Of a stretch of DNA of 37,514 bases, positions 1-37,514 are shown one piece after another. The notes beneath the pieces are model-generated. The model saw nothing but the letters and a program-made list of their open reading frames with translations, was not told the DNA's origin and did no database searches. The number at the start of each line of letters is the position of its first letter. Positions within the stretch are counted from its first letter, which is position 1. The position numbers and the translations under genes are program-made. The stretch comes from Patescibacteria group bacterium. GTDB lineage: Bacteria; Patescibacteriota; Patescibacteriia; Patescibacteriales; UBA12465. The DNA is taken from contig JAQUWT010000010.1 of NCBI GenBank assembly GCA_028692765.1, positions 1 to 37,514 of the forward strand. The letters run 5' to 3'.

Positions 1-908
<908 letters not shown>

Positions 909-916
909 ATATAGAG

Positions 917-940
917 ATATCATCTTCGAAAAGATGATAT
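917..940 (-). other. Perfect 10-bp hairpin in the 16S leader (ATATCATCTT-UUCG-AAGATGATAT on the transcribed strand)
   Basis: Inverted repeat atatcatctt/cgaa/aagatgatat lies about 9 nt upstream of the mature 16S 5' end. Confidence 0.75.
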
Positions 941-1126
941 AAAGATTCTGGTTAATTTATTATCCGAATTGATGCCGATTCGCATCAAAATTTTTGTTTA
1001 TTTCACCAAGTTAACTTTGTCAAAGTCCGTAAATGAAACATTTTTATATAGGACAGAAAAAAACAGAGATATCTTAAATACCTTGTTTTAACTAAGCTAT
1101 TCTTTTTTTATGTTTCAAGTATCCCC

Positions 1127-1155
1127 ATCTTATATCATTTGGGCGGGGCTGTCAA
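1127..1155 (-). promoter_or_regulatory. Putative rRNA operon promoter (TTGACA-N17-TAAGAT on the minus strand)
   Basis: Reverse complement reads TTGACA gccccgcccaaatgata TAAGAT, about 210 nt upstream of the 16S 5' end. Confidence 0.65.
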
Positions 1156-1180
1156 GAGCCTAGAGAGTCTCTAATTTTAC

Positions 1181-1209
1181 TGGAAAAAAAACAGGTTTTG
1201 TGCTATTAT
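1181..1209 (+). promoter_or_regulatory. Putative extended -10 promoter for the 1253/1445 genes (TGGAAA-N17-TATTAT with TGn)
   Basis: tggaaa (1181-1186), 17-nt spacer, tattat (1204-1209) preceded by TGC. Confidence 0.45.
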
Positions 1210-1252
1210 TTGATTAAGAGATTTTTGTTAAAAAAATTTATTTTATATTTTT

Positions 1253-1426
1253 ATGGGAGACTATCAACAGGATGCTGTTGCCGAGATTGAAGATATATTT
1301 AATAAGGCTAAAGAATCTTTATTATCCCTGCATCATCAGAAGATGGAACTGATTAAAAAATTTAAAGAGTCCGACGATGCTGTTCAAGCGGCGGATATTT
1401 TGGATAAGCTCAAACAATTGTCGTAA
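1253..1426 (+). CDS. Small 57-aa charged/helical hypothetical protein (MGDYQQDAVAEIEDIFNKAKESLLSLHHQKMELIKKFKESDDAVQAADILDKLKQLS)
   Basis: Open ATG..TAA frame just under the ORF-track size cutoff; 18 nt upstream of the next CDS and co-directional. Confidence 0.55.
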   Translation: MGDYQQDAVAEIEDIFNKAKESLLSLHHQKMELIKKFKESDDAVQAADILDKLKQLS

Positions 1427-1444
1427 TATATTTATTTTATCAAT

Positions 1445-4400
1445 ATGCCTGCAGAAAAAATACAACTAAAAGCAAAGGAAGAGGAATCTCTAGCGTCATT
1501 ATTGCCGCGCTTTGCGGAAATTAAGGCTTGGCAAAAAGAAATTAATGCCGCCAAGGACAATAAGGCTAAGACGGCCGAGCTGAGAAAAAAATTTAAGGCT
1601 ATTTTCGGCGTGCCTTTTGGCCAGAAATTAGTGGCGGAGCTTAATCGTTTAGAAAAAGGAGAAATTACAGAGAAAGCAAAAAATAAAAAAGAAAAAAAAG
1701 AGAAGCCGTCTAAACCTTTAGAGGTGGTGGCAGAGAAGGCCGAAGAATTACAAACGGAAATTCATGAGCAGCAATCTTTAGAAGCGGCAGTACAAACCCT
1801 TTCAAGTCCGGAATTAAATAACCACACCTTGCATATTGATGAGCAAAAAAAAGAAGTTGTTGTTAATGCTATCGATTGGGCTGAAGCCGTAGCCTTAAAG
1901 GCTTCTAGGGATGTAAAAAGAGCAGAAGAAGCTGATAATCAGAATAGTGGAGAACCGACAAATGATGGTGAAGAGGAAAATCTTGATGAAGAGTCTTTGC
2001 GGCAAAAGATATTATCTACTAGAGAAGCGGTTTTGGCGGAAATAGAAGCAGGCTATAAGGCGGAATTAGCGGCTCATGCCGCTGAGGAAGAAGACAAGGA
2101 TAGCGAGATACTTACCCCGGAAGATGAAGCGGCGGCAAATCTAAATGTTAAAGTTGATGGCCCCCTTCCGGATAATCAGGAGGATGGACGCTTTAAAGAT
2201 AATACAGAAAATGATAGGGGAGAAAAAAATATTGAAGAACAAATCGTTACTGAAGCCTTGGACTATTTTTATGACCTCGGCCTGGATGATGAAGATTTGC
2301 TTTCAATCCCCGGTCTGACAGAATTGAATAGCGTCTCTCAATTATTGATTGCTAAGAGCCTAAAAAATTTCGCCCTTGAGAAGGCTAACCGCAAAGTAGC
2401 AAAGCAACAAGCAGAGGCCAGCACTGCCGCTAAGGGTTTTTGGGGAAAACTGGGAACGGGGATTACCAATGCTTTTACAGCAGGTAGAAAAAAGAAAGAG
2501 GCTATTTTGGAACAAGCGTACGGTGGCTTAGCTGAACATAAAGTCGAATTAACGAGACTGGTAGATTGGGCTAGAAATTTCGATTTAAAAGAAGTCGAGG
2601 TTGAAGAAGGAAAATTTCGAGCCGACTTTACCGGTCATATTGATTTAGAAAATATTAATGAAGAGCAGGCGGCGCTTGTTAAAGAAATGAATGAGAATGC
2701 TAATTGGCTGGCTTCTTTTGCAAAAGAATATCGTTTGTTTAATTATACGCCGGAACCCAAGGGTTCAAAATCACATCAGGAATATTACCGCGCTAAACAG
2801 GCCTATGATGATTCTCGCGAAAAGCTGAGCGCTTTACTGTCTAAAGATTTGAGTTGGTCGGAAGCTTCGGTTTTGCGCGCAATTAATAAAATGGATGCCA
2901 ATGTTAATATGGTGCAGTTTATGTCCGCTAATCCCGACTTAGAAAAGGATTGGCAGGAGATGCTTAAAAATAAATCGGTTTTAGCTAAAGCCTTTGCCAA
3001 GGATAATTGGAAATTTATAGCCAGTGGTTATGCTGGCCGGATGGCTTTAGGTAGTGTTTTGGGAATTACTGCAGTGCCGGCTGTGGCGGTCGCTATCGGC
3101 GCTTGGCGTGGCCGGAATAGAGGTCGACAATCACTGCGCCAGGCTGATAAAGGCCTGGATAAAAAAGATTTATTGGGTGATAGTCCTTTGTTGGCAGAAA
3201 GAAAAGCAGTTTTAAAATCAATTCAAAAATTAGTTCCTGCTGAATATTCTTTAAATAGAGAGGAATGGTTGAATAATATCGCTAATCCAGAACAGAAATC
3301 TTTGTATTTTAATTTAATAACTAAGTTCGATAACCTTGATGCGCTTTGGCGCAAGGAGGAAGAAAAAAAGCAGGGAATACATTATAAGAATAAAGAGGAA
3401 GAAAAAAAACAACAAGGTATACATCGCAAAGATAACAAAATAGAATATGAGGCCGGCAAGAATATTGAACGCAAAGTTGTGAGCGCGGAGATTTTAATGT
3501 CTAAATTACAGGATTTGATTGGCAAAGTTCAGCAAGCTGAAGGCGAAAAAAGAGTGCAACTGCTATTCCAACTTTCTCGTCGAGTCGATTTTTCCAAGGA
3601 TTTAGCCGATGGAGGTTTAATTAATTTCGGTTCAATGGAAGAAAGAAGCGCCCGTATGCTCGATTTCTATCAATTATTGTCTCAAGGGCAAATTTTGCAA
3701 TTAGATAAGAACGCACAAATAGTGCGCGTGGCCGAAGGAGAGTTTGAAGATGTTTATGAAAATAACGACGTCAAAGAATTAAATAAATTAAACGAACGAG
3801 CTAAAGACTTGCTAAATTCATTTGAATATTTTGCGGACATGCAGTTAGATAAAAATAGAAAATCTTTTATGATAAAAAAGATTGCACAAGGAGCTATCGC
3901 TGGCGGTGTCTTTGCCTTCTCTGGTTATTTGTTGCGCAATCTATATGGCGGGTCATGGATTGAAGATAAAGCCTCAGCCGGTTTCCGCTTTATTTCTGAA
4001 CATACTAAATTAGAGGAGGCAGTCGCTGGCATTAAGCATTATATCGGTGCCAATTTAAATAGTCTGGCTAATTCTGATAATGTTAAGACAGATATTAATT
4101 TTAATATTATCAAAAAAGACGTGGATATTAGTGGTTTGCAAGCATCTGGTTCGGGCAATGTGGAGATTTTTGACAAAAGCTTGGCGTCCGAAGGCGCGGC
4201 CGATAAAATTGCAGCCTCTGCACTCAGGGCAACTTCTAGTGAGAAGTTAGTTTCTTCTTGGTCTGATCAAATAAGTAATGAAGGCTTAAAATCCGGACAG
4301 TATGATTCCGTTTGGTTGTCGACTAAAAATATTTTTGAGAACCATGCTTCCGAATTGGGCTATCAGGGCGATGTTAATGATGCCGCCTCTTTGCATCATT

Positions 4401-5620
4401 GGGCGGAAATACAGACTAACCGCACCTTGGCCGATACTGGTGATATTAACGACAGGGTGTTTGCGGGCAATCAGGTTATTCTAGAAAAAAATGGAGATGG
4501 ATTTATTGTGAGGGTAGAGGCCGGAAGCGGCGCTCAGCCTGGATATTTGTCAGACACGGATTTAGATTCTTTGTCCCCCGATAACAATTTACAAGAAGCG
4601 CCGTTGGATTCCGGTAATGGCTCACCAGTGAATACTCCAGATGCTTTTATTGATTCCAATAAAGTGCCCAATATCAGCGAGGCTAGAGAAATTTGGGCGG
4701 ACAAAGCTGGCGCCCGTTTCGGCCTATCCAACGAACAGGTCTCCTATGCCGATGAGAATGTAATCAAGGCAGAAATTAAAGGGCATGATGTTTTTATTGA
4801 CACTAAGAATAATACTTTTTTGTTCTTTGATGATAATGCCAACGAAGTGTCCGGTTTCTTGGCGGATGATAACGGTCATATCATAAATAATGCTGAGGAA
4901 TTTTTAGGCAATAAATTTTTTTCCGGGGAATCGCCAGCGGCGAATGTATTGGATCATTTATCTGATAATAGCGAAACTGGACAGAATCTTTCTTCGTCTT
5001 CGACCGAATCAGAACCTTATATCGCGCCACAACAGACAGAGGCGCCTCAAACACTTAACCAGCCGGATGCTCCTATCGGTCAGAACCAGGCCAATGGCGA
5101 GACGCCCCCAGATATCAAAAATCAGTTTGATAATATCGTGGACAATCACGTCCAGGAGACCGCTGGCGGCAGCATTAGAGAGGCGTTAGAAACTATTGCG
5201 ACCCGGGCTAAGACTCCAGCTGATAAAGTTTTATTGGAATATATTGAAGAGAATCATATTTCTTCTGACGCTTCTTTAAAAGATTTGCTTTCCAGTGACG
5301 CTGGTCTGTTAATGTCCATGAATTCTCCAGAAAATAGTGTCCTAACGGAATTGTATGATTTACGCCACGCTTCTTCCGGTCAGGCGCAGGCTGAAATGCT
5401 GTATAAATATCTACATGCCGCTTTATCTACAGATTTAAATGATGCCGGCAAATTAGCGCGCTTTGACAAGCTTGCTTCCTTGAAGGCTTTCCGTGTCGGC
5501 TCAGGTTTGGATGGTAAGGTTGATTCTTTTGTGATGCAGGTTGGTGATAATGTGCGAAAAGTTGATTTTTCGGCCAAAGGATTAAGCGAAGTGCTGAAAT
5601 TTGTGAAACAAATGCTTTAA
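1445..5620 (+). CDS. Giant (1391 aa) hypothetical protein with charged coiled-coil N-terminus and two putative TM segments
   Basis: Long ORF; Lys/Glu-rich N-terminal third; hydrophobic segments ALGSVLGITAVPAVAVAIGAW and IAQGAIAGGVFAFSGYLL; followed by a terminator. Confidence 0.9.
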   Translation: MPAEKIQLKAKEEESLASLLPRFAEIKAWQKEINAAKDNKAKTAELRKKFKAIFGVPFGQKLVAELNRLEKGEITEKAKNKKEKKEKPSKPLEVVAEKAEELQTEIHEQQSLEAAVQTLSSPELNNHTLHIDEQKKEVVVNAIDWAEAVALKASRDVKRAEEADNQNSGEPTNDGEEENLDEESLRQKILSTREAVLAEIEAGYKAELAAHAAEEEDKDSEILTPEDEAAANLNVKVDGPLPDNQEDGRFKDNTENDRGEKNIEEQIVTEALDYFYDLGLDDEDLLSIPGLTELNSVSQLLIAKSLKNFALEKANRKVAKQQAEASTAAKGFWGKLGTGITNAFTAGRKKKEAILEQAYGGLAEHKVELTRLVDWARNFDLKEVEVEEGKFRADFTGHIDLENINEEQAALVKEMNENANWLASFAKEYRLFNYTPEPKGSKSHQEYYRAKQAYDDSREKLSALLSKDLSWSEASVLRAINKMDANVNMVQFMSANPDLEKDWQEMLKNKSVLAKAFAKDNWKFIASGYAGRMALGSVLGITAVPAVAVAIGAWRGRNRGRQSLRQADKGLDKKDLLGDSPLLAERKAVLKSIQKLVPAEYSLNREEWLNNIANPEQKSLYFNLITKFDNLDALWRKEEEKKQGIHYKNKEEEKKQQGIHRKDNKIEYEAGKNIERKVVSAEILMSKLQDLIGKVQQAEGEKRVQLLFQLSRRVDFSKDLADGGLINFGSMEERSARMLDFYQLLSQGQILQLDKNAQIVRVAEGEFEDVYENNDVKELNKLNERAKDLLNSFEYFADMQLDKNRKSFMIKKIAQGAIAGGVFAFSGYLLRNLYGGSWIEDKASAGFRFISEHTKLEEAVAGIKHYIGANLNSLANSDNVKTDINFNIIKKDVDISGLQASGSGNVEIFDKSLASEGAADKIAASALRATSSEKLVSSWSDQISNEGLKSGQYDSVWLSTKNIFENHASELGYQGDVNDAASLHHWAEIQTNRTLADTGDINDRVFAGNQVILEKNGDGFIVRVEAGSGAQPGYLSDTDLDSLSPDNNLQEAPLDSGNGSPVNTPDAFIDSNKVPNISEAREIWADKAGARFGLSNEQVSYADENVIKAEIKGHDVFIDTKNNTFLFFDDNANEVSGFLADDNGHIINNAEEFLGNKFFSGESPAANVLDHLSDNSETGQNLSSSSTESEPYIAPQQTEAPQTLNQPDAPIGQNQANGETPPDIKNQFDNIVDNHVQETAGGSIREALETIATRAKTPADKVLLEYIEENHISSDASLKDLLSSDAGLLMSMNSPENSVLTELYDLRHASSGQAQAEMLYKYLHAALSTDLNDAGKLARFDKLASLKAFRVGSGLDGKVDSFVMQVGDNVRKVDFSAKGLSEVLKFVKQML

Positions 5621-5637
5621 TCTAAAGGTAATATATA

Positions 5638-5667
5638 TAAAACAGGCTAATATTAGCCTGTTTTTTG
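5638..5667 (+). terminator. Rho-independent terminator
   Basis: AACAGGCTAATATTAGCCTGTT followed by TTTT. Confidence 0.8.
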
Positions 5668-5705
5668 TTACATCATAAATATCTTTTAAATAGCAATAAT
5701 TTATC

Positions 5706-5734
5706 TTGACATATTTTATAAAATGTGATAACTT
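5706..5734 (+). promoter_or_regulatory. Putative promoter of the 5798 gene (TTGACA box, weak -10)
   Basis: ttgaca then ~17 nt then taactt in an AT-rich intergenic region. Confidence 0.35.
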
Positions 5735-5797
5735 TAATAGAATCCCTAAAAATTGGGGAAGTTAATTAAAAAATAATACAAACCAAATACTGATATC

Positions 5798-6697
5798 ATG
5801 AAAAAAATTGTAAGTTTTTTTTGTTTCGCGTTCTTAGCTATGGCTCTGAACGGGCAGGTGACCATTATTAACTCATGGTCATCTGACATCCAAGTATCCT
5901 CTCGCACCGGCGGACCAATCATTGTCCCGCCAAATGGCTCCAAGTTGGTTTATTTTTTGCAGGTTAAACCTGAGCCTCAGGAAATTTACCTTAGCTATTC
6001 TCAGGCCGGAAGGATAAAGAAAGATAGGGTAAATATTGTAGTAACCTCAAATCTTACGGTTTATCCCGGAATGCAAAGTAGCGCCAGCACTGCTAATTCT
6101 TACCGGTATCAATCAGGTGCGAATTCGGGTGCGAATTCGGGTGCGAATGAATCAGAAAATTCAAATGCCAGGACAAAAGTGGCCTTAGTAGTTGAAAATT
6201 TGTCACAGCATCGATTTTCTACTCTAACAGTTGGCGGTCCATTTTCTGATATATCTTTGGCACCCAAAGATTCCTCTGATGTAATTTACGTCCCCATTGG
6301 CCCAAACCAATTTACCATATTAGTGGACATGGACAAAGATTCTATGTCTTCTGGTAAAAATTTTGCTCAGGCTGTAATCAAAGCAATAATTGTTAAAGGT
6401 CAGAAAAAACTCGTTATTACAGATAAGCATCTCTTAGCTACAAGCTCGGGGACGCAAAAAAGTAGATTCGTCAACGATTTTGATTTTAAACTCGTATTTG
6501 TATCCGGCCCCCCTGCTGGTGATGCTATGCGCAGAAGTAGCAAAAAGTATGAATTTAACATCGGCTTTAATAGCGTGGCTGTCCAATTCAACAAGGATGG
6601 CAAGAAGTTCCAAGCAGATTTGGAGTTTATTGTGGTCAAGGGGGAAAGAGTCATTATACTAAAGCAGGAAAATCTTAAAAATATTCAAATGATTTAG
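5798..6697 (+). CDS. Secreted hypothetical protein with signal peptide and GANS repeat linker
   Basis: N-terminus MKKIVSFFCFAFLAMALNGQ resembles a signal peptide; two beta-rich halves with matching segments (VTIINSWSSDIQVSSRTGGPI / VVENLSQHRFSTLTVGGPF) around a repeat linker. Confidence 0.8.
   Translation: MKKIVSFFCFAFLAMALNGQVTIINSWSSDIQVSSRTGGPIIVPPNGSKLVYFLQVKPEPQEIYLSYSQAGRIKKDRVNIVVTSNLTVYPGMQSSASTANSYRYQSGANSGANSGANESENSNARTKVALVVENLSQHRFSTLTVGGPFSDISLAPKDSSDVIYVPIGPNQFTILVDMDKDSMSSGKNFAQAVIKAIIVKGQKKLVITDKHLLATSSGTQKSRFVNDFDFKLVFVSGPPAGDAMRRSSKKYEFNIGFNSVAVQFNKDGKKFQADLEFIVVKGERVIILKQENLKNIQMI
6116..6148 (+). repeat. 12-bp tandem repeat (GGTGCGAATTCG x ~2.75) encoding GANS repeats
   Basis: Direct reading: ggtgcgaattcg ggtgcgaattcg ggtgcgaat. 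Confidence 0.95.
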
Positions 6698-6715
6698 TAT
6701 TTAGTGCGTGCTTTT

Positions 6716-6755
6716 ATCGGCTTTCTTTTAAAAAAAAGAGAGCCGATTTTTTTAT
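6716..6755 (+). terminator. Rho-independent terminator
   Basis: ATCGGCTTTCTTTT..AAAAGAGAGCCGAT followed by a T-tract. Confidence 0.85.
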
Positions 6756-6783
6756 TTATTTATGCCCAATTTTGAGGTCTAAA

Positions 6784-6812
6784 TTGACCTGAGGCTTTGG
6801 CTCTGATATAAT
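6784..6812 (+). promoter_or_regulatory. Near-consensus sigma70-type promoter (TTGACC-N17-TATAAT)
   Basis: Direct reading; ~100 nt upstream of the 6916 CDS. Confidence 0.75.
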
Positions 6813-6915
6813 AAAAACAAGCTGAGAGGGCCTATTTTTATTGTATTTATCAATAAATTATTTTTATTTTAGGCTCTAAGATTGATAGCAATTTTCATTT
6901 TTTAAACTAATTTAT

Positions 6916-7563
6916 ATGATTCTTACTTGGCTCGGACATTCCTGTTTTAAACTGCAAGATAAAATCGGTGCTGATGGCGTTACCGTTGTTACCGATCCTT
7001 TCGGCAAGCAGTTCGGTCTAAAATTGCCTAATTGCGAAGCGGACATCGTGACCGTTTCTCATAATCATGAAGACCATAATAATGTAGCCGCTTTGCGCGG
7101 CAATCCTTTTGTCATTAATTGTGCCGGCGAATACGACATCAAGAATGTTTTGATTGAAGGTATCGACTCTTTTCATGATGAGGCTCAGGGTTCGGAGCGC
7201 GGCAATAATTTGATTTTCCGTTTGGAGATTGATGATGTTTCCGTGGTCCATCTCGGCGATTTGGGGCAACCCTTAGATAGCGGGCAATTAGAGAAGTTGG
7301 CCGGTACCGATATTTTATTGATTCCGGTGGGCGGAAAATATACTTTAGACGCAAAGAAAGCGGTTGAAGTGATTGCTCAGATTGAACCGAGAATAATCGT
7401 GCCGATGCATTATCAAAGCGATGATTTAAAGATAGACGGTTTGGATGGAGTTGATAAATTTATCAAAGAAATCGGGCTGACTCCCTCTTATGAAGAAAAA
7501 TTGAAAATCAGCAAGAAAGATTTGCCGGCGGAAGATATGGAACTGGTGATATTAAAATATTAA
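6916..7563 (+). CDS. MBL-fold metal-dependent hydrolase (COG2220/UlaG-like)
   Basis: N-terminal ILTWLGHSCFKL, DIVTVSHNHEDHNN, VVHLGDLG, PMHYQSD motifs. Confidence 0.85.
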   Translation: MILTWLGHSCFKLQDKIGADGVTVVTDPFGKQFGLKLPNCEADIVTVSHNHEDHNNVAALRGNPFVINCAGEYDIKNVLIEGIDSFHDEAQGSERGNNLIFRLEIDDVSVVHLGDLGQPLDSGQLEKLAGTDILLIPVGGKYTLDAKKAVEVIAQIEPRIIVPMHYQSDDLKIDGLDGVDKFIKEIGLTPSYEEKLKISKKDLPAEDMELVILKY

Positions 7564-7598
7564 TTTAAAATTTTTATAATTCTTAATTATCAATACCT

Positions 7599-8204
7599 AT
7601 GATTACCCATCCCAAGAAAGAAAGAACTTTCGTTATTTTGAAACCGGATGCCGTCCAGCGCGGTTTAATCGGCGAATCTATCAAGCGCTTTGAAGCCGCC
7701 GGCTTGAAACTTGTAGCTTTGAAGCTGACTATGGCACAAGAAGAAGTTTTGTGGAAACATTATAATAAAGATGACGCTTGGTTCCAAAAGAAGGGCGATT
7801 TGACCGTTAAGAACCGCCAGGATTTGGGCATGCCGATAGAGAAAGAGCCGATTGAATATGGTAAAGACATTATCCGCGCTTTGGTGAAATTTATGAGCTG
7901 CGGTCCGATTGTACCGATGATTTGGGAGGGTAATCAGGCAGTGGCGGTCGTCAAAAAAATTGTCGGCGGTACCGAGCCGACCACTTCCGATGTCGGCACG
8001 ATTCGCGGCGACCTCACTCTTGATTCCTACGAACTTTCCAACCGGGATGAGCGGGCGGTGCGTAATTTAGTCCATTGTTCCGATGAAGTTGCGGAAGCAG
8101 AAAGAGAAATTTCTCTTTGGTTCAAACCGGAGGAAATTTTAGAATATCGTTTAATTGCCGAGCAGATTTTATATGATGTTAATTTGGACGGCATCATGGA
8201 ATAA
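7599..8204 (+). CDS. ndk: Nucleoside diphosphate kinase, long form with internal insertion
   Basis: RTFVILKPDAVQRGLIGESIKRFEAAGLKLVALKLT, LVKFMSCGPIVPMIWEG, GTIRGDL, catalytic-His context NLVHCSDEVAEAEREISLWF. Confidence 0.93.
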   Translation: MITHPKKERTFVILKPDAVQRGLIGESIKRFEAAGLKLVALKLTMAQEEVLWKHYNKDDAWFQKKGDLTVKNRQDLGMPIEKEPIEYGKDIIRALVKFMSCGPIVPMIWEGNQAVAVVKKIVGGTEPTTSDVGTIRGDLTLDSYELSNRDERAVRNLVHCSDEVAEAEREISLWFKPEEILEYRLIAEQILYDVNLDGIME

Positions 8205-8209
8205 TTAAT

Positions 8210-8740
8210 ATGTCCGAGCAGGAAAAAAATAATCAGAGAGTCGAGGAAGAAAAAAAGCGTTTTCTCTTGAAGGTAGGCGTCTGGGTTTTTTCTGTGCTTA
8301 TCCTTAGTTTTTGGCTCTTTACTTTAGCCCATTCTTTCAATAATACCGAGAGCGTGAGCCAGACTATCGATGCCGATACCGCCGCTTGGCAGTCGGACCT
8401 TAATCAGACCATTGATATTATTAGAAATGGCATGAATACTAAAAATCCGGTAGCTTCCAATACACCCGCTGCCAGCCAAGATTTTTTAGAGAAAATGAAT
8501 GCCAGCCTAGAAGAGCAAGCAGCCGCTTTAGCAACGTCTTCATCTGGAGAAGAAGCCTCGTCGATTGCGACAGAAACTAATATGACGCCGGAAGAACTTC
8601 TTAACGGGCTGCAACAGCGTCTTCCGGAATTAGCTTCCTCTTCTTGTCCGGAATTTGTCGATTGCATGCCGACTATCGGCGAAGCTAAGCCGTGCGCGAT
8701 TCCGCCGGGATGTGAAAATATTACTCAAATTGCCTATTGA
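8210..8740 (+). CDS. Single-pass membrane hypothetical protein
   Basis: Charged N-terminus, then [24 protein letters not shown] segment, then an Ala/Ser-rich extracytoplasmic region with several Cys near the C-terminus. Confidence 0.7.
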
Positions 8741-8741
8741 T

Positions 8742-11270
8742 ATGAAAAAAGAAAACAAAGATGTAAAAATTGAAAAAGAGGAAGATGACAATGGCGGCGT
8801 TTTATCTAACGGCCAGCGCCAGACTGACTTCGGCTTGATTCAAGATCAGCCCTTAGTGGAAGAAATGAGCCGCTCTTATTTGGAATATGCGATGAGCGTG
8901 ATTGTTTCCCGGGCCCTGCCGGATGTGCGCGACGGCTTAAAGCCGGTGCATCGCCGTATCTTGTACGCGATGTGGAGTATCGGCTTGAGGGCAAACGGCA
9001 AGTTCAGAAAATCGGCGACAGTGGTCGGTGAGGTTTTGGGTAAATATCATCCTCATGGCGACAGCGCTGTCTATGAATCAATGGTGCGCATGGCTCAGGA
9101 TTTTGCGATGCGCTATCCGCTGGTGCGCGGCCAGGGAAATTTTGGCTCTATGGACGGCGACAGTGCGGCGGCAATGCGCTATACGGAAGCGAAACTGGCC
9201 GGCATCGCCGAAGAAATGTTATTTGATATCGATAAAGATACGGTTGATTTTATCCCTAATTACGACGGCTCCCAGAAAGAGCCGCGGGTGCTTCCTGCCA
9301 AACTCCCGGCTTTGCTCTTAAATGGCACTATGGGTATTGCTGTCGGCATGTCGACCAATATTCCGCCGCATAATCTCGGCGAGTTGGTGCAGGCAATTTG
9401 TCATTTATTGGATAATCCGGAAGCCAGTATTGAAGATTTAATGCAGTTTGTTAAAGGTCCGGATTTTCCCACCGGCGGTATTATTTATAATCAAAAAGAT
9501 ATTTTGGCGGCTTACGCTACCGGCAAAGGCGGTATTGTTATCCGCGGCAAGGCAGAGATTGAAGAGCAGAAAGGCGGCAGTTTTCAGATAGTGGTAACGG
9601 AAATTCCTTATCAAGTCAATAAGGCCGATTTGGTGGAAAAAATTGCCGATTTAGTGAAAGAGAAAAAGCTTGACGGCATTAAAGCTTTGCGCGACGAGTC
9701 GGACAAGGATGGCGTGCGCATTGTGGCGGAATTAAAAAAAGACGCCTATCCCAAGAAAATCTTGAATGCTTTATATAAACATACTTCTTTGCAGACCAGT
9801 TTCCATGTAAATATGCTGGCTCTTGTTGATGGTATTCAGCCCAAGGTTTTGACTTTGAAGATGATTTTGGAAGAATATATCAAGCATCGGGAAGAAGTGG
9901 TCCGCCGCCGTACTCAATTCGAATTGAACAAGGCCAAAGATCGTTCGCATATTTTAGAAGGATTGCTGATTGCTTTAAAAAATATTGATGAGGTGATTAA
10001 GACTATTAAGGCCTCTAAAGACAAGGAAGTCGCCAAAGCGAATTTAATCAAGAAATTCAAGCTTTCAGAACGCCAGGCAGTCGCTATTTTGGAAATGAGG
10101 CTACAGAGTCTGGCTAATCTTGAACGTTTGAAGATTGAGCAGGAATGGGCGGAAAAACAGAAACTAATCAAGGAATTGGAAGGTATTTTGAAATCTATTG
10201 CCAAGATTCGCGGCATTATTAAAGATGAGATTACGGCTGTGGCCGATAAATTCGATAATCCCCGTCGGACGGCGGTGGTGGCTCATGGCGTGAAGGAATT
10301 TAGCTTGGAAGACTTGGTACCAAATGAAGAGACAATGGTGATGATGACCCGTGACGGCTATATCAAGCGTCTGGAGCCGGATACTTTCAAGGTGCAGGCG
10401 CGCGGCGGCAAAGGTGTAATGGGCTTAACCACTAAAGAGGAAGATACGGTGGAATTTATGTTCACCACTTTTACCCACAGCGATATCTTGTTCTTCACCA
10501 CTCGCGGCCGGGCTTTCCAATTAAAGGCGCACGAAATTCCTCAAGCTTCCCGTGTTGCTAAGGGCAACTCAATTGTCAATTTTTTGCAGTTGACCAGCGG
10601 CGAACAAGTTACTTCCGTTTTGCCGCTGGATAAGATTTTCGGCAGCAAATATCTATTCTTTGCCACCGAAAAGGGCTTAGTCAAGAAAGTCGAATTATCC
10701 GCTTTCAATAATGTCCGCCGCAGCGGCCTGATTGCGATTAAAATTAAAGAAGACGACCGTTTGATTTGGGCGAAGCCCACTTCCGGCAGCGACCATATTC
10801 AATTAGTGACAGCTAAGGGGCAGGCGATTCGCTTTAAGGAGACCGATGTCCGCGATATGGGCCGCAATGCCGCCGGTGTCTATGGCATTAGGCTGCATAA
10901 GGATGACGCGGTTGTCGGCATGGGCGTAGCTAAGACTGATAAAGAAAAAAAGAGAAATTATCAGATTCTGATTATTATGGCTAAAGGTTATGGTAAACGC
11001 ACCGATTTATCCTTATATAAGGTTCAGGGTCGGGGCGGCAGCGGTATTAAGACGGCCAAAGTGACCGATAAGACCGGCGATATTACCAATGCCTTCTTAG
11101 TCAATGCCGATGCGATGGAGAATCGCGATTTGATTATTATTTCCGATAACGGCCAGGTTATCCGTACTCCTTTTAAGACCGTCAGTGCTCTTGGCCGAGA
11201 TACTCAGGGTGTACGCATTATGCGCTTTAAAGACGATGAAGACCGAGTGTCCGGTGTTACCTGGATTTAG
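8742..11270 (+). CDS. gyrA: DNA gyrase subunit A (start moved from 8655 to ATG 8742)
   Basis: [67 protein letters not shown] (catalytic Tyr), [11 protein letters not shown] GyrA-box-like motif. Confidence 0.95.
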
Positions 11271-11310
11271 GATTTTATTAAAATTTGAAAAAATAAAATT
11301 ATTTAAATTA

Positions 11311-11339
11311 AAAAAGCTGTCTTGAAAAGACAGCTTTTT
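11311..11339 (+). terminator. Terminator after gyrA: perfect 13-bp stem, GAA loop
   Basis: AAAAAGCTGTCTT gaa AAGACAGCTTTTT. Confidence 0.85.
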
Positions 11340-11366
11340 GTGAAAAAAATAAAACTGGGCTATAAT
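11338..11366 (+). promoter_or_regulatory. Putative rmuC promoter (TTGTGA-N17-TATAAT)
   Basis: ttgtga 11338-11343, tataat 11361-11366, 9 nt before ATG 11376. Confidence 0.6.
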
Positions 11367-11375
11367 TACAAGTAT

Positions 11376-12497
11376 ATGGACAACACTATCTTAATTTCAA
11401 TTTTTGTTTTAATTTTAGCCGGTTTAAGTGTGGTGATTGCGCTTTTGGTGAAGAAAAAGTCGCCGGCCAATGATTTGCAGTCGGTGGCGATGCTAGAGCG
11501 CTTGGCCCAGCAATCGGAAAAGCTGTCGCAACTGGCTGTCCAGAATACAGAATTAAGGCAAGAATTAGATAAAAAATTAAGCGAAACCCATCGCGCCAGC
11601 CAAGGGCAGTTTGAACAGACCACCAGAGTTATCCAAGGCATTACCGGACAGTCAGCCAAATTAATTGCTGAGGTTACCGAGAAATTGGCTAAGCTTGATG
11701 AAACCAATAAGCAGGTGGTAAATTTTTCTTCGCAACTGCAAAGCTTGCAGGATATTTTAAAGAATCCCAAACAGCGCGGTGTTTTGGGGGAGTATTATTT
11801 GGAAGAAACCTTGAAAAATGTCTTGCCGCCCAAGTCTTATGCTTTGCAATATTCTCTCGGCCGGAATGAAAAAACAGATAAGGATTTGATTGTCGATGCG
11901 GTCGTGTTTGTGAAGGATAAAATCATTCCGGTCGATGCCAAATTTTCTTTGGAAAATTATGAGCGCTTGTTAAATACCAGCGACCCGGAAGCGCGTAAGA
12001 AAATTGAAGCGCAATTTAAGCAAGATTTAAAAAATCGTATCGATGAAACCGCTAAATATGTCTTGCCGGAAAGAGGCACCTTGGAATTTGCATTTATGTT
12101 TATTCCCTCGGAAGCTATTTATTATGATTTGTTGGTTAACTCTGTCGGAGCGGTTAAAGTCAATACCCGCGATTTGATTGAATATGCGTTCCGCGACAAA
12201 AAAGTTATCATCGTTTCCCCCACTTCTTTCTTGGCTTACTTGCAGACGGTTTTGCAAGGTTTAAAAGCGATGCAGATTGAAGAAAAGGCTAAAGAGATTA
12301 AGGCCAATATTGAAAAACTGGGCAAACATATGCTCAGTTATGATGAGTTTTTACGCAAGCTCGGCGGCAGCTTGTCGACGACCGTTAATCATTATAATAA
12401 TGCTTACAATGAGTTTAAAAAGATTGATAAGGATGTTATTAAAATCAGCGGCGGCAAAAGCGATATCGAACCTTTGAAAATTGAACGACCAAAATAA
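11376..12497 (+). CDS. rmuC: DNA recombination protein RmuC homolog (start moved from 11322)
   Basis: N-terminal TM helix plus coiled coil, then KNPKQRGVLGEYYLEETLKNVLPP, DAVVFVKDKIIPVDAKFSLENYERL, FAFMFIPSEAIYYDLL, VIIVSPTSFLAYLQTV. Confidence 0.92.
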   Translation: MDNTILISIFVLILAGLSVVIALLVKKKSPANDLQSVAMLERLAQQSEKLSQLAVQNTELRQELDKKLSETHRASQGQFEQTTRVIQGITGQSAKLIAEVTEKLAKLDETNKQVVNFSSQLQSLQDILKNPKQRGVLGEYYLEETLKNVLPPKSYALQYSLGRNEKTDKDLIVDAVVFVKDKIIPVDAKFSLENYERLLNTSDPEARKKIEAQFKQDLKNRIDETAKYVLPERGTLEFAFMFIPSEAIYYDLLVNSVGAVKVNTRDLIEYAFRDKKVIIVSPTSFLAYLQTVLQGLKAMQIEEKAKEIKANIEKLGKHMLSYDEFLRKLGGSLSTTVNHYNNAYNEFKKIDKDVIKISGGKSDIEPLKIERPK

Positions 12498-12502
12498 GGA
12501 TT

Positions 12503-13450
12503 ATGGCCGGAAGATTGGAAAATTTAAGCGGATTAGAGGAGGCGATTTTGAAAATCATTGTCTTTTTTGACATGTTTTCCTATCCCTTAACCGCCTATGA
12601 ATTATGGCGTTATTTAAGCGTGCCGGCTGATTTTTCCGATACCGAAGCCGTTGCCAAAACTTTAGCGGTTAAAGGCTATTTAGGGAGTCGGCAGGGTTTT
12701 TATTTCTTGCCGGGCCAGGATTCTTTAATCTCTGTGCGCAAGCAGCGTTATCATTATACTAACCGTAAATTGAAGATTGCGCGCCGGGCCGTGCGCTTGT
12801 TTCGTTTGTTGCCGACAGTTGAGTTTGCCGCCTTAAGCAATCTTATTGGCCGTCATAATTTGCGCGATGGCAGTGATATCGATATTTTTATCATTTCTAA
12901 GGAAAATAGGATTTGGATTACGCGTCTATTTTGCGCCGGTTTGATGAAATTATTGCGCCAGCGTCCGACTCCGGAAAAAAAGCGCGACAAGATTTGCCTG
13001 AGCTTCTATGTGGACGGAGATCATTTGGATTTAAGTTCTATGGCTGATGGCGATGACGATTATTATTTTCATTTTTGGCTGGCTGGCCTTTATCCTTTAT
13101 ATGATGCCGGCGCTTACCATCATCAATTAATGCAAGCTAATGTTTGGCTGAAAAAGTATCTGCCCAACGGCGATTTTGTCGTTAATAACCAATCGTACCG
13201 CGAATCTCCCCGTTATTGGCTAAAGACTCGTTTGGTTTTAAAATTTTGGCGGAAATCTTGCGACTATTTGGAAAAACTCGCCGCCCGCTTGCAAATGAGG
13301 ATTATGCCTGCCGCTTTGAAGGATAAGGCCAATCTTGATTCTCGCGTGATTATCAAGCCGGGCATCTTAAAATTATATTTAGTGGACAGGCGCCGGGAAT
13401 TTGCTCGGCGTTATCAAGAGCGCTTGCGCCGTTTATTCCATGTTGCATAA
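12503..13450 (+). CDS. Nucleotidyltransferase-domain protein with possible N-terminal winged-helix region
   Basis: NLIGRHNLRDGSDIDIFIIS matches the GSxxDxD nucleotidyltransferase signature; N-terminal IVFFDMFSYPLTAYELWRYL. Confidence 0.7.
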   Translation: MAGRLENLSGLEEAILKIIVFFDMFSYPLTAYELWRYLSVPADFSDTEAVAKTLAVKGYLGSRQGFYFLPGQDSLISVRKQRYHYTNRKLKIARRAVRLFRLLPTVEFAALSNLIGRHNLRDGSDIDIFIISKENRIWITRLFCAGLMKLLRQRPTPEKKRDKICLSFYVDGDHLDLSSMADGDDDYYFHFWLAGLYPLYDAGAYHHQLMQANVWLKKYLPNGDFVVNNQSYRESPRYWLKTRLVLKFWRKSCDYLEKLAARLQMRIMPAALKDKANLDSRVIIKPGILKLYLVDRRREFARRYQERLRRLFHVA

Positions 13451-14705
13451 ATTGGCAGAAAAATTGAGTTTTATTTTTTTACTGGCCGGCGCCTTTTTTT
13501 TGCCTTGGCAGACAAAGTTAATTTGGCTTCCTAGTTGGAGTAATTATTGGGAGGTATCTTTTTTTGTGGCGGTCATTTTTATTTGTTTGTTTGTTATTTT
13601 TTTTATCTTATCAGGCCGTCTGAGCCGCTTTGATTTAAGATATATTTTAGAAAAAGAGCGTCCTTTACTATTAGTTTTTTTAATTCTTTTATTGGCCGCT
13701 TTTGTTTCCGCCGGTTTTTCTTCTTTGCCAATTCTTTCTCTATACCGCTGGTTTTTGATATTGCTGGCTGTCATATTTTTTTACAGTTTGCGGAAGCTTC
13801 CCGACAGCTGGCGTTGGTATTTTATTGGCGCTATTTTATTATCTCTCCTAGTGCAGGCGCTGATAGGGCTGTTTCAGTTCTACACTCAGATTTCTTTTGT
13901 CAGTTCTTGGCTGGGCATGGCCGTCCATCATGCCGGTGATTTAGGGGCCGCGGTTATAGAAACCGCTGATGGCCGTTGGCTCAGGGCCTACGGCGCCAGC
14001 GACCATCCCAATGTTTTTGGAGGCTTGATGGCTTTAGGCGCCCTCATTTCTCTTTATTTAATTTTGAACGCTCATTTCACCAAAGTCAGGCCGGTTTTTT
14101 TGGTTCTATATTTTTTGTTTTTAAGCGCCCTCTTGGTTTCTTTTTCCCGCGCCGCTCTAGTCGCCTTAGCGGTCGGCTTGTTATTGATGGCTTGGGAATG
14201 GAGGCTTCTTCGGCGCCTTAGTCGTCGGACTCTTTTGGCCTTCTTGGCTTTGTCTTTTTTAGTATTGTCTCTTTTTGCCTGGCAATATTCTGACTTATTT
14301 AGTGCTCGCGCCAATCTCAATAATCGCTTGGAAACAATGTCTCTTAATGAGCGAGCAGAATTCAATCAGCGGGCGTGGCGGGATTTCAGGGGGCATCCAT
14401 TTTTTGGGGTGGGCTTGGGCGCTTCCACTTTTTTTGATTATTCGCACTCAATTGATTATGGTCGGCCTGGTTATGCTTGGAAATATCAACCCGCTCATGA
14501 TTATTGGTTGTTAGTGGCGGCTGAGGGCGGATTGATATTTGTCGGGGCTTGGCTTTTTATTTGGTTGATGGTTTATAAAAAAAGCCGGGAGCACCGGCTC
14601 TTCGGCTTATTGGCGGCGGTATTATTTTTAAGTTTGTTTGATCACTGGCTTTTTAGCCTGCCTTTGTCGGTTTTTTGGCTTTTAAGCTTGTTTGCCCTGA
14701 TATGA
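13440..14705 (+). CDS. O-antigen ligase-like / Wzy_C family polytopic membrane protein (start moved from 13401)
   Basis: Many TM segments; YGASDHPNVFGGLMALG, RAWRDFRGHPFFGVGLGASTFF, QPAHDYWLLVAAEGGLIFVGAWLFIW. Confidence 0.8.
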   Translation: MLHKLAEKLSFIFLLAGAFFLPWQTKLIWLPSWSNYWEVSFFVAVIFICLFVIFFILSGRLSRFDLRYILEKERPLLLVFLILLLAAFVSAGFSSLPILSLYRWFLILLAVIFFYSLRKLPDSWRWYFIGAILLSLLVQALIGLFQFYTQISFVSSWLGMAVHHAGDLGAAVIETADGRWLRAYGASDHPNVFGGLMALGALISLYLILNAHFTKVRPVFLVLYFLFLSALLVSFSRAALVALAVGLLLMAWEWRLLRRLSRRTLLAFLALSFLVLSLFAWQYSDLFSARANLNNRLETMSLNERAEFNQRAWRDFRGHPFFGVGLGASTFFDYSHSIDYGRPGYAWKYQPAHDYWLLVAAEGGLIFVGAWLFIWLMVYKKSREHRLFGLLAAVLFLSLFDHWLFSLPLSVFWLLSLFALI

Positions 14706-14944
14706 TAATTATTCTGGAGCAGCATTAAATCGTCTCTTAAATTGCGGAAGGCTTTTTTTATCAGGTGGCGTTCGTTAGCGGGCGCTTTTTTTATTTCTGA
14801 ATCCAGCCTTTTTTCGATTAAGGAAATTAGAGTAGCCGCTGTTCCGAAGTAGTCGTTATTATCCACGTGAAATTTAACGCTGCCGGCATCTTTGAGTAGG
14901 CGTCTTTTTTTGGATAAATTATAATTGTCAGGTGAAGTTGCCAT
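14642..14944 (-). CDS. Hypothetical 100-aa helical basic protein
   Basis: ORF abutting radC start-to-stop on the same strand; 3' end overlaps the convergent 14705 stop by 64 bp. Confidence 0.6.
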   Translation of the reverse strand: MATSPDNYNLSKKRRLLKDAGSVKFHVDNNDYFGTAATLISLIEKRLDSEIKKAPANERHLIKKAFRNLRDDLMLLQNNYHIRANKLKSQKTDKGRLKSQ

Positions 14945-15660
14945 TAGATGATGCTGATATATTTATTATCGCCGATTATTAAATGGTCAAGAATCTCAAT
15001 ATCCAGGATATTGCCGGCCGCCAGGAGATTGCTGGTTATTTCTGCATCTTCCCGGCTTGATTTTAAGACGCCGGAAGGGTGGTTGTGGGCAATAATGATA
15101 GCGCTGGCGCCATATTCTAAGGCCGGACGGAAAACTTCGCGCGCCTGTACCAAGGAGGCGTCAATGGTGCCGATAGAAATAACTTCATCATGAATGAGCT
15201 GGTAATGGTTATTGAGATAGAGACCGCGGAATTGTTCTTTTTTCAAGGCGCCCATATCTTTAAGATAGGCAAAGGCTTGGGCGGCGTTGCGGATTGTAAT
15301 CAATCCGCCTGGTTTTTTTTGAAATAAGCGTCGGCCGAGTTCGAAACAGGCGACAATTTGGCAGGCTTTTGCTTCCGGTAATTTCAACTCTTTCACAATT
15401 GCCAGCGGGTCCTTTTGGGCGGCAATCGCTTTTTCTCCGTATTCGCGCAATAATCTGGAGGCCATGGAGAATACTTCTTCCCGTTTGGTGCCGACACCCA
15501 GAACTACCGCCAAAAGTTCAGCCAAACTGAGAGCGCCGACGCCGTCGCTAATCATTTTTTCTCGCGGCTTTTCACCTTCGGCCATATCGCGGACGCGTTT
15601 GATTTCATAAGCGCGGCCGTGTCCGGCGGGGTGATTATTTTTTTGTAGGCGATAGGGCAT
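14944..15660 (-). CDS. radC: RadC-like JAB/MPN-domain DNA repair protein
   Basis: MAEGEKPREKMISDGVGALSLAELLAVVLGVGTK, GASAIIIAHNHPSGVLKSSREDAEIT, LDIEILDHLIIGDNKYISI. Confidence 0.93.
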   Translation of the reverse strand: MPYRLQKNNHPAGHGRAYEIKRVRDMAEGEKPREKMISDGVGALSLAELLAVVLGVGTKREEVFSMASRLLREYGEKAIAAQKDPLAIVKELKLPEAKACQIVACFELGRRLFQKKPGGLITIRNAAQAFAYLKDMGALKKEQFRGLYLNNHYQLIHDEVISIGTIDASLVQAREVFRPALEYGASAIIIAHNHPSGVLKSSREDAEITSNLLAAGNILDIEILDHLIIGDNKYISII

Positions 15661-15695
15661 ATCGTTAAAGATTAAAGATTTTTACTTCGCTTTCC

Positions 15696-15704
15696 ATTAT
15701 ATCA
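15696..15704 (-). promoter_or_regulatory. Putative extended -10 (TGATATAAT) for radC
   Basis: Reverse complement reads cTGATATAATgg, 36 nt upstream of the radC ATG. Confidence 0.5.
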
Positions 15705-15724
15705 GAGATGTGTTAAATTTAAAA

Positions 15725-15730
15725 TATAAT
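15725..15730 (+). promoter_or_regulatory. Putative -10 (TATAAT) directly before the M16 peptidase ATG
   Basis: tataat ends 7 nt before ATG 15738; no convincing -35 seen. Confidence 0.45.
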
Positions 15731-15737
15731 TTTTCAT

Positions 15738-17012
15738 ATGTTTAAACATCAAAAAATACTTTTGTCAAATAAAATTCCTTTAATATTAGCACTAATGTCG
15801 GGAGTAAAGACCGCCACGGCCTTGGTCATGGTCAAGACCGGCTCCAAATACGAGAAAAAAGAGGAGAGTGGTCTCTCTCATTTCTTGGAGCACATGTTTT
15901 TTAAGGGAACATTGAAAAGACCGGATACTTTATCGCTGTCGGCTGAGTTGGATGCGCTCGGCGGCGAGTATAATGCTTTTACCTCGAAAGAATATACCGG
16001 CTATTATGTAAAAACGGCTGCCGGCAAATTAGATTGCGCTTTAGAAATATTGGGAGACATGCTGAATAATTCTAAATTTGATGCCATTGAAATCGAGCGT
16101 GAAAAAGGGGTGATTATTGAGGAGTTAAACATGTATGAGGATAATCCGATGATGCATGTCGAAGATGTCTTGGAATCTTGTCTGTATGGCGACACTCCCG
16201 CCGGCTGGGACACTATCGGTACCAAGAAAAACATTCGCGCTTTCAAGCGTGCAGATTTTTTACGTTATTTTCGCCGCCAGTATGGCGCGAACAGTATTGC
16301 GGTAATTCTAAGCGGTTCTATCCGTCCGGCTGATAAGGCGGCGGCGCTAAAGATTTTTGGAAATTTTCCGTTGAATGCTTGGCGGAATAAGATAGCCGTG
16401 AAGGAGAAGCAAGAGCGGCCCTCTTTAAAAATAGTAAATAAGAAAACCGACCAGATTAATCTGGCTCTAGCGTTGCGGACAGTGCCGGTGGGGCACGTGC
16501 AAGAGCTAGCCCTGAAGCTTTTGAGTGTTATTCTGGGAGGGTCGATGAGTTCGCGTTTATTTATTTCTTTGCGTGAACGTTCCGGTCTGGCCTATTATGT
16601 AAAAACAACGGCAGAATTTTATACTGACTCCGGATATTTAAGCACTCAGGCCGGTGTGCCCAAGGGGAAAGCGGAAGAAGCGGTAAAAATCATCCTTTCA
16701 GAATATCGCAAAATAGCCTCGGAAGACGTGCCGGCGGCAGAGTTGGCTCGGGCTAAAGATATTATTTCCGGACGATTATTGATGCAGCTTGAGGCTAGTG
16801 ATGAAGTCGCCAGTTGGTATGGACGTCAGGTCGTTTTACGCGAACGCCTAAGCAATCCGGATGAATTAGAGAAAAAATTGCGTTCTCTAAGTGCTAGTGA
16901 TATTAGAAAAGCGGCAATGATGGTAATGAAAAATAAGGGTTTGAACTTGGCCATCATCGGCCAGATTTCCAGTTTAGAAAAAAAGTCTATTAAGGCCGCT
17001 TTGAAATTATAA
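15738..17012 (+). CDS. M16 family zinc peptidase
   Basis: HxxEH motif in GLSHFLEHMFFKGT; downstream Glu context EREKGVIIEELNMYEDNP; C-terminal M16C-like region. Confidence 0.93.
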   Translation: MFKHQKILLSNKIPLILALMSGVKTATALVMVKTGSKYEKKEESGLSHFLEHMFFKGTLKRPDTLSLSAELDALGGEYNAFTSKEYTGYYVKTAAGKLDCALEILGDMLNNSKFDAIEIEREKGVIIEELNMYEDNPMMHVEDVLESCLYGDTPAGWDTIGTKKNIRAFKRADFLRYFRRQYGANSIAVILSGSIRPADKAAALKIFGNFPLNAWRNKIAVKEKQERPSLKIVNKKTDQINLALALRTVPVGHVQELALKLLSVILGGSMSSRLFISLRERSGLAYYVKTTAEFYTDSGYLSTQAGVPKGKAEEAVKIILSEYRKIASEDVPAAELARAKDIISGRLLMQLEASDEVASWYGRQVVLRERLSNPDELEKKLRSLSASDIRKAAMMVMKNKGLNLAIIGQISSLEKKSIKAALKL

Positions 17013-17020
17013 GATTTTTT

Positions 17021-19987
17021 ATGTCCGCTGGTTTTAAATCAAAACTCAATAGCGAACAGGAACGGGCGGTAAAACATCGCCAGGGTCCTTTATTGGTTGT
17101 GGCCGGCGCCGGCACCGGCAAGACGACTGTTTTGGTAAATCGTCTTGCTGATATTTTGTTAAATGATAAATTAGGCAGCGACCAGGCCTTGCTTCTTACC
17201 TTTACCGAGAAGGCGGCTCAAGAAATGGAAGAGCGCGCCGACCGCCTCCTTCCTTATGGCTATTTGGATTTATGGATTAGCACTTTCCATGGCTTTTGCG
17301 AAAGAATTTTAAGGGAGCATGCTTTAGATATCGGTTTACCTTCGGATTTCCGCGTGTTGAGCGCCACTGAACAATGGATGATGTTGAAACAGAATCTGGA
17401 TTTGTTTGATTTGGATTATTATCGTCCTTTAGGCAATCCGACCAAATTTATCGCTGAATTGTTAAAGCATTTCTCCCGATTGAAGGATGAAAATATCAAT
17501 CCGGATGAATACTTGGAATATGCCGCCGCTTTGTTGGCCGACGGTGACCAGGCTCTTTCCGGCGCCCCCGGCAAGAGGGGGGGTGATGATGACGGCGGCG
17601 CCATGGAAGCCGGGCGTTATCGGGAGTTAGCCGGAGCTTATCAGACCTATAATAAATTATTACTCGACAATAGCTGTTTGGACTTCGGAGATTTAATACT
17701 TTATACGCTTAAATTATTCCGTCAGCGCCCGAATATATTGCAAAGTTACCGCCGGCAATTCACTTATATCATGGTGGATGAATTTCAGGATACGAATTGG
17801 GCGCAATATGAATTAGTGAAGCTTCTGGCCGCTCCCGCTAACAATCTGATGGTGGTGGGCGACGATGACCAGGCGATTTATCGTTTCCGCGGCGCTTCCT
17901 TGGCCAATATCATGCAGTTTAAAGATGATTTTCCTGAGGCAATAGAAATTATCTTGACCGATAATTATCGTTCGCGCCAGGACATCCTTGATATTTCCCA
18001 TAATTTTATCCGCCACAACGACCCTAATCGTTTAGAAGACAGATTGTCGATAGACAAGTCTTTGCGCGCTCGGGGCAAAGAGTCATCAAAAGGCTTGCCG
18101 CCGGCTTTCTATCTGCTGGAAAGCCAAGAAGACGAATTGTCTTTTGTGTCCGAAAAAATACTGGATATTTATCAGCGCCAGGAGAGCGCGGAGTCCGGAG
18201 CGGCTTGGTCCGACTTTGCCGTTTTGGCCCGATCCAATGATACGGCTGATTTATTTGTGAAAGAGTTAAGCCGCCGCGGCATTCCCAATCAATTTGTGTC
18301 GTTGCGCGGCTTGTACTATAAGCCGATTATTCTCGATTGCCTGGCCTATTTGCGCTTGCTTGATAATTATCATGAGTCTTCCGCTCTGTTTAGGGTTTTA
18401 AATTTAGAACCTTTCAAAATTTCTCATGCCGATATCATCAGTTTAAATCGTTTTGCCCGCCGTAAAGCTTGGTCATTATTTGAAACCTTGCAGAAAGTGG
18501 AGGCAGTGAGTGATCTCAGTCCGGAGGCGGTGCCGCCGATTAAATTTTTAATGCGTTTAATCGAACAGCATTCGGCGCTGGTCAGCGGTTCTTTGCCCAG
18601 TTTAATCTTTTTTAAATTTATCGAAGAATCCGGGCTGGTAAAAGGCTTGGATATTGACCGCGATCAAGAAATTTTTTCCTACCTTAATCAATTTTACCAA
18701 AAGATTAAGCGTTTTGAAGAAAACGCCCCGGAAACTCGCCTGCCCGATTTTATGGCCGCGATGGAGTTAGAATTGGAGGCCGGCGAGAGCGGCGCTTTAC
18801 GCTTAGATTTTGCCGATGCCGATACGGTAAAAGTGATGACTGTCCATGCCGCCAAGGGCTTGGAGTTTCCTTACGTCTTTGTGGTTAATTTGGCGGACAA
18901 AAAATTTCCGACCATCAATCGCGGCGATAAAATATCTTTACCAGAGGCAATTATTAAGGAGCCCTTGACCGACACTAAGGACGCCCATTTAGAGGAAGAA
19001 AGACGCCTTTTCTATGTGGCTATGACCAGAGCCAAGCAAGAATTATATTTAACCAGCGCTAAAGATTACGGCGGCGTCCGAGAAAAGAAGGCATCGCGTT
19101 TTATCGACGAGGCCGGCCTGGCGTCCGTGCTCGTTCCGGCCGAAAAACTAAAGAATGAACTATGGCGAGATTTATCGATTGGCGGCGGGCAAATTATCCC
19201 TTCAGATTTGTCTCCGGAACACCTGCCGAAACGTTTTTCCTTTTCCCAATTGGCCGCTTACAAGACTTGTCCTTTACAGTATAAATTTGCTTTTATCTTG
19301 AAGGTTCCCGCTCCGGCGGATAAGCCCAGCCTTATCTTCGGCCGGGTGATGCATAATGTCTTTTATGATTTTTTAAAGCCTTTGAGCAATGGCCCTCAAG
19401 CCAGTTTGTTCGGCGATGTTGCCATTGACCCTGAGATTTTGAGTTTTAAGCGCTTGGAAAAGGTCCTGGCCGATTATTGGCTGGAAGACGGTTATGAAAG
19501 TGCCGCTCAGCGCGAAGAGTATAAGAAAAAAGCCAAAAAATCAATTCGCGCTTTTCATGAAGCCTTTTGCAATGCGGCCGTGCCTTCTCCTCTTTTTTTG
19601 GAAAAAAGCTTTTCTTTTAAAATCGGCGGCGAAACTTTAAAGGGCACGATTGACCGTGTTGATAGGCTTGATGGCGGAGTCGAGGTTATTGATTATAAGA
19701 CGGGCAGCCCTAAAGATAAATTAGATTGGGACAGCAAGCGCCAGTTGATTCTGTATCATTTGTTTTTGGAAGAAGTTTTACAAATCAAAGTTTTGTCTCT
19801 AAAATATTATTATGTCGAAGACGGCAGCTTTTTAGCCTTTCTGCCTAAAGAAACGGAAAAGGAAAAACTAAGAGAAGAAATAAAATCCCAGATTGAAGCG
19901 ATTAAAGCGCGGAATTTTTCGCCGCATCCTTCAGAAATGTGTAAACATTGCGATTTTAAGAATATCTGCGAATTTCGTCAGAGATAG
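17021..19987 (+). CDS. UvrD/PcrA-like helicase fused to a C-terminal RecB/PD-(D/E)XK nuclease domain with putative Fe-S cysteines
   Basis: VVAGAGTGKTTVL, VDEFQDTNWAQYEL, VVGDDDQAIYRFRGA, MTVHAAKGLEFPYVFVVNL, FYVAMTRAKQELYL; C-terminal VEVIDYKTGSPKDK and YKTCPLQYKF...CKHCDFKNIC. Confidence 0.93.
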   Translation: MSAGFKSKLNSEQERAVKHRQGPLLVVAGAGTGKTTVLVNRLADILLNDKLGSDQALLLTFTEKAAQEMEERADRLLPYGYLDLWISTFHGFCERILREHALDIGLPSDFRVLSATEQWMMLKQNLDLFDLDYYRPLGNPTKFIAELLKHFSRLKDENINPDEYLEYAAALLADGDQALSGAPGKRGGDDDGGAMEAGRYRELAGAYQTYNKLLLDNSCLDFGDLILYTLKLFRQRPNILQSYRRQFTYIMVDEFQDTNWAQYELVKLLAAPANNLMVVGDDDQAIYRFRGASLANIMQFKDDFPEAIEIILTDNYRSRQDILDISHNFIRHNDPNRLEDRLSIDKSLRARGKESSKGLPPAFYLLESQEDELSFVSEKILDIYQRQESAESGAAWSDFAVLARSNDTADLFVKELSRRGIPNQFVSLRGLYYKPIILDCLAYLRLLDNYHESSALFRVLNLEPFKISHADIISLNRFARRKAWSLFETLQKVEAVSDLSPEAVPPIKFLMRLIEQHSALVSGSLPSLIFFKFIEESGLVKGLDIDRDQEIFSYLNQFYQKIKRFEENAPETRLPDFMAAMELELEAGESGALRLDFADADTVKVMTVHAAKGLEFPYVFVVNLADKKFPTINRGDKISLPEAIIKEPLTDTKDAHLEEERRLFYVAMTRAKQELYLTSAKDYGGVREKKASRFIDEAGLASVLVPAEKLKNELWRDLSIGGGQIIPSDLSPEHLPKRFSFSQLAAYKTCPLQYKFAFILKVPAPADKPSLIFGRVMHNVFYDFLKPLSNGPQASLFGDVAIDPEILSFKRLEKVLADYWLEDGYESAAQREEYKKKAKKSIRAFHEAFCNAAVPSPLFLEKSFSFKIGGETLKGTIDRVDRLDGGVEVIDYKTGSPKDKLDWDSKRQLILYHLFLEEVLQIKVLSLKYYYVEDGSFLAFLPKETEKEKLREEIKSQIEAIKARNFSPHPSEMCKHCDFKNICEFRQR

Positions 19988-20008
19988 CTTAAATTAATCT
20001 CTATATCT

Positions 20009-20680
20009 ATGATAGGAAAATATTTTCGCTGGCGCTGGCTCTTATATTTATTGATTTTTGGCCTTTGGTCTTTGTGGCTCGTACAACAGCGCGTCAATTC
20101 TTTTAGCAGCTACATCGTTGATGATTGCCTGCATGATATTAAAGGGCAAAGGCCGGTCGTTTTGGTTTTGGGGGCGGCTGTTTATGAAAATAATCAGGTC
20201 AGTCCGGTGTTTGCCGACCGCTTGGAAACGGCTTTTGAATTATATCAGGCCGGCTTGGTGCGAAAAATTTTAGTCAGCGGTGACCATGGCCGAACCCTTT
20301 ACGATGAAGTTAATGCTGGTAAAGATTACCTTTTGGCTAAAGGGGTCCCGCCGGCCGATATTTTTTTAGACCACGCCGGATTTGATACTTACGATAGTCT
20401 TTATAGGGCTAAAAAGCTTTTTCAAGCCCAATCTTTTTTAATTTCCACTCAAGACTTTCATCTTAATCGTTCTCTTTATATTGCCAAAAGGCTTAATCTT
20501 GATGCCTGGGGCTGCCGGGCGGATAAGCACTTCTATCAGAATATCAAGCAAATGAAACAGCGTGAATGGCTAGCTAAGATTAAGGCTTGGCTGGATATAA
20601 ATTTGGGTTCAAAGCCGCGTTTTAGCGGGGAAATTTTTAATCTTGAGGGCGATGGTCGGCAAACTTGGGATGAACTATAA
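20009..20680 (+). CDS. SanA/YdcF/ElyC-family DUF218 membrane protein
   Basis: [47 protein letters not shown]-terminal TM helix. Confidence 0.85.
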
Positions 20681-20690
20681 TAATAAATTT

Positions 20691-21707
20691 ATGACGCATG
20701 AAGAGCGCCTGCTTGACCCGCAGGAGACAACTGAAGAAGCCGTCTTGGATAAATCTTTACGTCCGCGTTTTCTGCGTGAATATATCGGGCAAGAAAGTAT
20801 CAAGGCAAATTTAGAAATCGCCCTCTCCGCTGCCAAGCAGCGCCAGGAACCGGTTGAGCATATTTTATTATACGGCGCTCCGGGATTGGGAAAGACGACT
20901 TTAGCTCATGTGATTGCTAATGAGATGGGGGCTAATATTCGCATTACTTCCGGTCCGGCGATTGAAAAAAGCGGCGATTTGGCGGCGATTCTAAGCAATT
21001 TAGAGGAAGGCGATATTCTGTTTATCGACGAAATTCATCGTTTGCCGAAAGCAGTGGAAGAGATATTATATCCGGCAATGGAAGATTATGCTTTGGATAT
21101 CGTGATGGGCAAAGGACCGAGCGCAAGGACCTTAAGATTGGACTTGCCTCGCTTTACTATTATCGGCGCCACTACTTTGGCCAGCCTCCTCTCCGCTCCT
21201 TTGCGCGACCGTTTCGGCCTTTCTCATCATTTAGATTTTTATTTGCCGGCGGAAATGGAAAAGATTATTGCCAGAAGCGCCAATATTTTAGAGATTGCTT
21301 TGCCCGCGCCGGCCGCTACCGCCATTGCCGGTCGTTCTCGGCGTACGCCCAGAATCGCCAATCGCCTGCTTAAAAGAGTGCGCGATTATTGCCAAGTAAA
21401 AAATAAAGGAGAAATCAGCCTTGAGGCCTGCGACCAAGCCTTTGCCTTATTGGCGGTGGATTATTTGGGTTTGGACGCGGTTGATCGCAAGATTTTGCAA
21501 ACTTTGATTGACAAATTTAAGGGCGGTCCGGTTGGCCTCAATACTTTGGCGGCCGCTACCGGCGAGGAAGCCGATACTTTAGAAAATATCTATGAGCCCT
21601 ATCTTCTACAGCTGGGATTTTTAGATCGCTCGCCGCGGGGGCGCTTGGCTACCGCAGCGGCCTATACTCACCTAGGCAGGAATTTTTCTGATGGCGGTAT
21701 TTTATGA
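20691..21707 (+). CDS. ruvB: Holliday junction branch migration helicase RuvB (start moved from 20643)
   Basis: [96 protein letters not shown]. Confidence 0.95.
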
Positions 21708-22768
21708 AGCAAAAAACAATATCCTTGGAGGAATTTAATTATAATCTGCCTAAGCATCTTATCGCCCAATCCCCGGCTAAGCCGCGCGACCATGCTCGGC
21801 TTTTGTGTTTGGGCCGTTTAAGCGGCCATATTCGTCATTGCCGTTTTGATGATTTAAAAAACGAATTGCACTCAGGCGATGTTTTGGTAATTAATGATTC
21901 GAAGGTTTTTCCGGCGCGTTTAATCGGCCATAAGGACGGCAGCGGCGGTCAAGTAGAAATTTTTTTACATAAATTTATTCAAGACGGTCACTGGGAATGT
22001 CTAGTCGGCGGCCGCGTGCACTCCGGCTTAAAAATTATTTGCGGTCATGGTCTCCAGGCAATCTTAGAAACAGACCAAGGAAATGGCACTTGGCTGGTAT
22101 CTTTTAATAGAGGCGGACAGGCATTTTGGCGCTTGCTCGACCAAATTGGCCGGATGCCTTTGCCTCCCTACATTCAAGGTAGCGGCCGGCAGAGCTTGGA
22201 CAGACTGCGCTATCAGACGGTTTACGCCCAGGAAAAGCATAAGGGGTCGGTAGCGGCTCCGACTGCCGGTTTGCATTTTACCAAAAGAATGCTGGCAAGA
22301 TTAAGGCAAAAAGGGGTGGACATTGTGCCGGTAACCTTACATGTCGGTTTGGGTACATTTGCCGCCGTGAAAGAAGTCGATATCACTAAACATCAAATGC
22401 ATTCCGAGTTTGTGTCTATCAGCGCTAGCGCCGCTAAAGCGCTGGCGGCCGCGAAGAAGCAGAATCGGAGGATTGTGGCGGTCGGAACTACTAGTTGCCG
22501 TGTCCTGGAGTCTTACGGGCAAGAAATCAATCAGGGAAGATTATCGTTAGGGGAGGCGTATCAAGGATGGACTGATATTTTTATTTATCCTGGCTATAAA
22601 TTTGCCTTAACCGATGCCTTAATTACTAATTTTCACCTGCCTAAATCCAGTCTTTTAATGCTTGTTTCTGCTCTGGCCGGACAGAAAGCTATTATGGAGG
22701 CCTATCGCCAGGCCATCAAAGAAAATTATCGTTTTTACAGCTATGGCGATGCGATGTTTATTGGCTAA
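21704..22768 (+). CDS. queA: tRNA preQ1(34) S-adenosylmethionine ribosyltransferase-isomerase
   Basis: [102 protein letters not shown] overlap with ruvB. Confidence 0.96.
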
Positions 22769-22787
22769 TAATTGAAATTTAATTGAT

Positions 22788-22816
22788 TTGCTTTTTTTAC
22801 TTTTTTGTGATATGCT
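22788..22816 (+). promoter_or_regulatory. Putative lepB promoter (TTGCTT-N17-TATGCT, extended TGn)
   Basis: Direct reading of ttgctt...tgatatgct. Confidence 0.5.
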
Positions 22817-22825
22817 CTCTAAGCG

Positions 22826-22876
22826 TTGCTAACTGTCAGCCTTATTTATTAGGAATATGGCGGCGCTTGTTAGCAA
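22826..22876 (+). promoter_or_regulatory. Inverted repeat in the lepB 5' UTR (TTGCTAAC ... GTTAGCAA)
   Basis: Perfect 8-bp arms at 22826-22833 and 22869-22876; the 3' arm ends 9 nt before the ATG. Confidence 0.55.
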
Positions 22877-22885
22877 TTTTTCATT

Positions 22886-23458
22886 ATGTTTAAGAAAACA
22901 CTCATTTTATTTTTTGAAGCGCTCAAGGTGGTGGCGATTTCTTTGGCCATTATTATTCCGGTGCGTTATTTTCTGATTCAGCCTTTTTATGTAAAAGGCA
23001 TGTCGATGGAATCCAGTTTTCATGACCATGAATACCTAATCATTGATGAAATCAGTTATCGCTTTCGTCCTATTACCAGAGGTGAAGTTATTGTTTTCCG
23101 CTACCCCTTGAATCCTCAGGAATATTTTATAAAGAGAGTAATCGGCTTGCCTGGGGAAAGCGTGCAGATTAAAGACTCGCAGGTAATTATTTATAATGAT
23201 CAGTACCCCGGGGGCCTGGTTTTATCAGAGTCGTACCTGGATGAGGGAACGCCGACCTATTCCAACAGTGATGATAAGATTAGCTTGGGTGCTGATGAGT
23301 ATTTTGTTTTGGGCGATAATCGCACCGCTTCTAAAGATTCACGCAGTTTCGGCGCGGTTAACCGCAGCTTTATCACCGGAAGAGTTTTTTTGCGCGGCTG
23401 GCCCTTCAATCGTGCGACTATTTTCAACCAGCCGATAGATTACAGCGTTTCTAAATAA
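22886..23458 (+). CDS. lepB: Signal peptidase I
   Basis: FYVKGMSMESSFHDHEYLIID (Ser), EYFIKRVIGLPGESV (Lys), YFVLGDNRTASKDSRSFG. Confidence 0.95.
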   Translation: MFKKTLILFFEALKVVAISLAIIIPVRYFLIQPFYVKGMSMESSFHDHEYLIIDEISYRFRPITRGEVIVFRYPLNPQEYFIKRVIGLPGESVQIKDSQVIIYNDQYPGGLVLSESYLDEGTPTYSNSDDKISLGADEYFVLGDNRTASKDSRSFGAVNRSFITGRVFLRGWPFNRATIFNQPIDYSVSK

Positions 23459-23472
23459 TTATTATTTTTTCT

Positions 23473-24831
23473 ATGCCCAGACCGAAGGCGAATGCCAAAA
23501 ACATGCCGGCTTTTAAAAAAGCCCCAGAGAGGAGAAGTGCTAAAGCGGTGCCTCGTCTTTTAGGTATGAAAGATATCGTGCCTTCAGAATACCGCTATTT
23601 TAGCGCTGTCTCCAACAAGGCCGCCTCTTTAGCTGAACTCTATAGTTTTAATGCTATTAAGACGCCCGCGATTGAAAGCGCGGATTTGTATAAGAAATCG
23701 ACCCGGCACAATAACGATAAAGAATTATACTCTTTAGACTGTGAAAAAGGGGAAAACGGCGTCTTACGTCCAGAACTTACCCAAGGGATTTTACGGGCTT
23801 ATATTGAAAATAATTTTTCCGAACTGCCCCAACCTGTCCGCCTTTATTCTATTGGCTCAGTTTTTAGAAAAGAAAAAATGCAGACCGGACGCTATCGCGA
23901 ATCAAATCAATTTAATCTTGAAGTTATCGGTGAAGACAAGCCGATGGCCGAGGCTTTACTGATTGCCGCCGCCTATAATTTTTTTCAAGATTTGCAAGCT
24001 AATTTTCAGATTCAAATCAACAGCCTGGGTAAAGCGGATTGCCGCAAGGAATATATCGGCAAACTTAACAGCTTTTACAAGGAGAGGGGGCGTCGTTCCA
24101 AGCTCTGCAATAATTGCAAGAAATATCTGGGCAAAAATATGATGGCCTTGCTGGATTGCAAGGAAGATGCCTGCCAGCACCTATTGCACGAAGCGCCCCA
24201 GATTGCCGATTGTTTATCTGATGAAAGCCGGAATCATTTTGCCAAGGTGCTGGAATATCTAGACGAGCTCGGCATCCCCTATAACTTTAATCCTTATTTG
24301 GTGCGCGGTCTCAGTTATTATAATGATACTGTGTTTGAATTTTGGCCCCTTAATGACGAAGGTGTAGCTTCCAGCAAATTAGCTTTGGCCGGAGGCGGAC
24401 GTTATGATAATTTGGTAGAAAGCTTAGGCGGGCGTCCAACTCCGTCCGTCGGCTTAGCCATCGGCCTGGAAAGAGTTGTGGCAAAGGTAAAAGATCGCTT
24501 GACTCTGCCTAATTTTAAAGAAGAGGTAATATTTCTGGCACAGTTGGGAGACCAAGCTAAGATTAAGTCTTTGATTCTTTTTGAAGAACTGCGCCGAGCC
24601 GGCTTTAATGTCCGCCAGTCTTTTTCAACCGACAGCCTTAAGAACCAGATGGAAGAGGCTACGCGTTTAAACGCCAAGGTCAGTTTGATTTTAGGCAAGA
24701 AAGAAGTTATGGACGAAACTATTATGCTAAGAGACATGGAGTCCGGTGTTCAAGAAACGGTGGCTTTTAAGAAAATAAAAGATAAGTTAGAAAAAAAAGT
24801 AAATAGAAAGGAAGGTGTAATTTATGGCTGA
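23473..24831 (+). CDS. hisS: Histidyl-tRNA synthetase
   Basis: LLGMKDIVPSEYRY, VLRPELTQGILRAY, GRYRESNQFNLEVIGED, YLVRGLSYYNDTVFEF, AGGGRYDNLVESLGG, VGLAIGLERV. Confidence 0.92.
   Translation: MPRPKANAKNMPAFKKAPERRSAKAVPRLLGMKDIVPSEYRYFSAVSNKAASLAELYSFNAIKTPAIESADLYKKSTRHNNDKELYSLDCEKGENGVLRPELTQGILRAYIENNFSELPQPVRLYSIGSVFRKEKMQTGRYRESNQFNLEVIGEDKPMAEALLIAAAYNFFQDLQANFQIQINSLGKADCRKEYIGKLNSFYKERGRRSKLCNNCKKYLGKNMMALLDCKEDACQHLLHEAPQIADCLSDESRNHFAKVLEYLDELGIPYNFNPYLVRGLSYYNDTVFEFWPLNDEGVASSKLALAGGGRYDNLVESLGGRPTPSVGLAIGLERVVAKVKDRLTLPNFKEEVIFLAQLGDQAKIKSLILFEELRRAGFNVRQSFSTDSLKNQMEEATRLNAKVSLILGKKEVMDETIMLRDMESGVQETVAFKKIKDKLEKKVNRKEGVIYG
24808..24817 (+). promoter_or_regulatory. Shine-Dalgarno-like site of rpsU (AAGGAAGGTG)
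   Basis: aaaggaaggtgtaatttATG; 6 nt between GGTG and ATG. Confidence 0.7.
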
Positions 24832-25054
24832 TTTTAAAAGAAAACCCGGCGAAAGTTTTGAGAGTTTCTTGCGTAAATTCAAGAAAGGCTTAAAAAATAG
24901 CAAACGTCTAGAGAAAGCGCGTTCCAAGCAACACTTGGAGCCGAAGAAAACCAAAAGACAACAGAAAAAGTATGCTTTGATTAGTATCGAGACCCAGCGT
25001 AAAAAAGAATATTTGCGCAAGACCGGCAAATTGGAAGAAACTCAGAATAGATAA
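24824..25054 (+). CDS. rpsU: 30S ribosomal protein bS21
   Basis: KRKPGESFESFLRKFKKGLKNSKRL matches the bS21 N-terminal pattern; small and highly basic; overlaps the hisS end by 8 nt. Confidence 0.82.
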   Translation: MADFKRKPGESFESFLRKFKKGLKNSKRLEKARSKQHLEPKKTKRQQKKYALISIETQRKKEYLRKTGKLEETQNR

Positions 25055-25060
25055 TATTTT

Positions 25061-25093
25061 AAAAAATCACCTCAGTTAAAGGGGTGATTTTTT
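25061..25093. terminator. Bidirectional terminator between convergent rpsU and rel
   Basis: AAAAAATCACCTC agttaaa GGGGTGATTTTTT. Confidence 0.85.
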
Positions 25094-25113
25094 GATACTG
25101 CCGCCAGCGTTTT

Positions 25114-26577
25114 TTATTCTTTTTTCCTGCCCGGTAGAAAACGTTTGAAATTTTCAATCGGACTTTTTTTGGCAAATTGTTTGATGCGGTCCCGGGCTCT
25201 TTTTGTTTTAGCAAATTTCAGCCAGTCACGATTGGGATATTGTCTTCCTTTATCGGTGATGATTTCTACCAAGTCGCCATTTTTTAATTCTTGGTCGAGC
25301 TTGGCCAGGCGGTCGTTGACAATAGCGCCGGTAGCTTGATTGCCTATATTCGTATGGACGGCGTAAGCGAAGTCTATAGGGGTGGAATACTCCGGTAATT
25401 CGAAAACATCGCCTTTAGGCGAGAACACGAAAATGCGGTCGTTAAAAATATCCAATTTGATGTTTTTAATCAGTTCGCTGGTGTCAGAAATTTCTTTTTG
25501 GATGTCGATAATTTCTTTTACCCAATGGGGCTGTAATCCGTTTTGGTTCCTAGCTTTATAATACCAATGAGCGGCTAAACCATATAATGACTCTTCGTGC
25601 ATTTCTTGGGTTCTGATTTGGAATTCCACCGCTTTGCCTTCCGGCCCGAAGATGGTGGTGTGGAGGGAGCGATAGCCATTCGGCTTAGGAACGGCGATAT
25701 AGTCTTTAAAGCGGTTCGGCTTCGGCCGCCAAATGGTGTGGATTATACCCAGAGCTTTATAACAGTCATCAATGGTGGGCACAATTATTCTTAAAGCAAA
25801 TACATCATAGATTTCATCGAATTTTCTGTCTTTGCGCTGCATTTTTTGATAAATGCTGTACAGATGTTTGAAGCGGACTTCTAAATCATAGTTTAAATTA
25901 GTTTCAGCTAATCGCGGCAATAATTCTTTCTTAATTTTTTGGAAATATTGGTTTCTTTCCGCTTTTTTTTCTACTTCATATTCCTGTTCCAATTCCTGGA
26001 ATTTTTCTGGATATAGGTATTTAAAACACAGGTCCTCTAATTGCCATTTTAAGCGCCAGATGCCGAGCATGCCGGCAATAGGGGCATATATTTCCAAGGT
26101 TTCTTGAGCAATTCTTTTTTGTTTGGCTGGCGGCAAGCCCTCAAGAGTGCGCAGATTATGCAGACGGTCGCAGAACTTAATAAAAATAACTCGGATATCG
26201 GCGGCCATGGCTAAGAACATCTTTTTTAGATTTTCTCGGTAGCGTTCAATCCCTCGGTATTTTATTTTTCCCAGCTTGGTGATACCGGCGACTAAAGTCG
26301 CCACCTCTTCGCCGAAGTTTTTTTGAACGTCCTCGATGGTCTTATCCGTGTCTTCAGGAACATCATGAATCAGGCCGGCTATAATGGTTGGTAGGTCGGC
26401 TTTAATTTCCGCTAAGAGGAAGGCTGTATGTAGGGGGTGTTGAATATAGGGTTCGCCGGTTTTACGCAGTTGTCCCGAGTGCGCTTCCAGCGCAAAATCA
26501 TAAGCTAGGCGTAGCATTGTCGTGTCTTCGCCGGGATGATTTTCTTCAAATTTTTTGATGATACGCTCAATAGTCAT
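25114..26577 (-). CDS. RelA/SpoT-family (p)ppGpp synthetase/hydrolase, HD-SYN-TGS only
   Basis: HPLHTAFLL..GLIHDVPEDT (HD), KHLYSIYQKMQRKDRKFDEIYDVFALRI and RFKDYIAVPKPNGYRSLHTTIFGPEGKAVEFQIRT (synthetase), DRIFVFSPKGDVFELPEYSTPIDFAYAVHTNIG (TGS); ends after TGS. Confidence 0.95.
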   Translation of the reverse strand: MTIERIIKKFEENHPGEDTTMLRLAYDFALEAHSGQLRKTGEPYIQHPLHTAFLLAEIKADLPTIIAGLIHDVPEDTDKTIEDVQKNFGEEVATLVAGITKLGKIKYRGIERYRENLKKMFLAMAADIRVIFIKFCDRLHNLRTLEGLPPAKQKRIAQETLEIYAPIAGMLGIWRLKWQLEDLCFKYLYPEKFQELEQEYEVEKKAERNQYFQKIKKELLPRLAETNLNYDLEVRFKHLYSIYQKMQRKDRKFDEIYDVFALRIIVPTIDDCYKALGIIHTIWRPKPNRFKDYIAVPKPNGYRSLHTTIFGPEGKAVEFQIRTQEMHEESLYGLAAHWYYKARNQNGLQPHWVKEIIDIQKEISDTSELIKNIKLDIFNDRIFVFSPKGDVFELPEYSTPIDFAYAVHTNIGNQATGAIVNDRLAKLDQELKNGDLVEIITDKGRQYPNRDWLKFAKTKRARDRIKQFAKKSPIENFKRFLPGRKKE

Positions 26578-26604
26578 GTCTTTTCTAATTTTGCATTTTT
26601 ATGT

Positions 26605-26629
26605 TATAATAAGCTTAACTGCTAAGCTT
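26605..26629 (+). promoter_or_regulatory. TATAAT followed by perfect palindrome AAGCTTA-actgc-TAAGCTT in a divergent intergenic region
   Basis: tataat 26605-26610, inverted repeat 26611-26629, between divergent rel and the surface-protein gene. Confidence 0.5.
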
Positions 26630-26667
26630 TTAAATTATATCACGCTTTGCGGTTCAATTAAAATAAA

Positions 26668-29340
26668 ATGCGCCGTCGATTTTTTTCTTCTTTATTATTT
26701 TTCGCGCTTATTAGCGCCGGTCTGTTATCGGTTAATTTTGTTTTTGCCCAGAATTTAGATGTCGGCGTTAACGAAATTAGCAATACCATCGCTTTAAGTG
26801 CTACCGATCCTCGTATTATCGTGGCCCGAATCATTAATATCGCCTTGTTATTTTTGGGCGTGATTGCGGTTGGCCTGATAATTTACGCCGGTTTTCTTTG
26901 GATGACCAGCGGCGGCAGCGAAGACAAAATTGACCAGGCTAAGAATATTCTCAAAAATGCCATTATCGGCCTCGTGATAATTTTATCGGCTTGGGGAATC
27001 GTCTCCTTTATAATGAGCCGTCTTTTGGGCGCTACCGGCAACGGCGGCCTTTTCAATGGTAATTCCGGCAGCAGTTCTCTAGTCGGCACCGGGGCAATGG
27101 GAGCTTGTACAGTCGAGCGCGTTTATCCTGAAGATGGACAAACCGGAGTGGCGCGCAATACTTCTCTTATAATTACATTTAAAGAACCTTTACTCCTAAC
27201 TAGTGTCTGTCAGAATGAATCAGGCGAAGCTTGTGCGTGCGACCAAACATCTTGCAATCTCATCAATCCTGCTCATATTCGGATTTTCCGGCAAGATTTT
27301 GGAGATAACTGCGGCGATGCCTCCTGTCCGGCCGATAATACTAATGTCAGCCGGGCGCACGTGAGCGCTTCCAGCGACCGGCAGACTTTAATTATTACTC
27401 CTAATGACTTTTTAGGCAGCCCTGATGGCGACACCGATTACCAAGTTAAATTTACCAGCGGTATTTTGAAAGATAATGGTGACTCAATTTTTAAAACTTG
27501 CAATACGGATTGGTTTCAGTGGGGTTTTCGGGTTAGCAATAATTTAGATTTAACCCCTCCCCAAGTTCTTAGGGGGGGCGTTTTCCCTTTGCCGGATAAC
27601 GAGAGAGACTTATACGGCCAGACTGTAGCCGCTGTTCCCGCTCAAGCCGCCGTGACCGTCAATAGTTGTCCTCAAATTTATCAAGCCCCTTCAGTTTTGG
27701 GCGTAACTCCTACAGCCGGCAATCAGAACGGCAACGCTACTCTTGCTGTTGATTTTCATCAAAATATTTCCGCTTTGACCGTGGTCACCACTTCTGAAAA
27801 TAATCAGGCGCAGTTATTCGCCGGTCAGGAATTGCTGGGCGTAGCTAATTGGAACGGCAATCAGATTATTTTTCCTGGATTTTTCCAACTTGATGTTGAC
27901 GGCCATGAGGCCGGCAATGCTTGGCAGGTAAATATTCAGCCGGAGATTTTAGCCGACCAACTCACCGTGGGCGGAGAAATATATACTTTTTCCGAAGCGA
28001 ATAGCGGCAACAATATTCCGGTTATGGGTTGCAACAATTTAAGCATTGTTGCTCTCAATATTTATGTAAAATTAAGCGGACATCCTGATATTAATGTTGA
28101 TTTAGAAGGAAATAAAGTGGCCTTGACTGCCAAAGTAGCTGGTGCGGCCGGTAATAATTTGAATTTGTCTACAACCAATAGCGACGCTCTTTCTTTGCAA
28201 GCGTTTAACGGCGGGGTCGATATGGTTAAGACCAGTGAAGTAAAAGACCGCCATGACCGTCCGATGAACTCGGTTATCCAGCTTAATTTTAATGAAGCGG
28301 TTAATCCGATGCTTGTTTCCGGTTCGGCGGACGAAACGGCTGATTATATCCGGATTGTTAACGCAGAATCTTCGGCCACTGAAGGAGAAGCTTGTAATAC
28401 TAACGCCGATTGCGCTTCCTATAAGTGTAGTGATAACGTTTGCGCCGGCAACTATCTTTCCGGTAAATTTTTGATTTCTAATGCTTATAAGACGGTTGAA
28501 TTTATTTCTGATGTTGAATGCGGGCAAAACGGCTGCGGTGAGAAGATTTATTGTTTGCCGGCCAATAGCCATTTAGCTGTTCAATTGGTAGCCGCTAATT
28601 TAAAGACCTGTAGTACTGATACAGATTGCGCCAATTTTCAGCCATTTTCTCAGTGCGCGCCCTTTTCCAATTATCTAACTTGTCAGGATGCCAATGGCAA
28701 AAATTATCCGGTAGCCAATCTTAATCAGCTTGACGGCATCGTTGACGCCGCCGCCAATTCTTTAGATGGCAATCGTGATGTTTTTGCGGACGGGCCGATT
28801 GCTTTTTATAATGAAAATGAAGCGGCTAATCTTGAGCTCAAAGACAAATACCGCTGGTCCTTTTATATTAATGACCAGATAATGTCCGACCCGCCGCAAA
28901 TTTCTTTTATTAAACCGGATAATAACAGTTTGAATGCCGACACTAAAGCTCCTGTCCAAATTAATTTTAACACTTTGATGATGAATGCCAGTCTGCGCAC
29001 CGGCAATATCTGGGTTAATAATGGCCAGAAGGATGTCGAGCATCATCTTATCAACCTGTTTACTTCTTCTCCTGCGCCTGTGGGTTATTGGATAACCGCG
29101 GAGAATCGCGATGTTTCCCCTTTGGATGGAGAACCTGATTTAACCTTTGCCTTTTTAAATCATACGGAAATGGGCTCTTCGGTAACTTATAAATCCCAAG
29201 TAGGCTCGGGGGTGAAAGATATTTATCAGAATTGTTTTAAACCAAGCGCCGGGCCCAACTGTGCGGCCAATCCCGGTAATCCCTCTTGTTGCTATGGAGT
29301 ACCGACAGATATTTTAGGGGATGACGGTAATTGCCAATAA
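26668..29340 (+). CDS. Large surface protein: signal peptide + VirB2/TrbC-like two-TM pilin module + Ig-like (Big_5-type) repeats and Cys motifs
   Basis: FVFAQNLDVGVNEISNTIALSATDPRIIVARIINIALLFLGVIAVGLIIYAGFLWMTSGGSEDKIDQAKNILKNAIIGLVIILSAWGIVSFIMSRLLG; VERVYPEDGQTGVARNTSLIITFKEPL; ISFIKPDNNSLNADTKAPVQINFN. Confidence 0.82.
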   Translation: MRRRFFSSLLFFALISAGLLSVNFVFAQNLDVGVNEISNTIALSATDPRIIVARIINIALLFLGVIAVGLIIYAGFLWMTSGGSEDKIDQAKNILKNAIIGLVIILSAWGIVSFIMSRLLGATGNGGLFNGNSGSSSLVGTGAMGACTVERVYPEDGQTGVARNTSLIITFKEPLLLTSVCQNESGEACACDQTSCNLINPAHIRIFRQDFGDNCGDASCPADNTNVSRAHVSASSDRQTLIITPNDFLGSPDGDTDYQVKFTSGILKDNGDSIFKTCNTDWFQWGFRVSNNLDLTPPQVLRGGVFPLPDNERDLYGQTVAAVPAQAAVTVNSCPQIYQAPSVLGVTPTAGNQNGNATLAVDFHQNISALTVVTTSENNQAQLFAGQELLGVANWNGNQIIFPGFFQLDVDGHEAGNAWQVNIQPEILADQLTVGGEIYTFSEANSGNNIPVMGCNNLSIVALNIYVKLSGHPDINVDLEGNKVALTAKVAGAAGNNLNLSTTNSDALSLQAFNGGVDMVKTSEVKDRHDRPMNSVIQLNFNEAVNPMLVSGSADETADYIRIVNAESSATEGEACNTNADCASYKCSDNVCAGNYLSGKFLISNAYKTVEFISDVECGQNGCGEKIYCLPANSHLAVQLVAANLKTCSTDTDCANFQPFSQCAPFSNYLTCQDANGKNYPVANLNQLDGIVDAAANSLDGNRDVFADGPIAFYNENEAANLELKDKYRWSFYINDQIMSDPPQISFIKPDNNSLNADTKAPVQINFNTLMMNASLRTGNIWVNNGQKDVEHHLINLFTSSPAPVGYWITAENRDVSPLDGEPDLTFAFLNHTEMGSSVTYKSQVGSGVKDIYQNCFKPSAGPNCAANPGNPSCCYGVPTDILGDDGNCQ

Positions 29341-29414
29341 CAGATAAAATTTAGTAATAAAATAAAGTTATAAAGTCGTTAGCGGTATTTGCCGCTGATT
29401 ATCTTCACGCCTTT

Positions 29415-32400
29415 ATGCTAAATAAGCCTTCTTTTGTGACTAAAAATAAAAAATTCATTATTCGGATTGCGGTGTTTCTTTTTTTGCTTAGCGCCAGTCT
29501 GATATTTGCCGGTTTGGCTAGCGCTCAAATTGATGTCGGAGTTAACGAGATTAATAATGATATTGCTTTAAGTGCGGGTGACCCGCGAACCATTGCCGCC
29601 AGGATTATTAATATAGTCATGCTTGTCTTAGGCGTATTGGCTGTCGGTTTGATTATTTACGGCGGTTTCATTTGGATGACTTCCAACGGCGAAGAAGATA
29701 AGGTGGAAAAGGCAAAGAAAATTTTAAGAAATGGTGTTATCGGTTTAGTTATTATCTTGTCAGCCTGGGGCATCGCTTCTTTTATCCTGAGCCGGCTCAT
29801 CGGCGCAACTAATGGCAACGGTTCATCCGGCTCCTGTTCCTCAGGGCAATCTTTGTCTTGCGGTTGTGGCGGGTCTATGAGCTGTATCGATGGTTCGTGG
29901 GGTCCATGTCTTGGCTCTGATTGTAATTATGGCGGCGGCCCCATCAGCTGTGACAGCAGTCCGCTTAGCGGTTGCCAAGCGGCTGATCAAATCTGTTCTG
30001 TTGATAGTTTTTGCGATGCTGATACCTGTTCCTGTCTGCCTAAAGGAGAGTTGGGCGACCCTTGCGATGCTGATACTAATACGCCAACTTGCGAAGCAGA
30101 TAATAATAAATGTGCTGAATATTTAAGTTGTGACCCGGATTCTTGTACTTGTTATGGACCGCCGGTGATTACCAATATTAGTCCTTCAGGGGGTTTTTGC
30201 AACGAAGACGGCGATTTGTCCTGTACTAGCGATGCCGACTGTTCTTTGGGTTGTAATTTTACTACGCCTAATGGCACGGCTGATAATATCGTTACTATTT
30301 CTGGTTCTAATTTTGGTCAATATGACCCTTTAACCAGCAAGGTGGTTTTCAGTACGGATGCCATCGGTCTTAATCCCACCAATCTAAATCCCGACTGTAT
30401 CGATTCTTGGACAAATACCCAGATTATTGTAGTTGTTCCTGATACGGCCATGACCGGGGCAGTGCGGGTGATTACTGCTGATAATCAAACTGATAGTACT
30501 AATGATGATAACGGGCCGATTATTGATGATTTTGTAGTTAACAGCATTGTTCGCCCCGGACTTTGCCTGCTTACCCCAGACTCTGGTCTTTTAAGCGAGC
30601 AAGTTAATTATCGCGGTGTAAATTTGTATGGAGGTGAAGCTTATTTTGGCAACTATGATAAAAATGTGCGCGGCTTAGCCTCTGATTTTATTAATCCAGC
30701 AGGACTAGCAGGCACAACCACAATCCCCAATGTCAATAAAGGTAAAATGAGCAGTTTCGTGGTGGCGAGCATTGCTGGCAATAATGAGAAAAGCAATTAT
30801 GTCCGCTTTGTAAAGCAGGCTGAACCCAATCAGGGCCCCTACATCAGTTATTTTGAGCCCAGTAGCGGCCGCGCCGGCCAATATGTTACCATTCACGGCT
30901 CCGGCTTCGGCGGTGCTCGCGGCGCCTCTAAGGTATTTTTTGGAGAAACAGAAGCTAGTTATGATTTTCCCGAGGTTTGCGCCAATTCTATCTGGAAAGA
31001 TAGTCAAGTGATTGTAAAAGTTCCCGCTGACATTAATGACGGCAGTTATGAGTTAAGGATGGAGATTAATGAAGAGGAAATTAATTCTCAAAATGCCAAT
31101 CCTAACGCCTTTACCGTTGACGCCAATTCTTCTTTAAAGACGAGTATTTGCCGTATTTTCCCGACGCGTGGCCAAATTGGTACGCCCGTAGAAATTTGGG
31201 GAGAATATTTTGGTGATAATGGCGGTAACGCTTTAACGGTTTTTTCTTATAATCGTTCGGTTAGCGGTCAAATCAGCCTTGAACAATCAGCTCAGAAATT
31301 AAATCCTAATGTGCCCGATAATGCCGTCACTGGCGCCGTGAAGGTGGTAAAAAATAGCGAATGGGGCAATGATGTTAATTTTGAAATCGGCACCTGCGTC
31401 GATAATGGTGATTGCGGCGGTGATACTTGTTGCCCTGCCGGCACTTACAAACAAGGACGTTGTGCCGCTTCTTTAGCCGAGTGTTATGTCGATATTCCCA
31501 ATTCTGTCTTTGAATGGAACTTTTCTACCGGCTTCGGCGGTGTCGAGGGCGATGACGAATTTGATAGCTGTCAAGGAATGGCTCAAGCCTTAGGGGCCTG
31601 CCAAGTAGGCGCTTTCTGCCCTAATTCTCCGGGATTGTGCTCTCCTTATGCCGGTGGAACCAAGGTTCTAGGCGCTTGCGATTCCAGTTGCGCGACTGTG
31701 CCTGCTTGTGCCGAGTTAGGAGAGGGAGCTTGTGTTTATGATAGTCAATCAGATAAGTGTTTTATCAATAATAATACTTGCTCCTTGAATTCGAATATCA
31801 GCTACACTCTTGGCCAGCAAGAATTTAGCGCCGTCCAATCTTGCAAGAGTTTCAGCCAGTTCGGCAACCAATCTCATTGGCAGATAAGCGTTGCTTCTTC
31901 GTGCCCCAATGGCTGGACGCGTATTGATGGCGGCCATTGCGTCGATAGTGTCAGCGCGACGGAATCAACTTGTTCTCTCTGCCCGGCTAATTTTAATTGC
32001 CAGCAAATAGGCGGCGAAGGGCGTTGTGTGAGCACCGAATTATGTCCCGGCAGCGCTAGTTGCAATGGAACTTCTTGTTTGGCTGATACTTCAGCGCGGT
32101 GTGATTGTTGCTGCGAAATCGGTCAGGATGCACGCGATTGCTGTTCGCCCTTAACCTGCAGCGGCACTTGCGGCAGTGATACCAGTGACGATAAGGCCGG
32201 CCTAGGCCAATGTTCCGGTTGCATGGTAGACAGTGACGGTAACGGTGCCATTTCCCCGGAAGAACAGTTGCTGTCTGACCAAGCTTGTAATTGCAGTGCT
32301 CATTCCGGTAAATATTGCGATATTTCCGTGCCGACTGGCGCCTGTGTTGATTGTAGCCGCTTGTCAGCCGAATCTTGTCTTGATCACAGCCAGTCTTGTT

Positions 32401-35294
32401 GTCTCGATTCGAAAGGGACGGCTTCTCCTGAAGATGATGTCTGTCGAGGCGGCAATGGCCAGGAGGTGAGTGCGGATCCCACCAGTCCTGATTTCGGTTA
32501 TTGCGCCTATTATGATTGTCAAAGCGCTTCTTCTACTCCTCCCGGCGATCCGAGCCTATGTGCTTCTTCAACACCTAAGGTGTTTGGATTGTTTAAGAAT
32601 CTCGAATCATGCGTTGATAACTGTGCCGCCAGTCCCGGTTTATCTTTTTGCGGTCAATTCGACGGTGATTTAGTGTCTTGCTCGGCCGCCAGCGGTTGTT
32701 GCTTTAACTTTAATGACCAGAAGTGCAGCAGTGGCGCCCAGATGCTTGGTGGTTATTGCGCCTATTATAACTGTCAGGCGGCTCCTAATGAGTCACAGTG
32801 CGACCCTAATCCTTCTCCGATAGGAACTTACAATAGCCAGACGGCTTGTGGTATCGGTTGTGCCCAGCCACCTTTGGGCGGCTTAGGTAAAGATTGCCGT
32901 AACTTAACTTCTTCTAGCGGAGATTGTAATCAGTCTTTTTGTTCTTCTCCCTTCGCTTGCCTTAATAATACCGGTAACGTCGGCCTTCCCGGAGATTGCG
33001 GCACTTGCTGCTGCCAGGTAGGCAATCCTAATTCTTGTTCAGGCATCGGTAACGGCAGTCTGGTCTGCCAGCCTAATCAGGCCCCTTGTTCCGGAGAAGA
33101 CCGCGGCTTGTGTTGCGGTTGTAGCCAGGATGCCGATTGTGGCAATGCCGATACTTTAGGCTGCGATGCGGGTGCTTGCTGCCGTACTCGACCTTCGGTG
33201 TTAAGCGAACAGCTAATACCTTCCCACGGTGCTACCGGTGTTTGTCGTAACGCCAGTATTCAAGTGCCCTTTGATCAATTGATGGATGTGGGAAGCGTGA
33301 TGGATAATATTTTGTTATTAGAAGAGCATGATTACGGTACTGGTGTTTGCCCGGCCGGTACCTTTTTGGCCTCTGCCGGCGCTGTTAATACAATTAATCA
33401 TAATTGGCTGGCCAAAGCTTACTATCAAGTTAAGTCGGCTTTCTCCTCGATTTTGGACCGCTTAGGCTTGTCTTCTCCGACAGTTTTAGCTTTAAATCAG
33501 CCGGCGCCGGATAAGCTCTATTGTTCGGTTCCGGGCAGTATTTCAGTTATCAATAATGGCAACGGCAGTGTGGCAGAATTTATTCCTAAAAAATTACTAT
33601 CCCCAGCCACCAATTATTATGTGATTGTTAAGGGCGATGAATCTTTAGATAGCAATGCCGGCGTTTTGAGTCAATGGCAGCTCGGTCTTAACGGTCCCGG
33701 ATATTTAAATTTGGGAACGAATAGTTATATTGAGGGTGAAAATATTGATTTTAATAATTTATCTTTTAAAAATTCTTATATTGCGGGATTTACTACTTTG
33801 GCTCAGCAAGGCGCCAATGCCGGCATTTGCGCTGTTGACTATGTGACCACCGAGCCGGCCTCCTATCTTTTCCAGAATACCGATAACGATATTAATGAAG
33901 ATGATTCTAACCCTCAGAGCAATAGTTTTGACACTAAAAATGACCGAGATAAATTGTTTGAAGCCGGCGCTTACAGCGCTGATGGCCAGCTTTTACATCC
34001 CAGTTCCGGCTATTATTGGGATTGGTCTTGGAATGTCGCTAAACCCAGTATCGCCAGCATTGCTTATGTCAGCGGCTTGGCGGCTAACCAAGCTTTAGTG
34101 GCGGCCGCTTCCGGCGTTTCTGATGACTCAACCATCCTCTCCGCCCAAATCGATATGAATCGGTTTTCGGCGCCTAATTGTAATAGCTCATCTTCATGTG
34201 TCTGTGCCGAGCCGGAATGCGTAAATAATTGCTGTAATGTTTATCAAGAAGGCGACGGCCTGCAAGCAGAAACTCCTCTCTTTATCTTCCTATGTAAGAA
34301 TCCTTGGCCGGCAGTTAACCCGGTAACTTTAGCTTGGTCGCCTTGGTATGATACTTGCGTTGGTGCTATCGGCAGTTGTGCCAATTATAATTATAAGTTC
34401 TATTATTGTCGTGATGCCGGTGTCGATGGCATGTCTGATGATTTGCCGGCAATGATTAATCCGGCTGTTATCCGCGGTACCAGTAATTCTTTAATTTGTA
34501 GCGAAGGGCAGACCGCTTGCTCCAGCTTAGGCGCCACTTGCGGCCCGGATAATAATTATGACGGTGTCGGCGATGGTTTCTGTATTTGGAATATTCTAAA
34601 AGAGTCATATTTTTTCAAAGAGGCCACGCCGCAGATTGGCGCGATTACCGCTGCCATTAATCAAGAAGACGGCGATTCGGTGCGTTTAGAGTGGTATGGA
34701 GCCGCCAGTATAATTTATAACGCCAACGCCAATTTGATGGGTAAATATCGCTTATATTACGCGCCAATATCTTCAGGTAATATGTCTTTTGTCGATATTA
34801 AGCCCACGGATGCTTATATGACCGGCATTTCCGGTCCGGTTTGCACGCCCTCGGCTCCAGCTAGCGGTGAAAATTATTCTTGCCATTATTTATTGAAAGG
34901 ACTGCAATCTGGTGAAAATTATCGTTTTCGTATTTCAGCCATTTCTTCGACCCAAGTGGAAAGCCCCTTATCTGAAGAGAAGACGGTGACGGTGACCGAT
35001 GCTTTAGCGCCGGCTGCCCCCCAGGGTCTAACGGCGACAATTGTTAGCGGGCAGCGTTTGCATTTTGTCTGGCAGGCCAATACTGATGATACTGCTTTTT
35101 ATCGTCTTTATCACGGCGTTAGCAGTGGCCAATACGGAGAGTCTTATGATTCCGACGAGCAGGCGACGGCGATGGATATTGATTTGCATCAATTCAGCCC
35201 CGGTATTCATTATTTTGCCTTATCCGCCTTGGACGCTTCTAATAATGAGAGCAATAAATCGGCGCAGATAACCATTGTTGTTCCCGCGCCCTAA
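29415..35294 (+). CDS. Giant (1959 aa) Cys-rich surface protein: signal peptide + VirB2/TrbC-like pilin module + four IPT/TIG-like domains + Cys-rich modules + Ig-like + two FN3-like domains
   Basis: N-terminal paralog of the 26668 product (AQIDVGVNEINNDIALSAGDPRTIAARIINIVMLVLGVLAVGLIIYGGFIWMTSNGEEDKVEKAKKILRNGVIGLVIILSAWG); VTISGSNFG, VTIHGSGFGG, VEIWGEYFG TIG cores; C-terminal APAAPQGLTATIVSGQRLHFVWQANTD. Confidence 0.85.
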   Translation: MLNKPSFVTKNKKFIIRIAVFLFLLSASLIFAGLASAQIDVGVNEINNDIALSAGDPRTIAARIINIVMLVLGVLAVGLIIYGGFIWMTSNGEEDKVEKAKKILRNGVIGLVIILSAWGIASFILSRLIGATNGNGSSGSCSSGQSLSCGCGGSMSCIDGSWGPCLGSDCNYGGGPISCDSSPLSGCQAADQICSVDSFCDADTCSCLPKGELGDPCDADTNTPTCEADNNKCAEYLSCDPDSCTCYGPPVITNISPSGGFCNEDGDLSCTSDADCSLGCNFTTPNGTADNIVTISGSNFGQYDPLTSKVVFSTDAIGLNPTNLNPDCIDSWTNTQIIVVVPDTAMTGAVRVITADNQTDSTNDDNGPIIDDFVVNSIVRPGLCLLTPDSGLLSEQVNYRGVNLYGGEAYFGNYDKNVRGLASDFINPAGLAGTTTIPNVNKGKMSSFVVASIAGNNEKSNYVRFVKQAEPNQGPYISYFEPSSGRAGQYVTIHGSGFGGARGASKVFFGETEASYDFPEVCANSIWKDSQVIVKVPADINDGSYELRMEINEEEINSQNANPNAFTVDANSSLKTSICRIFPTRGQIGTPVEIWGEYFGDNGGNALTVFSYNRSVSGQISLEQSAQKLNPNVPDNAVTGAVKVVKNSEWGNDVNFEIGTCVDNGDCGGDTCCPAGTYKQGRCAASLAECYVDIPNSVFEWNFSTGFGGVEGDDEFDSCQGMAQALGACQVGAFCPNSPGLCSPYAGGTKVLGACDSSCATVPACAELGEGACVYDSQSDKCFINNNTCSLNSNISYTLGQQEFSAVQSCKSFSQFGNQSHWQISVASSCPNGWTRIDGGHCVDSVSATESTCSLCPANFNCQQIGGEGRCVSTELCPGSASCNGTSCLADTSARCDCCCEIGQDARDCCSPLTCSGTCGSDTSDDKAGLGQCSGCMVDSDGNGAISPEEQLLSDQACNCSAHSGKYCDISVPTGACVDCSRLSAESCLDHSQSCCLDSKGTASPEDDVCRGGNGQEVSADPTSPDFGYCAYYDCQSASSTPPGDPSLCASSTPKVFGLFKNLESCVDNCAASPGLSFCGQFDGDLVSCSAASGCCFNFNDQKCSSGAQMLGGYCAYYNCQAAPNESQCDPNPSPIGTYNSQTACGIGCAQPPLGGLGKDCRNLTSSSGDCNQSFCSSPFACLNNTGNVGLPGDCGTCCCQVGNPNSCSGIGNGSLVCQPNQAPCSGEDRGLCCGCSQDADCGNADTLGCDAGACCRTRPSVLSEQLIPSHGATGVCRNASIQVPFDQLMDVGSVMDNILLLEEHDYGTGVCPAGTFLASAGAVNTINHNWLAKAYYQVKSAFSSILDRLGLSSPTVLALNQPAPDKLYCSVPGSISVINNGNGSVAEFIPKKLLSPATNYYVIVKGDESLDSNAGVLSQWQLGLNGPGYLNLGTNSYIEGENIDFNNLSFKNSYIAGFTTLAQQGANAGICAVDYVTTEPASYLFQNTDNDINEDDSNPQSNSFDTKNDRDKLFEAGAYSADGQLLHPSSGYYWDWSWNVAKPSIASIAYVSGLAANQALVAAASGVSDDSTILSAQIDMNRFSAPNCNSSSSCVCAEPECVNNCCNVYQEGDGLQAETPLFIFLCKNPWPAVNPVTLAWSPWYDTCVGAIGSCANYNYKFYYCRDAGVDGMSDDLPAMINPAVIRGTSNSLICSEGQTACSSLGATCGPDNNYDGVGDGFCIWNILKESYFFKEATPQIGAITAAINQEDGDSVRLEWYGAASIIYNANANLMGKYRLYYAPISSGNMSFVDIKPTDAYMTGISGPVCTPSAPASGENYSCHYLLKGLQSGENYRFRISAISSTQVESPLSEEKTVTVTDALAPAAPQGLTATIVSGQRLHFVWQANTDDTAFYRLYHGVSSGQYGESYDSDEQATAMDIDLHQFSPGIHYFALSALDASNNESNKSAQITIVVPAP
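32496..32768 (+). repeat. Internal direct duplication starting with ggttattgcgcctattat (85-codon period), GYCAYY(D/N)CQ Cys module
   Basis: The 18-bp string is identical at 32496-32513 and 32751-32768, offset 255 bp. Confidence 0.85.
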
Positions 35295-35304
35295 ATAAAT
35301 TTAT

Positions 35305-37514
35305 ATGAACAAGCGAGGCTATTTCTATGCTTTAATAATCGCAGTTTTTATTTTTTCTTGGAGCCATTCCAGTCGAGCCGCTGAGTCTATTGGTGGCGAT
35401 ACAATTGCTGGCCAGGCAGCTAATAATGCTTTTATCGATGATAATACCAGCGACGTTATTGCTGTTAGGGTTTTGCCTAATCCTAACCATTATAGTGCCG
35501 CCCGCTGGTATAAGAGCCAGGGATTTTCCGGTTCTCCTCAAGCTTTATTGGTCGATGGCTATGATGCCGTCCGCGACGGCCGAACCGTTTATGTAAATGC
35601 CGCCAATGTTAATTTGGCCACTAAAGACATTTATACCAATATCTACTTGATTTCTTATAATCAAAATCCCAACTTAAAGACGGTGGATGTTTTGGGCCAA
35701 ATTGTTAGCCATTGGCGTTTTAATAGTAATTTGAATACGGCCGGCAATTGCTACATTTCTACTTTGCTTTGCGAAAATGACAGCGATTGCGTCCAGGGAC
35801 AATATTGTTTTGGCAAGACCGAAGCACCCGGACGTTGCCGTCCTCAAGAAAATCCTGCTTGTTATACCGATGCCGATTGTGGTCAAGGATTATATTGCGA
35901 CAGTTTGCGCGCTAAAGTGGCCAGAGATGTAAGACGCTTAGGCATGCTTGGCGATTTACGCGAGTCTCTTTCCGCCTTTAAAAAAACTAATAGTAAATAT
36001 CCGATACTCGGAGCTGGGACCTATCTGCCTTTAAGCAGTATGTCCGTTTGGCCGAGTTGGCAGTCTCTATTTTTGCCACAGCTCGGGGCGTCTCAGTCAT
36101 TAATCGACCCTATTAATAAGCTTGGCCCTTGTGCCGGTTATGATAATGAGACTTGCTGGAACAAGGAAACTAACGCTTTTGCTGATCCCAATCCTCAAGA
36201 TAATAATTTAGAACTGCCGGGCGGTAGCTACGCCTTTGTCTATTCCGGAGATAGTAACGGCTCAAATTATATTCTTTGTGCGGCCATGGAAACCAAAAGT
36301 TTGGGCTACAACACCACCGAAGGACAGCTGGCGGAATCGGGCTGTGTTTCCAGCGGTTCTGCTTATGTTGGTTCCGGCAATAATTTGGCGCCGGTCCTTA
36401 TCGCGACCAATCTGCAAGGGCAGCAAGACCAGGAATTTAACGGATTTATTAAAGTGATTGACCCCGATGGCAATCCGATGGATTGGTCTATAAATACCGC
36501 CGCTACCACCTGGACTAATTGGCGCAATAACGGTCAGAACAATGTTGCTCCCATTATGCTTGATACTTCCAACCCCAATCAGAAGAAAATTTATGCGCAA
36601 GCGGCTGGCAATCCCGGCACCTATAACTTGTCTTTGTCGGTAGCCGATGGTCAGGGTGGCGTGTTATCAACGGTCACGCCGATTACCATTATCAATACCG
36701 CTCCTTTAATTCAGTCTGATGATATTTATTATTATCCTAGCACGGTTATTCCCCTCACTATTAATTTTAGCATCAGCGATAAAGACCAGCCTCTTTCTTA
36801 TACCATCGCAAAAGCAACCTGGAATTCCGGCCCCTATGATTTATTAGCTCCGGCTAATGCTACTTTTTTAGCGGAAAGCCATAATCAGGTTGGCGATACT
36901 GTTTATTACACCCTCAAGTACAATCTCCATACCAGTAATAAGTTCACGCATGACACGACTTTCGTGTATGTGATTACGGCTAAGGATAAATATAATAATA
37001 CCGCTACCAGACAATTAAATATTAATATCAAGATTGATCCGCCTACTTTAGATTTTAATTGCGCTTCTGCGGTGCGGGCTGGTTCTTATTATTCTTGCGG
37101 CTTGGGATTTAAACAGCAAGGCGACCATACGGTTACTTATAGCGCTGTCGGCTCTCTGCCCGACGGTTTAAGCATCGGCGAGGCGACACAGCCCGGCGGC
37201 GGTGTCGGCGGCGGCTCTGTCCAAGCATCGCGCGGCGCTTTATGGCGTTTCGTTGCTAAACTGTCTTCTTGGTTTAAGGCTGCTGAGGCGGCAGTCGTCA
37301 ATATTCAATATGCCTTGCAGGGAACGCCGACCACGGCCGCATCCGCTGTGTCCATTAAGATTAAGGCGGAGAATGAATTTGGCGCCGTTTCTGAAAGGGA
37401 ATTTTTACTTAACATATATAATTATTGCGGTGACGGGGTGCGCCAGACTCCAAATTTAGAGGGGCGGGGAGGATTTTATAATGATGGCCATGAAGATTGT
37501 GACGGCAATAGCGG
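35305..37514 (+). CDS. Partial large secreted surface protein (runs off window): signal peptide, CxxDxDC motifs, pseudopilin-like segment, Ig/cadherin-like domains, CGDG...EDCDG motif
   Basis: ATG 35305, MNKRGYFYALIIAVFIFSWSHSSRAAES...; frame open to the window end, so absent from the closed-ORF track; ends ..NYCGDGVRQTPNLEGRGGFYNDGHEDCDGNSG. Confidence 0.85.
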   Translation, partial: MNKRGYFYALIIAVFIFSWSHSSRAAESIGGDTIAGQAANNAFIDDNTSDVIAVRVLPNPNHYSAARWYKSQGFSGSPQALLVDGYDAVRDGRTVYVNAANVNLATKDIYTNIYLISYNQNPNLKTVDVLGQIVSHWRFNSNLNTAGNCYISTLLCENDSDCVQGQYCFGKTEAPGRCRPQENPACYTDADCGQGLYCDSLRAKVARDVRRLGMLGDLRESLSAFKKTNSKYPILGAGTYLPLSSMSVWPSWQSLFLPQLGASQSLIDPINKLGPCAGYDNETCWNKETNAFADPNPQDNNLELPGGSYAFVYSGDSNGSNYILCAAMETKSLGYNTTEGQLAESGCVSSGSAYVGSGNNLAPVLIATNLQGQQDQEFNGFIKVIDPDGNPMDWSINTAATTWTNWRNNGQNNVAPIMLDTSNPNQKKIYAQAAGNPGTYNLSLSVADGQGGVLSTVTPITIINTAPLIQSDDIYYYPSTVIPLTINFSISDKDQPLSYTIAKATWNSGPYDLLAPANATFLAESHNQVGDTVYYTLKYNLHTSNKFTHDTTFVYVITAKDKYNNTATRQLNINIKIDPPTLDFNCASAVRAGSYYSCGLGFKQQGDHTVTYSAVGSLPDGLSIGEATQPGGGVGGGSVQASRGALWRFVAKLSSWFKAAEAAVVNIQYALQGTPTTAASAVSIKIKAENEFGAVSEREFLLNIYNYCGDGVRQTPNLEGRGGFYNDGHEDCDGNS

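Follow-up and report, generated by a model that had tools for sequence, protein, structure and literature searches.

The bS21, bS18 and bS6 proteins of Flavobacterium johnsoniae hide the 3' tail of 16S rRNA, and genetics and biochemistry have established that ribosomes lacking bS21 translate rpsU via an extended Shine-Dalgarno (SD) sequence (PMC9976891). Chlorobia also have mostly SD-less genes and a strong rpsU SD, their bS21 has no Y54, and a mechanism has been inferred only (PMC9976891). In Francisella, bS21-2 is involved in selective translation (PMC9578407; reviewed in PMC10931766).

The window analysed here, 37,514 nucleotides long, spans contig C12 entirely; it comes from the MAG of a Ca. 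Falkowbacteria-like member of the Patescibacteria (880 kb, 99% complete) and contains rpsU. Like F. johnsoniae (PMC9976891), this organism combines an SD-less genome with an intact CCUCC anti-SD (ASD), as read in its family, and an rpsU SD that pairs at below -13 kcal/mol over up to 13 bp and is the strongest of the ribosomal genes. Unlike F. johnsoniae, it belongs to an unrelated phylum and its helix mostly differs in shape, as described below. The Chlorobia, in a different phylum again, resemble Patescibacteria in being SD-poor, in the strong rpsU SD and in the missing Y54, a comparison made by the description in PMC9976891 only. The best reading of the locus is that Patescibacteria, as Flavobacterium does but with other sequence features, would autoregulate bS21 via bS21-free ribosomes. 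As in Francisella, the bS21 content of the proposed Patescibacteria ribosomes would select mRNAs by their leaders; Francisella has several bS21 paralogs, whereas this genome has one bS21 gene.

The rpsU locus and its product

Since the window begins inside 16S and the 3' end with the anti-SD tail is absent from the MAG, the tail was taken from relatives. It was read as GGATCACCTCCTTTCTA in about 25 genomes of the family, which show CACCTCCTTTCTA with an intact CCUCC at the 16S 3' end, and all pairing energies were calculated with RNAduplex against CACCTCCTTTCTA. The original prediction had placed a strong SD ahead of rpsU and had called it apparently the only one in the window. Both points were confirmed. 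The core, AAGGAAGGTG, occupies positions 24808-24817, six bases 5' of the ATG at 24824, and the element is really longer than was noticed (Table 1). It pairs with the 16S tail AUCACCUCCUUUCUA at -17.7 kcal/mol, an energy attained by 7.5e-5 of random genome 20-mers; the second-best start within the window reaches only -6.4 kcal/mol. In the window's genus, the SD and the first 8 nt of rpsU are covered by the last codons of hisS. Local folding of the rpsU mRNA of this genome revealed no leader hairpin hiding the SD, and the SD region is largely open. Hairpins resembling the rpsU terminator are present 3' of rpsU in nearly all family members. An ASD-like string in this terminator, ATCACCTC, was considered as a retroregulator and taken as chance, because no more than about 3 of 30 relatives have a similar string.

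Table 1. Positions of the features of the rpsU locus (in the window) and of other genes with strong intergenic SDs (elsewhere in the genome, G000)
Feature	Position	Strand	Details
16S rRNA 5' part, truncated by contig end	1..908	-	RF00177
hisS, histidyl-tRNA synthetase	23473..24831	+	PF13393, E=8e-33
Extended SD TAGAAAGGAAGGTG	24804..24817	+	13 bp with 16S tail, one bulged A
Spacer TAATTT	24818..24823	+	six bases between SD and start codon
rpsU, bS21, 76 aa, ATG start	24824..25054	+	Pfam PF01165 and family profile
Rho-independent-type terminator hairpin closing the hisS-rpsU unit	25061..25093	+	sequence
Histone-like KKAAPKK protein	C2:24485	-	intergenic SD, -23.2 kcal/mol
Transposase-HTH protein	C2:64219	-	intergenic SD, -23.1 kcal/mol
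Small membrane protein	C17:32900	-	intergenic SD, -22.1 kcal/mol
Type IV prepilin	C15:28886	+	intergenic SD, -20.1 kcal/mol
T4SS pilin	C16:29417	-	intergenic SD, -18.1 kcal/mol

The rpsU product matches the bS21 family in Pfam with E=2.7e-4 (21 bits, below the curated cut-off of 27 bits), and the family profile A1 matches solved PDB bS21 chains with E=1.1e-5. bS21 is present in 125 of 144 genomes of the class, which we take to be ABY1. Named relatives of the bS21 of this genome are from Ca. Falkowbacteria first, then from Magasanik-, Kerfeld- and Komeilibacteria, and no viral bS21 relatives of this type were found. Unlike the F. johnsoniae protein, in which Tyr54 is the key residue, this bS21 lacks an aromatic at that position, the column being occupied by Ile53 in this genome and by non-aromatic residues in class members, and it has a conserved C-terminal motif, E(Y/F)L(K/R)K(I/T)GKL. 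A link between this motif and the SD was rejected, as the motif persists in genomes that have lost the SD.

Conservation, start codons and helix shape among relatives

Each of the 30 family loci for which the rpsU sequence was available has a strong SD, within a narrow range of -17.2 to -18.8 kcal/mol (mean -17.95, sd 0.42), and the pairing reaches the last bases of the 16S tail. Across the class, the rpsU SD is at or below -13 kcal/mol in 31 of 40 genomes (29 of the 35 other families that these genomes represent) and is missing at this strength in the remaining 9, so that the predicted conservation in relatives was borne out. The same threshold is passed by 4 of 382 neighbouring genes in the class regions, and these neighbours are weaker than mock windows (Mann-Whitney p=1e-5). 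When ORFs of any kind in the 40 class regions were screened for SDs at or below -16.5 kcal/mol, almost only rpsU emerged. In a named set of Falkow-, Magasanik-, Kerfeld- and Komeilibacteria, which overlaps the family genomes, 73 of 74 rpsU loci are at or below -13 kcal/mol. The value for other classes is 10 of 19 genomes, and the strong SD is mostly missing in at least one other deep family, f48.

Unlike in F. johnsoniae, rpsU in Patescibacteria frequently starts with GTG, CTG or TTG. The class genes with a strong SD use 17 GTG, 4 CTG, 1 TTG and 9 ATG, so that 22 of 31 starts are non-ATG, compared to none of the nine rpsU genes without a strong SD, all of which use ATG (Fisher p=1.8e-4), and to 16% of neighbour genes (p=1e-7). 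The start picker gives slight weight to SD energy, and firmer evidence for the weak starts is therefore the lack of any alternative in-frame ATG ahead of the conserved GE(S/T) motif in 21 of the 22 non-ATG genes. CTG is a very rare bacterial start codon; rpsU appears to start with it in L143 and L149 and in regions L191, L210, L212 and L221.

The Bacteroidota type of rpsU helix consists of 9-13 consecutive bp. In contrast, exactly one mRNA base and no rRNA base is unpaired in 22 of 30 family helices and 19 of 31 class helices, counts that are inflated by shared ancestry. A one-base bulge occurred in 12% of random sequences sampled within the same energy band. The bulged base and its position vary (TAGAAAGGAAGGTG, TAGAAAGTGAGGTG, TAGAAAGCGAGGTG, TAGAAAGGGAGGTG), and a perfect complement of the tail would give -23.8 kcal/mol. 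From this we infer that the bulge reflects selection for a helix that reaches far without becoming too stable. In some leaders an anti-SD-like CACC(T) string just 5' of the SD can fold onto it (7 of 115 leaders, about 0.5 expected). These SD-hiding hairpins, found in L305, L307, L312, L317, L318, L325 and L180, are mainly from Magasanik- and Kerfeldbacteria and are about 13 times commoner than in shuffled leaders.

SD use across the genome

The SD window upstream of 659 starts genome-wide averaged -1.8 kcal/mol, compared to -2.9 for upstream and -3.2 kcal/mol for coding mock windows. SDs are therefore depleted or avoided, in agreement with the expectation that they are not in common use. Mapping of 54 E. 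coli proteins (ribosomal and other translation or expression genes) gave 49 orthologs with a mean of -2.1 kcal/mol; in E. coli itself these genes have a mean of -7.2, with rpsU at -8.5. Among 50 translation-related genes of this genome, rpsU alone has a strong SD and tuf is next at -8.4 kcal/mol; no other ribosomal gene examined in this set has one. General SD use or high expression was thus rejected as the cause of the rpsU SD, since the ribosomal and tuf genes lack a strong SD.

Because the 659 starts came from our own coding-potential caller, which overlooks small genes, a further scan took in every ORF of 35 aa or more. This gave 39 strong-SD matches, most of them inside other genes, and the reversed tail also gave 39. 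About five clear intergenic strong-SD genes besides rpsU were left, with energies of -18 to -23 kcal/mol (Table 1). Thus, unlike in F. johnsoniae and other Flavobacteriales, rpsU does not stand alone in having an exceptional SD; a few non-ribosomal genes share this property. Relatives, too, have SDs at a pilin gene (L157) and a histone-like gene (L144). In the first 400 kb of a second, complete genome, G017, a part without rpsU, the leader at C1:155801 (L345) is of the same bulged extended type: TAGAAAGAGAGGTGATAAAAT-ATG, at -20.5 kcal/mol, precedes a 175-aa protein of unknown family, whose first 60 aa have no Pfam match.

A proposed bS21-sensing switch and its alternatives

We propose that bS21 is probably autoregulated by a switch that has the extended SD as its sensor. 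Most mRNAs in these bacteria are translated without SD-ASD pairing. The 16S 3' tail would be poorly available when the 30S subunit is complete; on 30S subunits without bS21 it would be free to capture the long rpsU SD and initiate on rpsU, and bS21 would be restored. A GTG, CTG or TTG start would make initiation even more dependent on the SD, and the one-base bulge may keep helix stability near -17 to -20 kcal/mol rather than at the value of the perfect complement, such that the ASD is selected and release is still possible. The long rpsU SD with its often weak start suggests that a lack of bS21 is sensed by the ribosomes without it, which then produce more of the protein. A conditional switch would require just such a combination of SD dependence and weak start as class members have, and the weak starts, the conserved bulge and the SD-less state of the other ribosomal genes fit control of translation through SD-ASD pairing. 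An analogous or convergent bS21-sensing control had been suggested originally, and this interpretation is supported in part. The SD-poor genome and the conserved rpsU SD speak for it, and the non-aromatic Tyr54 counterpart, the other strong-SD genes, and the nine class genomes and the f48 family without (or mostly without) the strong rpsU SD speak against it.

The strongest competitor is constitutive tuning, in which a strong SD and a weak start set a constant bS21 output on ordinary ribosomes without feedback. The five other genes with equal or stronger SDs probably encode abundant proteins, as this explanation would have it. We nevertheless consider it unlikely: the cell should need roughly as much bS21 as it does of other ribosomal proteins, whose examined genes have no SD, and coupling the SD to weak start codons reduces output instead of increasing it. 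As unrelated genes (histone-like, pilins) have strong SDs, ordinary ribosomes may also use SD-ASD pairing. These SDs can be read in two ways, as SD function on ordinary ribosomes or as a small regulon. In the second, unlikely version, a bS21-dependent ribosome switch would govern, besides rpsU, a small regulon of SD-bearing genes (those for type IV and T4SS pilins and the histone-like protein), bS21-less ribosomes would favour surface appendages and nucleoid proteins, and the bulged SD would have evolved independently of Bacteroidota.

Other ribosomal proteins repress by binding their own mRNA, and bS21 is basic, so free bS21 could bind its mRNA leader. Such classical repression is improbable here, as the leader has no structure that is conserved, the local fold of this genome's mRNA leaves the SD region largely open, and the conserved element complements the ASD and does not mimic a bS21 site. 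It is very improbable that the SD is a now functionless relic of an ancestral SD-using state. Ordinary genes of other Patescibacteria classes do reach -10 kcal/mol or below in 32 of 340 cases, compared to 11 of 340 mock windows, but the family has kept the rpsU energy within about 0.4 kcal/mol (sd) while neighbours lost their SDs, and has kept the pairing to the last tail bases. A by-product of HisRS C-terminal codons or of hisS-rpsU translational coupling, to which the overlap encoding ..RKEGVIYG in the window's genus might point, can be dismissed with near certainty, because in 14 of the 30 family loci hisS terminates 2-99 nt before rpsU begins and the SD is unchanged there, independent of HisRS residues.

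If the proposed switch is true, bS21 sensing via the anti-SD is not restricted to Bacteroidota, and another phylum that gave up SD-led initiation either evolved or retained it. The switch would also offer a testable reason why Patescibacteria lost their SDs, as the ribosome itself may hide the tail. The bulge and the weak start codons are sharp sequence signatures that could be dissected in surrogate hosts. Our literature search, which excluded subscription journals and preprints, found no description of the Patescibacteria rpsU SD.

Other genes in the window include a 299-aa ORF at 5798-6697 (+) with a Bacteroidota-looking signal peptide (MKKIVSFFCFAFLAMALNGQ..), which failed a coding model trained on this genome and is a possible transfer. 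Downstream of rpsU, 26668-29340 and 29415-35294 (+) encode very long proteins of 890 and 1959 aa, each with a T4SS_pilin domain close to its N terminus that is fused to Big_5, TIG and fn3-like domains; they are possibly giant pilin-adhesins.
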